Shown: piece after piece, positions 1 through 63,251 of the stretch
Numbering within the stretch: the stretch's first letter is position 1
Layout of the letters: every line of letters starts with the position of its first letter
DNA from: a virus
IMG/VR virus record: IMGVR_UViG_3300042569_000591
Span: 1 to 63,251 of that record
DNA: 63,251 bases
Strand: one strand, 5' to 3'
The notes under the pieces: generated by a model
What the model was told of the DNA's origin: nothing
Database searches by the model: none
The model's input: the letters and a program-made list of their open reading frames with translations, nothing else
Translations under genes and position numbers: made by a program

Positions 1-24
1 TTCATTGTTCTTGTTGTTTAAAGG

Positions 25-183
25 TTAAAACGAGTCTTTAATAAAATCATATAGAAGAGTATAAATTAGTGCAAGAATTACACTGCAAAATATTACTACT
101 CCTATTATTGGATAAGATATTGCTAATCCCGTACATACAATTACTAAAAGTAAAGCAATAGATGTTTTTAAATGTATATTCAT
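25..183 (-). CDS. Small two-helix membrane protein
   Basis: A 52-residue reading frame starting MNIHLKTSIALLLV and ending DFIKDSF. Almost all of residues 7-46 is hydrophobic and reads as two closely spaced membrane segments with a short charged tail. It is preceded by the same leader (CCTTTAA, about 10 nt, ATG) as its neighbours, and the 12-nt gap to the upstream gene fits the operon. Family not recognised. Small inner-membrane proteins of this kind are common in early phage operons, but no function can be assigned. Confidence 0.55.
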   Translation of the reverse strand: MNIHLKTSIALLLVIVCTGLAISYPIIGVVIFCSVILALIYTLLYDFIKDSF

Positions 184-195
184 TGTTCTTGTTGT

Positions 196-417
196 TTAAA
201 GGTTAAATAATACTAATGAAAAAACTAATGTGGTTATTACTCCAATTAGAAAAAATACTGCTAATGCTTTTAGTGATAAATCCTCTTTGACATCACTATA
301 GTTACTTTGTTTTGTCATTGTTTCTGATTTAGGTTTCTTTACTCCCATCTCCTCCGGTGTTGCTGGAGATGACTTAGGTTTCTTTACCGGTTTTTCTTGT
401 GTGATAATAATCATCAT
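196..417 (-). CDS. Hypothetical single-pass membrane protein
   Basis: This 73-residue protein has a charged N-terminal half containing two similar Lys-Pro segments (VKKPKSS and VKKPKSE, about 17 residues apart). One C-terminal membrane helix (about residues 50-70) ends in LVLFNL. The layout suggests a tail-anchored protein with a cytoplasmic basic domain. The terminal codons for Asn-Leu-stop form the AACCTTTAA element repeated in front of several starts here. Family not recognised. Confidence 0.5.
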   Translation of the reverse strand: MMIIITQEKPVKKPKSSPATPEEMGVKKPKSETMTKQSNYSDVKEDLSLKALAVFFLIGVITTLVFSLVLFNL

Positions 418-422
418 GTTAC

Positions 423-770
423 TTAAAGGTTAAAAAATACATCTGAGATCTTTACAGTCTTAATATTACCATCATCTCCTGCTATCTCAAATATAGTATC
501 CATGTTTATGTTGAGGGCCTCCATAAATTTGATTACTGGCTCCAAGCGATCGCTCTCTCTCACAATCATCAGCCTCTCAATGTAGAGCGTTGCATCTTGC
601 AATTCTTCCTGCAGATGTTTAAGCCAATCAAGTGTGCTGAGATCGTCGCGAGTTAGCATCGTCCCATACTTCTTAATACCAGCTTGAGACCTATCATGAA
701 ATTTATTTATCACCCTGTCGACAATTGGGTCGGTCTGAAGATTATCAGCCGTTGACGTTCTATACCACAT
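423..770 (-). CDS. MazG-like NTP pyrophosphohydrolase family protein
   Basis: An all-alpha protein of 115 residues. Residues about 15-70 carry the signature of phage MazG-like proteins: DPIVDRVINKF, then GIKKYGT, then WLKHLQEELQDATLYIERL. The EExxDA arrangement is the metal-binding helix motif of this superfamily. Such enzymes hydrolyse nucleoside triphosphates and are thought to adjust nucleotide or ppGpp pools during infection. The C-terminal 40 residues look like a separate extension. The family match is from memory of the motif, and activity is inferred. It is first after the terminator-like hairpin at 784-813. Confidence 0.6.
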   Translation of the reverse strand: MWYRTSTADNLQTDPIVDRVINKFHDRSQAGIKKYGTMLTRDDLSTLDWLKHLQEELQDATLYIERLMIVRESDRLEPVIKFMEALNINMDTIFEIAGDDGNIKTVKISDVFFNL

Positions 771-783
771 AATTAGATTAGAT

Positions 784-813
784 TAAAAATGGGTGCTCCA
801 GGACGCACCCATT
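784..813 (-). terminator. Rho-independent terminator (minus strand)
   Basis: AATGGGTG (788-795) pairs perfectly with CACCCATT (806-813). Read leftward, the stem is followed by a run of T (complement of 785-789). It lies in the 87-nt gap after the DUF3127 gene and before the MazG-like gene, so it would end or attenuate leftward transcription. Confidence 0.7.
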
Positions 814-857
814 ATGTCAAACACTAAAACAACCCATCCTGATGGGCAACAACATCT

Positions 858-1199
858 TTAAAACGGCAGGTCTTCGTCACTAGCGCTTGGTGTGCTAGTA
901 GACACTGGTGCAGGCGCACTGCCTTGAGCACTGATAGCAAAGCCCTCAATAGTAGAGAAGTACTTCACCTGGCCCTGAGGACTAGTCCACTCACGACCTT
1001 TCAAACTGAATGACACCTCAACCTCTTGGCCTTCAGCAATGCTGTCCAATAAGTCACACTTGTCGTTAACAAATGTGAATGGAATGTATTGTGGGTACTG
1101 GGCAGCACCATCAGTTACAACGAACTCACGCTTACGAAATTTTTCGGAGATTACATCCGTGTTGCCTACCTTGTAGACAATCCCTTTGAATTTAAACAT
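858..1199 (-). CDS. DUF3127-type OB-fold protein, single-strand DNA-binding candidate
   Basis: From ATG at 1199 (MFKFKGIVYKVG) the protein is 113 residues. An earlier in-frame ATG would overlap the upstream gene and is rejected. The body matches the DUF3127 pattern: SEKFRKREFVV, then the YPQYIPF region, then KGREWTSPQG, then YF. The C-terminal 25 residues are an Ala/Ser/Pro linker ending DEDLPF, which closely resembles the acidic DDIPF tip by which SSB proteins recruit partners. Together with the adjacent nuclease and recombination genes this suggests a phage SSB. The biochemical role is inferred. Confidence 0.7.
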   Translation of the reverse strand: MFKFKGIVYKVGNTDVISEKFRKREFVVTDGAAQYPQYIPFTFVNDKCDLLDSIAEGQEVEVSFSLKGREWTSPQGQVKYFSTIEGFAISAQGSAPAPVSTSTPSASDEDLPF

Positions 1200-1207
1200 A
1201 TAGATAA

Positions 1208-1477
1208 TTAAAAGATTACTGAAATAGTTGCAATGACACAAAGTATCACTGCGATTGTAATTACAACAAGACTTGTTAAGGCAGCCTTGTCCTCTGCCGC
1301 TTCTAAGAAGTAAATGTGATCCTGAATAATCTCAATCTCATCGGAGTAGAAATACAACTCCTCATCACCACGGACCTTAACAAGGTAACCATAGTTGTGC
1401 TTACGGGCCTCATAAATCTTGCCGACCTCATCGTGCCACAAGCCATAGCCACCATCTGTTAAAAGCCTTACTCTCAT
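1208..1477 (-). CDS. Hypothetical tail-anchored protein
   Basis: The first ~65 of 89 residues look like a small beta-rich domain (MRVRLLTDGGYGLW, then YLVKVRGDEELYFYSDEIEII), possibly an SH3-like barrel. One C-terminal membrane helix follows (about residues 66-89, Val/Ile-rich). The start overlaps the end of the PD-(D/E)XK gene by 4 nt, so the two are translationally coupled. Family not recognised. Confidence 0.5.
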   Translation of the reverse strand: MRVRLLTDGGYGLWHDEVGKIYEARKHNYGYLVKVRGDEELYFYSDEIEIIQDHIYFLEAAEDKAALTSLVVITIAVILCVIATISVIF

Positions 1478-2259
1478 AGATTTTTTGTTTTTAATAGTTT
1501 CATATACTCATTGGCATAATCATCAGCCACCTTCAACCAACGCTCAATCGTTGCGATGTCATCGTCAGTTAGTGTTAAACTTACCACGGTTGCACGCATG
1601 TTGTCATCGACATCATCCATGTAATGCAACGTTGGCTCATCCCATTCACCCAACAACTCCTCAGGTGTATTGCACAACATATACGCCACCTCACCATCAC
1701 GCCAATCAAGACCGGTCATCTGACGTAGCATCCATAAGTATGCCTTCACCTGCCAGTCATATCCTGAGTCCTTGACCTTCTTAGCGGCCTTCTCCTCAGT
1801 CTTCGGGAATGTCTTCTTGGTGTAGGATGACTTTATGTCAATGACCTTAAGTCTCTCAGAATCAACTATATCAGGATGACCATGCATGAGCGGTGTGTCT
1901 AAGTATGCGTACTTGTTATTGTCAGACAATTTATTGTATGACGTAAAGAACACGCGGTTATACAACTCAATAGCCTCGTCTTCAACAGCTGTACCCTTGT
2001 CAGTCTCCTTGCTCCAGAACTTATCTTTGTACTGGTATACCTTCTCGTCAATGATTTCCTCGATCAACGTCTTGGCACCCTGACTTAACTCAGGCTTGAC
2101 ATCACGCTTTGCAACTAACTCGTCACGCTTCTTAGCCTGAGCATCAGTCAACTGAATCTTAGCTAATAGACCATCAAGCGTTGACGCCTGCAATGGTGTC
2201 AGACCTGGTGTGCCACTGTTAAACAGCGGTGCACACTTACTTGCCCGTAACTTTAGCAT
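1474..2259 (-). CDS. PD-(D/E)XK exonuclease-like protein
   Basis: This 261-residue protein has a nuclease core of the PD-(D/E)XK superfamily (Cas4/YqaJ/RecB-like). HGHPD (Asp130) is followed by VIDIKSSY (Asp141, Lys143), and a later WQVKAYLWM helix supplies the Gln-rich motif IV typical of these exonucleases. An upstream acidic residue in TAVEDEAIELY fits motif I. Phage members resect double-stranded DNA for recombination or degrade host DNA. It overlaps its upstream partner (2237-2716) by 23 nt, and the SSB-like gene lies downstream, together forming a recombination cassette. Confidence 0.75.
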   Translation of the reverse strand: MLKLRASKCAPLFNSGTPGLTPLQASTLDGLLAKIQLTDAQAKKRDELVAKRDVKPELSQGAKTLIEEIIDEKVYQYKDKFWSKETDKGTAVEDEAIELYNRVFFTSYNKLSDNNKYAYLDTPLMHGHPDIVDSERLKVIDIKSSYTKKTFPKTEEKAAKKVKDSGYDWQVKAYLWMLRQMTGLDWRDGEVAYMLCNTPEELLGEWDEPTLHYMDDVDDNMRATVVSLTLTDDDIATIERWLKVADDYANEYMKLLKTKNL

Positions 2260-2716
2260 GCTGCTCTGGTGTTAAGCTGAAGTCAGCGATTAATTTCTCA
2301 GCCGTTGTCTTGCCATCAGCGATCGCCTGTAATGCCTTGTCAAAACGCTCATCTGTAATGGTTGGCTTCTCTTTCTTTGGTAACGGACGAGTGCTAAAAC
2401 GCAACGCATCAGTCATACCCTGAGGACTCTTGACCTTCTCAACACCAAGGACAATCTGCTTGCCAATGTAGTCGTTGAAATCAAATGACCCAAAGAATGT
2501 CTCAAGCCTCTTGAAGTTTGTTCGATTGGCTACCATGCTCTTCTGAAACTCAGCAAGCTTGACAAACACCTTGTCTTCCTTGCCCATCTCACCGACCATT
2601 ACGTCCTGATAAATCTTCTCGATTGTTACTACCCTCGGCTCATACTTGCCGTCGACCTCCAAGTCCCAACTCCCTAGGTACTTGTTGTCCTTCATTAAAT
2701 TTCTCCAGTGTGACAT
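2237..2716 (-). CDS. Conserved recombination-associated protein
   Basis: The 159-residue protein starts MSHWRNLMKDNKYLGSW. I recognise its body (RTNFKRLETFFGSF, then YIGKQIVLGVEKVKSP, then DALRFSTR) as a phage family usually encoded next to PD-(D/E)XK exonucleases. Its central segment resembles an OB-fold, so a single-strand DNA-binding or annealing role is plausible but not shown. A consensus promoter lies immediately upstream (2734-2764) and its predicted transcription start is about 10 nt before the ATG. This gene therefore probably heads its own transcript. Confidence 0.65.
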   Translation of the reverse strand: MSHWRNLMKDNKYLGSWDLEVDGKYEPRVVTIEKIYQDVMVGEMGKEDKVFVKLAEFQKSMVANRTNFKRLETFFGSFDFNDYIGKQIVLGVEKVKSPQGMTDALRFSTRPLPKKEKPTITDERFDKALQAIADGKTTAEKLIADFSLTPEQHAKVTGK

Positions 2717-2722
2717 TGTTAA

Positions 2723-3058
2723 TTAAATTTGAACAAAATTAATATATTTCTTTTTAAATTCCAAGTATTGCTCGATAATTCTTTTTCTTTTTTTATCGTC
2801 AAACTTACACCTCGCGACATCATCACATAAGTAATCCATCACCACTCTGTATGCGCCTGGCTTAAAGCCTTTGCGTTTAAAAATATCATACTGCTCATCG
2901 GTTACCTCTTCAAACTTATGCTTGCTTGTCATTACATTAAAGATGCGAAAGGTCCCGTCCTGGAACCTCTCGATCTTTACACCCATATCAATGAAGTACT
3001 CAGTGTCATTGGTCTTATATGGTGTGTTATCCTTGATTACATCAGTCCAAGCCTTCAT
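2723..3058 (-). CDS. Hypothetical protein, basic C-terminus
   Basis: Starting at ATG 3058 (MKAWTDVIKDNTPY), 111 residues. Upstream in-frame ATGs exist but would overlap the preceding gene much further. The sequence is mixed alpha/beta in the middle (YFIDMGVKIERFQDGTFRIF), with a strongly basic C-terminal helix (KKRKRIIEQYLEFKKK). The basic helix suggests nucleic-acid contact. Family not recognised. It overlaps the upstream gene by 17 nt. Confidence 0.5.
   Translation of the reverse strand: MKAWTDVIKDNTPYKTNDTEYFIDMGVKIERFQDGTFRIFNVMTSKHKFEEVTDEQYDIFKRKGFKPGAYRVVMDYLCDDVARCKFDDKKRKRIIEQYLEFKKKYINFVQI
2734..2764 (-). promoter_or_regulatory. Bacteroidota-type promoter for the recombination cassette
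   Basis: Read on the minus strand, TTG (complement of 2762-2764), then 20 nt, then TAATTTTG (complement of 2734-2741). This fits the TTG-N19/20-TAnnTTTG pattern of Bacteroidota housekeeping promoters. It overlaps the 3' end of the preceding gene and points at the ATG at 2716. Confidence 0.6.
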
Positions 3059-3512
3059 ACTCAATAATTGAATATTCTTCCTCAAACTCATAACGCTTCT
3101 CAGGTAAGTACCTGAACCATATGACATATCCTGTCTTGGCCCTGGCAACATATACAATGTACACAAACTGATTGTTGCGATGAAAGTGATTGTACAAAGG
3201 CGCATCAATATCACTTCTGTCTACATTCAACGTGTGCATTTTTGCATTATTGTACTCAAGAGTGTTGAGCGCAATTGATAAGGCCGTGTTCATGTCACTG
3301 GCCTTGGTATAAAAGTTACCATCATTCAGCACCTCGTAGTCAGGCCGGTCAGGTACCCATTGGGCACTGATGGCTGACGCAAAGGTCATCATGCCTAACA
3401 TGAACATTGCGACTACTATAGGAATTCCTATAGCAGCACGAATGATATCGTTCTTGATTCGTGTAACTGCCATCATACAGATTGCAGATAACAATAAAAG
3501 AATTGCATACAT
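3042..3512 (-). CDS. Hypothetical membrane protein
   Basis: The N-terminal ~50 of 156 residues contain two hydrophobic segments (MYAILLLLSAICMMAV and AAIGIPIVVAMFMLGMMTFASAI). A polar C-terminal domain rich in Tyr and Asn follows (YNHFHRNNQFVYIVYVARAK). This suggests a membrane-anchored protein with one soluble domain. Family not recognised. It sits between small hypotheticals with 1-17 nt spacing, in the same operon. Confidence 0.5.
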   Translation of the reverse strand: MYAILLLLSAICMMAVTRIKNDIIRAAIGIPIVVAMFMLGMMTFASAISAQWVPDRPDYEVLNDGNFYTKASDMNTALSIALNTLEYNNAKMHTLNVDRSDIDAPLYNHFHRNNQFVYIVYVARAKTGYVIWFRYLPEKRYEFEEEYSIIEYEGLD

Positions 3513-3513
3513 A

Positions 3514-3726
3514 CTAATTTGGATTTATAGGGTTAATACTGACTTGAACTACAGACTCACTGATGTCCTCAATAATATGGTCGCTAACAATAGCACCAAG
3601 AGCAAACGCCCGGATCGGATCAGTGGCCATTAACTTTAACTTCTTGCCATTGTCATAGGTCACGATGTACCTCTTTAAGATTGGCGACATAGATGATTTC
3701 ATGTTCAGGTATGTTTGATTTGTCAA
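3514..3726 (-). CDS. Hypothetical small protein
   Basis: 70 residues if started at ATG 3726. Starts at 3702 or 3690 (MSPILKRYIVTY) would reduce the overlap with the short gene upstream (3653-3811) and keep the apparent domain, which reads RYIVTYDNGKKLKLMATDPIRAFALG. That pattern is a small alpha/beta fold seen in short phage proteins, but I cannot name the family. Confidence 0.45.
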   Translation of the reverse strand: MTNQTYLNMKSSMSPILKRYIVTYDNGKKLKLMATDPIRAFALGAIVSDHIIEDISESVVQVSINPINPN

Positions 3727-3811
3727 TTGCCTCTTTAACGTTGTCTGCCTCTATCGTTACACCTGAGCAGAGGATTGGACTCAGGTGATAGCAGATGTGG
3801 AATTTCATCAT
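3653..3811 (-). CDS. Hypothetical 52-residue protein
   Basis: Two adjacent ATGs (3811, 3808) open a frame that begins MMKFHICYHLSPILCSG, contains VTIEADNVKEAIDKSN and ends EVHRDL. The beta-turn-helix pattern (T-I-E-A-D-N-V-K-E-A-I) resembles other small proteins with a strand followed by an amphipathic helix. It overlaps the downstream gene out of frame by 38-74 nt depending on that gene's start. Coding status is moderately supported by position and composition only. Confidence 0.4.
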   Translation of the reverse strand: MMKFHICYHLSPILCSGVTIEADNVKEAIDKSNIPEHEIIYVANLKEVHRDL

Positions 3812-3834
3812 AACTTTATACTTATACCGTGTAA

Positions 3835-3866
3835 TAAAAAATGGATGAGAATCTCCCTGTCATCCA
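3835..3866 (-). terminator. Rho-independent terminator (minus strand)
   Basis: TGGATGA (3842-3848) pairs with TCATCCA (3860-3866). Leftward reading then meets a T run (complement of 3835-3840). It lies in the gap between the small genes at 3914-4117 and 3653-3811, so it may separate two transcripts. Confidence 0.5.
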
Positions 3867-3913
3867 AACTCAGGGATACTGACAGACCGATAGTCCTACC
3901 GGCCGGCCAACTT

Positions 3914-4117
3914 TCAGTGAATCTGATTATCATAGCTTTCATAGTAATATGCCTCTGAGATGAAGTCCTCAAAGTCGCGTAGTTGTTGGCGGCTCAGCCT
4001 TGACTTCATGTCCTCGGCGGTTGATAAATTGTTTTGCTCAATCTGTTGAGCAATCTCTTCGAAATAGTCAGCCATGGACTCATGGCCGACATACTCAAGG
4101 TCGTGTTTAGTTATCAT
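3914..4117 (-). CDS. Hypothetical small helical protein
   Basis: An acidic protein of 67 residues, predicted almost fully helical: MADYFEEIAQQIEQNN, then LSRQQLRDFEDFI, then EAYYYESY. It resembles its upstream neighbour (4107-4334) in layout: helix, then LSxQQ/LSTQL, then a D/W-containing helix, then a Tyr-rich end. The two may be diverged duplicates. The genes overlap by 11 nt. Family not recognised. Confidence 0.5.
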   Translation of the reverse strand: MITKHDLEYVGHESMADYFEEIAQQIEQNNLSTAEDMKSRLSRQQLRDFEDFISEAYYYESYDNQIH

Positions 4118-4334
4118 AGTAATTGATTATTTGTTGGTACTCTTTTAACTTGCCATCCGGCATTTCATCATAGAATAAAGTATCACGTAACCAGTCGATG
4201 TACTCGACCTGAAGTTGTGTGCTCAGAGACTTATATATTTCCTTGCTCTGCTTGTGTTGGCCGTTTAGCTTTGACTCTAAGATGTACTCATATAACTCCT
4301 CCCATGTTAAGAAGTCAAGGTTATTTGGTTGCAT
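4107..4334 (-). CDS. Hypothetical small helical protein, possible paralogue of its neighbour
   Basis: This 75-residue protein is helical: FLTWEELYEYILESKLNGQHKQ, then IYKSLSTQLQVEYIDWL. The second helix pair lines up with LSRQQLRDFEDFI of the downstream gene, which suggests duplication and divergence. Function unknown. It starts 5 nt after the upstream gene. Confidence 0.5.
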   Translation of the reverse strand: MQPNNLDFLTWEELYEYILESKLNGQHKQSKEIYKSLSTQLQVEYIDWLRDTLFYDEMPDGKLKEYQQIINYYDN

Positions 4335-4338
4335 ATAT

Positions 4339-4557
4339 TTAAAGATTAATTATTTCTTGTTCAACTTCTTGCCAATATGTTACTTGATTAGGGAATGACA
4401 TATAAGGACTTAAACTCAGGAGCAAGGATATTTGCTCTTCAGCTGCAATCAAGGCACACTCTTTAGCAGTGTTAAAACACATTGGATATTTACCCATATG
4501 GTCCTCGACCATGTACATTTTATCAAGTAATTCTTTTGCTTTATCTTGTGGTGACAT
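4339..4557 (-). CDS. Conserved small phage protein with C-terminal YWQEV helix
   Basis: From ATG 4557 (MSPQDKAKELLDKMY) the protein is 72 residues. The earlier in-frame ATG at 4608 lies within the upstream gene and is less likely. KAKELLDKMY, TAKECALIAAEEQI and YWQEVEQEI make up a helical pattern I have seen repeatedly in short proteins of Bacteroidota phages and prophages. No function is known to me. It overlaps the upstream gene by 17 nt. Confidence 0.55.
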   Translation of the reverse strand: MSPQDKAKELLDKMYMVEDHMGKYPMCFNTAKECALIAAEEQISLLLSLSPYMSFPNQVTYWQEVEQEIINL

Positions 4558-5107
4558 GGTCGTAAAATTTAGGTGGTACAATAATAAAGTGGTTGACGCA
4601 AAATACATTCGATGTCTCTAAAGTGACAACCTTGCATGGTATCTTTTTGGCCTTGAGCTCAGAAACCTTGGCCTTGATGTTGCGCTCAGCATTTGGATAC
4701 GAGCTGTCGTCCCATTGACCGGTGTCAGGCTCGCAGTGAACTGAATACTTCGGCTTGGCATAACCTCTCCAAACATCCAATCGGACGTACTCTTGGCTTT
4801 CATCGAAACACATGCCGACATGCTTGGCATCCGGCTGTGGATTACTGTTGACCTTTGTCATTTCGCCGTCCCATTGGTTGCCGTTTAGGATTGGTTCTTT
4901 TCTTTTCATGTATACACTTACGTTCGGAAGTGTATTTAGCCATTTGTTAGTGGTCCGAGTCGGCCATCCTGCATTGGTGACATACAGGCCGTCCTCTCGG
5001 TGCTCAGCGATTAGGTTGCCGAATAGATATAACGAACGACCATCCGTTTGGCCGTTACCTTGTTTTTTCTTTTTTCCTTCAAGGAAAGATTGGATTACAT
5101 TGTTCAT
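4541..5107 (-). CDS. Conserved hypothetical phage protein
   Basis: The 188-residue protein begins with a Lys-rich, low-complexity segment (LEGKKKKQGNGQ). A domain follows with LFGNLIAEHRE, GLYVTNAGWPTRTT, NKWLNTLPNVS and NGNQWDGE. The GWPTxTTNxxLN pattern recurs in early-region phage proteins, but I know no function for it. The last ~50 residues are basic, with CKVVTLETSNVFCVNHF. It lies 6 nt after the RadC-like gene in the same operon. Confidence 0.55.
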   Translation of the reverse strand: MNNVIQSFLEGKKKKQGNGQTDGRSLYLFGNLIAEHREDGLYVTNAGWPTRTTNKWLNTLPNVSVYMKRKEPILNGNQWDGEMTKVNSNPQPDAKHVGMCFDESQEYVRLDVWRGYAKPKYSVHCEPDTGQWDDSSYPNAERNIKAKVSELKAKKIPCKVVTLETSNVFCVNHFIIVPPKFYDHVTTR

Positions 5108-5112
5108 AGTTA

Positions 5113-5541
5113 TTAAAGTTGTCCAAGGTCAGCTAATGATGTGTAAGCTGAAGTAGGGGTTAATATAATGCTGTCTAATAGATTGATATCTAACAAGTTA
5201 AGACCTTGCTTTAGTTTTTTGCTCAGGGTGATGTCCTCAGGTGATGGCGCTGGATTTCCAGACGGATGGTTGTGGCAAAAGATTACACCGCTCGATAGGC
5301 TGTCAATAGCATACTTCGCGACTATCTTTGGATCAACATATGTGCCTGCAATTCCGCCTTGGCTTATCTTGGCATAGCCGATTGTTTGGTTCTGACGATT
5401 TAGCATCAAAATGAACGCACTCTCGAATACCTCGATGTCATCACCGTAAAATTGACGGATGAATAGTTGCGCTTCATTTGATGTTGTTATCTTCTCGGTT
5501 GGGAAGTCTGACTGTATTTTTTTTAGCTCGAATAGTTTCAT
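5113..5541 (-). CDS. radC: RadC-like JAB domain protein
   Basis: 142 residues covering the JAB/MPN metal-binding domain of the RadC family. HNHPSGNP (His90, His92, Ser94) is followed by SPED (Asp103), the conserved metal site, after strand SAFILMLNRQNQTIGYAKIS. The helix-hairpin-helix segment of full-length RadC is absent, as in many phage and plasmid versions. Metallopeptidase-like or DNA-repair-associated roles have been proposed for the family, but activity is not established. It starts next to the TATGACGAAAT array; the first repeat abuts its start codon. Confidence 0.8.
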   Translation of the reverse strand: MKLFELKKIQSDFPTEKITTSNEAQLFIRQFYGDDIEVFESAFILMLNRQNQTIGYAKISQGGIAGTYVDPKIVAKYAIDSLSSGVIFCHNHPSGNPAPSPEDITLSKKLKQGLNLLDINLLDSIILTPTSAYTSLADLGQL

Positions 5542-5867
5542 ATGACGAAATTTAGGTGTTTATGACGATTTATGACGGCGATATGACGAAATTATAGGGC
5601 TCAAACCCTTATAGATACTGACTTTATGACGAAATGACGACTTTTTACCTATATTTTCAAAAAAAAAAAAAATACTACTATATATAGTATATACACATAT
5701 GTATATGTGTATATTTTCTCTATATAGGGGTGAAATTTCGTCATATCGTCATCCCTTATTGATAATCAGGGAGTTACGATTTACGTTTCGTCATATCGGG
5801 CTGTTTTTCGTCATATTTAGTCTGTTTTTTAGACGATTTCGTCATATCTGATGACGATTTCGTCATG
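5541..5867. repeat. Inverted iteron array with AT-rich core, candidate replication origin
   Basis: TATGACGAAAT or close variants occur in one orientation at 5541-5551, 5561-5570, 5582-5592 and 5625-5635. They occur in the opposite orientation (ATTTCGTCATA) at 5735-5745, 5786-5796, 5806-5816, 5836-5847 and 5857-5867. Between the arms are an A13 tract, the palindrome TACTATATATAGTA and a 10-bp-arm hairpin ATACACATAT-GT-ATATGTGTAT (about 5691-5712). Symmetric iterons around an easily melted core are the usual form of a phage origin or a regulator-binding region. The right arm partly overlaps a short gene (5774-5917). Roughly 5552-5773 has no gene. Confidence 0.6.
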
Positions 5868-5917
5868 TTGGCAGGCTCAAGGCCTGTTAGCTTTACAAAT
5901 TGGTCTATTGTGTACAT
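5774..5917 (-). CDS. Short protein encoded across the right iteron arm
   Basis: A 47-residue frame opening MYTIDQFVKLTGLEP, whose first helix looks like the start of a small DNA-binding or regulatory domain. It continues through the repeats, which it reads as MTKSS units, and ends MTKRKS. It overlaps the upstream gene by 13 nt, like other genes in this operon. Either it is a real small basic protein whose gene was invaded by the repeats, or only its first third is meaningful. Confidence 0.4.
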   Translation of the reverse strand: MYTIDQFVKLTGLEPANMTKSSSDMTKSSKKQTKYDEKQPDMTKRKS

Positions 5918-6126
5918 TTAATTATGGTTTTTAAATTAATCATGCGATAAGCTCTCTTGTGCATATCGAATACTACTAATAAGTTTTTTTCAGCAGGGTC
6001 AAACTTTAGACCTACACCTTTTAGGTTTTTCTTGACGCCCAGTCGGGCCGTCATCTTTCTTAATGAGCCGTCTTTCTTGACGAACGTTACACTGAAAATC
6101 TTTCCGTTTTTAATTTGTTCTAACAT
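5905..6126 (-). CDS. Conserved small beta-barrel-like phage protein
   Basis: 73 residues with GKIFSVTFVKKDGSLRKMTARLGV near the N-terminus and YRMINLKTI near the end. I recognise this pattern from many short phage proteins, probably an SH3-like beta barrel, often found in host-takeover regions. It has no known function. It overlaps the upstream short gene by 17 nt and the downstream one by 13 nt. Confidence 0.6.
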   Translation of the reverse strand: MLEQIKNGKIFSVTFVKKDGSLRKMTARLGVKKNLKGVGLKFDPAEKNLLVVFDMHKRAYRMINLKTIIKCTQ

Positions 6127-6253
6127 ATTCTTTAAAGTAATATTGCACCAATTGGCGCAAGGTTAAACGATTGGTGTATTGACTGCATTGTGTGGCGTAG
6201 AAGCCATTGATGATTGTGACATTTCCGTCATCAATCCATTCTCTAAATCTCAT
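6110..6253 (-). CDS. Hypothetical 47-residue protein
   Basis: The frame starts MRFREWIDDGNVTIINGFY and ends YYFKEYVRTN. It exactly fills the gap between two recognised small genes, overlapping each by 11-17 nt, which is the usual spacing here. The middle (NRLTLRQLVQYY) looks helical. Family not recognised. Confidence 0.5.
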   Translation of the reverse strand: MRFREWIDDGNVTIINGFYATQCSQYTNRLTLRQLVQYYFKEYVRTN

Positions 6254-6446
6254 TGTATAGAATATTTCCTTGGTTGTCAAAAATGCCTTGGTCGATCAAT
6301 TGGGCGGCAGTTCTGCCATACCATCCTTGCAATTGGTTTACTGACTTTGTCTTGATTAAAAATGACCAAGCATTTAATTGGTCTTGGATTGTTACTTCGT
6401 TCTCGCTGAATCCCTCAGCAATTGCGCACGCCTCGTAAAGTGTCAT
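6243..6446 (-). CDS. Conserved small phage protein
   Basis: This 67-residue protein opens MTLYEACAIAEGF and contains AWSFLIKTKSVNQLQGWYGRTAAQLIDQG. The combination of EAC-x-AEGF and LQGxYGRTAxxLI is one I have seen in short proteins of several phage groups, including cyanophages. Function unknown. It is helical and acidic overall. The start lies 47 nt after the next upstream gene, in an AT-rich leader. Confidence 0.55.
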   Translation of the reverse strand: MTLYEACAIAEGFSENEVTIQDQLNAWSFLIKTKSVNQLQGWYGRTAAQLIDQGIFDNQGNILYNEI

Positions 6447-6493
6447 AGTATATCAATTAAATTAATTTATATTGTAGTTAAAAAGTCAGTTGC

Positions 6494-6778
6494 TTAACAA
6501 TCTAACCCGTTTAAAAATGTACTTGGAAATTCCCAACTTAAACTCTCAAACATATGTATTAGAAGTGCTTCAGTTGTAGTTTGATGTTCTGCAAAGTAAT
6601 CCTCGTTATCATTTTTCCATTCTTCTACCACATCTCTCAGGTCAAGATATGTAAATGCCTCGTCTAAACTTTCAGCATTTTCTGGAATGTAGCAAATCTC
6701 TGTTGCCACTTGGAAAAAAGCATCATTATTTTTGTAGCAAGGGTGCATCTCTTTTTGATAGTCCTCAAATGTTTTCAT
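6494..6778 (-). CDS. Hypothetical acidic helical protein
   Basis: Acidic throughout its 94 residues and helical (MKTFEDYQKEMHPCY, ESLDEAFTYLDLRDVVEEW, ALLIHMFESLSWEF). The start overlaps the stop of the small upstream gene (ATGA), so translation is coupled. Small acidic phage proteins sometimes mimic DNA or bind host enzymes, but there is no specific evidence here. Confidence 0.5.
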   Translation of the reverse strand: MKTFEDYQKEMHPCYKNNDAFFQVATEICYIPENAESLDEAFTYLDLRDVVEEWKNDNEDYFAEHQTTTEALLIHMFESLSWEFPSTFLNGLDC

Positions 6779-6906
6779 AGCGTTTCAATTAAATTAAGTT
6801 CAACAATGTGTAGTGCATCGGTATCAGGACATCGCACAATGTACTTGTTTGATGTCCCGGCTACCTGACCAACTAATTTGTAATTCCCGGTCAATACTGA
6901 CTGCAT
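6775..6906 (-). CDS. Hypothetical 43-residue protein with start codon in a hairpin loop
   Basis: The frame runs from MQSVLTGNYKLVGQVAG through KYIVRCPDTDALHIVELNLIETL and ends ATGA-coupled to the next gene. The beta-rich pattern suggests a small barrel. Its ATG lies in the loop of the 9-bp hairpin at 6892-6923. Family not recognised. Confidence 0.5.
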   Translation of the reverse strand: MQSVLTGNYKLVGQVAGTSNKYIVRCPDTDALHIVELNLIETL

Positions 6907-6923
6907 CCCGTCAATCAGTATTG
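6892..6923 (-). promoter_or_regulatory. Hairpin enclosing a start codon
   Basis: CAATACTGA (6892-6900) and TCAGTATTG (6915-6923) pair perfectly with a 14-nt loop. On the minus-strand transcript the loop reads TTGACGGGATGCAG and so presents the GGGATG start of the 43-residue gene. The stem begins directly after the stop codon of the upstream gene. It could act as an attenuator, a protein-binding operator on RNA or an mRNA-processing site. Confidence 0.45.
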
Positions 6924-7208
6924 TTATTCAGTTTCATGTTCGTTACCATTTTCGTCGTAGTATACGTCGTCATCTAATTCTTCCCATTCGGTGTAGTAGT
7001 AGTAATCTTCGTTGTAGAAGTACTTTAGTAGTGCGTCATCGGTTACGCAATCGGTTGATTTCTTGCCGTTGCAATCTACCCAGTCAAGCGTTCTGAGGTG
7101 TTCTAATAAATGTTCTTTGTCAGCGAAGTATAGCTCGCCGTCTCCTACTACATAACCCTCGTTGATACCATGTCCAGTGGCATCACATCGTCTTGCGTAC
7201 TTTGTCAT
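6924..7208 (-). CDS. Conserved hypothetical phage protein
   Basis: 94 residues; KYARRCDATGHGINEGYVVGDGELYF matches a phage family with RCxxTGxGxNEG near its N-terminus. The remainder is acidic and very Tyr-rich (YNEDYYYYTEW). A paired Cys suggests a small metal site, but only one early Cys is clearly conserved. No function known to me. Coupled to the upstream gene by a 4-nt overlap. Confidence 0.55.
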   Translation of the reverse strand: MTKYARRCDATGHGINEGYVVGDGELYFADKEHLLEHLRTLDWVDCNGKKSTDCVTDDALLKYFYNEDYYYYTEWEELDDDVYYDENGNEHETE

Positions 7209-7735
7209 GATAATAAGTTTTTAAGTTTGTCTTTAGTGTACATGCAATTAAAGAACTCAACCTCATCTTTGTACCGCATCTCCATAATACCATTAACATA
7301 TCTACGTATTTCTAATCCTGTGTAGTAGTCATACCACTCTCTTGTAACGTCGTCACGTCTGTCTTCTTTAATTAAGTAGAACTCCACGCGTAATGCTTCT
7401 TCTCTAATAGAATATTCATCAGTATTGTATTTATATATGAATATGTAGTTTGAATAATTTTGATTATCCATAGCCTCATTTCCACGCTTAACACATAGCC
7501 TATCGCCAATATCTTCTCTTAGCTGAATGACTAAGTCATCAATGTATCTATCACGCTCATCATCCCATAAGTCTCTGGTACGTTGAGCATCAGCTTTTAA
7601 ATCAATGTGACGTTGGTTGATAGCATCAAATTCATCTAAGTCGATCAACTTGAATGGTCGTTTAGCTTTGGCTTCGTTTAGCTTGTTGAACTCAGCAACC
7701 AAGTTGCTGATAATTCTTTGTTGGTTCTCTGTCAT
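7205..7735 (-). CDS. Hypothetical helical protein
   Basis: This 176-residue protein has a helical first half (QQRIISNLVAEFNKLNEAK, then DLKADAQRTRDLWDDERDRYID) and a strand-rich second half (YIFIYKYNTDEYS, then RVEFYLIKEDRRDD). It is highly charged. Family not recognised. ATGA-type overlaps link it to both neighbours. Confidence 0.5.
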   Translation of the reverse strand: MTENQQRIISNLVAEFNKLNEAKAKRPFKLIDLDEFDAINQRHIDLKADAQRTRDLWDDERDRYIDDLVIQLREDIGDRLCVKRGNEAMDNQNYSNYIFIYKYNTDEYSIREEALRVEFYLIKEDRRDDVTREWYDYYTGLEIRRYVNGIMEMRYKDEVEFFNCMYTKDKLKNLLS

Positions 7736-8307
7736 ATATTATTTGTTTCAGTTAATATTTCATTCCATTCTTCGTTAGTGAGGTGTTGCTTGTAGTTTTC
7801 CTCAGCAAAATTAAAGTCAATACAATCGTCATTGATATCATCAATCAATCTACCAATTGCATTGTCTCGGTCAGACTCTAACTCATACTCAAAGTATGTC
7901 ATCTCATTGTCTTCGCACTCACCATTCTCCATGGTGTAGAACCCACCGAAGTCACATCCAGACTCAGAGTACTCTCCCTCAATCTTGACATCAAAGACCT
8001 TAGTCATCATTGTCAATAGACCAATAGGTGGTGACCAAGCTGAGTCTCCGATTATGTTCATCCAATCATCACCACGCTCAATATCAAAGTCCCACCACTT
8101 AGTGCCGTACCTATATATTCTGCTGAACAATTCGTCATTGGTCTCATGCTCAGGTACTACCTCAGGGTCAAACCCTAACACCATTCTACTGAACTCAGTG
8201 AATGTAAAGTCTTTCATATCATGATACTTTTTGAAGCGCTCCTCAATGATGTCAAGCGTTTCTTTCGGGCCTGTTATGTGTGCCCTGTTCCAACAATAGT
8301 TTGCCAT
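7732..8307 (-). CDS. DUF1281/YubB-like ferredoxin-fold phage protein
   Basis: 191 residues opening MANYCWNRAHITGP, the typical start of the DUF1281/Api92-like family found in phages and plasmids. These proteins have a ferredoxin-like fold and a W-x-x-x-WG or KWWDF segment; here KWWDFDIERGDDW and GDSAWSPPIG fill those positions. No function is established for the family. It is acidic at the C-terminus. It belongs to the same coupled operon. Confidence 0.55.
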   Translation of the reverse strand: MANYCWNRAHITGPKETLDIIEERFKKYHDMKDFTFTEFSRMVLGFDPEVVPEHETNDELFSRIYRYGTKWWDFDIERGDDWMNIIGDSAWSPPIGLLTMMTKVFDVKIEGEYSESGCDFGGFYTMENGECEDNEMTYFEYELESDRDNAIGRLIDDINDDCIDFNFAEENYKQHLTNEEWNEILTETNNI

Positions 8308-8309
8308 AA

Positions 8310-8489
8310 TTAAAATAGATTAGGTAATTTAATTTCTTTAATTAACTTATACTCATATCGAATGATATCTTCAAGACCCTTGATACTTTTGTTCCATGTA
8401 TCAGTCAAGTCAGATTCACACCAATAAGCTTCTCTTTTGGACTCTACTAACTCGTCGTAGACGTACCATTTTATTTCATATAAATTCAT
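8310..8489 (-). CDS. Hypothetical 59-residue protein
   Basis: The frame starts MNLYEIKWYVYDELVESK, continues REAYWCESDLTDTWNKS and ends in a Lys-rich helix (EYKLIKEIKLPNLF). The start overlaps the stop of the upstream 40-residue gene (ATGA). The composition is protein-like, with a strand followed by helices. Family not recognised. Confidence 0.5.
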   Translation of the reverse strand: MNLYEIKWYVYDELVESKREAYWCESDLTDTWNKSIKGLEDIIRYEYKLIKEIKLPNLF

Positions 8490-8608
8490 ATGCTCATTCC
8501 TGATGTTTGACCCATTACTACTTTGTACAAGGCAAATGCAATTGCAATACCTACTGAACTACCCATAACAATTTGGATAGCTTTTGCTAAGATGATTAGT
8601 GCTTTCAT
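8486..8608 (-). CDS. Hypothetical 40-residue membrane peptide
   Basis: MKALIILAKAIQIVMGSS is followed by VGIAIAFALYKVVMG, forming one long or two short hydrophobic helices. It ends ATGA-coupled to the next gene, and its start is 1 nt downstream of the upstream gene's stop. Function unknown; such peptides can be holin-like or modulators of membrane enzymes. Confidence 0.5.
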   Translation of the reverse strand: MKALIILAKAIQIVMGSSVGIAIAFALYKVVMGQTSGMSI

Positions 8609-8609
8609 T

Positions 8610-8813
8610 TTAATTTACTTTTATAGGGTTTAACTTCCAAAATTCACTTGACTCTAACGTTGTCTCAATGAGAGTAACAACAAAGCCGTTGTTGACATAT
8701 TGTGTCTGATGTAATTTGTATCGAATGTCCTGGCGATGTTTATCGCCTTTCAATTGGTCAACTACAACCAACGTTCCGTTGATGATAGCTTTAAATGTTT
8801 GTAGTGTTGTCAT
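8610..8813 (-). CDS. Hypothetical small beta-rich protein
   Basis: 67 residues: MTTLQTFKAIINGTLVVVDQ, then YKLHQTQYVNNGFVVTLIE. Alternating hydrophobic residues suggest a small beta barrel. Family not recognised. It lies 4 nt from the upstream gene. Confidence 0.45.
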   Translation of the reverse strand: MTTLQTFKAIINGTLVVVDQLKGDKHRQDIRYKLHQTQYVNNGFVVTLIETTLESSEFWKLNPIKVN

Positions 8814-8817
8814 TGTT

Positions 8818-8988
8818 TTATTTTTTATTTGATTCTACTTTTGGATTGTATTCGTCACCATTTTTAAATGATTCAAAATCTAATTCTTCGGATATGCTTT
8901 CAGCATCTTCTTGACTAATGGCATAAATTATTAATGATTTGCCCGTTGATTCATCATAAACTTCATAATAATTTTGTAGTGTTTTCAT
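8818..8988 (-). CDS. Hypothetical 56-residue acidic protein
   Basis: The frame MKTLQNYYEVYDESTGKS, then IIYAISQEDAESISEEL, reads as a strand followed by an acidic amphipathic helix. That is the same plan as several other small proteins of this operon (for example 3653-3811). It ends NPKVESNKK. Coupled by ATGA to the gene upstream. Function unknown. Confidence 0.5.
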   Translation of the reverse strand: MKTLQNYYEVYDESTGKSLIIYAISQEDAESISEELDFESFKNGDEYNPKVESNKK

Positions 8989-9128
8989 TGTTTTGGGTGT
9001 ATTAATTGGTTAGCGAATAAGCCAAAGTTGGCCATTGTTTGTTTTGAAATGTTGGTTCTACCTTTCATGATTTCGTAAGCAATCATCGCATCTATCAATG
9101 ATTGCTTCATGTTGATTCTTTCGTGCAT
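8985..9128 (-). CDS. Hypothetical 47-residue helical protein
   Basis: The frame MHERINMKQSLIDAMIAYEIMKGRTNIS is followed by MANFGLFANQLIHPKQ. It is helical with a possible small helix-turn-helix plan. An internal ATG (Met7) is an alternative start. It overlaps its upstream neighbour by one base (TAATG) and the downstream one by ATGA. Confidence 0.45.
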   Translation of the reverse strand: MHERINMKQSLIDAMIAYEIMKGRTNISKQTMANFGLFANQLIHPKQ

Positions 9129-9238
9129 TATCTGTATCTAAAAGGGATTAATAACTTGCGAGTCTTAACTAACACGCCTTCCTGAAAGAAGCCGATGATT
9201 TCATAACTGCCCTCGATTCTGATTACTCTTGTTTCCAT
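9128..9238 (-). CDS. Hypothetical 36-residue protein, first annotated gene of the left operon
   Basis: The short frame METRVIRIEGSYEIIGF is followed by EGVLVKTRKLLIPFRYR, an all-beta pattern. It is the first gene after the structured ~430-nt leader that begins at the promoter 9673-9704 (a 14-codon frame, MTNQYIKGDRNDKA, lies further up in that leader). Its size makes it uncertain, but the TAATG junction to the next gene supports translation. Confidence 0.4.
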   Translation of the reverse strand: METRVIRIEGSYEIIGFFQEGVLVKTRKLLIPFRYR

Positions 9239-9667
9239 TTTTATTTGTGTTGGTTAGTGGTGCAGTGAGTATCGCTCTCATTAATTAGTCATTCTAACTG
9301 CACCTAATATCTTGTATGCCACGTGAAACTGCATACCCTCTTTTATTCCCTACAGGCATCACCATTGGGCCTGTGGTTTTGACGTTGACCACCTGAGTAG
9401 TGTATCAATCGTCCCGACTTTGCGGAGTCTTTATACTTACCGCATCGGCCTCGTATGACCTACCGAGTTAGTTTATTGTCTTACATGATGTCAAAGAACT
9501 TAGCTTAGAGCTTGTTAGCAGACCTACCTTTGAACCACTTAACCACGGTGGGCTCCCCGAGGGGCACTTAGTTAAGCTTTATCGTTTCGGTCACCTTTAA
9601 TATACTGATTCGTCATCGTAACGCCTTAAGGATTGCTTTAAGAAGTATTGTTATTAGCTCGTTTGCT
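9239..9667 (-). ncRNA. Long structured leader or noncoding RNA
   Basis: The transcript predicted from the promoter at 9673-9704 runs ~430 nt before the first annotated gene and carries a series of perfect stems. These are GGTGCAGT/ACTGCACC (9259-9266/9297-9304); GTATGC/GCATAC (9314-9319/9331-9336); ACAGGC/GCCTGT (9352-9357/9369-9374), which shares two bases with GTGGT/ACCAC (9373-9377/9388-9392); and CCGA plus TGCGG with CCGCA plus TCGG (9414-9425/9440-9448). Further along are CTCG/CGAG (9450-9453/9464-9467), CTTAAC/GTTAAG (9538-9543/9571-9576) and CCCC/GGGG (9555-9558/9561-9564). Its only reading frame of note is a 14-codon one (MTNQYIKGDRNDKA) near the 5' end. It may be a stand-alone RNA or a cis-acting leader. 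Confidence 0.55.
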
Positions 9668-9672
9668 TGATA

Positions 9673-9704
9673 CAAATATATGGCAACAATTCGGATTGTG
9701 CAAA
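9673..9704 (-). promoter_or_regulatory. Strong Bacteroidota-type promoter for the left operon
   Basis: On the minus strand, TTTG (complement of 9701-9704), 20 nt, then TATATTTG (complement of 9673-9680). Both boxes and the spacing match the Bacteroidota consensus. It directs transcription into the structured leader and the small-gene operon, so it is the likely early promoter. Confidence 0.7.
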
Positions 9705-10341
9705 TAATTTGAACAAAAATATTCAAAAAAGTGCTAATTTATATTCATTCTAAATAAGAGACACGTTTGTCTGACGGCTAATTGCTTTAGAATCAGTAAG
9801 TTACGACTATAGTAACCTCAATAGCACTCAAATAGGTTTGCTTTGTGAATTGATAGGTAGGTGCAACCCTCTCTCTCCGGGAGCGCAACCAACAGCGCAA
9901 ACAAACGAACGGCCGGCCGTCAGGCGCACCGAATGAACGGCTGTTTGATTGGTCTCAAAGTCTATTCTATTTAACATAATGCTAATTATATAACATGCCT
10001 ACCTACCGACTACGACAAACGGCAACAAGGCATGTAGGCCGTCTATATTGGTATTGACGACAAACGATAGGCCGACTGGAAAAGCCAAAAAGTTCGGCCG
10101 AAAAGTTCGAAAAGCAGACCCCCCTACCCAAAAAGCAAACCGTTTCCCTTCCGGCCTGGCTCGCGTCAGATGGGGGTATTACCCAAAACCTCTATACATC
10201 TAAAAATCATTATATTTGCAGTATGATCATAACACTCTATCCGACGTTCGGCCTATCAGTAGGTTTTGACTATTTGCCTGCAGAAGGGGACCTTCGGCCG
10301 GAGTTTCTTTTTCATTTGTTTATTTTTAAATTATCTATATC
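9705..10341. other. Divergent noncoding region with hairpins
   Basis: No convincing gene is visible on either strand. Structures seen are TTTGAA/TTCAAA (9708-9713/9722-9727), ATTCTAAA/TTTAGAAT (9747-9754/9786-9793) enclosing AGACA-CGTT-TGTCT, the 12-bp palindrome ACGGCCGGCCGT (9909-9920), ACATGCCT/AGGCATGT (9993-10000/10028-10035) and the direct repeat AAAAGTTCG (10088-10096, 10101-10109). The stretch is visibly richer in G+C than nearby intergenic DNA. No tRNA cloverleaf was found. It could contain a rightward noncoding RNA, an origin or packaging signals. Confidence 0.5.
10211..10218 (+). promoter_or_regulatory. Possible -7 box (TATATTTG) upstream of the rightward genes
   Basis: TATATTTG matches the Bacteroidota -7 element perfectly, but no TTG is present 19-20 nt upstream. 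It lies 123 nt before the ATG at 10342. It may need an activator or be used late. Confidence 0.35.
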
Positions 10342-11358
10342 ATGGCAATAATGCGCACAAATCGACTCACGTCGAAGACCACTGCACCTGCAAAGGGTGG
10401 TAGAAAATTCACATCAGCATCTGAGCTTGAGGCACAGGACGCGGCTTACAACAAGTATAAATCTGATCTTCCTATTTATGAGAAGAAGATGAAGAGGTAC
10501 AATGAGGAGAGTAAGATTACTAGTAGGGATTACAATACTCTTGGTGGTAAGAAAAATGTTAGAAAACTAAATTCAGAGGAATTAGCTAAATACAATTATA
10601 ATTCTATGAATAACCCAAATGATGATTCTGCTTTAGAGTATAGAACTGTTGAAGTCAATAAGGGCTATAATAAAAAATCAAGTGATAAGAATTTTATGAT
10701 TGGCACTTGGCATCATACAAGCAATCCTATCAAACCAACAGCACCAAAGAAAACCAATCCTGCTGATTGGTCTAATGTTGAGTTGGGTAAGATTGATACT
10801 AAAAAAGCCAAGATAACTACACAAAAAGGTAATTTAAAGAAGCTTAAGGCTACTCCAGAGCTTCCTTCGTTTGAGGGTCCTACTAAAAGCGCTGGTATTA
10901 AGAACAGTGTTGACATGAATCCACTTGCTCAGGGTGCTTACACTAAGGGCAATAAAGGTCGTTATGCAAAGCAAGTTGTTGAGTCTGTAGGTAAAACAGG
11001 TAAGACAAGAGGATTTGATCGTGAGAGAAAGCAGTTTGAGGCATACGCAGGAGCTGGTGGTGATCAAACCAAGTCAATGTTCAAGGCTGAGGCTAAGCAA
11101 TCAAGACAAATTGGCGCTCAGTACAGAGCTGAGGGTAATGCTGAGGGTGCTGAGATGATGCGTCAAGAGGCTAAACAGTTCCGTAAAGCTGCTCAGTTTG
11201 CTGGTAAAGTTGGCAAGGGTAATAATAAGTACTTTGATCGCAACATGGTGAGTGAGTTCAGAGGATCTAAAGAGAACGCAGCCAATCGTAATACGATGGA
11301 AGCTAAGATAAAAGCCGCTGGAGCCAAAGCAGCTAACAATCGAAACACTTTATATTAA
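10342..11358 (+). CDS. Large Lys-rich hypothetical protein
   Basis: 338 residues, very basic and low in hydrophobics. The N-terminus (MAIMRTNRLTSKT) and middle (PTAPKKTNPADWSN) look disordered. The C-terminal third is helical and Ala/Lys-rich (KAEAKQSRQIGAQYRAEGNAE). It is probably a virion-associated or DNA-condensing protein, an inference from composition and from the many tiny basic genes downstream. It is closed by a good terminator (11364-11386), so it forms its own transcript. Family not recognised. Confidence 0.6.
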   Translation: MAIMRTNRLTSKTTAPAKGGRKFTSASELEAQDAAYNKYKSDLPIYEKKMKRYNEESKITSRDYNTLGGKKNVRKLNSEELAKYNYNSMNNPNDDSALEYRTVEVNKGYNKKSSDKNFMIGTWHHTSNPIKPTAPKKTNPADWSNVELGKIDTKKAKITTQKGNLKKLKATPELPSFEGPTKSAGIKNSVDMNPLAQGAYTKGNKGRYAKQVVESVGKTGKTRGFDRERKQFEAYAGAGGDQTKSMFKAEAKQSRQIGAQYRAEGNAEGAEMMRQEAKQFRKAAQFAGKVGKGNNKYFDRNMVSEFRGSKENAANRNTMEAKIKAAGAKAANNRNTLY

Positions 11359-11363
11359 GAAAG

Positions 11364-11386
11364 AGCCCCAGAGATGGGGCTTTTTT
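11364..11386 (+). terminator. Rho-independent terminator
   Basis: AGCCCC (11364-11369) and GGGGCT (11376-11381) pair across a 6-nt loop and run into six T. It lies 6 nt after the stop of the preceding gene and separates it from the groEL promoter. Confidence 0.85.
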
Positions 11387-11387
11387 A

Positions 11388-11417
11388 TTGAACAAAGCGA
11401 AAAAATCACTAGATTTG
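11388..11417 (+). promoter_or_regulatory. Bacteroidota-type promoter of groEL-groES
   Basis: TTG (11388-11390), 19 nt, then TAGATTTG (11410-11417), the consensus at consensus spacing. The ATG of groEL is 17 nt further on. With the terminator just upstream, the chaperonin pair has its own transcription control. Confidence 0.75.
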
Positions 11418-11433
11418 TCAAAAATCAAGTGAA

Positions 11434-13002
11434 ATGGTAGTAAAACATGTACATTTAGGCGACGAAGGTCGCAAAAAGCTCATTAAAGGCATCAAAACGA
11501 TCGCTGGAGCTGTAAAAAGCACATTAGGTGCGCGAGGCCGCACTGTGTTAATCGAGTCAGAGCACCATGTCGGTGGTATTACAGTCACAAAGGACGGTGT
11601 TACGGTCGCTAAGTCGATCAATCTGTATGACCCGGTTGAAAATCTAGCTGTTATGATGATGCGACAGGCTGCTGAGAAGACAGCTACTGTTGCTGGCGAT
11701 GGTACAACCACGTCAATTGTCATTGCGGAGGCCATTGTTGACGCGGCATCTGACGTTTTAACGCCAGATGACAACGTCACCGAGGTAATCCGTGAGATCA
11801 ATAGCATTACAACAAATGTTGTAACGCATCTGACCAAACGTGCTAAGAAGCTATCAGGTAAGAAGCTTAAAGATGTGGCTTCAATCAGTGCAAACAATGA
11901 CACCACTATTGGTGGCATGATCGCTGACGCTTTCAGTGAGGTTAAGATGGTATCTGTTGAGAACAGTAAGGACCACAACACGTATGTTGAGGTGATTAAG
12001 GGGATTAAGGCTGACCGAGGTTGGACTAGTCGCTATTTTATCACTGACTACAAGCGTCAGGAGGCTGTATTGGAGAACCCATATGTGTTGATCACTGACC
12101 AGGAGATCAATAACTTGCTCAATATTGAGCGCGTACTACAACATGTAGTCGCTCAGAACAAGTCTTTGCTTATTATTGGTGAGATGCCAATAGCTGCTTT
12201 GAACACTTTGAATATTAACGTTGCTCAGGGCAAAATCAAGGCATGTAACATTTTACCTCCAAGCTTTGGCTACCGTCAGAAAGATTTGCTGGAAGACCTA
12301 GCGATTGTATTGGGTGGTACATACTTCAGTGAGGACACTGGTGATGACTTGTCGTTGATCGACGTTGCTCACTTAGGTCGTTGTGCTAAGGTGATCGTTG
12401 GCAAGGACAACACTATCTTTATGCCATATGCTAGCTCACAAGAAGCTATTGACAACCGCATTGCTGATATCAACGAGACAATATTCGACGGCATCACTAA
12501 AGAGGAGATGGACAACCGTAAGGAGCGAGTGGCCAATCTATCTGGTGGTGTTGCTGTGATCTATGTAGGTGCGTTGAGCGACATTGAGCAGAAGGAGAAG
12601 AGAGATCGCATTGACGACGCTGTGTGTGCAGTTGAGGCCGCGTTAGAGGAGGGCATTCTTCCTGGTGGTGGTGTTGCACTGCATGAGTATGCTAACATGT
12701 ACTTACGTGGCAAGCTTGGTGCAGCTAAGGAGATTATGTACAAAGCACTGAAGTCACCGATGCGTCAGATCCTTGAGAACGCTGGTAAGGACGCTCAAGA
12801 GATCATGGACAACATCTTACCATTCGATAACGAGGGTTACGACGTGAAGGGTGAGCAGTATGGTGACATGATGAAGCTTGGTATTATTGACCCGGCTAAG
12901 GTTACAAAGAACGCCTTGTTGAACGCTGTGTCTGTAGCGACTACGATCATGAGCACAAATGCAATAATCACAAATATCAGAGCAGATGAAGGTATTAAGT
13001 AA
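11434..13002 (+). CDS. groEL: Phage chaperonin GroEL (Cpn60)
   Basis: This 522-residue protein is a complete group I chaperonin subunit. TKDGVT (about residues 52-57) and GDGTTT (88-93) form the nucleotide site, and GILPGGGVAL (about 405-413) and the SGGVAVIYVGA segment belong to the second equatorial half. The C-terminal Gly-Gly-Met tail of cellular GroEL is absent, and length is slightly under the usual ~545. The double ring encloses unfolded protein and uses ATP to fold it. The phage copy probably folds virion proteins or lets the phage bypass the host chaperonin. It overlaps groES by 17 nt. Phage GroELs are known but uncommon. Confidence 0.95.
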   Translation: MVVKHVHLGDEGRKKLIKGIKTIAGAVKSTLGARGRTVLIESEHHVGGITVTKDGVTVAKSINLYDPVENLAVMMMRQAAEKTATVAGDGTTTSIVIAEAIVDAASDVLTPDDNVTEVIREINSITTNVVTHLTKRAKKLSGKKLKDVASISANNDTTIGGMIADAFSEVKMVSVENSKDHNTYVEVIKGIKADRGWTSRYFITDYKRQEAVLENPYVLITDQEINNLLNIERVLQHVVAQNKSLLIIGEMPIAALNTLNINVAQGKIKACNILPPSFGYRQKDLLEDLAIVLGGTYFSEDTGDDLSLIDVAHLGRCAKVIVGKDNTIFMPYASSQEAIDNRIADINETIFDGITKEEMDNRKERVANLSGGVAVIYVGALSDIEQKEKRDRIDDAVCAVEAALEEGILPGGGVALHEYANMYLRGKLGAAKEIMYKALKSPMRQILENAGKDAQEIMDNILPFDNEGYDVKGEQYGDMMKLGIIDPAKVTKNALLNAVSVATTIMSTNAIITNIRADEGIK

Positions 13003-13243
13003 GTATTTGATTGTCAAGAAAATAGCTGAGCAGAAGCAGACTAAGAGTGGTTTGCTTCTGACTGGCGAGGACGCTAATGAGATGCGTTACCATAAGGCTA
13101 TTGTCTACAAAGTAGGCGACAGCATCAATGGTATAAATTCAGATGACACTGTCTTGTATGACAAGGTTCAGAGTTATGACATTGTCTTAGACAATGAGCG
13201 AATGACGATCATTCAAGAGAGGGACGTTGTTTGCGTTCTTTAA
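12986..13243 (+). CDS. groES: Phage co-chaperonin GroES
   Basis: 85 residues against ~95 for cellular GroES. The fold pattern is kept: SKYLIVKKI, then a mobile loop TKSGLLLTGED with the hydrophobic tripeptide that docks into GroEL, then HKAIVYKVGD, DDTVLYDK and ERDVVCVL at the end. The roof loop region is shortened. Its start lies inside groEL in another frame, so the two are made together and should form a matched lid and barrel. It overlaps the end of the convergent winged-helix gene by 35 nt. Confidence 0.88.
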   Translation: MKVLSKYLIVKKIAEQKQTKSGLLLTGEDANEMRYHKAIVYKVGDSINGINSDDTVLYDKVQSYDIVLDNERMTIIQERDVVCVL

Positions 13244-13700
13244 ATCGATCGTTAAAATTATTAATGGCGTGAGCAAGGGTCTTCTGATGGAATGGAGCGT
13301 TCTGTCTGAAGACCTTGTTGCGTCTTGGTGACGTCGGAATCGGTTCTAATCCGGTTAACTTCTTATATATTGACGTAATCATCTTCTTACACTTAAAAGA
13401 CACCTCATACATATTGGCCTCTCCGAAACCACGTTTGCGCCATATATAAATCCATTCTTCTTTGAGAAGTCTATCGAAACGGTTCCTATCCCAGTTCATG
13501 AAGTTGGCATATTCAGCGAAGTCTGCCCTAGTGAATAGCTTTTGTTTGTGTAGAAAGAGTAGCATCTCTAGATCTGAGCGACTTAGCTCATAGTTGATCT
13601 GTGCCCATTTACGAACGATAGACCATTCGGCCAGAAAGTCGTAAGTCAAAGGTCTACGTTCATAGGCCTTATCTTTTTTATATCTTCGTTTGATTTTCAT
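13209..13700 (-). CDS. Winged-helix DNA-binding protein (MarR/PadR-like)
   Basis: The 163-residue protein has LSRSDLEMLLFLHKQKLFTRADFAEYA followed by DRNRFDRLLKEEWIYIWRKRG, which reads as helix, recognition helix and beta wing. Basic tails at both ends (MKIKRRYKKDK and RFKERKQRP) support DNA binding. It is the only leftward gene within the rightward block, and its promoter overlaps that of the following late genes. It could therefore switch that divergent promoter pair. I recall similar proteins in other Bacteroidota phages. The regulator role is inferred. Confidence 0.6.
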   Translation of the reverse strand: MKIKRRYKKDKAYERRPLTYDFLAEWSIVRKWAQINYELSRSDLEMLLFLHKQKLFTRADFAEYANFMNWDRNRFDRLLKEEWIYIWRKRGFGEANMYEVSFKCKKMITSIYKKLTGLEPIPTSPRRNKVFRQNAPFHQKTLAHAINNFNDRFKERKQRPSLE

Positions 13701-13741
13701 TATATTTGTACAAAGATATTCATAATGGGACTATATAGCAA
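13701..13741. promoter_or_regulatory. Overlapping divergent promoters
   Basis: TATATTTG (13701-13708, plus) abuts the complement of TATCTTTG (13711-13718, minus), giving the near-palindrome TATATTTGTACAAAGATA. The minus box has a TTG (complement of 13739-13741) at 20-nt spacing and so fits the full consensus. The plus box lacks a clear upstream TTG. The predicted minus transcript begins at or just inside the ATG of the winged-helix gene at 13700, so that mRNA may be leaderless or start at a later codon. Confidence 0.5.
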
Positions 13742-13883
13742 CATTCACGCAAAAAGAGAGCGAATTAAAGAAGGCTCTGGAGAGAAGATGCGCAAACCTG
13801 GTCAAAAGGGAGCGCCTACTGCCAAAGCGTTTAAGGCTGCTGCTAAGACCGCAAAACCAAAGAAAAATGAAAGCAAAAGGTAA
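13725..13883 (+). CDS. Conserved 52-residue basic phage protein
   Basis: The frame opens MGLYSNIHAKRERIKEGSGE, then KMRKPGQKGAPTAKAFKAAAKTA. I recognise the KRxRIxxGSGEKMRKPG-x-KGAPT pattern from tiny proteins of many podovirus genomes, including marine ones. Net charge is strongly positive. Likely a minor virion or DNA-associated protein, but no function is established. It overlaps the next gene by 17 nt. Confidence 0.65.
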   Translation: MGLYSNIHAKRERIKEGSGEKMRKPGQKGAPTAKAFKAAAKTAKPKKNESKR

Positions 13884-14004
13884 ACCAATGGTCGAGAAGA
13901 AGACCGGAGAGAAGTATGCGTCTAAGGGTGCTAAGATGAAACATGAGAAGGTTGAGTCTAAGAAAGAGCAGATGCGCGAATACGGCAAAGTAAAGCGTAA
14001 ATGA
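13867..14004 (+). CDS. 45-residue Lys-rich protein
   Basis: The frame MKAKGKPMVEKKTGEKYASK is followed by KMKHEKVESKKEQMREY and ends KVKRK. About a third of residues are Lys or Arg. It overlaps the previous gene by 17 nt and the next by ATGA. The composition suggests DNA or RNA contact in the virion or during assembly. Family not recognised. Confidence 0.55.
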   Translation: MKAKGKPMVEKKTGEKYASKGAKMKHEKVESKKEQMREYGKVKRK

Positions 14005-14300
14005 AAGACCCAAGATTAGAAAGAGCTGGCGTTGAGGGCTTTAACAAGCCCAAACGCACTCCTAGTCACCCGACTAAGAGTCACGTTGTGGTTGCCAAAG
14101 AGGGTGATCAGGTGAAGCTTATTCGCTTTGGACAGCAGGGTGTTAAGACCAATCAGACTGCAGGTCAACGTGAGGCTTTCAAAAGCCGTCACGCCAAGAA
14201 TATTTCAAAGGGTAAGATGAGTGCTGCGTTTTGGGCTGACAAAGTTAAGTGGTCCCCAAGCAAGACTGCATCACCTAGCACTAAATGGAAGAAAGGATGA
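14001..14300 (+). CDS. Conserved basic phage protein
   Basis: 99 residues: MKDPRLERAGVEGFNKPKRT, then TKSHVVVAKEGDQVKLIRFGQQGVKTNQT, then FKSRHAKNISKGKMSAAFWADKVKW. I recognise this as a widespread small phage family. The order RFGQQGV ... RHAKNI-x-KGKMSAA-WA-KVKW is its hallmark. It is basic, with one beta domain and a helical tail. No function known. It is translationally coupled on both sides. Confidence 0.7.
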   Translation: MKDPRLERAGVEGFNKPKRTPSHPTKSHVVVAKEGDQVKLIRFGQQGVKTNQTAGQREAFKSRHAKNISKGKMSAAFWADKVKWSPSKTASPSTKWKKG

Positions 14301-14671
14301 ACAATATACCATTCAAGAATAAGGACATTGAGTTTTTAGGAAAGAAAAAAAGGATCCGTGAGATGCGTGGCGAAGAGTATGTCAACATGCCAAACGGTGA
14401 GGTATCCTCACACTTGATGTCTAGCCGAGGTAAGGAAACGTTTCCAACAGTTTTCCCAAACAAACCAGGGTCTCATGAGTACAAAGATTGGACTGACATG
14501 CCAAACACTTCAGAGGCTTATAATGAGGCCAAGAAGAGAGGCGAGGTTGTAAAGTTTGCCACAGCCAAGAGAGCTGAGAAGATGGCTTTTGGCGCTTGGA
14601 AGAAAGGCGAGGCTAGAAAAGAAGCAATGCAGAACTATGATAATTATAAGAAAACACAAAGGTCTAGGTGA
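14297..14671 (+). CDS. Hypothetical basic phage protein
   Basis: Started at ATG 14297, which overlaps the previous stop as ATGA, it has 124 residues beginning MNNIPFKNKDIEFLGKKKRI. An ATG four codons earlier (14285) is possible. The first half has MPNGEVSSHLMSSRG and TFPTVFPN; the tail is basic and helical (KRAEKMAFGAWKKGEARKEA). It looks like a small virion-associated protein, but no function is known to me. Confidence 0.55.
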   Translation: MNNIPFKNKDIEFLGKKKRIREMRGEEYVNMPNGEVSSHLMSSRGKETFPTVFPNKPGSHEYKDWTDMPNTSEAYNEAKKRGEVVKFATAKRAEKMAFGAWKKGEARKEAMQNYDNYKKTQRSR

Positions 14672-14864
14672 TACAGTCGCAGCTTTAGCTGAGACTACAG
14701 GCATCAAGACACTAGTCGAGAGTATAACTGAGGACTGCGGATGTCAAGAGAGACAGGCTTCTCTTAACAACCCTGACCTATTAATAAATAAAATGTTCTA
14801 TGGGACAAAGCAAGACATCGAAGTATTACGCGAGCAATCCGAAAGCAGCGGAGAAGAGGCGTGA
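14637..14864 (+). CDS. Conserved small protein (GLGDTVA-CGC type)
   Basis: From ATG 14637 the protein has 75 residues: MIIIRKHKGLGDTVAALAE, then TGIKTLVE, then DCGCQERQASLNN. The combination GLGDTVA...TGI-x-x-x-V...DCGC-x-x-R...LN is a recurrent small family in phages and prophages, usually near head or tail genes. The paired Cys may bind metal. Earlier in-frame starts lie deep in the preceding gene and are less likely. It overlaps both neighbours. Confidence 0.6.
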   Translation: MIIIRKHKGLGDTVAALAETTGIKTLVESITEDCGCQERQASLNNPDLLINKMFYGTKQDIEVLREQSESSGEEA

Positions 14865-15060
14865 ATATCAGCGCGAGTTGAACTCAACTGAAGAGCGAAA
14901 GAAGTATCGGGCTGATCACACGAAAGCTCGTCGGGCCAATGGTATTGATGGCAAGGGTGGTCCTGATATGAGTTCCACAAAAAGTGGTAAATTTGTAAAA
15001 GAAAACCCAAGTAAAAACCGCGCTCGCAACGGTGCAAACGGCAAGAGCGTAAAAAAATAA
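14800..15060 (+). CDS. Conserved basic phage protein
   Basis: This 86-residue protein opens MGQSKTSKYYASNPKAAEKR and contains ELNSTEERKKYRADHTKARRANG, then DMSSTKSGKFVKENPSKNRAR. The series SKTSxYYxSNPxA, then RxxYRAxxxKARR, then DMSxTKxGxxVKExxSxNRARN identifies a widespread small phage family of unknown role, probably virion-associated. Its start lies in the preceding gene (65-nt overlap, different frame). Confidence 0.65.
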   Translation: MGQSKTSKYYASNPKAAEKRREYQRELNSTEERKKYRADHTKARRANGIDGKGGPDMSSTKSGKFVKENPSKNRARNGANGKSVKK

Positions 15061-15065
15061 GTAAG

Positions 15066-15332
15066 ATGGCATATCAAAAATTACAAGTACAGCGCGCAGC
15101 ATTAGTTACACCTAGCAATACTGTCGACATTCCATATGTGGGTGGTGATGGTACTACTCCGTCATGGCCTTGTGTCCTTTATATCGGCACTGGTGGAGAT
15201 GTTAGAGTTTTAACTGAGGGTGGTGATGATGTAGTATTTACAAATGTGCTAGGTGGTACAACTCTACCTGTCAATGTTGTAAGAGTATTTGCTACCAATA
15301 CAACGGCTAGCAACATTATAGCGATGTGGTAA
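15066..15332 (+). CDS. Small beta-rich structural protein candidate
   Basis: 88 residues beginning MAYQKLQVQRAALVTPSNTV and continuing DIPYVGG, VLYIGTGGDVRVLTEGG and NVVRVFATNTTASNIIAMW. The family is common in phages next to tail-fibre genes and looks like a single beta-sandwich or spike-base domain with Gly/Thr-rich loops. A virion location is inferred from context and composition. Confidence 0.6.
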   Translation: MAYQKLQVQRAALVTPSNTVDIPYVGGDGTTPSWPCVLYIGTGGDVRVLTEGGDDVVFTNVLGGTTLPVNVVRVFATNTTASNIIAMW

Positions 15333-15333
15333 T

Positions 15334-15489
15334 ATGTGGATTATTAATGGCATATTAAACGCTGTTGGGGCAAACTATATTGGCGATCCTAACTATATAA
15401 CTATATCATTCATTAACAGAGTGAAGGCTGATGGCGGTGTGTTTGAGGCACAAAACTGTTTAACATCATTTTTAAATAGCTTATCATGA
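15334..15489 (+). CDS. 51-residue protein before the tail fibre
   Basis: The frame MWIINGILNAVGANYIGDPN is followed by ITISFINRVKADGGVFEAQNC and ends NSLS. It starts 1 nt after the preceding stop and ends ATGA-coupled to the receptor-binding gene. Short proteins containing FxxRVxxDGGxxEAxxCL are seen elsewhere just before LamG-type tail fibres. Function unknown. Confidence 0.55.
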   Translation: MWIINGILNAVGANYIGDPNYITISFINRVKADGGVFEAQNCLTSFLNSLS

Positions 15490-17237
15490 GTTTATTAACG
15501 CAGGCCAGTTTAATAGTAACACCAAACGGATACAAAGAGGGCAAACTTTATTCCGTTATTCCTTCAGACGGAAGTGGAGACTTGTCCGTAACAAGAGCAA
15601 CAACTGCAACACGAGTAAACTCTGCTGGGTTAGTTGAGTTAGTGCCATACAATTTGCTTTCATATAGCGAAGATTTTAGCAATTCAATTTGGAATAAGAC
15701 CGCTTTAAGCATTTCTACAAATAGCACAACCGCACCAAACGGAAGCACAACCGCTGACACAATCACAAATAGTTCGTCTTCGGGTATTATTTTACAAACT
15801 TATTCATCCGTCAATACTTCTCAAATAGTTACGCATTCCGTTTATTTGAAGCGTACCAACAATGACTGGGCAGTACTTGCTATTGCTCGAAGTGGTGCAA
15901 CTACTTATGGAGAAATGTATGTTTGGTTTAATTTGTCTACGGGTGTAGTAGGTGGTAACCTACCCGATGGTTCAGCAGTTATTTTAGATACTGAAATTGA
16001 AAATGTCGGGAATGGTTGGTATCGTTGTTCAGTTACTGGATATGTACCGAATGCAGTTGCATATACTGCGTTTATGCTTTACCCTGACGGAAATAATTCT
16101 TTTACAAGGGTTACAGGTCAAAGTGTTTACGCTTGGGGTTCACAACTAAACGAGGGTTCGCTCAAAGACTACCAAAAGACGGAAACACGCCTTAACATCC
16201 CAAGACTTGACTACTCAAACGGAACTTGTCCAAGTTTACTTGTAGAGCCACAGAGAACAAATTTAGTTTATCCAAGTAGTGATTTTTCTACCATTTGGAG
16301 TTTATTAAATTCTGCAACAGTAAGCACCAACCAATCAATAGCACCAGATGGGACTTTAACGGCTGATAAAATCACAACAACAAATTCTGCAAATGCGCTT
16401 TTTAATGTTAATGGTTCTGGAACTACCGCTGCTGACTATACAGTTAGTCTTTTTATTAAGCCAATAAATAACAATTCAGTTGGTTTAGGAATGACAAACG
16501 ATACAACTGGAGAAGCATTTGTTTTAATTAATTTACAAACTGGAGCTGGAACAACAACGCAACAATCGGGCTGGAGTAATGCGTCTTACAAATGGCAACA
16601 ATATGAGAATGGTTGGTATAGAATTTCACTTACTGCAACAAAAGGAGCAAGTGGAAATGCTCGTTTCATACTAAAAGGAAATGCAAGTTCTGAATATTAC
16701 CTATGGGGCGCACAACTTGAAGCTGGAAGCTACCCAACAAGTTACATACCAACTCAAGCGGCTACGGTAACACGAAATGCAGATGTTATTTCAAAGACTG
16801 GTATTAGTTCGCTTATCGGTCAAACGGAGGGGACTTTGTTTGTTGAAGCAATAGTATTAGCACATCAAGATAACAACACTATTTTATCAGTCAATGATGG
16901 TTCATTAAGCGAGTATATGGTCATTAGTGGTAACGCTTCGGGAGAAGTCAATGCGTTTATTTTAGATAGTGGAAATGTATCTTCCGTAATTTCGGGAACA
17001 TATGCAGTAGGAACTACTTTAAAATGTGCTTTAGCTTATAAGACAAACGATGTAGCTTACTATATTAATGGAGTTCAAATAGGGGTTGACACTTCGGTAA
17101 CAATACCAACTACAAGCCAAGTGAATATAGGTAGTCTAAATTTCTTGACTGCACAACTTCAAGGTAATATTAAAGCAGCCGCACTTTGGAAAACTCGCCT
17201 AACGAATACTCAACTCGCCGCGCTCACAAGTTTATAA
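15486..17237 (+). CDS. Tail fibre / receptor-binding protein with carbohydrate-binding modules
   Basis: The 583-residue protein has an N-terminal segment with RATTATRVNSAGLVE, then two related carbohydrate-binding-type modules. The first is around residues 58-205 (NLLSYSEDFSNSIW, then ENVGNGWYRCSVTG, then YAWGSQLNEGS); the second is around 255-430 (NLVYPSSDFSTIW, then YENGWYRISLTA, then YLWGAQLEAGSYPTSYIPT). A LamG-like lectin domain (about 450-583) follows, with FVEAIVLAH and AYYINGVQIG. This is a known phage fibre arrangement and should bind host surface glycans. The following homing endonuclease starts 1 nt after its stop. Confidence 0.8.
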   Translation: MSLLTQASLIVTPNGYKEGKLYSVIPSDGSGDLSVTRATTATRVNSAGLVELVPYNLLSYSEDFSNSIWNKTALSISTNSTTAPNGSTTADTITNSSSSGIILQTYSSVNTSQIVTHSVYLKRTNNDWAVLAIARSGATTYGEMYVWFNLSTGVVGGNLPDGSAVILDTEIENVGNGWYRCSVTGYVPNAVAYTAFMLYPDGNNSFTRVTGQSVYAWGSQLNEGSLKDYQKTETRLNIPRLDYSNGTCPSLLVEPQRTNLVYPSSDFSTIWSLLNSATVSTNQSIAPDGTLTADKITTTNSANALFNVNGSGTTAADYTVSLFIKPINNNSVGLGMTNDTTGEAFVLINLQTGAGTTTQQSGWSNASYKWQQYENGWYRISLTATKGASGNARFILKGNASSEYYLWGAQLEAGSYPTSYIPTQAATVTRNADVISKTGISSLIGQTEGTLFVEAIVLAHQDNNTILSVNDGSLSEYMVISGNASGEVNAFILDSGNVSSVISGTYAVGTTLKCALAYKTNDVAYYINGVQIGVDTSVTIPTTSQVNIGSLNFLTAQLQGNIKAAALWKTRLTNTQLAALTSL

Positions 17238-17238
17238 T

Positions 17239-17943
17239 ATGGCATTAGTTTACATACATATGAAGCCAAGCACACGTGATATTTATTATGTTGGTATTGG
17301 CAATTCAAAAGAACGGGCTTACAGGAATGAGGGTAGAAATTCTCATTGGACTCGAGTTTTTAAAAAGTATGGTAAAATAGTTGATATAATTTCTGATGAC
17401 ATTTCATTAGAAGCCGCTAAACAAATGGAAAAGTTTTTGATTGCTTCAATAGGCGTTGAAAATTTATGTAACCAAACATTAGGTGGCGAAGGAGCTTTTG
17501 GATTGAAACATAGTGATGAAACTAAAAGAAAAATATCAGAAGCGAATAAAGGTAGAATTACTTCACCCGAAACAAAAGCTAAAATATCAGCAAAATCAAA
17601 AGGACATCCTAATTATAATTTAAGCCATACAGAAGAGGCGAAAGCCAAAATGTCAGCAGCCTTTAAAGGTAAAAAAAGGAGTGAGTATTTTTGTGGTCAA
17701 GTAAAAAAATCTAAGCAAGGATATTGCCCAAGCAGACAAGCAATAGAAAACGGTGTTCAAAAAAGAAAAGAAAAAGCGGCTTTAATTATTGAAATAAATA
17801 GTGGTTTCATTGGTAAGATTTGGGATATAGAAAAGCAATTTAATATTGATAGAAGGGCTGTTTATTATAATTGTAAGAAAGAAAAAGAAATTGCAACAAG
17901 AGAATGGAAAGGATTAAACTTTAAAAAATATACAACCCTATAA
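17239..17943 (+). CDS. GIY-YIG homing endonuclease with NUMOD3 repeats
   Basis: 234 residues. The N-terminal GIY-YIG nuclease is seen as VYIHMKP, then YYVGIGNSKERAY, with basic residues in RNSHWTRVFKKYG and Glu in AAKQMEKFLI. Repeated NUMOD3-type DNA-binding segments follow (HSDETKRKISEANKG, SPETKAKISAKSKG, HTEEAKAKMSAAFKG), then a C-terminal helix-turn-helix (WDIEKQFNIDRRAVYYNC). It is free-standing and squeezed between the tail fibre and the next gene with 1-3 nt gaps, typical of a mobile endonuclease that cuts related phages and spreads by repair. Confidence 0.88.
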   Translation: MALVYIHMKPSTRDIYYVGIGNSKERAYRNEGRNSHWTRVFKKYGKIVDIISDDISLEAAKQMEKFLIASIGVENLCNQTLGGEGAFGLKHSDETKRKISEANKGRITSPETKAKISAKSKGHPNYNLSHTEEAKAKMSAAFKGKKRSEYFCGQVKKSKQGYCPSRQAIENGVQKRKEKAALIIEINSGFIGKIWDIEKQFNIDRRAVYYNCKKEKEIATREWKGLNFKKYTTL

Positions 17944-17946
17944 ACT

Positions 17947-18306
17947 ATGGAAAATATATTCAAGCTTACTTATAGCGACAAAGCAACCGCACTCGCAGAC
18001 CTTAAAGCCAAAGGCATACTTGTAGAGGTTGAGTTCAACGGAGAGAAACACGAAGCATACGGAAACGGAGTGCAAGCAGTTGTTGAACTTGGGTTGATTA
18101 TGGTAACCCCACCCGTAATGGATGGAATGGAAATAGTAACCCCACCCGTTTACGCTGACGGTTACCACTATGACGTAATGAGTTCCGAGACATACGACTT
18201 CGGAACAAACTTGGTAGAACCAAAGAACCCGAAACACGCATTTGCAGGTCATTCAATTAAAGAGGAGTTCCCTTATGAGCCAACAATACCAACAGAAGTT
18301 CAGTAA
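17947..18306 (+). CDS. Hypothetical protein following the tail fibre
   Basis: This 119-residue protein opens FKLTYSDKATALADLKAKGI and has two nearly identical segments, MVTPPVMDGME and IVTPPVYADGY. It ends in a Pro/Glu-rich tail. Short proteins starting this way are often found directly after phage tail fibres. A fibre-associated or chaperone role is possible but not supported by motifs. Confidence 0.5.
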   Translation: MENIFKLTYSDKATALADLKAKGILVEVEFNGEKHEAYGNGVQAVVELGLIMVTPPVMDGMEIVTPPVYADGYHYDVMSSETYDFGTNLVEPKNPKHAFAGHSIKEEFPYEPTIPTEVQ

Positions 18307-18613
18307 TTATGGATCACTATCTCTTGCCGGAACGATCATTCATCAGGCACCAGATAACAATTCATCGGTAGTTAAATCAATACGATTTAACAACTCAGCT
18401 TCTTGCGCAATAACATTGTCTCACTACAACAGCTCAGCGTCTACAACTAGTGTTATATACACAATTAATCTTTCTGCAGGTGACATCATGACGGATACAT
18501 TTCCATTCTATTTAGAGGCTGGAGATAGATTAATTGCTACTCCAACATCTATTGGAACATCATTTACTATAGAAGGAGAGAGTGGTCCAAACTTAGGTGT
18601 TAGATGCAAGTAG
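18275..18613 (+). CDS. Small beta-structured virion protein candidate
   Basis: The start is placed at ATG 18275 because AGAGGAG, an unusually clear Shine-Dalgarno-like site for this genome, lies 8 nt before it. The product is then 112 residues (MSQQYQQKFSNYG). It contains VKSIRFNNSASCAITLS and TFPFYLEAGDRLIATPT, a jelly-roll-like pattern shared by phage decoration and fibre-associated proteins. It overlaps its neighbours by 10-32 nt. Confidence 0.55.
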   Translation: MSQQYQQKFSNYGSLSLAGTIIHQAPDNNSSVVKSIRFNNSASCAITLSHYNSSASTTSVIYTINLSAGDIMTDTFPFYLEAGDRLIATPTSIGTSFTIEGESGPNLGVRCK

Positions 18614-19284
18614 TAGATAGATATGGTATTGTTTACGGTGTTGATAGGATTCAGATCAACAGTGCAGATGGAAGGCAAAAGCCATCCTCTATAAACTATG
18701 GTCTTTTTACTCAAACATCTAGGAGTGTTCCAGTAACAAATACAACTCAGGAGCAGTCATTAATATATGTAAACTTTGAAACAAGAGTAGACAACGATGG
18801 TGGTGTTACCGAGTCGATGTCTTGCATGGATCCAAGTTTAAGATATTACGGAAGCGTTGGTGGATTATCTGTACCTGCAAATACATTCCGAGTCGGAGAT
18901 AGCTTCTTTGCGGTTGCTACAGGATATTTATCAGCTGTAAACAATCACACGCTACAAATAAGAATTAAGAGTGATGGTGTAGTACTTGCTGATACAGGTG
19001 TTATAAGCATGTCTTCTGCTACAAATAAACATTGGAAATTAGACATCTATTTCACTGTTAGAACGTTAGGAGGTCCAGGAGTAGCTTCAATTGCAACAGG
19101 AGGGACATTTGTTTACACAAAAGATGCTTCTAATTCATTTGAAGGTACTAATTTTAGTACTGAAACATTCACTGGGTTTGACACCACTATTGACAATACG
19201 TTAGTAGTTACTGCTCAATGGGGGACAGCAAGTACAGGAGATATAATTTCAAGTCAAGTATTTACGCTTACAAAAACATTCTAA
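18604..19284 (+). CDS. Appendage structural protein candidate
   Basis: 226 residues rich in Thr, Ser and Gly, with an all-beta pattern: YGSVGGLSVPANTFRVGDSF, LQIRIKSDGVVLADTG, WKLDIYFTVRTLGG. The segment from NTFRVGD onward has the same plan as the protein at 21430-22023 (a fibre-head-like jelly roll). Position between fibre and lysis genes supports a virion appendage. Specific role unknown. Confidence 0.55.
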   Translation: MQVVDRYGIVYGVDRIQINSADGRQKPSSINYGLFTQTSRSVPVTNTTQEQSLIYVNFETRVDNDGGVTESMSCMDPSLRYYGSVGGLSVPANTFRVGDSFFAVATGYLSAVNNHTLQIRIKSDGVVLADTGVISMSSATNKHWKLDIYFTVRTLGGPGVASIATGGTFVYTKDASNSFEGTNFSTETFTGFDTTIDNTLVVTAQWGTASTGDIISSQVFTLTKTF

Positions 19285-19709
19285 TGCGATATATAATTAT
19301 AGCTCTATTACTAGCTTCATGTAGTCCTACTAAGCGCTTTACACGCCTTATTACTAAATACCCGTATCTAATCACTACAGACACTGTAGTGGTAAGAGAC
19401 ACTATTACCCTATATGTGCCTGAGGTAAAGGTAGACACTATAGTGACAATTAAAGAACTTACTGACACAATTACCATAACTAAAGACAGAGTAACTGTAA
19501 AGGCTTGGTATGTGCCAAAAGAGAAGAAAGTTTATATACAAGGCAAGTGTGATCCTATATACATAACAAAAATAGTGGATCGTAAAATACCCGTGAAGTA
19601 CTACGAGAAGTACCCATGGTGGAAGAAGCTGGTCAACAACTTGTTGGCTTTTTTAATTATCTTTGCTATAGTCTATACAGGCTATAGATTATACAAGAAG
19701 TTATTATGA
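19284..19709 (+). CDS. Unimolecular spanin (u-spanin) candidate lipoprotein
   Basis: From ATG 19284 (TAATG overlap) the protein has 141 residues. The N-terminus MRYIIIALLLASCSP is a signal peptide with a lipobox and Cys13 as the lipidation site. Residues ~35-75 alternate Thr/Val as long beta strands (DTVVVRDTITLYVPEV, VDTIVTI, TDTITITKD). A C-terminal membrane helix (LLAFLIIFAIVYTGY) follows. A lipoprotein end plus an inner-membrane end in one chain is the layout of u-spanins such as T1 gp11, which fuse the membranes in the last step of lysis. The adjacent holin supports this. Confidence 0.65.
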   Translation: MRYIIIALLLASCSPTKRFTRLITKYPYLITTDTVVVRDTITLYVPEVKVDTIVTIKELTDTITITKDRVTVKAWYVPKEKKVYIQGKCDPIYITKIVDRKIPVKYYEKYPWWKKLVNNLLAFLIIFAIVYTGYRLYKKLL

Positions 19710-20149
19710 AAACCAACGCACTTATTATTTTGTCTGGCATTGTTACAATTCTCGCACCGGTAGGACCGTTGCTAACCATAGCTTTAATTTCAATAGGACT
19801 AGATGTGTGTTTTGGCGTATGGCGGTCATACAAAAAACGTGAGGATCAGGAGGCAAAATTTTGGGATGTGGTCCAAAGCCAACGTTTATATGCTACAGCA
19901 GTTAAGTCTGCTATTTACGCGGCAGCAATCACATTCTTTTTCTTGGTAGAAAAGTACATCGCAGGTGATATCATATCACACTTTATATCAATAGAGCTCT
20001 TACTTACAAAGGCAGTGGCTCTATTTTTTGTATTCATAGAAGTAAAGAGTATGAATGAGAGCTATAAAGACGTCACAGGTAAAGATATACTAGCTGCATT
20101 TAGAAAGTTCATTACAGGGCTTAAATTAGAAAGTGACAAATGGCGGTAA
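19706..20149 (+). CDS. Holin
   Basis: This 147-residue protein has three or four membrane segments: residues ~5-35 (ALIILSGIVTILAPVGPLL, then IALISIGLDVCFG), ~68-85 (AIYAAAITFFFLVEK) and ~98-115 (LLLTKAVALFFVFIE). A charged cytoplasmic tail with EVKSMNESYKDVTGKD resembles the Bacteroidota phage holin family (phage_holin_4-like). Holins time lysis by opening the inner membrane. It overlaps the spanin candidate by 4 nt and the endolysin candidate by 10 nt, forming a compact lysis cassette. Confidence 0.75.
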   Translation: MKTNALIILSGIVTILAPVGPLLTIALISIGLDVCFGVWRSYKKREDQEAKFWDVVQSQRLYATAVKSAIYAAAITFFFLVEKYIAGDIISHFISIELLLTKAVALFFVFIEVKSMNESYKDVTGKDILAAFRKFITGLKLESDKWR

Positions 20150-20721
20150 GGTCTTATAAGGATAAGCAATTACTTGACAAGGTAAAGTCTCTATCTAATT
20201 ACAAAGAGATACCAAAAGGCTATTGGCTTCTTGGTGTCAGATCTAACGAGGATACTCCAAATATATTTGATGATAAGATCTATTTATTTAAGGGTGAAGA
20301 GTTTGTTTTGGTTACGTCGGCAACGACTAACCCAGGAACGCCAACGCTTAAACAATTTGAAAAAGTCAACAAAGCAGGAGCCGCAGTTCTCAAATCAGAC
20401 GTATGGTATTATAATCTCTGGAAGTATGGAAGGCACAATGGAAAGATTGAAGCATTGCTACAAATCGGAAACTCAGTGCAAGTATATAGAGACAAAGACA
20501 AAGATTCAAAAGCAGAAGAACAAGGAGAGCTTCAGAAAGGTTATTTTGGTATTAATTTTCATCCTAATACATACGACATAGCTGCAGATAATACTGGAGC
20601 AACTATTGGCTGGTTTTCGGCAGGGTGTCAAGTAGTTAATGATATGTCAAAATACAGAGAAATTATTAAGCTTGTTAAGGTGGAAAAATTTGTTTCTTAC
20701 TGTTTAATAAAGGAGTTTTAA
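20140..20721 (+). CDS. Endolysin candidate with YkuD-like catalytic motif
   Basis: 193 residues with no signal peptide. Near the C-terminus GINFHPNTYD (His141) is followed by IGWFSAGCQVV (Ser160, Cys163), reminiscent of the HxG...SxGC active site of L,D-transpeptidase/peptidase-like (YkuD-fold) enzymes. Several Bacteroidota phage lysins share this SAGCQV motif. As the gene directly after the holin it is the likely peptidoglycan-degrading enzyme, but the exact bond cut is unknown. The following homing endonuclease begins on its last base (TAATG). Confidence 0.6.
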   Translation: MAVRSYKDKQLLDKVKSLSNYKEIPKGYWLLGVRSNEDTPNIFDDKIYLFKGEEFVLVTSATTNPGTPTLKQFEKVNKAGAAVLKSDVWYYNLWKYGRHNGKIEALLQIGNSVQVYRDKDKDSKAEEQGELQKGYFGINFHPNTYDIAADNTGATIGWFSAGCQVVNDMSKYREIIKLVKVEKFVSYCLIKEF

Positions 20722-21278
20722 TGTTTTACATATATACTCATCTTCATCCTGAATCAGGAATACCATTTTACATTGGAAAAGGAACTAATAACAGACTAAA
20801 ATCTAAAAAATACAGAAATGATTTCTGGAGTAAAGTTGTATTAAAGTATGGATTTGATCCTGTTATTATAGAAGATGGTTTAACTGAGGAAGAATCTTTT
20901 AATCGTGAGATTTATTGGATTGATAGAATAGGTCTATATAAAAATGGAGGTACATTAGTAAATATTTGCAGCGGTGGTATCGGCGGAGATACTATATCAA
21001 ACCATCCAGATAGGGAAAATATCATAAACAAAATAAAAGAATCTTTAGCAAAAAGACCAAATGCTAATTTGGGTGGAAAATTATGCACTAAAGAATGGAG
21101 GGAGAAACAATCTGCATCTCAAAGTAAAATACAATTAAAAGTAACAGACACATTAACCGGTCAAGTTATGTATTTTAATAATTCTAAAGATTGTGCAAAA
21201 GCTTTAAATGCTAAACATTCTAATGTTAGAACTTGCAAGGGTAAATACAAGCTAATGAGAAGATATATAATTGAGTAA
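20721..21278 (+). CDS. GIY-YIG homing endonuclease
   Basis: The 185-residue protein starts FYIYTHLHP, then PFYIGKGTNNRLKSK, the two GIY-YIG strands. Basic residues in RNDFWSKVVLKYG and Glu in FNREIYWIDRIG follow. A C-terminal NUMOD1-like DNA-binding segment has FNNSKDCAKALNAKHSNV. It differs from the copy at 17239 in its DNA-binding tail, so the two are likely independent insertions. It is inserted immediately after the lysis cassette. Confidence 0.88.
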   Translation: MFYIYTHLHPESGIPFYIGKGTNNRLKSKKYRNDFWSKVVLKYGFDPVIIEDGLTEEESFNREIYWIDRIGLYKNGGTLVNICSGGIGGDTISNHPDRENIINKIKESLAKRPNANLGGKLCTKEWREKQSASQSKIQLKVTDTLTGQVMYFNNSKDCAKALNAKHSNVRTCKGKYKLMRRYIIE

Positions 21279-21301
21279 AATAATTTTAGTAAATTTGCTA
21301 C

Positions 21302-21433
21302 ATGAAGAAGAACGAGTCTACATCAATCGTAAAGGTTAAGGTAAGTCGACCAGGTGTCCATGCAAAGTGCAAGACGTCTAAGTTGAAGTCTTCTAAGAAT
21401 TATAAAAAACAAAATAGAGGTCAAGGACGATGA
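21302..21433 (+). CDS. Conserved 43-residue basic protein
   Basis: The frame MKKNESTSIVKVKVSRPGVH is followed by AKCKTSKLKSSKNYKKQNRGQGR. The RPGVHAKxKTSKxKxSKNYxKxxRGQGR pattern recurs in Bacteroidota phages near structural genes. It is very basic. A -7-like TAAATTTG (21290-21297) lies just upstream, and the stop overlaps the next ATG. Confidence 0.65.
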   Translation: MKKNESTSIVKVKVSRPGVHAKCKTSKLKSSKNYKKQNRGQGR

Positions 21434-22023
21434 AAATACAGAACTATACAACAGATCAGCCTGCTTTAAATGATATATTATTAGGAAGCAATACTTCTGA
21501 AAATAATAGCACTGCGAACTTTAGAGTTAGTGACCTACTGGCTTTAAATAATGGTTCTATATTTAAGTTTGATGACATGGTCGGTGGCGCCTTGACGGGC
21601 ACAGGTACCGACATTAAGGTCTCAAGCGTATTAATACCAGGTGATAGTCTTTCATCAGATTGCACTCTTAATGTAAACTTTAGATTCGTAAAGTCAGATG
21701 TAGCAATAACAAACTCTATTATTAAACTTTACGTAAATACTGTGGACTCAATTACAGGTGCATCAGTGTTAGGTACAGTAAATATAACGTCTACATCAAA
21801 CAGAGCTTCTTCATTTTCTAGGAACTTTTACATAAAGAGTGGCGCTATTAGAGGATTAATCTTTACAGCGTCCTCTCTTTCAGACGAAACTGAGATTAAC
21901 TTTGTAGATAGTTCTTTAAATATTGATGTAAACTCAAACTTATACTTCATGGTGGCTGTAACTAATTCAGCATCTACATCAACTTTAACCGTTCCTTATT
22001 CAAGGTACTTAATTTACAGATAA
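21430..22023 (+). CDS. Appendage / fibre-head structural protein
   Basis: 197 residues beginning MKIQNYTTDQPALNDILLGS and continuing STANFRVSDLLAL, a start I have seen in phage appendage proteins that attach fibres. The C-terminal ~140 residues (GTDIKVSSVLIPGDSLSS, then FRFVKSDVAITNSIIKLYV) form a beta domain similar in plan to the protein at 18604-19284. Likely a virion protein; exact position unknown. Confidence 0.6.
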   Translation: MKIQNYTTDQPALNDILLGSNTSENNSTANFRVSDLLALNNGSIFKFDDMVGGALTGTGTDIKVSSVLIPGDSLSSDCTLNVNFRFVKSDVAITNSIIKLYVNTVDSITGASVLGTVNITSTSNRASSFSRNFYIKSGAIRGLIFTASSLSDETEINFVDSSLNIDVNSNLYFMVAVTNSASTSTLTVPYSRYLIYR

Positions 22024-22033
22024 TTTAAATAAA

Positions 22034-22273
22034 ATGTCAAATAAAATCACACAAGAAGAACTCGACGCGTTAGTAAATGCGAATCGAGTTTACAGAGATC
22101 TAAAATTTAAGGTAGCAGATATTGAAATGAATATCCACCACCTAAACACACACAAAGGTCTAACAATTAGTCAGCTAGAAGATGCTACCAAAGGACTTGC
22201 TCAAGAGCAGCAAGCTATCTTTGATAAGTATGGCGACGTCAGTGTAAATCTACAAACAGGTGAATATAATTAG
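22034..22273 (+). CDS. Small coiled-coil protein
   Basis: 79 residues, mostly helix: ITQEELDALVNANRVYRDLKFKVADIEMNI, then ISQLEDATKGLAQEQQAIFDKY, ending INLQTGEY-like (VNLQTGEYN). I recognise the helix pair and the Y-G-x-V-x-V-x-L-x-T-G-E end from short phage proteins encoded before the packaging genes. Function unknown. Confidence 0.55.
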   Translation: MSNKITQEELDALVNANRVYRDLKFKVADIEMNIHHLNTHKGLTISQLEDATKGLAQEQQAIFDKYGDVSVNLQTGEYN

Positions 22274-22481
22274 AAAAATTTCCATTGGTCCTGACTATAT
22301 GAAGTGCATGCACTATATGGTAGGCCAAGAGGTGCTAGATCGCACTTGGACTATCGACACTATCAGAGTCGAGGATGATAATGCTATTCGTATCTACATC
22401 AAAAAGAACGGAGAGATTATCAAGTGGAAGTCTTTTTCTAATACAATGCCTATCTCTATTGAGTATAAAATAGATTACTAA
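22260..22481 (+). CDS. Hypothetical small protein with GTG start
   Basis: The frame opens at GTG 22260, inside the last codons of the preceding gene, giving 73 residues (VNIIRKISIGPDYMKCMHYM when read literally). The first ATG is at 22299. The body has VLDRTWTIDTIRVEDDNAIRIYI, a strand-rich fold often seen in small phage proteins. It ends one base into the next ATG. Confidence 0.5.
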   Translation: MNIIRKISIGPDYMKCMHYMVGQEVLDRTWTIDTIRVEDDNAIRIYIKKNGEIIKWKSFSNTMPISIEYKIDY

Positions 22482-23038
22482 TGAAATCACCATACTGCTT
22501 CATCATCAAACCAGTTGGTCAGAGGCGGTACGATAACATAAAGAAATTCGGTGATACCGAATTCTACATCAGTTCCTCCCAAGAAGACCATAAGACATCT
22601 AACCGCCACGCTGAGGTGGTTGCAGTCCCTATTTACTATGATGGTCCAGTTAAACCTGGAGATGTAGTTCTTGTGCACCACAATGTGTTCAAGTTCTACT
22701 ATGACATGAAGGGCCGTCAGAAGAGTAGCTGGAATTTTATAATGGATGACTTATTCTTAGCTGAGCTTGATCAGGTCTATATGTTTAAGAGAGATGACAA
22801 GTGGAATGCCGTAGATCCTTTTATCTTTATCAGACCAATACCAAGTGAAGATAAGGTGATCAGCACGCTAGGATCGCTTGAGGAGATGTGGGGTGAGGTT
22901 GTGTATAAGACACCTACACTGACAGATGTCAGCGTTGGCGACACAGTATCATTCACACCTGATAGTGAGTATGAGTTTAGGATAGATGATGAGGTTCTTT
23001 ACCGAATGTATAACAAGAACATATGTCTAAAAAGATAG
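22481..23038 (+). CDS. Beta-barrel protein resembling a tandem GroES fold
   Basis: The 185-residue protein has two related halves. One is AEVVAVPIYYDGPVKPGDVVLVHHNVF; the other is WGEVVYKTPTLTDVSVGDTVSFTPDSEYEF ending RMYNKNICLKR. Each follows the G-x-V-x-x-x ... V-x-x-G-D-x-V ... D-I-x order of GroES-like barrels. I recall similar proteins before TerL in other phages, sometimes annotated as co-chaperone-like. No mobile-loop motif is visible, so binding to GroEL is not supported. Assembly chaperone or connector role is inference. Confidence 0.5.
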   Translation: MKSPYCFIIKPVGQRRYDNIKKFGDTEFYISSSQEDHKTSNRHAEVVAVPIYYDGPVKPGDVVLVHHNVFKFYYDMKGRQKSSWNFIMDDLFLAELDQVYMFKRDDKWNAVDPFIFIRPIPSEDKVISTLGSLEEMWGEVVYKTPTLTDVSVGDTVSFTPDSEYEFRIDDEVLYRMYNKNICLKR

Positions 23039-23304
23039 AGATTGTAGAGGCAGCCAAGCAGGCAATAGATGAGTTGATAAAGGTGCTAAAGTCACCTATC
23101 ATCACTCACGCTGAGGATGACATATCTGCAGACAAGATGAAGAACGCTGCATCAGCTAAACGTTTGGCTTTTGAGGATGCTATGTATATGCTCAACAAGA
23201 TTGAGGAGGAAGAGAACAAGGCATCTGAAACACCCGTTGCTGAAGTAACGTTAGGAAAGTCAGGATTCGCTGAGGGCAGAGCTAAAGCTAAAAATGGAAA
23301 ATAG
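23023..23304 (+). CDS. Small terminase subunit candidate
   Basis: This 93-residue protein is helical: IEIVEAAKQAIDELIKVLKSP, then DKMKNAASAKRLAFEDAMYML, with a basic tail SGFAEGRAKAKNGK. It sits directly before and overlaps TerL by 11 nt, the usual place for the small subunit that recognises packaging sites. Related proteins occupy the same place in other Bacteroidota phages. It lacks a recognisable N-terminal DNA-binding domain, so the assignment rests mainly on context. Confidence 0.5.
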   Translation: MSKKIEIVEAAKQAIDELIKVLKSPIITHAEDDISADKMKNAASAKRLAFEDAMYMLNKIEEEENKASETPVAEVTLGKSGFAEGRAKAKNGK

Positions 23305-25513
23305 TTTATATAAAGTCCTTAAGGATCACCTACACAGATCGGTAATTGTGACAAAGAACAAGCACAAGTCTTGGGCTTATGGTTACAATAAAGAGTATGA
23401 CATCATTGTTATATCAAAGGACGGAACTGTAGGAGATATCTACGAGATAAACAACTTAAAGATTGCACTACCTGCCATACCTAAAGAAGTAGAGAGCAGA
23501 GACAACAGATGGCAACCAATAGAATACCCTGCCGAGCTTCAGAAGATTAAGTCAATATTTGATTGGAACCGTAGAGATAATGTGTTCAAGTTGAAGTATG
23601 TCGACATGATCGAGACTGAGTTTGAGCGACGTGAGCAAGGATATTGGTTTATGAATAATGGTGAGCCTACCTACATGACGGGTACTCACTACATGTATCT
23701 TCAGTGGACTAAGATTGACATCGGTCTACCTGACTTCCGTGAGTCCAACCGGATATTCTATATATTCTGGGAGGCATGCAAGGCTGACAACAGATCTTTT
23801 GGTATGTGCTACCTAAAGAACCGTCGTTCAGGTTTCTCATTTATGTCATCTGCCGAGACGTCCAATACAGGTACAATTGTAAGAGATGCTAGACTTGGTA
23901 TTTTATCTAAAACTGGTTCTGATGCTAAAAAAATGTTTACTGATAAGGTTGTACCTATAGTAAGAAATTACCCCTTCTTTTTCAAGCCGATCCAGGATGG
24001 TATGGACAACCCGAAGACGGAGTTGGCCTTCCGGGTTCCTGCGAGTAAGATCACTCGTAAGAATATGGATGAGGAGCGCGATGATGATATAGAGGGGCTA
24101 GATACTACCATCGACTGGAAGAACACTGCAGACAACAGCTATGATGGTGAGAAGCTTCTTTTACTAGTTCACGATGAGAGTGGTAAGTGGGAGAAGCCAG
24201 AGAACATTCTAAATAACTGGCGTGTAACTAAGACATGTCTTAGATTGGGGTCTAAAATTATTGGAAAGTGCATGATGGGTTCAACATCAAATGCGTTGAG
24301 CAAGGGTGGTGAGAACTTTAAGAGGCTATATTACGATAGTGAACCTACCAAGAGATCTGCCAACGGTCAGACTAAATCAGGTTTATATTCTTTGTTTATT
24401 CCAATGGAGTGGAATATGGAAGGATTTATTGACGAGTATGGTTGGCCAGTATTTGATGATCCAAAGAAACCTGTGAAAGGTATCGATGGAGAGGATATAA
24501 CTATGGGTGTCATCACCTATTGGAATAATGAGGTTGCTGCGATGAAGTCAGACTCTGACGCACTCAACGAATACTATCGTCAGTTCCCTAGGACTGAGTC
24601 TCACGCGTTCCGTGATGAGAGTAAGTCATCTTTATTCAACCTAACAAAGATATATCAGCAGATCGACTACAATGACTCCATGATTAAAGATAGAGTATTG
24701 ACTCGTGGTTATTTCCATTGGAAGAATGGTGAGCAAGACAGTGAAGTAATTTGGACGCCTGATCCAAAGGGCAGGTTCTTGGTATCTTGGATACCCGACC
24801 AGAATATGCGCAACAACGTCATTAAGAAGGATGGTAAGTTCTATCCCGGCAATAAAGATATTGGTGTGTTTGGGTGTGACCCTTATGACATATCCGGTGT
24901 AGTTGGAGGAGGTGGGTCCGCTGGTGCGCTACATGGAATCACTCAATTCCATATGCAGAACGCTCCAACAAATCACTTTTTTTTAGAGTATATTGCTCGT
25001 CCTCAGACTGCTGAGATATTTTTTGAAGAGGTGCTGATGGCTTGTTTCTTTTATGGCATGCCTATCCTTGTAGAGAATAATAAGCAGCGTTTGCTGTACC
25101 ATTTTAAGAATAGAGGTTATCGTCAATTTTCATTAAATAGACCTGATAAACACATATCAAAGTTATCAAAAACAGAGCTTGAATTAGGTGGTATTCCAAA
25201 CTCTTCAGAGGATGTAAAACACGCGCATGCTAATAGTATCAACACTTACATTGAAGAATACGTTGGAATTGACGCAGACGGTAATTATCGAGAAAAAGAT
25301 AGTATGGGTGATATGTACTTTACCAAAACTTTAGAAGATTGGGCTCGATTTGATATAAACAACAGGACAAAACATGATGCCTCAATTAGTTCTGGATTAG
25401 CATTAATGGCATCTAGAAAACACCTATTTATACCTGTTAAACAGGAATCTAAAATAAGTGTTAAATTTGTAAGATATAAGAATACTGGCATAAGAAGCGA
25501 AATTATCGAATAA
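23294..25513 (+). CDS. terL: Terminase large subunit
   Basis: 739 residues, longer than typical TerL because of an N-terminal extension (about 100 residues). The ATPase has a Walker-A-like KNRRSGFS (about residues 174-181) and Walker B LLLLVHDESG (about 287-296). The RNase-H-like nuclease begins at GVFGCDPYD (about residue 524), with further acidic residues in VENNKQR and in the D/H-rich C-terminal part. It packages DNA into the prohead using ATP and cuts it at the end. It is followed at once by the portal gene. Confidence 0.88.
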   Translation: MENSLYKVLKDHLHRSVIVTKNKHKSWAYGYNKEYDIIVISKDGTVGDIYEINNLKIALPAIPKEVESRDNRWQPIEYPAELQKIKSIFDWNRRDNVFKLKYVDMIETEFERREQGYWFMNNGEPTYMTGTHYMYLQWTKIDIGLPDFRESNRIFYIFWEACKADNRSFGMCYLKNRRSGFSFMSSAETSNTGTIVRDARLGILSKTGSDAKKMFTDKVVPIVRNYPFFFKPIQDGMDNPKTELAFRVPASKITRKNMDEERDDDIEGLDTTIDWKNTADNSYDGEKLLLLVHDESGKWEKPENILNNWRVTKTCLRLGSKIIGKCMMGSTSNALSKGGENFKRLYYDSEPTKRSANGQTKSGLYSLFIPMEWNMEGFIDEYGWPVFDDPKKPVKGIDGEDITMGVITYWNNEVAAMKSDSDALNEYYRQFPRTESHAFRDESKSSLFNLTKIYQQIDYNDSMIKDRVLTRGYFHWKNGEQDSEVIWTPDPKGRFLVSWIPDQNMRNNVIKKDGKFYPGNKDIGVFGCDPYDISGVVGGGGSAGALHGITQFHMQNAPTNHFFLEYIARPQTAEIFFEEVLMACFFYGMPILVENNKQRLLYHFKNRGYRQFSLNRPDKHISKLSKTELELGGIPNSSEDVKHAHANSINTYIEEYVGIDADGNYREKDSMGDMYFTKTLEDWARFDINNRTKHDASISSGLALMASRKHLFIPVKQESKISVKFVRYKNTGIRSEIIE

Positions 25514-27936
25514 TGGATAAACCATCAGTTGTTATCTCCTCATTACCCTTTCCGGACCAAATGGCTCCAGATGAAGTCAAGGCGACATATGAGTATGGAT
25601 TAAAGGTAGGAAAAGCCATCGAAGGGGAATGGTTTAAGAGGAAGTCTAATTCAAGCAGATTTTATCAGCAGTGGGGTGAATTCCACCGTTTGAGATTATA
25701 TGCTCGTGGGGAACAGCCTGTACAAAAGTATAAGGATGAAATTGCTGTTAATGGCGATATATCAATGTTAAACTTAGATTGGACTCCGGTTCCAATTATA
25801 CCTAAGTTTGTTGATGTTGTTGTGAATGGTATGTTAGATAGGCCATATACAATTAAGGCTGAAGCTCAAGACATATTATCTGCTGAAAAGAAAAATGCAT
25901 TTCAAGACATGATCGAGTCCGACATGGTCGCTAAAGATTTCTTGATGATGACCAAGGAGACACTTGGTATTGATGCGTTTAATGTTAATCCTGATGAACT
26001 ACCTGCAAATGATGAAGAGCTTTCTTTATATATGCAGATGAACTATAAGCCATCTATTGAGATAGCTGAAGAAATTGCTATCAACACTCTACTCAAAATG
26101 AATAACTATGAGGATGTGTTGAGAGATTACTACTATGATGTTGCCACTTTAGGAATTGGTGTTGCTAAGCATGAGTTTCTAATTAATGATGGCGTTAAAG
26201 TTGAGTATGTAGATCCTGCAAACTGGATACATAGTTATACAGAGAAAAATGATTTCTCTGATTGCTTCTATTTTGGAGAGGTTAAGCAAGTTCATTATAC
26301 TGAGCTTCTTAAAATGAATCCAAACTTGACAGATGAAGACCTTACTGAAATTAAGAACGCTGGATCAGCTTGGTATGACTATTTTCCTATAATTAGAAAT
26401 TATCAAGATGATGCCTTCTTAAATGAGGTTGTTACATTGTTGTATTTTAATTACAAGACTCACAAGAAATTTGTTTGGAAAAAGAAATTACTTGAAAATG
26501 GAGGAGAGCGAGTAATCCGTAAGGATGATAACTTCAACCCACCACCAAACGAAATGTTTGAAGTAGTTGAGGCAGTTCGCGACGTTTGGTATGAAGGTGT
26601 ATTAGTAGGAGGCTCAAACATTATTATCAAATGGGAGATGATGAAGAATATGGTTCGTCCTAAGTCTGCATCACAAAAAGCGCTACCAAACTATATTGCT
26701 TACGCTCCTCGTTACTATAAAGGAAATATAGAGTCATTAGTTAGACGAATGATTCCGTTTGCGGATCAGATTCAGCTTACACATTTAAAGTTACAGCAAG
26801 TTATGGCTCGCGTAGTTCCTGATGGTGTATTCATTGATGCTGATGGTATTAATGAAGTTGATCTTGGAACAGGTGCTGCATATAATCCTGAAGATGCTCT
26901 TAACCTATACTTCCAAACTGGTAGTGTAGTTGGTAGGTCATATACTCAAGATGGTGATTTTAACAACGCTCGTATTCCAATTCAAGAACTAAACTCAAAC
27001 AGTGGTCAAGCTAAAATGGCCGCCTTGATTGGAAACTATAACCATTACCTAAATATGATCCGTGATGTTACAGGTGTAAATGAGGTGCGTGATGCATCCT
27101 CACCACATCCGGATGCTTTAGTTGGTGTTCAGAAGCTTGCCGCACTTAATTCAAATACAGCTACTAGACACATTCTAGATGCTGGTATAAATACTACTAA
27201 GAGAATAGCTGAGTGCTTGTCTATTCGTGTTGCTGACATACTTGAGTACTCTGATTTCGCTGAGGAATTTGCTATGCAGATTGGTAAGTTCAACATGACA
27301 ATACTTGAGGACATTAAGAATTTATATCTTCACAACTTTGGTATTTTCATTGAAGTTTCTCCAGATGAAGAGCAAAAAGCACAGTTAGAGGCAAATATTC
27401 AAATTGCTCTACAGCAGCAGACAATTGATCTAGAGGATGCTATTGATATTAGAATGATTAATAATACCAAGCTAGCAAACGAGATGCTTAAGATGAAGCG
27501 TCGTAAGCGTATGGAGCAAAAGCAGAAAGAAAAAGAGATGGAATTCCAAATGCAAATGCAGACGAATATTCAGTCATCTCAAGCAGCTGCTGAATCCAAA
27601 GCACAGATCATTCAATTGGAAGGTCAGACAAAAGCACAGATCAAACAAATGGAAGTTCAGGGAGACATTCAGAAAATGCAAGCTGAAGCTGAGCTTAAGA
27701 AAGAGCTAATGGCTATTGAGTTCCAGTATAACATGCAGTTAAACGGAATGCAGATGCAGACATTAAAAGATCGTGAGGCTGAGAAGGAGAAGGCAAAAGA
27801 TAAGCGAGTTGACCTACAGGCCACTCGTCAGTCTGAGCTAATTAACCAACGACAAAATAACCTACCACCTCAAAACTTTGAGAGTACTGAAGACTCACTT
27901 GATGGCTTCGATTTAGAAGCGTTTGGACCTAAATAA
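25513..27936 (+). CDS. Portal protein
   Basis: 807 residues beginning MDKPSVVISSLPFPDQM, a start I know from portals of Bacteroidota phages. The wing and stem region (about 60-560) includes PIIPKFVDVVVNGMLDRPY, YVDPANWIHSY and MIRDVTGVNEVRD. The C-terminal ~150 residues are a long Gln/Met/Lys-rich coiled coil (MEFQMQMQ, AQIKQMEVQ), which probably forms the barrel inside the capsid. A dodecamer at one vertex is the DNA channel. It shares its first base with the TerL stop (TAATG). Confidence 0.88.
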   Translation: MDKPSVVISSLPFPDQMAPDEVKATYEYGLKVGKAIEGEWFKRKSNSSRFYQQWGEFHRLRLYARGEQPVQKYKDEIAVNGDISMLNLDWTPVPIIPKFVDVVVNGMLDRPYTIKAEAQDILSAEKKNAFQDMIESDMVAKDFLMMTKETLGIDAFNVNPDELPANDEELSLYMQMNYKPSIEIAEEIAINTLLKMNNYEDVLRDYYYDVATLGIGVAKHEFLINDGVKVEYVDPANWIHSYTEKNDFSDCFYFGEVKQVHYTELLKMNPNLTDEDLTEIKNAGSAWYDYFPIIRNYQDDAFLNEVVTLLYFNYKTHKKFVWKKKLLENGGERVIRKDDNFNPPPNEMFEVVEAVRDVWYEGVLVGGSNIIIKWEMMKNMVRPKSASQKALPNYIAYAPRYYKGNIESLVRRMIPFADQIQLTHLKLQQVMARVVPDGVFIDADGINEVDLGTGAAYNPEDALNLYFQTGSVVGRSYTQDGDFNNARIPIQELNSNSGQAKMAALIGNYNHYLNMIRDVTGVNEVRDASSPHPDALVGVQKLAALNSNTATRHILDAGINTTKRIAECLSIRVADILEYSDFAEEFAMQIGKFNMTILEDIKNLYLHNFGIFIEVSPDEEQKAQLEANIQIALQQQTIDLEDAIDIRMINNTKLANEMLKMKRRKRMEQKQKEKEMEFQMQMQTNIQSSQAAAESKAQIIQLEGQTKAQIKQMEVQGDIQKMQAEAELKKELMAIEFQYNMQLNGMQMQTLKDREAEKEKAKDKRVDLQATRQSELINQRQNNLPPQNFESTEDSLDGFDLEAFGPK

Positions 27937-28568
27937 TGGCATATATAGAACATAACTTTTTCCCATTAAAAGTATTCGTTAGAAATGAATACATGTATCA
28001 AAATCAAAAAGGTCATGGGGAGTTTACACCTGGAGTAATAATGTCTGTTAGGTGCATGCCTGGACAAGCTGCATTATTTCAAGTTCTTTTAGAAAATGGA
28101 GTAATGCGTGATAAATTACCAAGCCATGCATTACTTACTGAACCTAAGACTCCAGATCCAGATCTTCCATTTCATTTTTTACAAATATGGAATTGTTTTT
28201 CTTACAATTTTACTTTGCTTCATTTGTCATATGTTTATGACACTAAGGTTGAGGTATTTATGAAAGATCATAAGTTTTATCCGGGAAGTTACTATGCAAC
28301 TATCAATTGGGGAGCAAATGATTTAAACACTGATTTATCTTTAGCTGAGGATCCATTAGAGCATAAAAGCCATCACATAATACTTCTTGATAACGGACAG
28401 ATAGCACTACAACCAAACAATCGAATAAAGTGGTCTGAGCCATCATTTGTAACAAAACCATTTCCAGAGCGCCCTGATTATTTAGTAAATATAGATTACT
28501 ATAATTGCGAAAGCTTTGATAAATGGCATACAGAGGATTCTGATCGTATGTTCTACGATAATGAATAA
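27936..28568 (+). CDS. Conserved protein between portal and scaffold
   Basis: 210 residues, mixed alpha/beta, with FFPLKVFVRNEYMY, EFTPGVIMSVRCMPGQA and FHFLQIWNCFSYNFT. Aromatic content is high. I recall homologues at the same place in related phages. A head-assembly role is inferred from position only. It is coupled to the portal (TAATG) and followed by a 37-nt gap containing a -7-like box. Confidence 0.55.
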   Translation: MAYIEHNFFPLKVFVRNEYMYQNQKGHGEFTPGVIMSVRCMPGQAALFQVLLENGVMRDKLPSHALLTEPKTPDPDLPFHFLQIWNCFSYNFTLLHLSYVYDTKVEVFMKDHKFYPGSYYATINWGANDLNTDLSLAEDPLEHKSHHIILLDNGQIALQPNNRIKWSEPSFVTKPFPERPDYLVNIDYYNCESFDKWHTEDSDRMFYDNE

Positions 28569-28581
28569 ATAAAATAATTAC

Positions 28582-28589
28582 TAACTTTG
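28582..28589 (+). promoter_or_regulatory. -7 box (TAACTTTG) before the scaffold and capsid genes
   Basis: TAACTTTG fits TAnnTTTG and lies 17 nt before the ATG of the scaffold gene, close to the spacing seen at groEL. No TTG is present at the expected upstream distance. Extra transcription of scaffold and capsid would make sense. Confidence 0.4.
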
Positions 28590-28605
28590 TTGAAAATTAA
28601 ATTAA

Positions 28606-29724
28606 ATGGAAGGTGAATTTAAAGTAAGAGCTGTAGATTTCGAAGAGAAGTCTGTGGCTGAAAAAGAAGCAGATCTTCTTGAAGGATTAGAAGATCATTC
28701 TGGCGATAATGATACTATTAAGATAGACTTAACAGATCAACCACCAGCTGATCCTGTAATAGAAGATACTCCACCACAAGAGGTGGATTTAGATGATAAT
28801 AAAGTTCTTTCATATCTTGGTAAAAGATGGAACAAAGAGATTACATCTTTAGATGACTTAGTTCAAGAGCGAGAACAAGCTGAGGAACTACCTGAAGATG
28901 TCTCTGCGTTTTTAAAATACAAAAGAGAAACAGGGCGTGGTATTGAAGACTTCATGAAATTGAATGTCGATTACAGCGCAATGGATGAAGATTCTCTACT
29001 TTATCAGTATTACAAAGATCAAAACCCAGAGCTAGATGCAGATGAGGTTAGATTTGAGCTTGAAACAAAGTTCTCATACGATGAGGATTTTGATGATGAC
29101 AAGCAAATTAAGAAGGTAAAATTAGAGCGTAAAAAAGAGCTGACTAAGGCTCGTGACTACTTTAACAAACTAAAAGAACAGTACAAGGTTCCGCTTGAGT
29201 CAAGGGAAGCCTTTGTTCCGCAGGAAGAAAAAGAAGCTTACGAATCTTACAAGCAATATAAACAAGCCGCGACTAGCGAGCAAGAGGAACAGATGAAGAG
29301 GTCTAAGTATTTTGCTGATAAGACTACTGAATTGTTTTCTGATAAGTTTGAAGGTTTCAAATTTGCAATTGACGAAAACAAAGCAGTTACTTACAAACCA
29401 GCAGAAGCTAAGTCACTTCTTGAAGAGCAGTCTTCACTAAAGAACTTTGTAAATAAGTTCCTAAATGAAGAGGGTTATCTAAAAGATGCTGAGTCTTTCC
29501 ATCGAGCAATAGCGATTGCTTCGAATCCTGATAAGTTTGCAAAGTTCTTCTATGAGAAAGGAATGGCAGACACAGTTGATACGGTCTCTAAGGAGTCAAA
29601 GAATATCGACATGGTGCGTCAATCTACTCAAGTAACTAAGAAAACTGATGGTGGTATTCAAGTAAGAGCTATAGAACCTAGTTACGGTAACAGATTAGTT
29701 ATTAAACAAAAACCTAAAAACTAG
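28606..29724 (+). CDS. Capsid scaffold protein
   Basis: This 372-residue protein is very acidic in its first 110 residues (LLEGLEDHSGDNDTIKIDL, then PADPVIEDTPPQEVDLDD). Helical segments with basic patches follow (KVKLERKKELTKARDYFNKLKE, then a C-terminal helix). An acidic disordered start plus coiled coil just before the major capsid gene is the standard scaffold profile. It would guide capsid assembly and leave before DNA fills the head. I recognise the same type in other Bacteroidota podoviruses. Confidence 0.75.
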   Translation: MEGEFKVRAVDFEEKSVAEKEADLLEGLEDHSGDNDTIKIDLTDQPPADPVIEDTPPQEVDLDDNKVLSYLGKRWNKEITSLDDLVQEREQAEELPEDVSAFLKYKRETGRGIEDFMKLNVDYSAMDEDSLLYQYYKDQNPELDADEVRFELETKFSYDEDFDDDKQIKKVKLERKKELTKARDYFNKLKEQYKVPLESREAFVPQEEKEAYESYKQYKQAATSEQEEQMKRSKYFADKTTELFSDKFEGFKFAIDENKAVTYKPAEAKSLLEEQSSLKNFVNKFLNEEGYLKDAESFHRAIAIASNPDKFAKFFYEKGMADTVDTVSKESKNIDMVRQSTQVTKKTDGGIQVRAIEPSYGNRLVIKQKPKN

Positions 29725-29729
29725 AAAAA

Positions 29730-31148
29730 ATGGCTGGTACATTACAATCATCTCCGGGTCCATTATTGACCCCGAGCTCTGTAAAGGCAACATTGCCTAC
29801 AAACTACATCACAAATTTTGATTTCTTGAATCAATATTTGCCTGACACTTACGAGCAAGAATTTGAGCGTTACGGTAACCGTTCAATCGCATCTTTCTTG
29901 CGTATGGTAGGTGCAGAACTTCCTACTAACTCTGACCTCATCAAATGGGCAGAACAAGGTCGTCTTCACACTAAGTATACTGCAGTTACTGCTGTTGGTG
30001 CTTCTGGTGGTGATGATACAGTTACTTTTGACATCGGTACAGGTACATGTGTATTCCGCATGGGTCAAACTGTATTCTTATCTAACAATGCATCTGCTAC
30101 ATCTTCTTACAAAGGTGTAATTACTGCATTACCTGCTGCTGATCGCTTTACTGTAGCTTTCTACAACGCTGGTGGTATTTCTGGTGGTGACACTGGAGCT
30201 ACATTCACTGCTTTTGTTTACGGTTCTGAATTCAAAAAAGGTGACTCTGGTATGGATGGATCTTTGGAAGCTCAAGATCTTTTCTTCGACAACAAGCCAA
30301 TCATCATCAAAGATAAATATACTGTCTCTGGTTCTGACATGGCTCAAGTTGGTTGGGTTGAAGTGACTACTGAGAACGGTGCTACTGGTTACTACTGGTA
30401 CATGAAGTCTGAGCACGAAACTCGTCTACGTTTCGAAGACTATCTTGAAATGGCAATGGTTGAAGGTGTTCCTGCTGAAGCAAACTCTGGTGCTGCTGCA
30501 GCTCTTGGTGTTTCATCTCCAACACCACCTGCGACTACAGGTGCTGGTACTCAAGGTATGTTTGCTGCTATCGAGTCTCGTGGTAACATCTGGGCAGGTG
30601 GTAACCCATCTTCTTTGGCTGACTTCGATACAATCGTACAACGTCTTGACAAGCAAGGTGCTATCGCTGAGAACGTATTGTTCTTAAACCGTCAGTTCTC
30701 TTTTGACATCGACGATATGTTGGCTGCTCAAAACTCTTACGGTGCAGGTGGTACTTCTTACGGTTTGTTTGACAACAGCGAAGAAATGGCTCTAAACCTT
30801 GGTTTCTCTGGATTCCGTCGTGGTTACGAGTTCTACAAGACAGATTGGAAATACCTTAACGATGCAACCCTTCGTGGTGGTCTTGTTGGTGGTGCTATCA
30901 ATGGTGTCTTGGTTCCTGCTGGTACAATGAGCGTTTACGATCAAGTACTTGGTAAGAATGCAAAACGTCCATTCCTTCACGTTCGCTACCGTGCTTCTGA
31001 AGCTGAAAATCGTCGTTACAAAACGTGGATGACTGGTTCTGCCGGTGGTGCCGCTACAAGCGACCTCGATGCAATGGAAGTTAACTTCTTGTCAGAGCGT
31101 GCGCTTTGTACAATGGGTGCTAACAACTTCTTCATCTTCAAAGGATAA
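29730..31148 (+). CDS. Major capsid protein
   Basis: 472 residues beginning MAGTLQSSPGPLLTPSSVKA. NYITNFDFLNQYLPDTYEQEFERYG marks the N-arm. A Gly/Thr-rich insertion sits at about residues 85-165, followed by the E-loop and P-domain region (DMAQVGWVEVTTENGATGYYW, RLRFEDYLEMAMVEG). HK97 fold is inferred. Its codons are visibly more uniform than its neighbours' (many GGT, GCT, ATC, CGT), as expected of the most abundant virion protein. A strong terminator follows. Confidence 0.85.
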   Translation: MAGTLQSSPGPLLTPSSVKATLPTNYITNFDFLNQYLPDTYEQEFERYGNRSIASFLRMVGAELPTNSDLIKWAEQGRLHTKYTAVTAVGASGGDDTVTFDIGTGTCVFRMGQTVFLSNNASATSSYKGVITALPAADRFTVAFYNAGGISGGDTGATFTAFVYGSEFKKGDSGMDGSLEAQDLFFDNKPIIIKDKYTVSGSDMAQVGWVEVTTENGATGYYWYMKSEHETRLRFEDYLEMAMVEGVPAEANSGAAAALGVSSPTPPATTGAGTQGMFAAIESRGNIWAGGNPSSLADFDTIVQRLDKQGAIAENVLFLNRQFSFDIDDMLAAQNSYGAGGTSYGLFDNSEEMALNLGFSGFRRGYEFYKTDWKYLNDATLRGGLVGGAINGVLVPAGTMSVYDQVLGKNAKRPFLHVRYRASEAENRRYKTWMTGSAGGAATSDLDAMEVNFLSERALCTMGANNFFIFKG

Positions 31149-31163
31149 GAAGACCAATAATAT

Positions 31164-31192
31164 GAGAGGGGTTTCGGCCCCTCTCTATTTTT
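31164..31192 (+). terminator. Rho-independent terminator after the capsid gene
   Basis: GAGAGGGG (31164-31171) and CCCCTCTC (31178-31185) pair perfectly across a TTTCGG loop and are followed by ATTTTTT. It ends the scaffold-capsid transcript 16 nt after the stop codon. Confidence 0.85.
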
Positions 31193-31213
31193 TATTAATT
31201 AAAATTATATCAA

Positions 31214-31978
31214 ATGAACAGAGTAAAATTAGAGCCTAAGGATAGGACTTATTTATTAAAGATTAAAGAAGCTCCATTGAGCTATTTTATCGCACACAAA
31301 GACACACCTCGTAAACGTCTTTTATATTACAATGAAGAGACTAACACGAATCACCCACTTCGCTATGCGCGAAATTCAAACACACCATTTCAAGATCAAC
31401 AAGATGCCAACGTAATTGTTGAGCCAATTGTTTTTGAAGATGGCGTTCTTAATGTTCCAAAAACAAATCCGGTATTACAAGAATTCTTACATTATCATCC
31501 TGGTAATGGAACTGAATTTTATGAATTTGATGCTGAAAAAGATGCACAAGAGGATGTTAAAGAATTATTCTCTGAAATTGATGCATTAATACTTGCTCGT
31601 GATTTAGCTGATAAAGACTTTAATACTCTTGAGGCAGTAGCTAGATTGGTATTAAGTTCAAATGTAGACAACATGAGCTCTACAGAGATTAAGCGTGATA
31701 TGATGTTGTTTGCTAAGAGATATCCACAAGATTTTATAGAAGCCGCATCTGATCCATTACTTAAGATCAATAACTTTGCTGCTCGTGCATTCACTTCTGG
31801 ATATTTTACATTCCGTGGAAATAAGGATATTCATTTTAACCTAAAAGACAATAAGAAGAGATTGATGACAGTTCCTTTTGGGCATGATCATATTCATGTT
31901 CTTGCATCATATTTGCAGTCAGATGAGGGGTTAGATCTATATAAATTCCTTGAAGAAAAGTTTTCAGGAAATGATTAA
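31214..31978 (+). CDS. Conserved hypothetical protein after the capsid gene
   Basis: The 254-residue protein starts MNRVKLEPKDRTYLLKIKEA with a strand-rich first third (KRLLYYNEETN, then FEDGVLNVPKTNP). A helical, acidic middle (EDVKELFSEIDALILARDLAD) and a C-terminal domain with FTSGYFTFRGNK follow. Homologues often follow the capsid gene in large phages. A head-related role is likely but unproven. Confidence 0.5.
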   Translation: MNRVKLEPKDRTYLLKIKEAPLSYFIAHKDTPRKRLLYYNEETNTNHPLRYARNSNTPFQDQQDANVIVEPIVFEDGVLNVPKTNPVLQEFLHYHPGNGTEFYEFDAEKDAQEDVKELFSEIDALILARDLADKDFNTLEAVARLVLSSNVDNMSSTEIKRDMMLFAKRYPQDFIEAASDPLLKINNFAARAFTSGYFTFRGNKDIHFNLKDNKKRLMTVPFGHDHIHVLASYLQSDEGLDLYKFLEEKFSGND

Positions 31979-31983
31979 CTTTG
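31976..31983 (+). promoter_or_regulatory. -7 box (TAACTTTG)
   Basis: TAACTTTG overlaps the stop codon of the preceding gene and lies 32 nt before the ATG at 32015. A TTG at 31950-31952 gives 23-nt spacing, slightly longer than consensus. Confidence 0.4.
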
Positions 31984-32014
31984 AGCATTGTTTAACCCAT
32001 TAATTTTTTATAAA

Positions 32015-32293
32015 ATGGAAAAGTTTTTATCTATCCCGGTTACCAGTGCTGGTAATCAATTGGTTGCAGTAACTAATGTTATTTTAGTTGATGCTGCTTC
32101 CGCTACTGCTACTGCTACTGCAATTACTTATGCTGGTGGTAAAGTTGTTACATTGACTCATGCTGCTCAAGTTGCATTTAGTATGCGCGATGCAATTCAA
32201 AATGGAATTGCTAATGCATTACAAACATCTTGGACTAATCCAGTCTATGAAATTGCTGTCCCACAAGCAGTAAGTGATATTGCTGTAGCCTAA
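32015..32293 (+). CDS. Small Ala/Thr-rich structural protein candidate
   Basis: From ATG 32015 (MEKFLSIPVTSAGNQLVAV) the protein has 92 residues. An upstream start exists but falls in the leader. An alternating beta pattern (VILVDAAS, ATAITYAGGKVVTLTHA) ends NPVYEIAVPQAVSDIAV. A short gene with its own promoter-like box and terminator suggests high expression, as for a capsid decoration protein. That role is inference. Confidence 0.5.
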   Translation: MEKFLSIPVTSAGNQLVAVTNVILVDAASATATATAITYAGGKVVTLTHAAQVAFSMRDAIQNGIANALQTSWTNPVYEIAVPQAVSDIAVA

Positions 32294-32320
32294 TCTATAG
32301 CTAACTACTACTATGAAAAG

Positions 32321-32346
32321 GGCACTCATATAGAGTGCCTTTTTTT
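32321..32346 (+). terminator. Rho-independent terminator
   Basis: GGCACTC (32321-32327) and GAGTGCC (32333-32339) pair perfectly around a 5-nt loop and run into a T7 tract. It separates the small structural gene from the connector genes. Confidence 0.85.
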
Positions 32347-32349
32347 ATT

Positions 32350-32357
32350 TATCTTTG
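32350..32357 (+). promoter_or_regulatory. -7 box (TATCTTTG) before connector genes
   Basis: TATCTTTG matches TAnnTTTG, is followed by GTACAAA as at 13701-13718, and lies 15 nt before the ATG at 32373. No TTG at consensus distance; the preceding hairpin occupies that place. Confidence 0.4.
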
Positions 32358-32372
32358 TACAAAAGCAGTCAG

Positions 32373-33089
32373 ATGATCAATGACGTTCGAAATACCGTAC
32401 TTTCTATAATCAGCAAGGAGAACCGTGGCTTTATTACGCCATTAGAGTTTAATCTATTTGCTAAGCAAGCTCAATTAGAAATATTTGAGCAATATATATT
32501 TAATTACAGCAATGCAATCAATAAGCAGAATGCTAGAATGCATGGTGAAGGTTATACCGACATTCCTAAGAATATAGTTGAGGTTATAGATTCATTCTCT
32601 GTTCTTTCACCATTATCATATAATGGTATTACAAGTAGATTTACACTACCTGCTGATTACTTTTTCTTAGATAAAGTAGTCTATAATAATAACACAGAGG
32701 TAGAGAAGGTTAGCCATCGTAAGATATTAAATTTATTAAACTCAAATCTAACTACTCCTAATACTGAATATCCAGTATATATAATGGATCAGAATGGAAT
32801 TATTGTATATCCAACAACAATAGCTCCTCCTCCTCCTTATACATCTACATCTATAACAGCACAATATTTAAGATATCCAAAAGATCCACAGTGGACCTAT
32901 TTAACTGTTAATGGAGATCCTGTATTTAATATATCATCATCTACATACCAAGACTTTGAATTACCTTTGGCTGATTTTGCTAATCTAGTAATTAAGATAT
33001 TAGAGTATGCTGGTATATCAATTAGAGAACAAGATGTTGTATCAGCAGCTAAGGCAGAAGAAGTACAAGACATGCAAACTAAACAATAA
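32373..33089 (+). CDS. Head-tail connector / adaptor protein candidate
   Basis: From ATG 32373 (MINDVRNTVLSIISKENRG) the protein has 238 residues. A longer frame opens at a TTG inside the -7 box and is unlikely. FITPLEFNLFAKQAQLEIFEQYIFNY is a helix pattern I know from connector proteins of Bacteroidota podoviruses. A beta domain with RFTLPADYFFLDKVVY and YPVYIMDQNGIIVYP follows. It is predicted to sit below the portal. Coupled to the next gene (TAATG). Confidence 0.6.
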   Translation: MINDVRNTVLSIISKENRGFITPLEFNLFAKQAQLEIFEQYIFNYSNAINKQNARMHGEGYTDIPKNIVEVIDSFSVLSPLSYNGITSRFTLPADYFFLDKVVYNNNTEVEKVSHRKILNLLNSNLTTPNTEYPVYIMDQNGIIVYPTTIAPPPPYTSTSITAQYLRYPKDPQWTYLTVNGDPVFNISSSTYQDFELPLADFANLVIKILEYAGISIREQDVVSAAKAEEVQDMQTKQ

Positions 33090-33997
33090 TGGCATATATT
33101 ACTAACTATCAGTACTATACCAACAATGGTAACACACCTGAAGACGCAAACTGGGGATCGTATCAGTATGTCAGTTTAGCTGACATTGTTAACAATTTTA
33201 TGTTGATGTATGTTGGCAATGATAAGTTGGTCAACAATGTAGACAGATATACTGTATTATTTCATGCAAAAAGAGCAATACAGGAATTAAACTATGACGC
33301 ATTAAGAAATATTAAGGTTTTAGAGTTTGAGTTAGGTGATCAATTGAAGATGGTGTTACCTCCTGACTATGTTAACTATGCAAGGATATCAATGTTGCGA
33401 AATGGCGTATTATATCCACTTACAGAGTCACGTCAGAGTATTACAGCTACAGCATATTTACAAGACAATAATGGTGACATTGTGTTTGATTCAAATGGTG
33501 AAGTAGTTGTAGGTGATGCTAAACTAGATATACTTCGTCAAAAAAACCAATTATATGTTGGTCCCGGACCATACTATAACCAATGGGGATGGGAATACGA
33601 AGGAGAGTGGTATTTTGGATACCCTATTGCAAATAACTTTGGATTAGAAACAGCCGATGCTAATATCAATCCTAAATTCTTTGTTAATAAGGCAGCAGGA
33701 GTAATTGATTTTACATCTGGCGTTCAATATGCATATATTGTGCTTGAGTACATTTCAGATGGAATGGAAAATGGAGATGATAGTTTGATTACAATTAACA
33801 AGCTAGCAGAAGAATATATTTACGCTTACTTAAAGTGGGCTCTTCTTAATAATAAGTATGGAGTTCAAGAATATATCATCAACAGAGTTAAAAAAGATAA
33901 AACAGCTATGTTGAGAAATACTAAAATTAGATTAAGCAACATGCATCCTGGTCGCTTGCTTATGGCTATGCGTGGTAAGGATAAATGGATTAAATAG
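33089..33997 (+). CDS. Tail ring / tubular structural protein candidate
   Basis: 302 residues: YVSLADIVNNFMLMYVGNDKLV, then RYTVLFHAKRAIQELNYDALR, then DQLKMVLPPDYVNYARISML. The order of an N-terminal helical domain and LPPDYVNYxR strand occurs in ring or tail-tube proteins of crAss-like and related phages. The last 60 residues are basic and helical (RLSNMHPGRLLMAMRGKDKW). Assignment rests on family memory and position. Confidence 0.6.
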   Translation: MAYITNYQYYTNNGNTPEDANWGSYQYVSLADIVNNFMLMYVGNDKLVNNVDRYTVLFHAKRAIQELNYDALRNIKVLEFELGDQLKMVLPPDYVNYARISMLRNGVLYPLTESRQSITATAYLQDNNGDIVFDSNGEVVVGDAKLDILRQKNQLYVGPGPYYNQWGWEYEGEWYFGYPIANNFGLETADANINPKFFVNKAAGVIDFTSGVQYAYIVLEYISDGMENGDDSLITINKLAEEYIYAYLKWALLNNKYGVQEYIINRVKKDKTAMLRNTKIRLSNMHPGRLLMAMRGKDKWIK

Positions 33998-33999
33998 AT

Positions 34000-36900
34000 A
34001 TGGCTGATACTCAAAGAACATTCCTTGCCGGACGGATGAATAAAGACCTTGACGAAAGGTTAATTCCAGACGGAGAGTACCGTGATGCGGTAAACGTAAC
34101 TATTGATACGTCGGAAGGCGCTAACATTGGTGCAGTTCAAAACGCATTAGGTAATAGTATAACGACAAATATAGCTAACATACTTTCTAAATATCAAGTA
34201 AATGCGCCATTAAATGCGGTGACTATTGGAGCTATATCCGTTGAAGCAGAAAATTTACTTTATTGGTTTGTAAAAGCAGATAATTTTGAGGGTATATTTG
34301 AATACAATCAAGTTACTAACAATTCTTTGTTAGTACTTGGATGTGAGATACCAAATGCGGTTCGTTTAAATTTTGATAAAAACTATCTAATTACTGGCGT
34401 TAATTACGTTACAGATGGGAATGGTGGTGGTCTACTTATTTGGAATGACAACTTAAATCCACCTAGAAAGATTAATATTAATAGATGTAAGACGTATAAT
34501 TTAAACGATCCTAGAATAAATGATGATATTAATTTGATCGTCGCGCCTCCATTAAACTCTCCTTTTATATCGTTAAGTACTCAAACAACATCTAGTTCTA
34601 ATCCAAATAACATTGAGGATAAATTTGTTTATTTCAGTTATAGGTATAAGTACATAGATAATGAGTATTCATCAATGTCTCCATTTTCGGCTGCATCGTT
34701 TAATCCTAAAATGCTTCAAATTGATACTGAAACAGGAGATAATAAAGGAATGCTTAATGAATTCAACCAAGTCCAAGTTACATTTGAGACGGGTAATGAA
34801 TTTGTAAAAGAGATACAATTATTGGTTTGGGAGTCTAGAACATTGAATGTAAAAATAGTTGAGACCCTAAATAAAGAAGAGATGGGTATACAAAGTAATT
34901 CTGCGTATAGCTTCTACTTTATGAATAATAAAACATACGCAGCACTTCCGTCTGATCAGGTAAGTAGATTATTCGATAATGTACCATTGAAGGCACTGTC
35001 TCAAGATATTATAGGTAGTCGATTAATAATGGGTAACTATACTCAATTTAGAGATCTTATTGGATATAATTCAAAAGAATTTATTGATATAGATTACACA
35101 GTTAAGTATGTTGACGAAACAGTTTCATCGTTACCTAAACAAACATGGAGAAGCGATAGAGATTATGAGATTGGTATTGCATACTTGGATGATTACGGTC
35201 GTATGACCACTGTACTTACCACTACTAACGATAACTCTGTAAATGATTTATCCAATTCTGTATATATTCCTGCTGCCAATTCTAGTACTGCTAATTCATT
35301 AATTGTTAGCATTAAAAATGAGGCTCCTGAATGGGCTACTGGATACAGGTTGTTTGTAAAGCAATCAAAAACTGAATACTATAATATATTTCCTATTACT
35401 TTTTTAAAAAAGAATAATTTTAGATATTTCCTTATTAATGAGGCTGATAGAGATAAGATAAAAGTAAATGGATATATTATATTCAAATCATCTGGCGGAT
35501 CACCGACCAACTCAAACAAACAGTTTAAGATACTAGAGCTTGAGCAAAAGGAAGCATTATTTATTCCAAATGCTATAGAGGGCTTATATTTTAAAATAAA
35601 AGCAGATCCTACGGATTCATTTTTAGCAACATCTAATCAACAATCATATTCAAAAAATGCATCTGGTAGAGGTCCTAGACCAATAGCGTGTACAACTGAT
35701 CCAGATACACAGCCTCCGGTAACTAATAGATTTTTTGATATCCAAGGCCCTGTATATTATTCAGGAACATCACCAAGTAGCACTATAAATCAAGGACCTA
35801 CTGTAAGTGCTAATATATCATCATCTGTATCAACAACAGATTTAAGATTAACCATAGAAATAGTTAACTCAGTTACATTTAGATGGACTATAGATGTTGG
35901 TCAAAACTGGTGGATAGCTGATTTACCTATAAGTACATCACCTATATCATTACAGGCTACAGGTTTTTCTATATCTGTTCAATTCTCATCAAACGGTTTA
36001 GCTGGAAGTCCTCAGTATAACATTGGAGACAAGTTTGTGTTTAATGTTAGAACTTTAAGTGCATTAAGTGGAACACCAGCGCAGCCGAATGGTAACAGAG
36101 GTTTGCCGCCATCAGTTCCATTAAGTGGTCAAACAAATACATATGGAGGTCACGCAGTAATTGAAGGTCCTGGCCCTATTTTCCCTGGAGCTGTCATAAG
36201 TATTAATATATTGAATGATGGCCCTCAAACTAGTGCCCCTGGTCAAAATGCTTCTTCGATGACATTCCAGGCATCTCAAGGATATTACAAAAATATAGAG
36301 GAGTGGTTTTGGCAATCAGGTGCTTATTTATCTTTTGTTCAATATGATCAAAATGGAAATAACTTACAGGCAGCTGCAGTTACATTTAGAGATGGTTCAT
36401 TTATAACCAATTCGCCTAGTAATCAAATGCAGCAGCAATTATCTGGATCAAACTTTATGTTAATTAGAGGTTTTGGTGATGCTAGTGTATGTAGTAAAAA
36501 CTTAATACAAGTTGAACTAAAAGTAACTCAAACACCACCAAATGCTCAATTATCAGCTGAAACGGTGCCATTTGATGATGATGTAGATATCTACTATGAA
36601 ATGAGTAGAACATATCCTATAGAAACAGGAAATCACTTAGTTTTATGGAAATATGATGTATCTACAATTGCTGCAAATACAACCTTAATTCAAAATGGAA
36701 ATAAATATCCACACTATTTTGATGTTGGTCAGTCTGTATATGTAACTGCATCAAATATACCTGCTGGATATTACACAATAACTAATGTACCTAATAGATA
36801 CTCAATAACTATTAACTTTTCAGCCGCATCATCTGCTCCTGGTGGAGTATCTAATAGTGACTTAGAAAAGGATCAATCAGGTACGCTTAATCAAGCTGTT

Positions 36901-37911
36901 ATTAAGTTAAATAATACTGGCAATAAAAATTCAGACTACAATGCATATTGCTACGGTAGTGGTGTTGAGTCAAATAGAATACTAGATGGGTTTAATGAGC
37001 CTTGGTTAAAATACAGCATACGCGCAAGTGGTGTTATTGAAGACTATAGTCAGCAAATAAAAGATACATCAGTAACATATAGCGGTCTTTATCGTTGGGA
37101 CTCATCAATTAATAGATTAAACGAATTTAACTTATCTATTTCTAATTTCAAGAATTTAGATAAAAACTTTGGAACGGTACAAAAGCTTTATGCTAGGACT
37201 ACTGACTTGATTGTATTACACCAAGATAAGATTACATCTGTTCTTTATGGTAAAAACCTATTGGTTGATGCTGTAGGTGGTGGATCAGTAGCTTCAGTTC
37301 CTGAAGTTCTTGGTACTCAGATTGCTTTACCTTATGAGTTTGGTATATCATCAAACCCAGAAAGTTTTGCAGTGTGGAGTGATAGAATGTATTTTACTGA
37401 TGCTAAAAGAGGTGTAGTTCTTCAAGTGCAAGGTGATCAGGTCATGCAGATATCTAGGATGGGTATGTCTGATTACTTTAGAGATCTATTAGCAAGCACA
37501 CCAAACATGGCAAAGCTTGGCGCATATGATCCATACAACCATAACTATGTCATTGCATCAACAAATAGAAGAAATACTCCATGCGATATACAGATAAATC
37601 CTATAAAAGATAGTTTTCCATATAATACAGGAGGATCACTTGATTATTTATTTTCAATATCAGGCACAACAAGTTGGGGAATTCTATTAGTTGATAATGG
37701 TTTTGGGACAAACTGGGTTGAAATACCTCCTTATTGTCAGTCAGGAATTGGTGCGCAAGACATATATGCAAGAATTCAAAATAATACCACGCTCACTCAA
37801 AGAAGAGTTATTCTTAGAGTTTATTACTGTAATACATATGTAGATTACACACTTACTCAAGGACGTGGACCAAGAACAAATTTTAATATCATAACATTAG
37901 GTAAAAAATGA
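34000..37911 (+). CDS. Large tail structural (stabilisation-type) protein
   Basis: This 1303-residue protein begins ADTQRTFLAGRMNKDLDERL, then PDGEYRDAVNVTI. That start is a reliable marker of a large tail protein in Bacteroidota phages (called tail stabilisation protein in crAss-like genomes). The middle is all-beta with many Asn/Ser/Thr loops. A section around residues 560-960 has Ig-like or carbohydrate-binding-like patterns, after which conserved sequence resumes (LYRWDSSINRLNEFNLS, AVWSDRMYFTDAKRG). It probably forms the tail hub or nozzle. The last bases overlap the adhesin start. Confidence 0.75.
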   Translation: MADTQRTFLAGRMNKDLDERLIPDGEYRDAVNVTIDTSEGANIGAVQNALGNSITTNIANILSKYQVNAPLNAVTIGAISVEAENLLYWFVKADNFEGIFEYNQVTNNSLLVLGCEIPNAVRLNFDKNYLITGVNYVTDGNGGGLLIWNDNLNPPRKININRCKTYNLNDPRINDDINLIVAPPLNSPFISLSTQTTSSSNPNNIEDKFVYFSYRYKYIDNEYSSMSPFSAASFNPKMLQIDTETGDNKGMLNEFNQVQVTFETGNEFVKEIQLLVWESRTLNVKIVETLNKEEMGIQSNSAYSFYFMNNKTYAALPSDQVSRLFDNVPLKALSQDIIGSRLIMGNYTQFRDLIGYNSKEFIDIDYTVKYVDETVSSLPKQTWRSDRDYEIGIAYLDDYGRMTTVLTTTNDNSVNDLSNSVYIPAANSSTANSLIVSIKNEAPEWATGYRLFVKQSKTEYYNIFPITFLKKNNFRYFLINEADRDKIKVNGYIIFKSSGGSPTNSNKQFKILELEQKEALFIPNAIEGLYFKIKADPTDSFLATSNQQSYSKNASGRGPRPIACTTDPDTQPPVTNRFFDIQGPVYYSGTSPSSTINQGPTVSANISSSVSTTDLRLTIEIVNSVTFRWTIDVGQNWWIADLPISTSPISLQATGFSISVQFSSNGLAGSPQYNIGDKFVFNVRTLSALSGTPAQPNGNRGLPPSVPLSGQTNTYGGHAVIEGPGPIFPGAVISINILNDGPQTSAPGQNASSMTFQASQGYYKNIEEWFWQSGAYLSFVQYDQNGNNLQAAAVTFRDGSFITNSPSNQMQQQLSGSNFMLIRGFGDASVCSKNLIQVELKVTQTPPNAQLSAETVPFDDDVDIYYEMSRTYPIETGNHLVLWKYDVSTIAANTTLIQNGNKYPHYFDVGQSVYVTASNIPAGYYTITNVPNRYSITINFSAASSAPGGVSNSDLEKDQSGTLNQAVIKLNNTGNKNSDYNAYCYGSGVESNRILDGFNEPWLKYSIRASGVIEDYSQQIKDTSVTYSGLYRWDSSINRLNEFNLSISNFKNLDKNFGTVQKLYARTTDLIVLHQDKITSVLYGKNLLVDAVGGGSVASVPEVLGTQIALPYEFGISSNPESFAVWSDRMYFTDAKRGVVLQVQGDQVMQISRMGMSDYFRDLLASTPNMAKLGAYDPYNHNYVIASTNRRNTPCDIQINPIKDSFPYNTGGSLDYLFSISGTTSWGILLVDNGFGTNWVEIPPYCQSGIGAQDIYARIQNNTTLTQRRVILRVYYCNTYVDYTLTQGRGPRTNFNIITLGKK

Positions 37912-40562
37912 GTGTAAAAACTAAGCAGTTATTTAGCTACACAGGTAGTTTAACATATACGATTGATAATGTAGTGTTAAGTGATGGTGCGATTGCATTA
38001 TTTGATGCATCTACAGGGATTGGTGGAGTTGGGTATGTACCATATAATGGATCTTTAGTTACTGTTGTTGCTGGTGATGTTTTATCAGACTATCGTCAAC
38101 TTGCTCCAACATTAAATAATAAGCTATATTACTTAGTTTCTAATACTGAATATACAGCAGCTGACAAAACAATAATACTTGGTTTGGCAACTGAAATTCC
38201 AGTTATCTATTCTGGAGGAGTTTTTACAGGTCAGTTCGTTTTCTCAAATCCAAATAATTACGAATATGTCTATTTATTGTGGGATTATGAGGATAAAATT
38301 AACACGGTTGCATCTTACAAGGGCGTAACAGAAAGTCGATCAATTGACATGTCTTTTGGTTCTAATATAGGTAGAGCTGGTATTAATTTCAATACTGCTG
38401 ATCCTGATCAACCAACTAGATATCAGGTTGAGTGGAATGGAGAAATTGTTATTGATACTAAATATGTTGGGGTTAATTCTTCTTCCAACTATAATGCATT
38501 AATTGCAGCTGGAGTCCCGGTAGATGAAATAGGATTAGTTGCTCCATATGACGGTACAGTAAATAATGGTGTTGGTACTGCTGAATTCTATAAGAATCTT
38601 CCAGTATCAGATGCTAGCTTAATTGTCTCATCTCCATTTAGTGGGTCTACTTGGATTGTAAATAAAATTAGTCCATATTTAACTCAGTTTTATATTGATA
38701 ATGATCCTGGAACACCTTTAAATGTATGTGCTCAATGTCCTAATGTATCTACTTACCATAATGGCGTTGATGCCCTGCCAAATGTTGGAGATCAGTTGTT
38801 TACAACAAGCACAGGTTCAGATGTTTACATTGGTGATGATTCTCTACATCTTATTGATAGCACATCGTGTGTGACTCCTCCTATATCTAACTTAAGCTAT
38901 ATTGAGGTAAGTCCAACTGGTGAGGTGGCATCAAAACAAAGTTGTACTTGTTCAGAATTTGCGGTTCCATTTATTATTGCAGATCCAATATCAACTGCTA
39001 CCAATGTATCAGAAAATGTAACTATTGAAGTTATTAATAACCCAACCTCATGGAATTTACTTGCAAGTACATTGCCAAATCAAGTAACATTTTCAAATGG
39101 GGATTTATATTTTAATAATTGTCCTGCAGGAGTATACTCAATAACAGTTAGAGCTCAAAATTGCTTTGGCGTTAGCTTAGCTGTTACAATTCCTATTACA
39201 GTGTCTGATCCTGGAAATATGAAGCCTTTTTTAATTGACGTTGAGCAATTTAAAGAATCTGGATCAGATGCTTGCTTGGTTATACCCACGTTCACTTTAA
39301 TGTACTTTGACGGTGATGGATATATACCTGATTTAGTAGATAAAGTATTCTATGATTCAGATGGATTACGTCCATTTATGGGAGGTAAAAAATGGTATCA
39401 GATTAATGACTCAGATTATAGCATACAAATTGACCAAGATGGAACAATTATTGCTAAATCTAATTGTCCTGGCACTACTACAACAACTACGACAACTAGT
39501 ACAACTACTCTTCCAACTGGAACATACTTTTCAGGAACATCTTGCTCTGATAATTCAGTTACTGTAGTTTTAAGAAATTCATTAGGTACTCCGATAACTA
39601 CATCATTAGTTGTTAGAACTACAGATGGTAATTGTTGGAGAATAAATGGATCAACATCGGCATCATTTCCTTATTACAATATAGTCACGCCTATTGTTAC
39701 ATATGCAGATTGCACTGCGTGTACTGGAACTACTACAACAACGACTACTACAACAACTACAACGGCAACTCCTGTAAGTAGTTTTGATCTTGATGTAACT
39801 CCATTTAATACAAGTGTATTAGCATGTACATCCACACCATCTTATGTTACATATTATCATACTGGAACACTAGCAGTAAACAGTTTTGTTTACATTGACT
39901 CAGGAGCTACTACATTGTTTGATGGAGCATTTTTATGGTATTTAGTTAGAAAATCAGGTGTAATTTATGCTTGCTTAATTGCTGACACTGGTCAAATACT
40001 GCAATTATTAGCTTGTTCTGGTGTAACTACTACAACTACAACGACAACAATACCTTATTACTACTATATTGGTAATAAATGTGTTGGTGGTGCTTCTGTG
40101 TTGATGAGATACCAAGGATTTGAGCCTCTGTCTCTTCCTAATTTCATAAAAGATAGTAATGGAGATTGTATTACTATATCAGCAACAGCATCTCCAGGTT
40201 CTCAGAATGGTGATATTTACTATGTATATGGAAGCTGCTCTGAATGTGCAGCAACTACAACCACGACATCAACTACAACCACGACATCAACAACTACAAC
40301 AACTACGACAACCACAACTACAACAATGCCAACTTATACGAAGTTGGTTTTGTCATACTCTTCTTCACAATCATCTGTTTGTACAGATATAAATATTGGA
40401 GATTATTATGTAAATGGAGCAATTGGTATTCCTGGAAATAATATCTTTACAGATATCTTAGGAGTTACATTAGCTCCTGCTGGTTGGTATTTGAATTTAA
40501 TTATTAATGTTGCTTACGAGTGGGACGGATCAGACTGGACCGGGGCAACTAAATCTTGCTAA
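37908..40562 (+). CDS. Modular adhesin with poly-threonine linkers
   Basis: 884 residues. The N-terminal ~330 residues are a beta-rich tail-binding region. An Ig-like domain (about 345-440) is followed by four Thr tracts, at nt ~39474-39512, 39728-39770, 40024-40053 and 40251-40328. The tracts separate small Cys-containing modules (for example YYYIGNKC, then GDCITISATASPGSQ, then GSCSECAA). Modules near the tracts resemble each other, which implies duplication. Thr tracts would act as stiff, possibly O-glycosylated spacers. It is probably a tail tip or fibre binding the host surface. Confidence 0.65.
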   Translation: MSVKTKQLFSYTGSLTYTIDNVVLSDGAIALFDASTGIGGVGYVPYNGSLVTVVAGDVLSDYRQLAPTLNNKLYYLVSNTEYTAADKTIILGLATEIPVIYSGGVFTGQFVFSNPNNYEYVYLLWDYEDKINTVASYKGVTESRSIDMSFGSNIGRAGINFNTADPDQPTRYQVEWNGEIVIDTKYVGVNSSSNYNALIAAGVPVDEIGLVAPYDGTVNNGVGTAEFYKNLPVSDASLIVSSPFSGSTWIVNKISPYLTQFYIDNDPGTPLNVCAQCPNVSTYHNGVDALPNVGDQLFTTSTGSDVYIGDDSLHLIDSTSCVTPPISNLSYIEVSPTGEVASKQSCTCSEFAVPFIIADPISTATNVSENVTIEVINNPTSWNLLASTLPNQVTFSNGDLYFNNCPAGVYSITVRAQNCFGVSLAVTIPITVSDPGNMKPFLIDVEQFKESGSDACLVIPTFTLMYFDGDGYIPDLVDKVFYDSDGLRPFMGGKKWYQINDSDYSIQIDQDGTIIAKSNCPGTTTTTTTTSTTTLPTGTYFSGTSCSDNSVTVVLRNSLGTPITTSLVVRTTDGNCWRINGSTSASFPYYNIVTPIVTYADCTACTGTTTTTTTTTTTTATPVSSFDLDVTPFNTSVLACTSTPSYVTYYHTGTLAVNSFVYIDSGATTLFDGAFLWYLVRKSGVIYACLIADTGQILQLLACSGVTTTTTTTTIPYYYYIGNKCVGGASVLMRYQGFEPLSLPNFIKDSNGDCITISATASPGSQNGDIYYVYGSCSECAATTTTTSTTTTTSTTTTTTTTTTTTMPTYTKLVLSYSSSQSSVCTDINIGDYYVNGAIGIPGNNIFTDILGVTLAPAGWYLNLIINVAYEWDGSDWTGATKSC

Positions 40563-41479
40563 TGAAGACATTAAGAATGTTGTCAGCGCAACCTGCGCTT
40601 GACTACTATGCTTGGCAGATAGAGGTGTGTATACATAACTTTGCATCTCTAGGATATAAGAACATTGACATAGTCGCTGGCTATCAAGACGAGATACCAG
40701 AATCATGGAATAAGCTGTATCAGACCTACTCTGACATAGCTAGATTCTTCTTCTATAAAGATACCATGGGTGACTGCAATTACCCACCTGCTATTCAGGC
40801 CCACTTACTTCAGAAGCATTTTAAGAAGCATCCAGAACTAAAAGACGACGTGTTCTTTTTTCACGATGCTGACTTTGTATTCACCAAATATATGGACTTC
40901 ACACCATATATAGATGGCGATACTTGGTACTTCTCAGACACTATCTCATACATAGGCTACGACTATATCATGAGCAAGGGAGAAGAGGTCTTAAAAGCGA
41001 TGTGTAATCAAGTCGGAATATCTCGCAAATTAGTTGAGTTCTACAAAAACAAAAGCGGTGGCGCTCAAAAACTAATGAAGAATTTAACGTCACATTATTG
41101 GAAAAAGGTTGAGCAAGATAGTAAGGCTTTATATAACATACTGAACAACCTTCAACATGTTAGAAAGGAAGGCGATCCGAACGGCATACAAGCATGGACT
41201 GCAAGCATGTGGGCAGAGCTATGGAATGCTTGGTTTTTTGGACATCAAGTTGAAGTGCCTAAAGACTTTGACTTTGCTTGGGCAACATGTCCGTCTATTA
41301 AATGGGATGAATTATATTTTTTTCATAATGCCGGTGTAATGAATGCCAATCAAGGTATGTTTCATAAGGCAGCATACATGCATGAGATACCGTTTGATAC
41401 TGATATAAAACTTGATCCAAATAGATGCTCACATAAGTACTATGAGATTATCAAAAGCATGAAAAGCTGCTTGGTCTAA
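40562..41479 (+). CDS. Glycosyltransferase-like protein (GT-A type, candidate)
   Basis: From ATG 40562 (TAATG with the adhesin stop) the protein has 305 residues. VFFFHDADFVF places an Asp-x-Asp-like motif (about residues 101-104) after a strand, as in GT-A glycosyltransferases. TLRMLSAQPALDYYAWQIEV and the NIDIVAGYQDE strand resemble the nucleotide-sugar half, and YFFHNAGVM the acceptor side. Its place directly after the Thr-rich adhesin suggests it could glycosylate that protein. I have no proof of the fold; the motif and order are the only basis. Confidence 0.5.
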   Translation: MKTLRMLSAQPALDYYAWQIEVCIHNFASLGYKNIDIVAGYQDEIPESWNKLYQTYSDIARFFFYKDTMGDCNYPPAIQAHLLQKHFKKHPELKDDVFFFHDADFVFTKYMDFTPYIDGDTWYFSDTISYIGYDYIMSKGEEVLKAMCNQVGISRKLVEFYKNKSGGAQKLMKNLTSHYWKKVEQDSKALYNILNNLQHVRKEGDPNGIQAWTASMWAELWNAWFFGHQVEVPKDFDFAWATCPSIKWDELYFFHNAGVMNANQGMFHKAAYMHEIPFDTDIKLDPNRCSHKYYEIIKSMKSCLV

Positions 41480-41485
41480 AATTCG

Positions 41486-41493
41486 TAACTTTG
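41486..41493 (+). promoter_or_regulatory. -7 box (TAACTTTG)
   Basis: TAACTTTG lies 5 nt before the ATG at 41498, unusually close, so an RNA starting about 7 nt downstream would be leaderless or nearly so. No TTG at consensus spacing. Confidence 0.35.
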
Positions 41494-41497
41494 TTAT

Positions 41498-42253
41498 ATG
41501 ATTATAGATACACTTACTTTCTCTAATAAAGCTGAGGGATGGACATCTAGGTGGACTTATCGTCCTGAATGGATGATTGGACTTAATAGTACATTTTATT
41601 CTTTTAAGGGTGGAAATCTATACAAGCATGATTCCAATCAAAATAGAACTCAATTTTATGATCAGCCTATTAATAATCTTTACGGCTTTTCTGTAGAGAC
41701 TATATTCAATGAGTCGCCTATGGAGATTAAAATGTTTAAGACATTATCTTTAGATTGTACAACAGCATTGAATGTTGAAGGATATACTGATTTAGATAAG
41801 GTAGAAATACTTAAAGATCAATTTGTAAATAAAGAGGGAGAGTTTCATTCTTACGTAAGGAGACCACAGAATGATGTTGATTACGAGTTATTATCTACTC
41901 AAGGTGTTGGTGTTGTCAGTCAAGTAGTATCAAATACTATTACAATCGCAGGTGAAATTACTAATGTAAACGTAGGTGATATTGCATATGGAGGTGTGAT
42001 TATTGGATCTCAAATAAGCCCATTTTTAATAGGTCAAATATCATCAGTTACACCATCATCTATAAATGTAGCCGTTGGATCTACACTCCCAGCAGTTGGC
42101 AATTATTTATTTATTGTTAAACAGTCATCTGTAGAATCTTATGGAGCAAGAGGTTACTTTCTTAATTTAAAACTTTCTTTAAGTGGAACTGAAGCAACAT
42201 CAGATCATGAGCTATTTGCTGTCAAGAGTTCTTTATTCAAAAGTTTTCCTTAA
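41498..42253 (+). CDS. Tail structural protein candidate
   Basis: 251 residues. GWTSRWTYRPEWMIGLNSTFYSFKGG near the N-terminus, then RTQFYD and VETIFNESPMEIKMFKTLSL, is a pattern I know from the C-terminal part of large tail proteins in Bacteroidota phages, here as a separate gene. The C-terminal half is a beta domain with repeated Val/Ile. Likely part of the tail. Confidence 0.6.
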   Translation: MIIDTLTFSNKAEGWTSRWTYRPEWMIGLNSTFYSFKGGNLYKHDSNQNRTQFYDQPINNLYGFSVETIFNESPMEIKMFKTLSLDCTTALNVEGYTDLDKVEILKDQFVNKEGEFHSYVRRPQNDVDYELLSTQGVGVVSQVVSNTITIAGEITNVNVGDIAYGGVIIGSQISPFLIGQISSVTPSSINVAVGSTLPAVGNYLFIVKQSSVESYGARGYFLNLKLSLSGTEATSDHELFAVKSSLFKSFP

Positions 42254-42258
42254 ATTTG
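42251..42258 (+). promoter_or_regulatory. -7 box (TAAATTTG) before the acetyltransferase gene
   Basis: TAAATTTG overlaps the stop codon of the preceding gene and lies 5 nt before the ATG at 42263, the same arrangement as at 41486. It suggests a family of very short or leaderless late transcripts. Confidence 0.35.
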
Positions 42259-42262
42259 TTAC

Positions 42263-42667
42263 ATGGAAGTTAGGTATCTTGATGACCGTGACTACGATGT
42301 TTTGGCGTCATGGTGGAAAGATTGGAGATGGACTCCACCTCCAAAAGATATGCTACCTCAAAACGGCCGTGGAGGCTTAATGATTACAAAAGACGGTGTA
42401 GATATTTGCGCTGGATTTATATACTTTACTAACTCCGCTACGGCTTGGGTTGAGTTTATTGTATCTAATTTTCAGTATAAACAAAAAGATAGGAAGGATG
42501 CTATTATTCTTTTGATTAATGCACTTTCTGAGGTTGCTAAAGAGAATGGATGCAAGTATGTATACACCTCACTTAAGAACCAAAGTTTGATTAACTATTA
42601 TGCAGAATGTGGATTCCAAAAAGGATCTGAAAACTGCACTGAAATGATAAAGATATGGCAGCAGTAA
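42263..42667 (+). CDS. GNAT-type N-acetyltransferase
   Basis: The 134-residue protein begins VRYLDDRDYDVLASWWKDW; then GGLMITKDGVDICAGFIYFT; then AWVEFIVSNFQYKQKDRKDAIILLINALSEVA, which covers the acetyl-CoA-binding helix; then NQSLINYYAECGFQKGS, the typical end of GNAT domains. The R/Q-x-x-G-x-G/A motif is replaced by QKDRKDA, a known phage variant. Phage GNATs may modify virion or host proteins. It overlaps the next gene by 13 nt. Confidence 0.7.
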   Translation: MEVRYLDDRDYDVLASWWKDWRWTPPPKDMLPQNGRGGLMITKDGVDICAGFIYFTNSATAWVEFIVSNFQYKQKDRKDAIILLINALSEVAKENGCKYVYTSLKNQSLINYYAECGFQKGSENCTEMIKIWQQ

Positions 42668-43458
42668 CATCAACATTAGTAGCACTTGGAGGCGTAGGAC
42701 TCAGTGCTGCACAAGCCATCAAGGCAAACAAAGACATGAAGGCTGCAAGTGCAGCGTCACAACAAGCAAAAAATCAACTTAAGCAAATTAAGGAGACAAA
42801 CCCTTTCAAGGCAGTTCAGACACCTATGCTTGGTTTTGAATTAGCTCAACAACAGCAATCACAACGTGAATCTCAAATGGTAGAAGCATTGCAAGGTGTT
42901 GGTGCTGAAGGCGTTATTGGTGGCATTGGTCAATTGGCTCAAGCTGGTAACGAGCAAGATTTACAACTAGCTGCTCAAGCAAATCAAACACAATTCCAAA
43001 GAGATATGGCTCAAGCTGAAGCTGAGTCAGGCATTGAAGCGCGTAAGGCTGAGAGAGATTGGATGGCTGGAATTGGAGAAATTCAGGAACAAAATATGCG
43101 AAGAGCTGAAGCAGCTGCTAATAGAAATGCAGCTATTCAAGGAGCTTTTCAATCTTTAGGAACAGCAGCTCTGGGAGCTGACAAGATGGTTGATTTATAT
43201 AGAAATACAGGTGATGCCACTAACGTAGCTACTCAAGCTACTCAAGCTGGACAAGATGCGCTTGGTAATCCATTTAGAAGGCCTAATCCTTTAGATCAAC
43301 CACTTACAGATTCAACTAGATTAAATTATTTATTTGATAATCCTGTTGCTGGTAATATGAGATTAAGAAATAACACTAATATTGACTACCTTTTTAATAA
43401 CCCATTTGGTCAAAGAATTAACCCAGTAAATGTTAGTTTACTAAATAGTCTTAAGTAA
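42655..43458 (+). CDS. Internal virion (ejection) protein, T7 gp14-like
   Basis: 267 residues. A hydrophobic Ala/Gly N-terminus (AAVTSTLVALGGVGLSAAQ) precedes long Gln/Ala-rich helices (SQQAKNQLKQIKE, then FELAQQQQSQRESQM, then QFQRDMAQAEAESGIEARKAE). This composition and size are typical of ejected core proteins that line the channel through the cell envelope. The C-terminal 70 residues repeat NYLFDNP, DYLFNNP. It comes directly before two more ejection-type genes. Confidence 0.65.
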   Translation: MAAVTSTLVALGGVGLSAAQAIKANKDMKAASAASQQAKNQLKQIKETNPFKAVQTPMLGFELAQQQQSQRESQMVEALQGVGAEGVIGGIGQLAQAGNEQDLQLAAQANQTQFQRDMAQAEAESGIEARKAERDWMAGIGEIQEQNMRRAEAAANRNAAIQGAFQSLGTAALGADKMVDLYRNTGDATNVATQATQAGQDALGNPFRRPNPLDQPLTDSTRLNYLFDNPVAGNMRLRNNTNIDYLFNNPFGQRINPVNVSLLNSLK

Positions 43459-43459
43459 T

Positions 43460-44878
43460 ATGTCAACTAATAATCAAAACATATTTGGATACATGCCTGT
43501 TGAGTCAGTCGACTGGGCAAAGGGCTTCAATGATTTATCCAAAACAATTGGTGGTATTGGAGAAAGACGCGAAAAAGAAAAGGAAGAGCTTGATAAATTA
43601 AAGGATGACAATATAAAAACAATCCAACAGTCTGATTCATTTGCTAGTCAGAATTTTGGACAGATGATGCTTGGTGGATCTCAAGATGGTGTTGCCTTAA
43701 TGAAGCAGTGGAACGATGCTCTTAAAAAAGGTCAATTAGATCCAAAACAATACAAGCAAAACGTCAACAACTTAATGGAAAGCTGGAAAACGCTAGGTAA
43801 TAGTGTTAAAAGCTTTGACGCTAAAAATGCTGAGCTTCAGAAAATGATTAAAGATAATAAGGCATCTAAAGCTTCTATTGAGGCTGCTCAATATTTTGCT
43901 AGAATGGGTGAACTTAAAAATCTAAAGGTATTTATAGATCCATCAACAGGAACAGTAAGCACAGGAAGACTAGACCCTAAAACAGGACGGGTTATCCCAG
44001 ATACAATAGAAAGTGCAAAGACTATTGCTGATCCAAGTAATGCTGTTTTCGATAAAGTAAATCTTGACGAGGCTGTTAATGAGACAACTAAGCTTTGGAA
44101 AGATTATGTAGTTGAGAATGGATTGACAACTATAAGTGATCTTAGAAAAAATCCAATGTTTGCGTCAAAAATGGCTGACTTAAAAGGAGCCTTGACTAGC
44201 AACGATCGTTTGACTTTAAGTATTCTTCAGGATAATACTGATGAGGACTATTCAACTTATTATACCAATGAAGACAGGGTTGCTTTAATGGAGCAAATGG
44301 TCCAAAGAGAAAACGAAATAAGAGCTTACCAAGATAAAGGCAAGCTAACTGGATCAGAGCTTCAAGAATTCTTAAATAAGGCCGAACAAAAGCTTATACC
44401 TATGCAGAAAGATCCATCTGGTGTTTATCAACCTATGTTGACTGAAGCACAAAGAGAGGAAGCTAGAAAAGCAATTGACACTGCAGCAGCTCTTCAACTT
44501 GGATTTAAAGTGATGCAGGATGAACCTAAAGCCCCATCTGGTGGAGGTGGTTCAACTCCAAAAGAAGATAAGCCAGAATACTATGCATTGGCTTCTCAAG
44601 TTAGAAACGCTTGGCTAGATGGTGATGTTGAAAGATTAAACACTTTGTCTGCTGGTAAATTTATATTTGAGAAAGTTGGCAAAGGAACATATAGAGTAAT
44701 AAATTCAGCTAATCCTAAAGACGTTAGGGGTCCATTTAATTACATTAATGATGTTGGGCCTTTCTTTGGAACTAATCAAGGTTCATGGATTAAGCAAATG
44801 AATAAAGCTAGAACAGCAGCTGGAGTACAACAACCTGCTGGTAAAAAACAAACATCTTCTGGTATTAATTGGGGATAA
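43460..44878 (+). CDS. Internal virion (ejection) protein candidate
   Basis: This 472-residue protein is mostly helical and charged: NDLSKTIGGIGERREKEKEELDKL, then QNFGQMMLGGSQDGVALMKQW, then ESWKTLGNSVKSFDAKNAEL. A Gly/Pro linker (APSGGGGSTPKEDKPEY, about residues 356-374) precedes a small C-terminal domain. Order and character match the second ejection protein of podoviruses. There is no lytic transglycosylase motif. Confidence 0.6.
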   Translation: MSTNNQNIFGYMPVESVDWAKGFNDLSKTIGGIGERREKEKEELDKLKDDNIKTIQQSDSFASQNFGQMMLGGSQDGVALMKQWNDALKKGQLDPKQYKQNVNNLMESWKTLGNSVKSFDAKNAELQKMIKDNKASKASIEAAQYFARMGELKNLKVFIDPSTGTVSTGRLDPKTGRVIPDTIESAKTIADPSNAVFDKVNLDEAVNETTKLWKDYVVENGLTTISDLRKNPMFASKMADLKGALTSNDRLTLSILQDNTDEDYSTYYTNEDRVALMEQMVQRENEIRAYQDKGKLTGSELQEFLNKAEQKLIPMQKDPSGVYQPMLTEAQREEARKAIDTAAALQLGFKVMQDEPKAPSGGGGSTPKEDKPEYYALASQVRNAWLDGDVERLNTLSAGKFIFEKVGKGTYRVINSANPKDVRGPFNYINDVGPFFGTNQGSWIKQMNKARTAAGVQQPAGKKQTSSGINWG

Positions 44879-44900
44879 AATAATAATTAAAAAAATAAAT

Positions 44901-47900
44901 ATGCCAAACGATAATCTTAAGCAGTACTATTCTTACTTAAAGTCAAGTGGCGCTGATGTAGCTCCTACATATGATGCTTTTGCAACAACTTTAAGCAATG
45001 AAGAAAATGCGAAAAAGTACCACTCATATTTATTAAATAATGGTTTTGACACACCAAAGTCATACGACTCATTTTCTCAGACATTAGGATTAAAAAAAAA
45101 AGATCTTACGGTATCTGGATCGGCAAAACCTTCATCGGTAAAATTATCGACCACAACAACAATAAAGCCTACGGCATCTTCATCTTCAACAGGACTTCCT
45201 GATGGATTATATTCTTTTCCAGGGCAAGAAAATGCTACCTATAAAAAGGAAAAAGGAGATTGGTCTGTAGCATTTGATGGCTCATATAAATACATACCGC
45301 TATACAAAGGTGATGTACAAGCTCGTGTTGCTAACCTTGAAAAGAATGCTGTATCACTTGAACAATATGGTTTTGAAACACAACCTAGAAAAGAAGAGCA
45401 ATTAAAATATACAGAAGCTCCAAAACCAAAGTCAATCGCCAAACCAAAAACTGAAGCACAGAAGAAAGAGCAACAGTTATTTGAAACAGAATTCAAGGCA
45501 TTAGATCTTAATGATCCTGAATACTTGAGAAGAAAAGCTAGATCAGAAAAGATAGATCAATTATTAGCTCCAGTAACCGGAGATTTGATAGATTACAATG
45601 AAGGTAATGTTGTACCTGTCATTGATAATATAATTAAGCAATACCCATACTTAGAAGTATCTGAATCAGGTGTTGGATATGATGAATTAAAAATTCGTAA
45701 TAAAGTTACTGGCGAGAAAGCTGTCATTAATCTAGACAACTGGACTTCTGGAAGAGATGAGGAAGAGGCTAAGCAATTAAGAGCTTTCTTAGATGTTCAA
45801 ATTAACTCAAAAGATTATGTAGCTCAGAAACAGAAAGTAGATGAATTACAGGCTCAAATGCAGGATGCAACACCTACTCAACGTATTGACTTATCACAGC
45901 AATTATTAGAAGAGAAAGCTAAACTTAACGATCTTTCAGGGGCTAGATACAACTACGCAAAGAATGACAAGTATAAAGCTGCTGCTATCTATGATAAGAA
46001 TGCAAAGGATAATATTAAAGTAGATTATGCTAATCTTCAATTAAGATCAATTGACTACGCTGAAAAAGTAAAAAGCTATAATGAGTGGAATCAGACAGTA
46101 AATGATGCTAGAAGTAAAGGCTTGATCACTGAAGAGCAATACAATACAGAATATGCTCCAAAGTTACAGGCTGAGAAGAACATGTTAAATGATGAGAGAT
46201 TTCAAATCAATGAGTCATTTAATCAGGTAAGAAGTGATAGTACTTCTATTGACAATATAGCAGCAAGTGAGTATGCTATACAAGCGGAGAAAGGCAACGT
46301 TCTTAGTGGAGCAACATACTCATTCTTAGAAGGAGCTGAGAGCTCATTAAGATTTTTATTAGAGACAGGTGACTTTAAAGATGGTGAATTCAAAGGTTTT
46401 TTAACTCAAGCCGCACCTGGATCAATTAGTGATGTATATACTTCAGCTGAAGGAAGAAATGCTTTTGAGCAAATTATATTTGGTCTTGCAAACTCAGGTG
46501 GATCGGCTCTTGTTAGTGCAGCATCTGGATCCACATTATTGGGATTATATGCTTCTTCATATGTCAACATGAAGGACCAAATGAGCACCCCACAATTTAA
46601 GGATGTTCCAGAATACCAGAAAATATTGATGTCTGGTATTTATGGTGCCACTATTGGATATCTTGAAAATAAAGGTATTGGTAAGTGGTTTCAGAAGACA
46701 CCTGCTGGTAAAGGGCTTACTAATTGGATTTTAAAGAAAACAATATCAGAGCTAGGCAAAGATGCAACGGCTGAAACAATTGAGCTTACTATTAAAAAAA
46801 ATCTAGGAGCTGCCATAAAAAATGGCCTTATACAAGTAACAGCATCTGGATTAGTTGAGGGTTCTACCGAACTTGCTCAAGAAGCCACAGATATGGCGTA
46901 CAAAGAGGTATTCAATATAATGTCTGAAAAGAAATACTTTGACAATCCGACATCTTGGACAGATGTTGCTGATCGATTAGGTAAATCTTTTGTACTTGGT
47001 TTTGCTGGAGGTGCTGGAATGCAATCAATTACTCAAGCCACTCAGGTAGGCATGAATGAATTGGATAAAAATCAGATCAACAATATTACTGAACTGATTA
47101 ATAGTCCTGAGTTAAAGGATGTATTTAGACTCAACCTTAAGGATCAAATACTATCTGGCCAAATATCAAAAGAAGAAGCCAAAAGACAGATTCAAAAGAT
47201 AAATGAGATTGAAGGTACTCTTAACAAAATACCTGAAAAAGTAGATAGATTCCAAGCGTTCAAGTTAATCAATGAGCGCGATGCGATACAAAAAGAAATT
47301 GCAGGGAAAGACCCTGCTCTTGTCGCTGCTCAAACAGAGCGCGTCAATGCTATTAATGATGAATTAAAACAATTAAGTTATGCCGTTCAAGAGCAAGCAA
47401 CAAGTGAAGTACCTGTACAGCCAGGAGCCAAAATTGGCGGAGAAGTGGCGCAAGGAAAACCCGAAACAGGACTTAAAGAAACTACCCAAGAAGGTAGCCA
47501 AGCCCAAGAAGTAGAACAAGGTAAGTTTGTTGCAGAGGAAGCAACTCGTTTAGCGCAAGAAAATATAAGTACTGAGCAAAGACAATCTCTTGTAGATAGA
47601 CTTTATGAAGACCCAATTGCTTATGCTAGAGAAAATAATACTCCTGGTTCCCCTTCTGAAAACTTTATAAACTCATTAGAACAACCTATTAATATAGAAA
47701 ATAAATCTACTAAAGAAATAGCCAGCGAACTTAATACTATAGATAATACAGATTTAATAAAACAATTAGGTATAGAATCTAACTGGGATATGACAGCAGA
47801 AGGCGACCTTCTTGCTGGCAATGATCCTGTTTTGGCTTATACACAAAGAAAACTACCTCAATGGAATAGAGAAAGCCAACTAGGTAACATAAATCCTGAG

Positions 47901-50900
47901 TCAGAATTAACTTACGATATAGTTAAGGGAAGATTTGGATCGGTTGATAATAAGAACGTAGTAACTGCTAAAGATGAGAATGGAGTTATTGTAGGGGTTG
48001 TTGAATTGGCTAGTAATGGAGGAATAGAACATATTGCTGTAGCACCCGAATTTAGAAGAAAAGGAGTAGCCAATAAATTAATAGAAGTTTTAAAAGATAA
48101 CAATCCAAACCTTGATCTATCTAAAACAAAATTAAGAAGCAAGGGTTTTGAAAAAGTATTCTCTAACACTATAATTGCTGAAGCATATAAAAAAGCCAAG
48201 CAAGATGGTAGCAATCCAACGCTAGTCAAGGCAGTTGAGGATTCTTTAAGTAATAAAAATTTGGTTAGTAGCCAAAAACAAACTAAATTTGCACAAGATG
48301 AAACAGGAAACATACAACCCGAACGCACCGGAGACGGAAGAGGACGGACTGAGAGCAGGAAATTTACGCCTCTTGAAGGCGCGCCAGCAGTTCCAGGCAT
48401 TAACGGGCCGGACCCACAGCTTGTTGGAGTCGCAGAAAAGTACGCAGCAGACAATGGAATCGAGCTCAAAAGACAGTCAGAGTACGTCGAAGTAGACGAG
48501 CAAAGAGCCAAAAGAATAGCCGACGCTTACGAGCAGATGGCTAATAATCCTCAGGATCCAAAAGTAAAAGAAGCATACCAAGATCTCATAAATCAAACAA
48601 TTGCTCAGTATCAAGCATTAGTTGATGCCGGGTATAAGTTTTGGTTTATGGACCTAAATATTCCAAGCAATGAGGAGTATGCAGCAAGCCCATACAATGC
48701 CTTAAGAGACTTAAGACAGAATAAAGAGATGGGCGTATTCCCAACTACTGATGGATACGGAGAAGGTGACATAACACAAGCGCAGATCGACGCTAACCCA
48801 TTACTAGCTGACACAGGTATCAAATGGCCTGTGGGTGGACTAGATGGAGAAATGAAACCTGTTCTTGCAAATGACTTGTTCAGAGCAGTTCACGATGCAT
48901 TCGGCCATGGTCTTGAGGGTGCTGGGTTTAGAGCAAGAGGCGAAGAGAATGCATGGCAGGCTCACGTCAGATTGTTTACAGGACCTGCAGTCGGAGCTAT
49001 TACTAGTGAGACTAGAGGTCAGAACTCTTGGTTAAATTATGGTCCTTTTGGAGAAACTAATAGAACAGCAAAAGTAGAAGACACTGTATTTGCTGATCAG
49101 AAGATTGGCCTTATGCCTGAGTGGACTTGGTCTGAAGGTCGTGCAGGTGATATGGAGGAAGATATTTTACAAGCAGACACTAAAGATGCTACTAATCTAC
49201 AGAAAGCACTCGATGCTTTAGATAAGATTGAGAAGGATCTTGATAAGTTTGGAAAAGAAACTCTAGGCGTAAACATTCCAGTTGCTTTAGCTAAAACAAT
49301 TGTCAAGGCTGTTAAAGCGCTAGTTAAAGCCGGCGTAACACTTGAGCAAGCGATTAAACAAATTGCCGCTGAATACAATCTATCTGACAGAGATGTAAAA
49401 TCATTACTCACGCCTACGAAAGTATCTGATATTGACGTAAATGAAGTTAGAGCCAAGGCTAGACCTGGTAAACGTATATCAAAAGGATTATCAGTTAAAA
49501 CAGTTGCTGGTAAAAAGGTTATTGAGGAAACTGAAGATTTGTCTATAGAATACGTTAAGAAAAATGCCCCAAAGGCGTTTATTGCTAACGCTAATATTAT
49601 TTCCAAGTATCCACTAGTTGCCGGTAAGAAGAAGTTTAAAACAGCAACGACAGTTGAGCAAGCTCAAGAGATATATGATGTATTTGTTAGAGAAGTAGCT
49701 GATAACCTTAACTACTTAATGGCTGAATTTAAACCAGAGTACAGAGAAATATCAACTCTTTGGTATGATGGAGCTAATGCCATAGCAAATGATTTTGCTG
49801 CACAGTTTGGCGTATCAGCAGAGCAAGCAGCAGGTATTATTGCCGCCATGTCTCCTCAGAAAGACTGGTATCAAAACGTTCGTTTAGCTGAGATGGTATT
49901 GATGGCCTACAAAGATAATCCAGTCATGACTAAAGAAATGGTTGATTATCAGAAGAGTGTAAATGAAAAAGGACTTTACGATGGAGCTGAGTCAGCTGGA
50001 AAGAAATTAAAAAAAGCACAAAAAGAATACAACGAATCTAGAACTAAAGCCAATAAAGAAACTCTAGAAGAGGCTAAAGTTAAAATGCAGGAAGCTATTG
50101 AAAAAGCTGACGCTGTAATAACTATGCTTAATAAGTATATAGGTAAAAAATTAAATGAAGTTCCTGCATTTGTTCAGCCATATATGGTTAGAACATATCA
50201 TGAGGTGAACACAACTAAAGATTACAATATTGTAGCTCCTGATGGTAGCGTTCAAGGCGTCGCTAAAAATAAAGATGGATTAAATGCAAAAATTGCATGG
50301 GGATCTTATGTTGAGATTGGAAAGGCTGTATCAATTAAAAATGACGGTAGCCAGGAAAATATCACAAGATCTTTAGGTGAGATGCATAAGATTAGAAACT
50401 TCTATAACAACATCATTGATCCAATGAGCAAGGACGGTGATGTGACAATGGATACACATGCGATCGCTGCAGCATTGTTACTTCCTGTGTCAGGTAAATC
50501 AATTCAGGTTATTCAAAATTTTGGAGGCAAAGGAACTGCTGCTTCAAATTCATTTGGTATTAAAGGTTTGTATTATGCTTATGCAGATGCATACGCATTA
50601 GCTGCCAAAGAAGCCGGTCTATTACCAAGACAAGTACAAAGTATTACCTGGGAGGCTGTACGCGGTTTATATACAGACACATTTAAAAATAATAAAGCTG
50701 AAGTAGCAAAAATTAATAACATTTGGAAAGACTATCAAGATGGAAAAATTACAATCGATGAAGCAAGAGAACAAGCCAAAGAATCAGCCGGTGGAATCAA
50801 AGATCCAACCTGGGCAGGACCTGTTCAGACAGAGCTTGGAGAAGGCGCTGGGACGCAAGGTGTCGAAGGAAGAGGAGATGGAGATGAACGAGATACTGTC

Positions 50901-53900
50901 GGGGGGACCGATGGAGGAGGAGTTCTAACTGCAGACACTAAAGACAAAACAAACCTAAAGAAAGCCCTTGATGTATTAAACAAAGCTGACGACGACTTAG
51001 CCAAGTTTGGTAGAGAAACACTTGGTATCAATATACCTGTAGCTACAATGAGAGCTATTATTAAGCTTGCTAAAGTATTAGTTAAGACTGGTATAACTCT
51101 ACAAGACGCAATCATTCAAGCTGCTGAGCAGAAAAATGTATCCAAAAAAGATGCATTGAATGCTATTAAGTTTATATCTGAGACAATTAAACAACCAATT
51201 AAAAAAGTTGTTATTAATGAAATGGCAGCACTCAAGTCACAAATTAGACTTGAAGCTAGAGCCGCTCGTGAAGCTAAGGGCGATATAAATGCTAAAAGAA
51301 AAGCACTTGCAGCTGCTATTACCAGTATGGTAAGACAAGGAAAGATTACAGCTCTTCAAGCTAGAAGTATTATTAATAAGGTAAGTAAAGTTAATCTTGA
51401 TAATCCTATAATGGTTGATAGATTGATTAGCTATGCAGAAAGAGTATTTGACAGAGCTGACTACCAAGAGACATTAAGCAAGGCAGCTAAGATCAGAAAG
51501 TCAATCAAAAAAGCCATGAAGTCAAAAGACTTACAGGCTGAGGTTGCTGCCATGGCTAAGAAGTTCTCTAGTGTTGATCCGTTTATGGTTGAGGATATTG
51601 ATCAGTACATTGAGAATGCAGAGAAAGTACTTAATGCTGTTCGTCCTGTCAGAGATACAGATGTATCACTTCGTCAAGCTGTTGACATTGAAGCTATTAG
51701 TGAATACACAACAGCTCAGTTTGAGCGTCAAGAGGCAAATAAAAAAGCTGAATTACTTGCATTAAATAAATATTTAGTAGACTCTGGTATTGTTACTGAA
51801 GACATGACTGCCAAGGAGATCCAAGAGATGATCGACATTATTGCATCTGAAGAGTATGAGGTTGAAAACGCTGATAAGAAATTAAATTTCTTAAAAAATC
51901 GTTTTGAATTTATGGCAGGTGTGATAAAAGAGATGATTGTGAATAACAGAGATATATTTACAGACGAACCACTTGATCTAACTCAAAGCCAAAAAGATTT
52001 AATGAATGAAGTTCTTAAGTTTGACATTGATAAATTATCAGTTAAGCAGGCTGCTCAAGTTCTTGAAGCGATGGATAACTTCATCAACAATGGCATTACT
52101 AGTGGTCTTGAAGCTGTGGTTAAAAATTACATTGGTACAGAGAACGCTAATAAACTAGCCGCATCTGGTCTTAAGTCTAGACCACTTAAGATGTATTGGA
52201 ATAAAGCTGTAGGCCGTTTCTTCGGAGAGCAGTTTGTTTCATTGCCATTGCTCATCGAGAGAATGTTTCCTGGAATGAAAAAAGGTCTTAGATTCATGTC
52301 AGAAATGGGACTTACTGATGTAATCAGAGGAGTTGCTAAAGCTGACAGGGAGCATAAGATGATCGTAAAAGATTATACTAGTCAGGAATTCTCAAAAGGT
52401 AAGGGGTTTATGAAGGCTGAGAATGTATACGAGAGAGGTATGATTGCCTTCTTAAGTAGAAATTTAGCCGGAACCAAAACAGAAATGCGTAACGAATTCT
52501 TACGTCGCATTAAGATGATTGAAGAATCTATCAATGCCTTGATGACCGGATCAGAGACAGAGAGAAAAATGGGTGAAGCTTATCAAAAAGTATATGACAA
52601 GCTAAAAGTAGATAGCCAGGATCTTGACGTCATCAAAGCTAATGCTGAGCAAATGAATCTTGACGCTGTTAATTGGATGACACAACAATGGGCTGAAAAA
52701 TATAGCGACCTATCTGACATTAGTTTGTCTGTATACAACGCAATATTAGGAAGCGACACCAACTATACCCCAGATAGATATAAAGCTCTTGACGAGGCTG
52801 ATATTGAGTTGGATGAAAACTTATTGCAGAAAGGCAGCGCGTTTATGGGTGGTCTTGAGTACACTGACAAGAATAAGTCAGGTGTATTGATAGAGACAAC
52901 TAGACCAAAGGCTTTGCCAAAAGGTCGTTTTGTTAGTCTTGACTTTGACGTCAATAACTTCTCTAGTTTAAAAGGCGCGATGATTGACATTGAAACAGCT
53001 CCGGCTATTCGTCAAGTTGATGGATTTATCAAGTCAGACGGATATAAGAAAATGGTCAATGGTGACGACAGAAAAATTCTTACTCGTCGTATAAATAACT
53101 ATATCATTTCTGTAAAAGGAAAGACTAGCTTCAATCGTGACAGCATGAGATCAGTTGAGCGATTAGCCAACTTCTTAGGTAGTCTTGGTGTTGGTAAAGC
53201 GTTAGGTGGTTTTGACCAAACTATTAAGCAGACTGCTCCGGTTATTATCAACACATTGATTAATGCCGGGCGTTTTGATGGTCTTAATATGGAAATGAAT
53301 GAAGCCATCAACCGATCAGGTATGCCAATTGCAAATCGTGGTATTGAGGCTATATCAGGTGTTGAATCTGTTGACGCGTTGATTGATAAGAAAGGAGCAA
53401 CAGCTGCAGAGATAGCTAAGGCTATTGAGAAAGTCAGTCAAATGTATATGAAGGCTTTGCTATCTAAGCCGGATGTATGGGTTGCTAGATCGTCATTTAT
53501 TTCTTACTATAAGAATTACTTGAAGAACAATGGCATGTCAACTAACATTGACTGGAAATCACATGAGTGGAACCAGGATGCATTAAACTATGCTCAAATG
53601 ATGGTTGACCGTCAGCAAAACATTTCAGATGAAAAGCTAGCCGGTTCATTTATGAGCTCTCCAGATCCATGGAAAAGTGTTACTAGAAAGGTTATGCTTC
53701 CATTTGCTACGTTCATCATTAACCAAAAGAACCGTATGCACAATGACTTTGTAGCTTTATTTGGCAGAGGTGCAGAGACTTCTTTAGAAGATAAAAAGAA
53801 AGCAGCTAGATCATTGATTGGATTAAGTGCTGAGATGTTGGCATATCAAGCTATTGCTTACTTCATCAAGAACCAAATTTATGACAATGTAGCTGCTATG

Positions 53901-54767
53901 ATCACAGGTGAAGATGATGAGGAAGAGAAAAAAGAGCGCTCATTCTTCGGAATCAAGATGACGAATAAGCAATGGAATGCTACTAAGTTCCCTGTCAAGA
54001 GTTTAATATCTGACATTTTATCACCTTTCCCATTATTCGATGACGCAGTAGTACTTGGTTTTGATAAGCTGATGAGTAACTTCCCAATGATATCTGATGA
54101 AGATATTAAGCAAGCTATACAAGATCAAAATGATGCTAGAATGCTAAAGGGTGGTGAGCCTATGGATGCAGAGCAAGAGACTAATTTTGTAAAAGCATTG
54201 AAAAGCAAAAATACATACGCTGTTACATTCCAAAATGAAAGCATAGGCCGTCAGTATGGTGTGCCTGGAATTGCTTTTGATACATACACTGAGCTTGCTG
54301 AAATGTCTAGATTAGCATACACAGGTGAATTCGAAGATGATATGGGGTATGGTCCTAAGCTTAAGCATATTTCAAAGAAAGATCAAGAGATAGTCAAGTG
54401 GACACTATTGCCGATGATGCTATACTCTACAGGATTGGTTCCTAAAGACGCTGGTGTGGTTTCTAGAAAGGTAGTCAATACCGTTAAGAAAAGAGCCATC
54501 AGTGACAATAAGTTTAAGAATGTTGGCTATTTAAAAGATGAACTTGGCCGTAAGCCAAAAGATTGGGAAGAAAGTTTGGTGATGAATACCACCAAGAAGA
54601 TACCTACGCTTGTAGACGCTATTAAATTTGCTGAAAGATTTGGCGGCCTGACAGAAAGCCAGGGCAAAGAATACGCCAAACTTATAGAATTGACAGGTGA
54701 TTACGGTTACATGGACTTGAAGAGAATTCAAGCCAATGAGACCGCTGATCAAATAATAAAGAAGTAA
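44901..54767 (+). CDS. Giant polyvalent virion protein (3288 residues)
   Basis: Two ~33-residue repeats open the protein (YYSYLKSSGADVAPTYDAF and KYHSYLLNNGFDTPKSYDSF), followed by helical regions and a Gly/Ala hydrophobic stretch near residue 530. Then come a GNAT domain (about 1015-1090, HIAVAPEFRRKGVANKLIEVL) and a polyvalent-protein domain (about 1257-1410, LFRAVHDAFGHGLEG). Next are a WYDGANAIANDFA / MSPQKDWYQN domain (about 1610-1960, I believe DUF7178), flanked by two copies of a helical segment (about 1424-1500 and 2010-2087). A long helical region and an LPD38-like C-terminal part (about 2850-3000) end it. Polyvalent proteins are injected with phage DNA and carry effectors. Two preceding ejection genes support this role. 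Confidence 0.75.
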   Translation: MPNDNLKQYYSYLKSSGADVAPTYDAFATTLSNEENAKKYHSYLLNNGFDTPKSYDSFSQTLGLKKKDLTVSGSAKPSSVKLSTTTTIKPTASSSSTGLPDGLYSFPGQENATYKKEKGDWSVAFDGSYKYIPLYKGDVQARVANLEKNAVSLEQYGFETQPRKEEQLKYTEAPKPKSIAKPKTEAQKKEQQLFETEFKALDLNDPEYLRRKARSEKIDQLLAPVTGDLIDYNEGNVVPVIDNIIKQYPYLEVSESGVGYDELKIRNKVTGEKAVINLDNWTSGRDEEEAKQLRAFLDVQINSKDYVAQKQKVDELQAQMQDATPTQRIDLSQQLLEEKAKLNDLSGARYNYAKNDKYKAAAIYDKNAKDNIKVDYANLQLRSIDYAEKVKSYNEWNQTVNDARSKGLITEEQYNTEYAPKLQAEKNMLNDERFQINESFNQVRSDSTSIDNIAASEYAIQAEKGNVLSGATYSFLEGAESSLRFLLETGDFKDGEFKGFLTQAAPGSISDVYTSAEGRNAFEQIIFGLANSGGSALVSAASGSTLLGLYASSYVNMKDQMSTPQFKDVPEYQKILMSGIYGATIGYLENKGIGKWFQKTPAGKGLTNWILKKTISELGKDATAETIELTIKKNLGAAIKNGLIQVTASGLVEGSTELAQEATDMAYKEVFNIMSEKKYFDNPTSWTDVADRLGKSFVLGFAGGAGMQSITQATQVGMNELDKNQINNITELINSPELKDVFRLNLKDQILSGQISKEEAKRQIQKINEIEGTLNKIPEKVDRFQAFKLINERDAIQKEIAGKDPALVAAQTERVNAINDELKQLSYAVQEQATSEVPVQPGAKIGGEVAQGKPETGLKETTQEGSQAQEVEQGKFVAEEATRLAQENISTEQRQSLVDRLYEDPIAYARENNTPGSPSENFINSLEQPINIENKSTKEIASELNTIDNTDLIKQLGIESNWDMTAEGDLLAGNDPVLAYTQRKLPQWNRESQLGNINPESELTYDIVKGRFGSVDNKNVVTAKDENGVIVGVVELASNGGIEHIAVAPEFRRKGVANKLIEVLKDNNPNLDLSKTKLRSKGFEKVFSNTIIAEAYKKAKQDGSNPTLVKAVEDSLSNKNLVSSQKQTKFAQDETGNIQPERTGDGRGRTESRKFTPLEGAPAVPGINGPDPQLVGVAEKYAADNGIELKRQSEYVEVDEQRAKRIADAYEQMANNPQDPKVKEAYQDLINQTIAQYQALVDAGYKFWFMDLNIPSNEEYAASPYNALRDLRQNKEMGVFPTTDGYGEGDITQAQIDANPLLADTGIKWPVGGLDGEMKPVLANDLFRAVHDAFGHGLEGAGFRARGEENAWQAHVRLFTGPAVGAITSETRGQNSWLNYGPFGETNRTAKVEDTVFADQKIGLMPEWTWSEGRAGDMEEDILQADTKDATNLQKALDALDKIEKDLDKFGKETLGVNIPVALAKTIVKAVKALVKAGVTLEQAIKQIAAEYNLSDRDVKSLLTPTKVSDIDVNEVRAKARPGKRISKGLSVKTVAGKKVIEETEDLSIEYVKKNAPKAFIANANIISKYPLVAGKKKFKTATTVEQAQEIYDVFVREVADNLNYLMAEFKPEYREISTLWYDGANAIANDFAAQFGVSAEQAAGIIAAMSPQKDWYQNVRLAEMVLMAYKDNPVMTKEMVDYQKSVNEKGLYDGAESAGKKLKKAQKEYNESRTKANKETLEEAKVKMQEAIEKADAVITMLNKYIGKKLNEVPAFVQPYMVRTYHEVNTTKDYNIVAPDGSVQGVAKNKDGLNAKIAWGSYVEIGKAVSIKNDGSQENITRSLGEMHKIRNFYNNIIDPMSKDGDVTMDTHAIAAALLLPVSGKSIQVIQNFGGKGTAASNSFGIKGLYYAYADAYALAAKEAGLLPRQVQSITWEAVRGLYTDTFKNNKAEVAKINNIWKDYQDGKITIDEAREQAKESAGGIKDPTWAGPVQTELGEGAGTQGVEGRGDGDERDTVGGTDGGGVLTADTKDKTNLKKALDVLNKADDDLAKFGRETLGINIPVATMRAIIKLAKVLVKTGITLQDAIIQAAEQKNVSKKDALNAIKFISETIKQPIKKVVINEMAALKSQIRLEARAAREAKGDINAKRKALAAAITSMVRQGKITALQARSIINKVSKVNLDNPIMVDRLISYAERVFDRADYQETLSKAAKIRKSIKKAMKSKDLQAEVAAMAKKFSSVDPFMVEDIDQYIENAEKVLNAVRPVRDTDVSLRQAVDIEAISEYTTAQFERQEANKKAELLALNKYLVDSGIVTEDMTAKEIQEMIDIIASEEYEVENADKKLNFLKNRFEFMAGVIKEMIVNNRDIFTDEPLDLTQSQKDLMNEVLKFDIDKLSVKQAAQVLEAMDNFINNGITSGLEAVVKNYIGTENANKLAASGLKSRPLKMYWNKAVGRFFGEQFVSLPLLIERMFPGMKKGLRFMSEMGLTDVIRGVAKADREHKMIVKDYTSQEFSKGKGFMKAENVYERGMIAFLSRNLAGTKTEMRNEFLRRIKMIEESINALMTGSETERKMGEAYQKVYDKLKVDSQDLDVIKANAEQMNLDAVNWMTQQWAEKYSDLSDISLSVYNAILGSDTNYTPDRYKALDEADIELDENLLQKGSAFMGGLEYTDKNKSGVLIETTRPKALPKGRFVSLDFDVNNFSSLKGAMIDIETAPAIRQVDGFIKSDGYKKMVNGDDRKILTRRINNYIISVKGKTSFNRDSMRSVERLANFLGSLGVGKALGGFDQTIKQTAPVIINTLINAGRFDGLNMEMNEAINRSGMPIANRGIEAISGVESVDALIDKKGATAAEIAKAIEKVSQMYMKALLSKPDVWVARSSFISYYKNYLKNNGMSTNIDWKSHEWNQDALNYAQMMVDRQQNISDEKLAGSFMSSPDPWKSVTRKVMLPFATFIINQKNRMHNDFVALFGRGAETSLEDKKKAARSLIGLSAEMLAYQAIAYFIKNQIYDNVAAMITGEDDEEEKKERSFFGIKMTNKQWNATKFPVKSLISDILSPFPLFDDAVVLGFDKLMSNFPMISDEDIKQAIQDQNDARMLKGGEPMDAEQETNFVKALKSKNTYAVTFQNESIGRQYGVPGIAFDTYTELAEMSRLAYTGEFEDDMGYGPKLKHISKKDQEIVKWTLLPMMLYSTGLVPKDAGVVSRKVVNTVKKRAISDNKFKNVGYLKDELGRKPKDWEESLVMNTTKKIPTLVDAIKFAERFGGLTESQGKEYAKLIELTGDYGYMDLKRIQANETADQIIKK

Positions 54768-55909
54768 GGCATAGCAACCTTACGATTAGAATCAAGGTCG
54801 ATCTGGAAGAATACAAACCCGGATCGGCCTTTTTTAAAGTTTGTTTGAACCCACTCTGAACTAACAGAAAAAGCCGGGTAGTTGAAATAGTCAAACTCAT
54901 CAGAAGAGCAATAGTCAAAAAGCATCTGGTGTGAGTCACCCTTACTAAACTCAATATGATCGCATGATCTTAAGTCGTGCGAGTGTCTAATGTACTGAGA
55001 TATTTTCTCAACACCTCTTGGATCAAGTTGGACCTTGAATCCAAACTTAAGGTTGCGAGAGTCTTTGCCATGGCTGATGATAAACCCATGCTTTCCGATT
55101 ATGTAGTGGTTTATGAACTTCTTATGGTTGATAACATGAACGTTGCTATATTTACGATCAACAACATGCTTGAATGCAGAGTTAACAATGTAACCAAATG
55201 CACCTGAGTGGTTATCCTCACAGATGTTGTTACACATAATATTCTTATACTGAGGTGCAAGATAGTCAATTAACAAAACCTTTGCCTTGAGTCCTGCCTC
55301 AAATGCCTCTTCGTTTGTCATGTTCTGTTGGAGCTTGTGTCCCTTACGGGTAGTCTCACCATCCCAACCATCCATAAAGTCTCCTAGATCGTCTATAATT
55401 AGGCTGTCTGAAGATTTATTAGCCAGAACAAACTCAGCCATCTCTTTAACTCTTTTATTAAGAATGTCAGCGTTCCAATCCTCAGCATATAATGCCAGTC
55501 CTTTACGGCTAGCATCCATTCCTACGTGTACATCAGTCCATACCAAACGATCGATCGTCTTTCCTGGCTTCCAATCACCCTTTGGCACTGGTGACTTACC
55601 ATCTAAACACTTTGATATGATTGACTCGTAATCAATCTCATCTACACGATAGGCAGGATTCTTAATAAAAAGAGATGCTTGCTTGGTCTTAAGCCAAAGG
55701 TATGGCACATTTGATGGGGCAACTTGTAAGTCGTCGCATACTTCTTTAACACCTTGATTAGATTGCTTAGATGCTAAGCGAGAAACATAAACTCTAGCCG
55801 TTTCTTCTCTTACATCAAGATTATTTTCTGAAATTACTTGTCTGGCGATATCAGCCTTTGTCATTCCCGATTCTAGTAACTCTAGAATCCTGTCCATATA
55901 CTGTCTCAT
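54749..55909 (-). CDS. Calcineurin-like metallophosphatase with N-terminal HTH
   Basis: 386 residues. The N-terminal 60 residues look like a helix-turn-helix (LELLESGMTKADIARQVI). The catalytic domain has WTDVHVG (Asp126, His128), DLGDFMDG (Asp177), CEDNHSG (Asn233, His234; a GNHD variant), ISHG (His280) and an RHSH segment near 305. This is the SbcD-type two-metal phosphatase/nuclease order. It could be a nuclease acting on replication or host DNA. Convergent with the giant gene, overlapping it by 19 nt. Confidence 0.75.
   Translation of the reverse strand: MRQYMDRILELLESGMTKADIARQVISENNLDVREETARVYVSRLASKQSNQGVKEVCDDLQVAPSNVPYLWLKTKQASLFIKNPAYRVDEIDYESIISKCLDGKSPVPKGDWKPGKTIDRLVWTDVHVGMDASRKGLALYAEDWNADILNKRVKEMAEFVLANKSSDSLIIDDLGDFMDGWDGETTRKGHKLQQNMTNEEAFEAGLKAKVLLIDYLAPQYKNIMCNNICEDNHSGAFGYIVNSAFKHVVDRKYSNVHVINHKKFINHYIIGKHGFIISHGKDSRNLKFGFKVQLDPRGVEKISQYIRHSHDLRSCDHIEFSKGDSHQMLFDYCSSDEFDYFNYPAFSVSSEWVQTNFKKGRSGFVFFQIDLDSNRKVAMPYFFII
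54795..54835 (+). terminator. Rho-independent terminator of the late operon
   Basis: AGGTCGATCTGG (54795-54806) pairs with CCGGATCGGCCT (54819-54830) over 12 positions including two G-U pairs, followed by T6. It ends the rightward transcript 28 nt after the giant gene. It lies inside the coding end of the opposing metallophosphatase gene, so both functions share the DNA. Confidence 0.8.
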
Positions 55910-56066
55910 CGTAATGGGATTTATGTAGATCCCTGAGGACCATGATTAGATTTTGAATTGTTGGGATTAGAGCGTCGTAGTCTTCGTCCATGAGGTGCTC
56001 ATAGATACTATCTGTAAGCTCATTTATTTCGAGCATTACAGAGTTTACATAGTTGACGTTCTGCAT
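55851..56066 (-). CDS. Hypothetical small helical protein
   Basis: This 71-residue protein is all-helical (NSVMLEINELTDSIYEHLMDED, then IPTIQNLIMVLRDLHKSHYDE). It overlaps the start of the metallophosphatase gene by 59 nt in another frame. A Bacteroidota-like TTTATTTG, one mismatch from the -7 box, lies 16 nt upstream. Family not recognised. Confidence 0.5.
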   Translation of the reverse strand: MQNVNYVNSVMLEINELTDSIYEHLMDEDYDALIPTIQNLIMVLRDLHKSHYDETVYGQDSRVTRIGNDKG

Positions 56067-56090
56067 TACGCAAGCTAATGTACAAATAAA

Positions 56091-56333
56091 TTAAACAACA
56101 TAGTTAAATGTTGATAAATATTTTATTGGTTCTATTTGGTAAGTTATGCGATATTTATTAATGTTCTCCTGTTTAATGTTCTTAGCTATGAAGTAATCAC
56201 TTACAACTGATCCATCTTCTCTTAGACCTACTGGCCATTTTTCTAATACTCTGTTGATAGGGTACAACCTAGTTCCTGTCTTCAGTGGGATTGCTTTTAA
56301 AGTTATGTTAGCTACGTATACTCCTGGCTTCAT
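56091..56333 (-). CDS. Hypothetical beta-rich protein
   Basis: 80 residues: GVYVANITLKAIPLKTGTRLYPIN, then DYFIAKNIKQENINKYRITYQI. Small barrel pattern. Coupled by ATGA to the upstream gene. Family not recognised. Confidence 0.5.
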   Translation of the reverse strand: MKPGVYVANITLKAIPLKTGTRLYPINRVLEKWPVGLREDGSVVSDYFIAKNIKQENINKYRITYQIEPIKYLSTFNYVV

Positions 56334-56590
56334 AGGTCACTAAATTTTAATCCGTAGTCAAGGGCTAACCAAGACATTGTAAATGCAGCTCCAAGTTTCT
56401 TCATCTTTAAAGACTTCCTAATGTACTCAGTGCCCCATTTTTTCCATTGCTCATACTGATCTTCTGTCATTGTCCAATCATTATACCAATCATCTGTGCG
56501 GCCTTTAATGTCAGTATACTTTACGTCGTGTCCAGCAATACGAAACATTTCGTTGATAAGTCCTTCAAGTACCTTTTCTTCTTTTGTCAT
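56330..56590 (-). CDS. Conserved small hypothetical protein
   Basis: An 86-residue helical protein: EEKVLEGLINEMFRIAGHDV, then WYNDWTMTEDQYEQWKKWGTEYIRKS. The W-x-x-x-x-T-M-T-x-x-Q-Y-x-x-W segment is familiar from short phage proteins. Function unknown. It overlaps both neighbours. Confidence 0.5.
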   Translation of the reverse strand: MTKEEKVLEGLINEMFRIAGHDVKYTDIKGRTDDWYNDWTMTEDQYEQWKKWGTEYIRKSLKMKKLGAAFTMSWLALDYGLKFSDL

Positions 56591-56816
56591 CTTCTAAAAA
56601 TTTAAGTGCTTCTTCTCCGCAAGAAAAGCGGTGAATGTTCCAATTATTCTCCGCAAAGTCATACCTTACTGCCATTAAGTTATTAACTGTCCAATTTGTA
56701 GCGCAGGTATTACAGCTAAACACCTTACCTTGTCTTGACTTAATCTGATAATGTCTTCGGTTATCCTGAAACTCATCAGCAGGTTTCATCTTAAAACATC
56801 GAAAGCAGTATATCAT
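56565..56816 (-). CDS. Zinc-ribbon protein
   Basis: This 83-residue protein has two Cys pairs, CFRC near the start and CNTC about 30 residues later, with KMKPADEFQ after the first. The CxxCxxxKPxxEF layout is common in small phage zinc-binding proteins and in the N-terminal part of HNH enzymes, but no HNH motif follows. Zinc binding is inferred. It is the first gene after the repeat-rich gap. Confidence 0.6.
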   Translation of the reverse strand: MIYCFRCFKMKPADEFQDNRRHYQIKSRQGKVFSCNTCATNWTVNNLMAVRYDFAENNWNIHRFSCGEEALKFLEDDKRRKGT

Positions 56817-57127
56817 ATTATTCTGATTTAAATTGCATGAATTTTTCCAAATTTTTCAGGCTATAGGCTTAAATAATTCCTATTTCATCAGTCTATAACC
56901 TTATACATAAGAACTAACTTATGTATAGATTGTTGGATTTTTTATACATAAGTGGTCATATAAGGCACTAATGTCCAGTTTTTTGCGCAATATACGGGAC
57001 ATTATATTTCACCAAATGTCTTTAATATTAAGTGTTTTTATCTTTAATTAAGTAAATTACCCCGGCAACAGTATCACCGGGGGTGCAGTATAATCAAGTT
57101 ACTCACTCGATAACATCACTGCGAGTT
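56817..57127. other. Noncoding region with DnaA-box-like repeats and hairpins
   Basis: No gene is seen in this stretch. TATACATAAG occurs at 56902-56911 and 56943-56952, with an inverted copy at 56918-56927. Each contains TTATACATA, seven of nine matches to the DnaA box TTATCCACA. TAATGTCC/GGACATTA (56969-56976/56997-57004) and CCCCGG/CCGGGG (57060-57065/57077-57082) form hairpins. A second origin or a promoter-operator for the block to the left is plausible. Confidence 0.5.
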
Positions 57128-57189
57128 TAAAAAGAGGGGAGGTCCTGATTTAGTCTTTCTGTTAATAATAGTTACTAATCCCCCCTCTT
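57128..57189 (-). terminator. Terminator-like inverted repeat with long loop
   Basis: AAGAGGGG (57132-57139) and CCCCTCTT (57182-57189) pair perfectly. Read leftward, the second arm is followed by TTT, extending its own Ts to a T5 run. The loop of 42 nt is long and the first arm overlaps the end of the upstream gene. It probably ends the replication-gene transcript. Confidence 0.5.
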
Positions 57190-57363
57190 AAAATCTAAAT
57201 AGAATCCTATTGCTACTAAGATATTCATACCAAAAGACATAATAATCTCATGTATGTCTTCATATATATTTAAGCTTAAGTGTACATGTCCAACTACCCA
57301 GAAAGGAATAGCTAAGTTTTGACTAATCCAGATTATTGTGAATTTTATAAATCTTCTAACCAT
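57175..57363 (-). CDS. Small membrane protein
   Basis: 62 residues with two hydrophobic segments (FIKFTIIWISQNLAIPFWVV and IIMSFGMNILVAIGFYL) separated by a His/Glu-containing loop. Last gene before the terminator-like repeat. Overlaps the upstream gene by 19 nt. Family not recognised. Confidence 0.5.
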   Translation of the reverse strand: MVRRFIKFTIIWISQNLAIPFWVVGHVHLSLNIYEDIHEIIMSFGMNILVAIGFYLDFKRGD

Positions 57364-57623
57364 TGCCTAAAATAATTACCCATGTTCACAAGTTCATAGT
57401 AAAACTCATGCACATCTTTTTCATGTTCATGGTCCATCTTTTTATACAAATGGTTGATTGACTTTTCTACAGCTTCGATAAAATCATTACCAGACTTCTT
57501 TATTCTTTTGTCATATACAGCTGGATACTGATCCTTAACATCTTCCATAAAGTCCATCATAACTGGAAGAACGCCAATCAAAGCGGCTAATTTCTTTTCA
57601 TTCGATATCATAATATTCACCAT
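57345..57623 (-). CDS. Hypothetical helical protein
   Basis: This 92-residue protein is all-helical and charged: AALIGVLPVMMDFMEDVKDQYP, then IKKSGNDFIEAVEKSINHLYKKMD, then FYYELVNMGNYFRQWLED. Similar helical bundles occur in small phage early proteins. No function known. It overlaps its upstream neighbour by 26 nt. Confidence 0.5.
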   Translation of the reverse strand: MVNIMISNEKKLAALIGVLPVMMDFMEDVKDQYPAVYDKRIKKSGNDFIEAVEKSINHLYKKMDHEHEKDVHEFYYELVNMGNYFRQWLEDL

Positions 57624-57879
57624 TATACCAGTTTGCCGAGACTCCGTGGGCTTTCAGCTCCTTAATTCTATAGACCTGCAGAGGTCTCGGCTTATGTCCT
57701 GGACGTTTTACTTCTATAAATTTAACATCTGAGTTCTTTGGTATGGCTATCAAGTCAGGTATTCCTGGCTTATTGGTAACCGATAGTTTGAGTACGTAGT
57801 ACCCATCACTCTCCAACTTTTTGATCAGTTTCGCTTGTATCTGCTGCTCGGTCACTTGCAAATGTAGAGTTTTTTTCAT
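57598..57879 (-). CDS. VRR-NUC domain nuclease
   Basis: 93 residues, a minimal VRR-NUC (PD-(D/E)XK) domain: VTEQQIQAKLIKKLESDGYY, GIPDLIA (Asp42), KFIEVKRPG (Glu56, Lys58) and RPLQVYRIKEL. Stand-alone VRR-NUC proteins of phages resolve branched DNA or cut specific structures in replication. It overlaps the upstream DnaA-like gene by 74 nt out of frame. Confidence 0.85.
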   Translation of the reverse strand: MKKTLHLQVTEQQIQAKLIKKLESDGYYVLKLSVTNKPGIPDLIAIPKNSDVKFIEVKRPGHKPRPLQVYRIKELKAHGVSANWYNGEYYDIE

Positions 57880-58270
57880 AAAAACCCATCTTTACACGCC
57901 TTTGAATTCTTTTAAATGTGATAAAATTTTTAGCTTCCAATAGATCTTGTTTAAGATCGTAGTATCTGTCACGCTTAAAAACTTTACTAATATTTGGAAA
58001 TTCAAGGCCATCCAAATCTGCTTGTATTGCACACGTCTCTGCAACATAATCTACGTCTCTATAACTTAACATATCCTTATGTACTCTAAGTCCATGTAGA
58101 ATAGTTGCATGATTTTTTCCAAATATCTCACCTATCATACTGAGACTTAATCCGTAATTTCTTAATTCGTTGTAGATGTAATATCTTTTGAATAACACAT
58201 CCCTTCTTCTTGTTTTCTCCTTGAGAGAATATTTCTCAATTAAATCATTTATCTTTTCTAGTCTGTTCAT
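57806..58270 (-). CDS. DnaA domain IV-like DNA-binding protein (copy 1)
   Basis: The 154-residue protein has a DnaA C-terminal-type helix-turn-helix at about residues 23-66: RDVLFKRYYIYNELRNYG, then LSLSMIGEIFGKNHATILHGLRVH. The pattern S/M-x-x-I-G-x-x-F-x-x-x-H-x-T-I/V-L-H matches the DnaA signature. There is no AAA+ ATPase. The tail (after residue 120) is polar. It may bind DnaA-box-like sites in the genome as an initiator or regulator. It shares this domain with 61933-62367. Confidence 0.7.
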   Translation of the reverse strand: MNRLEKINDLIEKYSLKEKTRRRDVLFKRYYIYNELRNYGLSLSMIGEIFGKNHATILHGLRVHKDMLSYRDVDYVAETCAIQADLDGLEFPNISKVFKRDRYYDLKQDLLEAKNFITFKRIQRRVKMGFYEKNSTFASDRAADTSETDQKVGE

Positions 58271-59489
58271 AATCCTTCTTAAAAATGTTTAACGTATAAC
58301 TCTTTTTACTTTTAACAGCTTTGTAGATCTTGTCCTCAATGCCGCCTGCACTGAATATCCAGTAGACTTTATTGAACTTACGATCCATTGTAGTCATCCT
58401 ATCGCGCGCTTGCCAGTAAGATGTAGCACTGAAGTCAATATTGTAGAAGACCACGTAGTCAGCGTTCTTTAGCGATATACCCTCACGTCCTGATACGATC
58501 TGCAGTGCAATCACTTTGTACTGACCGGTATCAAAGTCTTCAAGATTCTCAGTAAGATCTTTACCAAACACAGACTTTAGTGCACTCAGTTCTTCTTTAA
58601 ACTTGTAAAACACGCCTATTTTTGAGCTATCAAATCGATTCCTTATGAACTCAGCCTTAGTGGTGTCAATCGTCATACTGTTACCGCTCTCAAACTTCAC
58701 GGTGCCACTCCACAACTGGTGTAGCTTCTGCATTAACTTGACTGGCGTGTCAGCTAAAATAACTTCTTCCTTTCCCTCAACAACCAAGTCCCTCTCTAAC
58801 TTCTTCACAATCATCTTTGTCTTCTCAGACATATCGACATAAAGAACTTCTTCCTCGATTGCTGTCTCAAAGCCAGCCTGCGACTGCGTGAAGCTAATCA
58901 TCAAATGAGCTACATTTGACATAATCTTGAGCTCCATTCCACCAGAGTAGTCAGTAACCTTGAAGCCATTGATCACCCGGTCGAACTTGTTGACATAGTC
59001 ATCGGCCCATCTGTAGAAGTTCTTGTACTCCTTGAATGGCGAGTGGTCGCTCACCCAGAACTGATGGTACATCTGACTGAATGACTCTGGGCATGGTGTA
59101 CCTGACAAAAAGATCATCGGCAAGTGGCTGTACATCTTCTTGTACATCTTGGTGTACAACCCTGGCTTTGGGAAGGCACCAAACCTATGGTGCTCATCGT
59201 GAATAATCAGGTCAGGATCAGTCATTTGTGCCTTATGCATTGACTCATCGTTAATTATCTCAATGACAAAGTCATGACCAAACTCTACATAGTCAAGCAT
59301 AATTGATCCAACGGCCTTCTTCTTTGTTAAGAATAGAACTCTCTTAGCTCCAAACCTTTTAGCTATCTCCAAAGAGGTGGCCGTCTTACCGGTTCGCACC
59401 TCCATGGCGAGATAAAGCAGGTTATGTTTGAGTAGAATATAGGCCCCTGCGTTGGCAATTTCATTTTGATAGCTTCTTAGTGCTTTCAT
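58245..59489 (-). CDS. SNF2/SF2-type DNA helicase
   Basis: 414 residues. RSYQNEIA forms the Q-like motif; MEVRTGKT (29-36) is Walker A; DEHH (98-101) is motif II; LSGTP (128-132) is motif III; the second domain has VSGREGISLKNADYVVFYN and QARDRMTTMDR (motif VI). This compact enzyme, a remodelling-type translocase, is common in phage replication arms next to primase-helicase. It lies between two small genes with 26-29 nt overlaps. Confidence 0.85.
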   Translation of the reverse strand: MKALRSYQNEIANAGAYILLKHNLLYLAMEVRTGKTATSLEIAKRFGAKRVLFLTKKKAVGSIMLDYVEFGHDFVIEIINDESMHKAQMTDPDLIIHDEHHRFGAFPKPGLYTKMYKKMYSHLPMIFLSGTPCPESFSQMYHQFWVSDHSPFKEYKNFYRWADDYVNKFDRVINGFKVTDYSGGMELKIMSNVAHLMISFTQSQAGFETAIEEEVLYVDMSEKTKMIVKKLERDLVVEGKEEVILADTPVKLMQKLHQLWSGTVKFESGNSMTIDTTKAEFIRNRFDSSKIGVFYKFKEELSALKSVFGKDLTENLEDFDTGQYKVIALQIVSGREGISLKNADYVVFYNIDFSATSYWQARDRMTTMDRKFNKVYWIFSAGGIEDKIYKAVKSKKSYTLNIFKKDYEQTRKDK

Positions 59490-59751
59490 CTTTCAGTAAT
59501 TTAATTGCATTGTTTAATTCATCTGTCAGCTCTTTCGATTGACTGACCGATGGCAACTCCCTTCTTAAGGCAATGATGGCATAGTAAGGATCGGCATACC
59601 ATTCGATATGTAGTCCCTTAAGTATACCTATGGCATTGAGATACGAGTCAAGCATGTCAGAAAGCTCCTTGCGAATCTTCTTACTTTTATTCATATTCAT
59701 AATCTCAATGGATGCCTCCATTCGTTTCTGTAGAATAACTAGTGCTAACAT
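59461..59751 (-). CDS. Hypothetical helical protein
   Basis: 96 residues, helical: MLALVILQKRMEASIEIMNM, then RKELSDMLDSYLNAIGIL, then ELTDELNNAIKLLKDE. It is located between primase-helicase and helicase genes with short overlaps, a place often taken by small replication accessory proteins. Family not recognised. Confidence 0.5.
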   Translation of the reverse strand: MLALVILQKRMEASIEIMNMNKSKKIRKELSDMLDSYLNAIGILKGLHIEWYADPYYAIIALRRELPSVSQSKELTDELNNAIKLLKDESTKKLSK

Positions 59752-62078
59752 AACTTTGTTTGTATTGGTTCTTTAACAATAAAATGTATCTCCTTGCCAT
59801 TCATACCTTTGTATGCCCTTGGCTTCTGACCAAACGCATACTCACCATATGCATCTAACCAATGGTAGAACTTAGCGTTTGACAGCTTATATCTACCATA
59901 CCTATCGTAGTCAGGATAGTCAGCAATAAATCTGTTGAGCATGTCCTGGCCTACTGACTTAGCGTTTGGCTTGGTGTCCATGTTGTCTCTAGATGTAGCC
60001 CACTCCCAAAACTCTGGAGATGTCTCAGCTATCAACTTACGGACCTTGAGGTTCTTGAATTCAGTCTCAACCAATCCTTTCTTCAGATATAACTGAAGGT
60101 TTCGGATCATGTAATTATCAAACTTAATCCACTCACTATCGTCCCATCCACTGTATAGCATGTGTCCAAACTCATCCTCAGGCGTTCTGTCTTTGGTATA
60201 GTACTGTCTGAACTCAAGGTCCCACTTACGTCTCTCGAATGAGTTCCCTGCACCCTTGATGGCGTAGTTAGTGGTGATGAATATCTTTGGCGACCGCTCG
60301 AAAGGAATGTGTATCTCATCCTTGTTCTTCTTTTCCAATGTGATACCCTCAGTAATCACAGAGAATAAGTTCTCAAAGGCAAACCCCTTAGACACATCAT
60401 CAAACACCAACACCTGAGTGTCAACCTGCACACGTTGGTATGGAAATGACTTCTGAAAACTGAAACCTTTACCGTCAATCTTAACCATCTTTTTCATGTG
60501 GTTGATCGAGTTGACAAAGATACCTTTACCAGTACCTCCCTCAGGGTTGGAGCTGATGACCTCATCGTTTAATATGACAGCCGGGCAATAGCTCGCTGGC
60601 TTATAGCTGTGCATCATATAGCCTAACGTTGACTCCATCGATCGCTTGCGAGACTCGTCGTCACCTGAAATGTTCTTGACAAACGTCTCGAACTCGTTAT
60701 CTCCGATGTTATCTGAGAATACAAACTCACGATTGATGCGCTGCATCTCCCACACATGGCCACCCAAGTCTTTATAGTCAATGACATTGACGCTGTCTTT
60801 TGTTATCTGAACAGCACAGTTTAAGTAATACAAGTATGCGCTGTCAATGGTGTCTTCCTTGAACACTGCATCAATCTTTGGCACAAAGTTTAAGAACGTC
60901 TCCTGGAAGAACTTGGTGTTCATAGCGAAGTAGTTGTACACCATCATGTCGTCAATCTCTAGCAAGTAATCCAACACAAAGTCTTTAATCATGTCGTCAG
61001 TCACATCGCTCATCAAGTTGTCAATCACCCTGACAAACACAAACGTCCTTGATCCCGGTGGATAGTATTTGAAGAACCCATTGTTATTTAGAAAGATTCT
61101 AAATAAGTGTGGCACCACCTCAACTTTACCTTTACTAGACTTGGTCCAGAACTCAGTGATCTCTGGCAGCTCCTCGATCTGATACTTCTCAGCGACCTGC
61201 TCAGCTGGAACACCTCTCTTAAGCTCATTCTTTACGTTCTCAAACTCATCGTAAAATTTAGTACCAAACGTCGACATATCCTTGTATGCGCTTCTAACAA
61301 TCGTTGTTATCTCTGACGCCATGTCGCCACCTTGATCCTGATCGTTTAGAATTGAGTGAGCCATCGACTGATCAATGCCATACTCCTTCAATGCAATTGC
61401 TAGCACATATAAGTTGTTGTTGCGCTGTCCTGGAACCATGCCGTAGTTCTTACCCCACCAAATACTTAAGCGTCTGATGATCTCATTGGTGTCGTCTACC
61501 CTGATGGTTGTTGTTTGCGCAACACGTTGTTGCGCAGGCATCGGCTTAATCATGTCAATGAACACCTGACTGTTCTCGTTTACATAGATGTCTGGGTCAT
61601 ACGACTCATAGCATACACGGCTGAGGTTCTTACTTGTTGTATCAAACTCCTTGCAGAAGAACAACGAATGAAGGCCATCAAAGTAGTACTTGTGGTTCTC
61701 AATGTCAGCAGGTATCTTTACCAACATCTTCAACCCATCACCTGATGGTGACGTGAATATAGCATGCGCATAAGGGCTTAACTGCAGCTCAAAACGTTTG
61801 TCATATAATGCCTGCTGATCGTCAAAGCCATCAAAGTCTAGGCAGATAATCCCACTGTGCTCGATGCAGGCAGTGTCTGCACGCTTCTCAAACTTACCGC
61901 TAAAGCATATCGCTGGAAGAAGTTTCTTCTTCTCATTGCGCGCATCCTTTTGAGTAAGGGCTCTCACTTCCTCCACTATCTGCTGCGACTTGCCCTCCTT
62001 GATTCTCTGAAGAGCCTTCTCCAACGGAACGTAGAATGGCTTGCTCGTGTTCGTTACTGTTTGAAAGTAGGTTATCAT
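59745..62078 (-). CDS. Primase-helicase (VirE_N/BT4734-like primase plus SF3-type helicase)
   Basis: 777 residues. The N-terminal ~190 residues match the VirE_N/BT4734-like family: MITYFQTVTNTSKPFYVPLE, LPAICFSGKF, then HSGIICLDFDGF and FTSPSGDGLKMLVKI, an archaeo-eukaryotic-primase-like core. After a linker with PGQRNNNLYVLAIALKEYG comes an SF3-like ATPase: NPEGGTGKGIF (about 510-518), VLVFDDVSKGF (about 552-560) and IFITTNYA (about 604). It should prime and unwind DNA at the origin. The start fits the family although it overlaps the upstream gene by 146 nt. Confidence 0.82.
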   Translation of the reverse strand: MITYFQTVTNTSKPFYVPLEKALQRIKEGKSQQIVEEVRALTQKDARNEKKKLLPAICFSGKFEKRADTACIEHSGIICLDFDGFDDQQALYDKRFELQLSPYAHAIFTSPSGDGLKMLVKIPADIENHKYYFDGLHSLFFCKEFDTTSKNLSRVCYESYDPDIYVNENSQVFIDMIKPMPAQQRVAQTTTIRVDDTNEIIRRLSIWWGKNYGMVPGQRNNNLYVLAIALKEYGIDQSMAHSILNDQDQGGDMASEITTIVRSAYKDMSTFGTKFYDEFENVKNELKRGVPAEQVAEKYQIEELPEITEFWTKSSKGKVEVVPHLFRIFLNNNGFFKYYPPGSRTFVFVRVIDNLMSDVTDDMIKDFVLDYLLEIDDMMVYNYFAMNTKFFQETFLNFVPKIDAVFKEDTIDSAYLYYLNCAVQITKDSVNVIDYKDLGGHVWEMQRINREFVFSDNIGDNEFETFVKNISGDDESRKRSMESTLGYMMHSYKPASYCPAVILNDEVISSNPEGGTGKGIFVNSINHMKKMVKIDGKGFSFQKSFPYQRVQVDTQVLVFDDVSKGFAFENLFSVITEGITLEKKNKDEIHIPFERSPKIFITTNYAIKGAGNSFERRKWDLEFRQYYTKDRTPEDEFGHMLYSGWDDSEWIKFDNYMIRNLQLYLKKGLVETEFKNLKVRKLIAETSPEFWEWATSRDNMDTKPNAKSVGQDMLNRFIADYPDYDRYGRYKLSNAKFYHWLDAYGEYAFGQKPRAYKGMNGKEIHFIVKEPIQTKLC

Positions 62079-62367
62079 ATTCTTGTTTATATTCGTTAAT
62101 CACTGACAAATAAGCAAGGTTGCCCTTGATAGTCATACCATTGTAGTCATAGGTCTCAGACATGAACTTCTCATGCATCTTGATTCCATGTATGACTACA
62201 GAATGGTGTCTGTTAAACAACCTACCGATCTGTTGTAGTGTCATGTGGTCTCTAAGTATACTGAACAAATAGTCCCTCTTGTATACCAAGTCGATACGCT
62301 GACTTGGACCATCCAAGCCATCTCTCTCAATCCATTGTGTTATTTTTTCTAGCATACAAATTCTCAT
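61933..62367 (-). CDS. DnaA domain IV-like DNA-binding protein (copy 2)
   Basis: 144 residues (or 140 from the ATG at 62355). SQRIDLVYKRDYLFSILRDH, then MTLQQIGRLFNRHHSVVIHGIKMH aligns with the copy at 57806-58270 at KR-x-Y, LR, IG-x-x-F, H and HG-x-x-x-H. No ATPase domain is present. The Ser/Gly/Glu-rich tail (EGSSENQGG) overlaps the primase gene by 146 nt out of frame. Likely recognises origin or operator sites. Confidence 0.65.
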   Translation of the reverse strand: MRICMLEKITQWIERDGLDGPSQRIDLVYKRDYLFSILRDHMTLQQIGRLFNRHHSVVIHGIKMHEKFMSETYDYNGMTIKGNLAYLSVINEYKQEYDNLLSNSNEHEQAILRSVGEGSSENQGGQVAADSGGSESPYSKGCAQ

Positions 62368-62515
62368 AATAAGTTAACTTTCTACCGGTCAGACCGTCTG
62401 TTATATCTTTCTCTTTTGGCACCTCGATCACACCATACTCAACTCTCGGTTCGTTATGGAATAACCAGTATCCAATAGCGATACCGGCTAGTAGAAATAA
62501 GATTCGTTGTTTCAT
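62327..62515 (-). CDS. Small membrane-anchored protein
   Basis: 62 residues. One N-terminal membrane helix (RILFLLAGIAIGYWLF) is followed by a polar segment with VEYGVIEVPKEKDITDG and YYENLYARKNN. Type II orientation or a signal anchor is likely. Its leader (TTTAAATCAAGAACAATG) resembles that of the genes at the window ends. Confidence 0.5.
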   Translation of the reverse strand: MKQRILFLLAGIAIGYWLFHNEPRVEYGVIEVPKEKDITDGLTGRKLTYYENLYARKNNTMD

Positions 62516-62850
62516 TGTTCTTGATTTAAAAATTCATAAATCTTGTCAAATAGCCATCCTGTTAAGTACGCTTCTGGTTCGTCATTATGTAGGTCAATTT
62601 TAGCATTTATACCTAAGAATATATAGTTCTTAATATGTACAATCTCGTGTGCTATATTGCTTAAATGACTGGCATCAGTAAAAGCTACTACATAGTTTCT
62701 ATGCTTTGACTTGTTCTCAAATGTTAAAGCACCAAAATTACCAAACTCACCATTTAACTTGTATTTTTTCACAACTTCATTAAGGTCTTTAGTTAGAATA
62801 ATTGTGAGGCCACATTCGTATACAGGAACATTAATTGTCTTGCTTTTCAT
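62512..62850 (-). CDS. Zincin-like metallopeptidase domain protein
   Basis: 112 residues. HEIVHIKNYIF carries the HExxH zinc motif, followed 20 residues later by NDEPEAYLTGW, where Glu may be the third ligand. The domain is minimal and has no signal peptide. Similar proteins occur in early regions of many phages. Target unknown; peptidase activity is inferred from the motif. Confidence 0.65.
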   Translation of the reverse strand: MKSKTINVPVYECGLTIILTKDLNEVVKKYKLNGEFGNFGALTFENKSKHRNYVVAFTDASHLSNIAHEIVHIKNYIFLGINAKIDLHNDEPEAYLTGWLFDKIYEFLNQEQ

Positions 62851-63058
62851 CTTTAGGAGATAAGATAAATTTCAAAGTGTAAACATCATCTGCTGCATCA
62901 ATGAAGCTATCGCTGCTCATATACACATTATAATATTCACTCAAATCTTCTATCCGTTTGCCAATAAGGACTAACTCATTAGTGATTCCTTGACCATTCT
63001 TTCCAAAGTCAACTACATATGAGTCAACTCCTGATTCTCTTACAATTTCTTCTTTCAT
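62831..63058 (-). CDS. Hypothetical acidic protein
   Basis: 75 residues: EIVRESGVDSYVVDFGKNGQG, then LVLIGKRIEDLSEYYNVY and YTLKFILSPKDEKQDN. Mixed alpha/beta. It overlaps the zincin-like gene by 20 nt. Family not recognised. Confidence 0.5.
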   Translation of the reverse strand: MKEEIVRESGVDSYVVDFGKNGQGITNELVLIGKRIEDLSEYYNVYMSSDSFIDAADDVYTLKFILSPKDEKQDN

Positions 63059-63069
63059 TTTATTTTAGT

Positions 63070-63246
63070 TTAAAGGTTTCCAAATGCTTCAATTACATAG
63101 GCAAAAGATAGCCCAACTCCAAATACAGAACCAAATACTATTCCTTCGTGTTTTGGTTCTTTACTCTTTCTATAAATAAGAATTAATGAACTACACACAA
63201 TAAATTGTACCATTGCTAATGTTATTACCATATAAAATTTAATCAT
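63070..63246 (-). CDS. Small two-helix membrane protein
   Basis: The 58-residue frame MIKFYMVITLAMVQFIVCSS is followed by LILIYRKSKEPKHEG and GIVFGSVFGVGLSFAYVIEA, ending FGNL. It has two membrane helices with a basic loop. Like 25-183 and 196-417 it belongs to the run of small membrane genes at the junction of the window ends, and its last codons form AACCTTTAA. Confidence 0.55.
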   Translation of the reverse strand: MIKFYMVITLAMVQFIVCSSLILIYRKSKEPKHEGIVFGSVFGVGLSFAYVIEAFGNL

Positions 63247-63251
63247 TGTTC

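Follow-up and report, generated by a model that had tools for sequence, protein, structure and literature searches.

A Mirror-Image Iteron Array as Candidate Replication Origin in a Family of Bacteroidota Podoviruses, with a Fused Primase-Helicase as Its Likely Reader

1. The Array and Its Neighbouring Genes

The DNA analysed, hereafter called the window, is the podovirus record IMGVR_UViG_3300042569_000591 in its full length of 63,251 bases. At positions 5541–5867 it carries two arms of short repeats that mirror each other around an AT-rich core, much as the original prediction had described them, with only small corrections being needed. The left arm (5541–5640, plus strand) begins at radC (5113–5541, minus strand), whose start codon, at 5541, overlaps the first repeat, as had been foreseen; in relatives, other genes are found on that side. 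Beyond the right arm (5738–5867, minus strand) lies a 47-aa gene (6110–6253, minus strand), which members of the window lineage retain next to the array. The small gene announced within the right arm is present as an open reading frame (ORF 5774–5917), but it consists mostly of repeats and is seldom conserved. Counterparts, there too largely made of repeats, occur only in the close relatives G001, G017, G018 and G019 (the last being a near-identical contig of the window), and none was found in the other relatives compared.

With up to two mismatches allowed, TATGACGAAAT occurs in forward orientation at 5541, 5561, 5582 and 5625 and in reverse orientation at 5735, 5743, 5785, 5805, 5836 and 5857; the predicted number of forward copies (four) stands, and that of reverse copies rises from five to six. 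The iterons of the left arm read TATGACGA at the four forward positions. Reduced to the hexamer core TGACGA, the left arm holds five forward copies and one TGACGG at 5573 (plus-strand starts at 5543, 5563, 5573, 5584, 5627 and 5635), and the right arm holds six reverse copies (TCGTCA at 5738, 5746, 5788, 5808, 5839 and 5860) and one opposing forward copy at 5852. The resulting spacings (20, 10, 11, 43 and 8 bp on the left; 8, 42, 20, 31 and 21 bp on the right) are approximately multiples of the helical turn, except for the 8-spaced doublet with which each arm ends at the core (left, TATGACGAAATGACGA, 5625–5640, plus strand, 8-bp spacing; right, 5738–5751, minus strand). The core itself (97 bp, 5641–5737) is 79% AT against 62% for the window. 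It includes a run of 14 A residues (5659–5672), miscounted earlier as 13, and a near-palindrome (5679–5724), and is a probable DNA-unwinding element. Phased repeats adjoining an AT-rich region, the general hallmark of iteron origins, are found here.

The hexamer TGACGA is strongly concentrated at this place, with 12 of the 51 copies on both strands of the window falling within 340 bp in which 0.21 would be expected (Poisson probability about 1e-17). Likewise, TATGACGA, with 8 copies, is the top clustered 8-mer of the whole window over such a distance, while in 40 Markov-1 random genomes no 8-mer exceeded 4 copies within 340 bp. Counted over the whole window with 2 mismatches allowed, the 11-mer is not unusually frequent (32 versus 27.4 expected); what is unusual is the clustering and the mirror symmetry, not the number of 11-mers in the window. 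Rfam gave no match in the window.

2. Conservation of the Architecture in Related Phages

The window portal is akin to those of Flavobacterium elemo phages, Cellulophaga phages and Maribacter phage Panino, and both portal and primase are related to those of MW202828, a circular record. Querying the phage collection with the array region, for close as well as remote DNA similarity, gave nothing useful. The loci fetched comprised 21 for radC and 55 for the primase, 19 contigs were read whole or nearly whole, and one scan with an alignment of distant primases yielded at least 572 primase relatives, 80 of which were kept. The primase relatives from genome collections belong mostly to Bacteroidota bins.

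A search for the repeat in relatives had been proposed together with the original prediction, and it revealed a layout kept in many phages around an iteron that drifts (TGACGA, TGTYRA). In the window clade (G001, G002, G004, G016, L012 and L030), TGACGA mirror arrays lie beside the 47-aa gene 6110; in the sister clade (G003, G005, G007, G008, L044 and L049) the arrays are of TGTYRA type, mostly beside the same gene; and L056 and G010 carry TGTYRA/GTGTYRAC forms. In the more distant G011, G013 and G014 only doublets and core are left, the doublets being mirrored and of GTCGA type, and MW202828 has likewise only doublets and core, beside groEL, with a second copy upstream of its primase. Further distant phages show TGACGA doublets adjoining groEL. 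The architecture is retained at about 48% primase identity (G011, G013, G014 and MW202828), with sequence and neighbours changed. The window itself encodes GroEL- and GroES-like proteins (11434–13002 and 22481–23038), and in distant relatives the origin-like element lies next to groEL. A similar stretch (TGCCTCACA...GTGAGGCACTATTGATTCATGGGGG) was also observed downstream of the array in L030 (2350–2460) and G008 (40250–40560), possibly a hairpin or regulatory element.

Over 15 related arrays, the 126 same-strand spacings cluster at 8, 10/11, 20/21, 31, 42 and 53/54, the relatedness of these arrays meaning that the spacing p-values are not independent evidence. When inverted arms or doublets flanking an AT core were sought under strict criteria, few arrays were recovered, and motif-based calling performed better. 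An automatic caller that required inverted iterons from a single class, one doublet or more, and a core of 55–112 bp with at least 70% AT made 53 calls on 146 sequences (11 TGACGA-type and 42 TGTYRA-type), against 0 and 3, respectively, on the same sequences reversed. The caller found no element in L030. Arm and doublet scans detected no comparable array in the leading 50 kb of NC_055853, an elemo phage (L134), or in the leading 48 kb of Panino (L136), nor was one seen at most of the distant primase loci (L059–L078, the doublet scan covering those other than L062, L067, L071, L072 and L078), save for low-scoring, chance-like matches.

3. Position of the Element and Its Possible Role as an Operator

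Across relatives the element is found near radC, near groEL, or 68–110 bp upstream of the primase gene. The last position is that of the sister lineage, in which it holds for 30/30 called loci, mostly at 77–80 bp from the primase start (30 loci called among 81, 75 of the 81 having more than 300 bp upstream). In four of the 30 (L246, L277, L278 and L302, with the primase at 10001) a second copy lies about 9 kb further upstream, and in these genomes and MW202828 the second copy is some 9–11 kb from the primase-proximal one.

Such constancy is a point against reading the element as an origin, as it fits a promoter-operator arrangement equally well. Initiators often autoregulate, and in the window the element abuts the radC start codon. 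The array might accordingly be an operator and nothing else, through whose iterons the primase-helicase or another protein regulates early genes, with replication starting elsewhere. In the window lineage, however, the element occupies a place other than upstream of the primase, and the array has an exchangeable gene on its other side, which is radC, the 188-aa gene 4541 or an unrelated one, depending on the relative; because the flanking gene changes, the array is not a private operator of radC. An AT-rich core of about 100 bp between mirror-image arms is also unusual for an operator, and in four distant genomes (G011, G013, G014 and MW202828) the element sits at the cumulative GC-skew minimum, 0.2–1.0 kb away. 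A purely regulatory function is thus considered unlikely, and the pattern is compatible with an origin that may have a regulatory role besides.

GC skew had been named as a check on the origin, a minimum located elsewhere counting as refutation; the outcome was mixed, and in the window the refuting result is seen in part. The element lies 0.2–4.7 kb from the cumulative minimum in 11/11 genomes tested, a set in which several incomplete contigs were treated as circles, but the window accounts for the upper end of the range, its own minimum being 4.7 kb away, at 10.4 kb, where the coding strand switches. The 1-kb skew values at 6–9 kb have the same sign as those of other minus-strand genes in the window. 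Since skew follows the coding strand, it supports the neighbourhood and cannot place the origin. At the strand switch and skew minimum the window has a stretch of about 1.1 kb with few ORFs (9240–10340), inside which an IHF-consensus match was noted at 9791–9803.

4. An IHF-Consensus Site beside the Core

The right arm of the window includes a site, AATCAGGGAGTTA (5764–5776, plus strand), 21 bp outside the inner right iteron, that matches WATCARNNNNTTR, which we take to be the IHF consensus, with R at position 6. In the window this pattern has 19 matches where 12 are expected, so that a single match there means little. PMC10380432, which describes IHF as acting at oriC, gives the consensus as WATCAAnnnnTTR. 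Across 49 elements (duplicates L170 and L301 removed), 31 have the consensus 7–36 bp outside the inner iteron and reading outward, mostly at 20/21 bp and in some cases a turn further out, at 31/32 bp. Among the same elements the inward orientation matched in 2 and the reversed motif in 1, and 300 permutations of the motif averaged 0.42 with a maximum of 16. The first count was post hoc, the motif having been noticed by eye; in the out-of-sample elements the consensus is present in 16/31. No exact match was found beside the element of five window-clade members (G001, G002, G004, G016 and L012).

5. Candidate Readers of the Iterons

A protein that binds the iterons should have a DNA-reading part that changes with them, and this premise was applied to the candidate binders. 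The original prediction put forward two DnaA-like proteins and a winged-helix protein, none of which turned out to track the iteron type. DnaA domain-IV-like protein 1 (61933–62367, minus strand) carries the Pfam DnaA C-terminal domain and its gene overlaps the start of the primase gene; in the elemo and Panino phages, initiator genes adjoin the primase. These features would suit an origin bound by the DnaA-like proteins, or else by the winged-helix protein (13209–13700). The recognition segment MTLQQIGRLFNRHHSVVIHGIKMHEKFM of protein 1 is, however, identical in the window (TGACGA) and G005 (TGTYRA), while the recognition helices of the window and G001 differ despite common iterons. For DnaA-like protein 2 (57806–58270, minus strand), the G002 version shares its type with those of G003, G005 and G008, although G002 has TGACGA and the other three TGTYRA, and the winged-helix protein is mixed between iteron classes. 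Between the two sister clades these three candidates have just 1, 5 and 7 disjoint alignment columns, against 92 in the primase. The DnaA box TTATNCACA is absent from the array and occurs 3 times in the whole window versus 4.2 expected. With covariation failing, the DnaA-like proteins are rejected as binders, and an origin read by them or by the winged-helix protein appears highly improbable. The two DnaA domain-IV-like proteins are paralogues that lack an AAA+ domain; both are conserved in the lineage, and phages appear to have exchanged them. A DnaA-like protein of G005 (10214–10636) is 94% identical to its window counterpart in a genome otherwise of the sister clade, a resemblance that points to recombination adjacent to the primase gene.

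The remaining candidate is the primase-helicase (59745–62078, minus strand), which combines an AEP-type N-terminus, a D5-like helicase and a predicted C-terminal winged helix (residues 676–777; 59748–60053, minus strand) with a recognition helix at 734–749 and a wing at 754–765. Its fold matches include PrimPol S-2L, RepB', AsfvPrimPol, D5 and the SaPI5 primase-helicase, and it belongs to Pfam DUF5906. In the structure model the winged helix, its wing at 754–758/761–765, has pLDDT 80–85 and the helicase core is weak (below 50 at 492–634); the C-terminal domain alone gave weak fold matches (best E 0.15), with mostly winged-helix regulators at the top. The earlier statement that the phage lacks a polymerase is borne out only as regards families A and B, neither of which was found in the window.

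Six of the 92 columns by which the primase separates window clade from sister clade are consecutive (755–760). The clades are also separated by exonuclease 1474 (67 columns), the 159-aa protein 2237 (18) and GroEL (50), so that the two-clade comparison alone fails to single out the primase. A more specific signal comes from residue 757 in the wing (codon at 59808–59810, minus strand; K in the window). In 22 phages, with L150 and L164 set aside, eight columns were disjoint between iteron types and only 757 was uniform on both sides; in 53 phages, with the same two set aside, it was the sole fully associated column (K 9/9, R 42/42), the class being taken from reading for 23 of these loci and from the caller for 30, with uncalled loci dropped. 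This K/R rule was found after looking, and related phages are not independent. Judged by the rule as it then stood, an out-of-sample scan around L224 (71 new loci, 66 after dropping 5 duplicates) fitted at 31/31 called loci (29 R-TGTYRA and 2 K-TGACGA), with 35 uncalled (31 R and 4 K). Altogether residue 757, on the predicted wing of the C-terminal domain, covaries with the iteron type, K with TGACGA and R with TGTYRA, in 82/84 phages, and among these 82 it is the sole disjoint column. On a FastTree phylogeny of the primase without its C-terminal domain, residue 757 changes five times and the iteron six, the five switches being approximate because several nodes are weak.

The closest contrast is that of L224 (K, TGACGA) and L356 (R, TGTYRA), sisters on the tree with primases 86% identical, whose arrays were both read directly; the class of L224 was read with its K and its TGACGA score both in view, that is, not blind. 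L223, whose R757 primase shares 95% identity with that of L217 (K757), has no element called on its contig. In the two exceptions, L150 and L164, TGACGA repeats go with R757; their primases are 36–37% identical to that of the window, which makes the wing alignment less sure, and judging from these sequences residues other than 757 must matter as well.

Inverted iteron clusters also occur at partition and packaging sites, and the array could in principle be a centromere-like or packaging site. It is with a replication protein that the iterons covary, however, no ParB-like gene (nor a tyrosine integrase) was found in the window, and the terminase gene (23294–25513) is far from the array; a role of this kind is scarcely credible.

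6. A Working Model for Initiation

The reading of the array as an origin is well supported by its architecture, phasing and AT-rich core, by the IHF-consensus site, by its proximity to the skew minimum and by the covariation with the primase. As far as comparative sequence evidence goes, the element is quite probably the origin, or one of two, of a large family of Bacteroidota podoviruses, read by a primase-helicase resembling P4 alpha and SaPI Rep. In such a scenario, the phage primase-helicase would bind the iterons through its C-terminal winged helix, wing residue 757 (K or R) would assist in reading iteron positions 3–5 (ACG or TYR), and one hexamer would be assembled on each arm. Host IHF would bend the DNA at the element, and the AT-rich core would open between the two helicase assemblies. 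The two helicases would then depart in opposite directions, with the AEP domain priming and a host polymerase elongating.

A bolder proposal, to which we give somewhat better than even chances, is that the K/R757 exchange alone switches the accepted origin between TGACGA and TGTYRA, that protein and site set have changed together about five times, and that some members have two origins, one at the initiator gene and the other about 9 kb away. Because L224 and L356 are 86% identical in their primases and differ in their iterons, such a joint change of specificity in an initiator and a multi-site origin is directly testable. What is striking is that one wing residue and all the sites that it would read have repeatedly changed together. 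If true, these phages would offer a natural series of co-evolved initiator–origin pairs. A conserved candidate origin with its likely initiator is now available for a family whose primase loci number at least 572 in a single scan. In the literature searched, where coverage of subscription papers is partial, no account of this origin was found. To our knowledge, little has been learned about replication origins in Bacteroidota phages, none having been found in that literature.

7. Comparison with Known Replication Systems

Phage P4 has two sites, ori and crr, which the two-copy phages described here recall, and its iterons differ in sequence and arrangement from those of the present element. 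According to PMC4234260, the P4 alpha protein unites primase, helicase and an origin-repeat-binding winged helix, and the same three parts occur in one protein here. The P4 primase is there described as TOPRIM-type, whereas the N-terminus in the window matches the AEP enzymes PrimPol S-2L and RepB'. Primase, helicase and C-terminal winged helix are fused, as here, in the replication protein of the crenarchaeal plasmid pRN1, although the putative pRN1 origin is a stem-loop without iterons (PMC4234260).

In the SaPIs, Rep is an initiator helicase whose C-terminal domain recognises short origin iterons, and it has been likened to a phage primase-helicase (PMC7581432). The same paper describes a separate primase protein and an origin directly downstream of rep; in the phages studied here, by contrast, a single protein carries both primase and helicase, and the element is found either upstream of its gene or at a distance of several kb. 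The likeness to the SaPIs resides in a D5/SF3-like helicase, with fold matches to the SaPI5 primase-helicase and to D5 and the Pfam family DUF5906.

E. coli oriC resembles the element in bringing together initiator sites, an AT-rich unwinding element and an IHF site. It is unlike the element in that the array has no DnaA boxes and its arms mirror each other around the core. The element would belong to a known kind, that of iteron origins, with a fused primase-helicase as its proposed reader.

Follow-up and report, generated by a model that had tools for sequence, protein, structure and literature searches.

The window analysed here is the whole of a 63-kb virus record (IMG/VR record IMGVR_UViG_3300042569_000591, 63,251 nt). 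Its terminase (TerL) shares 69% identity with that of Podoviridae sp. ctfjg026 (MW202828) and ~43% with those of Flavobacterium elemo phages, and these identities make a Bacteroidota host likely. The minus strand carries an early/replication operon, composed of small genes followed by those for RadC (Pfam, 7.8e-32), an exonuclease and an SSB-like protein, with a helicase and a primase-like protein coded on the same strand across the record ends. Two terminator-like stems stand in tandem within this operon after the SSB-like gene (847-832 and 813-788, minus strand). A GroEL gene is found on the plus strand, opposite to the leader described below. The first gene of the operon (9128-9238, minus strand, taken from the ORF list) codes for a 36-residue protein, for which a protein search yielded no phage match.

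A promoter (9673-9704, minus strand) precedes this gene at a distance, with TTTG at -33 (9704-9701), a 20-nt spacer and TATATTTG at -7 (9680-9673). The preliminary description had recognized it as a consensus TTTG-N20-TATATTTG promoter, and this reading is borne out by its conservation in the relatives, where the promoter element is kept together with the RNA, and by its fit to the published sigma-ABfr consensus, TTTG/TAnnTTTG (PMC7366714). Transcription probably starts from this adjacent sigma-ABfr-type promoter. About 430 nt of negligible coding capacity extend from the promoter to the ATG at 9238, of which ~410 nt constitute the conserved extent of a structured leader RNA (9252-9668, minus strand), whose 5' end is predicted from the promoter and whose 3' boundary is set by conservation up to CUAACC. 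A large, stem-rich leader with almost no coding sequence had likewise been proposed, and the homologues and covarying helices described below confirm it. In contrast, no role can be upheld for the 14-codon ORF pointed out in it (ATG at 9616), as it is not conserved; compensatory changes (ACAAGC-GACGA-GCCAUGU) in L018, L008 and L033 remove its ATG, indicating that this ORF is a by-product of a helix.

IMG/VR was searched with the phage GroEL, which yielded 80 loci at 51-100% identity. BLAST and profile searches identified the leader in syntenic position in more than 50 of these loci, a count that includes some contigs present twice under different locus identifiers (the family comprises about 50 phage contigs), and a scan for the promoter end plus the 5' hairpin added a few further contigs. 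All relatives are metagenomic contigs, and one of them, L007, is so nearly identical to the window that both may derive from a single phage. With the RNA delimited by its two ends, the collection comprises 41 distinct 3' domains and 39 distinct whole RNAs of 318-690 nt. The leader is always found on the early-operon strand, 5' of the first gene and mostly directly behind a TTTG/TAnnTTTG promoter. The promoter end plus 5' hairpin matched only one of 84,980 bacterial and archaeal species genomes (Fischerella), approximately the number expected by chance. In nucleotide searches of named phages, only chance AT-rich matches upstream of the promoter were found, and the L061 and L047 RNAs gave none. 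Rfam covariance models produced no usable match, either at gathering score or at E<=10, for the window stretch or the relatives. By these comparisons, the leader is a previously uncatalogued family of modular structured RNA, known from phage contigs.

The single-sequence fold of the window leader is weakly better than that of shuffled sequences (z -1.8, 3/100), which alone is no proof; that the leader is real follows from its syntenic homologues in dozens of loci and from covarying helices. In alignments obtained with MAFFT or a model, 31 pairs proved significant against a phylogeny-aware null, and none outside the structure. These pairs are distributed over the 3' domain called R1 (11 of 15), M4-M5 (10 of 38) and M3 (10 of 36); the null was a custom GTR+G simulation of alignments along the inferred tree without structure, rather than R-scape. 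The possibility raised in the preliminary description that homologues lack compensatory changes decisively fails, such changes being abundant. Judged by comparison with its homologues, the leader is a folded RNA in which helices, a 5' hairpin, a linear boxA motif and a three-way-junction 3' domain are conserved.

From 5' to 3', all on the minus strand, the leader begins with a hairpin, AGC-AAACGA-GCU (9656-9667), at its predicted 5' end, the loop of which is almost invariant while the stem covaries (GGC..GCC, CGGC..GCCG and AGGC..GCCU in relatives). Domain M3 (9503-9625) follows, in which covariation supports a hairpin with a GACGA loop (9620-9615/9609-9603), a long helix (9577-9562/9557-9537) and a closing helix (9591-9589/9524-9522); M3 also harbours a conserved GGUUCAAAG. 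Domain M4 (9381-9450) has three covarying helices (9450-9448/9418-9416, 9443-9440/9425-9422 and 9413-9410/9384-9381) and a hairpin with a conserved UACUCAG loop. The first two of these helices bear out, in part, a nine-pair bulged helix proposed earlier (9414-9425 with 9440-9448). Next comes a covarying hairpin, ACAGGC/GCCUGU (9352-9374). It had been suggested that two overlapping stems sharing positions 9373-9374 might form a switch, but only the 9374-9369/9357-9352 stem is supported, with 93% pairing and two-sided changes, which leaves the switch unsupported. M5 (9314-9336) is a hairpin, GUAUGC-AGUUUCACGUG-GCAUAC, with a nearly invariant loop; it is 100% paired, with two-sided changes in five of six pairs, and contains the best-covarying pairs of the M4-M5 alignment set.

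Between M3 and M4 lies a linear boxA-like motif, GTTCTTTGACATCATG (9484-9499, minus strand), which matches the family consensus GTTCTTTGACATATTG at 14 of 16 positions. The boxA element binds NusB-S10. At least eight of the nine bases of the core, GTTCTTTGA, are present in ~31 of the 39 distinct RNAs, and the neighbouring bases vary; the remaining ~8 RNAs (L048, L051, L061, L069 and others) have no good boxA. From these counts, boxA appears as a frequent part of the leader family, not an obligatory one. As a control, we used the rRNA operons present on plasmids in the collection. GTTCTTTGA is found ~120-225 nt upstream of the 16S gene in Rufibacter, Hymenobacter, Persicobacter, Aureibacter, Prevotella and Segatella, and the Flavobacterium 16S leader has GTTCCTTGA in its place; there was no clear boxA match in the Chryseobacterium and Flammeovirga rRNA leaders. 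In E. coli, boxA was reported to be necessary and sufficient for the assembly of the rRNA antitermination complex (PMC10250234). Its sharing with Bacteroidota rRNA leaders suggests that the early operon is subject to Nus-factor antitermination, with boxA as the putative Nus-loading site. Hairpins flank boxA, none of which is a recognisable boxB, and no phage N-like protein was found among the proteins scanned.

The 3' domain, R1 (9252-9304, minus strand), is a three-way junction followed by CUAACC, which ends just 5' of the first start codon. It is made up of a 7-bp P1, a P2 (UUAG/CUAA), a UUNA joiner and a P3 with an AGCGAUA loop. An eight-pair stem proposed earlier (9259-9266 with 9297-9304) largely coincides with the consensus P1 (9304-9298/9265-9259, 99% paired), except that 9297 pairs in P2. 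The R1 covariance model has one match in the window (83.7 bits, E 5.4e-19) and exactly one per record carrying R1, except for an additional weak antisense match in L060 (3319-3365), due to the near-palindromic character of P1. In the R1 alignment, 99.7% of the cells are paired, two-sided changes occur in 14 of 15 pairs and sliding the partners destroys the pairing. Helix sequences change around a set of invariant unpaired bases (U27 U28 A30, A36 G37 C38 A40 A42 and C62 A64 A65 in alignment A3), the invariant features being the UUNA joiner, an AGCRAHA loop and C.AA after P1. Such bases would be equally consistent with a ribozyme, a nuclease site and a protein site. No hammerhead core with all its stems is present in the window leader, and we therefore rejected the idea that R1 is a hammerhead. 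The Rfam models for twister, twister-sister, pistol, hatchet, HDV and hairpin ribozymes have no match at E<=10 in 9100-10100. The topology of R1, with its 7-bp stem and D-like and T-like arms, is suggestive of a tRNA-like domain, but this identity was also discarded, as there is no tRNA model or ARAGORN match and no canonical T-loop.

In nearly every leader, the 3' end is (C/U)UAACC or a sequence close to it, located shortly before the first ATG. In L044 and L049, R1 is absent from the whole record, and a type I hammerhead (CUGANGAG...CGAAAC...GUC/UUAACC) is found at the 3' end of the leader instead; that of L044 has an E value of 4.5e-5 with Rfam Hammerhead_1, below the gathering score. L049 retains both M4 and M5, and its hammerhead starts within a few nucleotides of M5, exactly in the usual place of R1. 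Altogether, we identified 19 distinct hammerheads in the relatives (CUGANGA/GAAA/NUH core, three stems), all with a predicted cut at UUAACC just before an ATG, and none in shuffled sequence. Most are under the Rfam gathering cut-off (best 29.2 bits versus 34), and 3 of 39 records pass E 0.001. The carriers, which include L036, L039, L044, L049, L055, L061, L062, L064, L065, L103, L111 and L142, harbour up to several each in intergenic gaps of the early operon, with the predicted cut at NUH|UUAACC. Both L033 and L008, which are closely related to the window, have a hammerhead-like element 5' of another gene, its stem II being bulged. The 3' boundary of the leader is taken up by a tRNA-like module in L071, for which mascRNA is the best Rfam match (20.5 bits, E 0.05, below cut-off), and by a simple hairpin in L065. 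In the haloviruses HF1 and HF2, a hammerhead is located 13 nt before the first early gene, and a transcript 5' end was mapped there; clustered hammerheads are known in phages and may cut long phage transcripts (PMC3088659). As hammerheads occupy the same position in L044 and L049, R1 should be a release element too, a role that we infer from positional equivalence only.

Across the relatives, the RNA is built as a series of domains that can be exchanged. Over lead positions 377-735, L033 shares 92% identity with the window, but it has a different, longer 5' module, and the middle domains of L047/L055, L039/L036 and L048/L051 are unrelated by sequence. In ~20 relatives a T-arm-like hairpin is inserted just 5' of the 3' domain (GGUGG-UUCGAUU-CCACC, with a changing stem, then UAUAUAAG). 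Its carriers are L039, L047, L048, L055, L061, L064, L069, L071 and ~12 more, all with the canonical UUCGAUU loop and then an invariant UAUAUAA. Such module swapping suggests exchangeable binding partners for the other domains of the RNA. At least a dozen kinds of first gene follow the RNA, and the RNA mostly ends 8-18 nt before the ATG; because the first gene varies while the RNA end stays near the ATG, a switch for one gene is unlikely. The preliminary description had missed several features, namely the boxA of rRNA type, the modular build of the RNA, the changing first gene and the hammerheads that replace the 3' module in relatives.

We tentatively favour, with a confidence somewhat short of even, the reading that the RNA is an early-operon antitermination leader that becomes detached, at its 3' end, from the mRNA, over that of a trans-acting ornate RNA. 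The leader would be transcribed from the adjacent sigma-ABfr-type promoter, and the emerging boxA would be bound by host NusB-S10; with other Nus factors, RNA polymerase would become termination-resistant, as it does at lambda nut sites and in rRNA operons, and would then transcribe processively both the long untranslated leader and the gene-dense early/replication operon. Cleavage at or next to (C/U)UAACC, carried out either by a host nuclease or by the RNA itself, would free a discrete ~410-nt leader RNA and leave the mRNA with a short unstructured 5' end. The early/replication genes that follow the leader and the tandem terminator-like stems inside the operon argue for antitermination, but antitermination alone does not require 400-700 nt of folded RNA.

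Alternatively, the RNA could be a stand-alone, large non-coding RNA acting in trans, loosely 'ornate', with boxA protecting its own untranslated transcription and the operon merely downstream. Its size, its many domains gained, lost or swapped among relatives (as in L033, and in the 318-690 nt range), the release module at its 3' end and the T-arm-like module all speak for such an RNA, which we nevertheless consider rather unlikely. It is present in one copy per genome, always flanked by the early promoter and the early operon and never elsewhere, and this fixed position suggests a cis role. Furthermore, it matches known ornate RNAs neither in sequence nor by model. The preliminary description had evoked ROOL and GOLLD, which like the phage leader are large, elaborately folded and phage-borne, and GOLLD similarly combines a conserved 3' region with a variable 5' one (PMC12286853). 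However, neither the window stretch nor the relatives match the Rfam ROOL, GOLLD and OLE models, be it at gathering score or at E<=10, so the Rfam comparison lends no support to that relation. The phage leader also differs from ROOL and GOLLD in carrying boxA, in heading an early operon and in not being near tRNA genes, there being no tRNA or tmRNA gene in the window or in the loci of 17 relatives.

Compatible with either of these readings, R1 (9304-9252) might represent a new class of self-cleaving ribozyme that releases the boxA-bearing RNA from the early mRNA. Its exact positional replacement by hammerheads, its invariant unpaired bases amid strongly covarying helices of changing sequence and the lack of match to any known ribozyme model are in line with this proposal. 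We nonetheless regard it as improbable, since R1 occurs in one copy per phage and in the leader only, whereas hammerheads recur before many genes, its three-way-junction joiners are short, and a protein or a nuclease might just as well bind its invariant bases. Finally, although a long structured 5' UTR close to a start codon, together with the overlapping stems proposed earlier, might evoke a riboswitch, an attenuator or a translation switch acting in cis on the first early gene, this is highly improbable, because the RNA is kept while that gene differs in many relatives, the overlapping stems are not conserved, there is no Rfam riboswitch match and the hammerhead cut in L044 and L049 would separate leader from gene. 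The riboswitch and short-ORF attenuator ideas were dropped, as neither the gene nor the ORF is conserved.

Returning to the antitermination leader that we favour, close parallels are found in the rRNA operon leaders of Bacteroidota and E. coli, which likewise have a boxA core in an untranslated leader behind a strong promoter; the phage leader differs from them in that it heads an early operon and that large covarying domains surround its boxA, located ~170 nt from the start. Lambda nut and HK022 put are also cis-acting RNA signals near the start of phage early transcripts, and nut contains a boxA. The nut and put sites span tens of nucleotides. In contrast, the phage leader has 318-690 nt and no recognised boxB-N pair. 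As for the phage hammerheads (HHphage of HF1/HF2), sister phages of the window carry such elements, whereas the 3' domain of the window is a different three-way junction.

These analyses thus add a large structured RNA family absent from Rfam and so far found only in Bacteroidota-type phages. Its proposed function, ribosomal-style antitermination of early genes, is little studied in Bacteroidota. The natural swap between R1 and hammerheads provides a candidate new ribozyme, and if R1 is one, these phages would exchange whole ribozyme classes, R1 and hammerhead, at a single processing site.

A leader that cannot be aligned with the family is found at the matching place of MW202828. It comprises a promoter, a boxA (ACGTTCTTTGACATATGG), a T-loop-like GGTTCGAGG and then CCCTAAC 5' of the first gene. 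This analogous leader is located at ~43470-43830 of MW202828.1 (L004 31470-31830), and the hypothetical protein UOF82533, annotated antisense over it, is probably spurious. In the window, the region upstream of the promoter (9705-9975) is non-coding and also conserved in close relatives, and may hold control sites or an origin. It is followed, between the divergent operons, by a G+C-rich intergenic region (9975-10340) with several CGGCCG-type inverted repeats.
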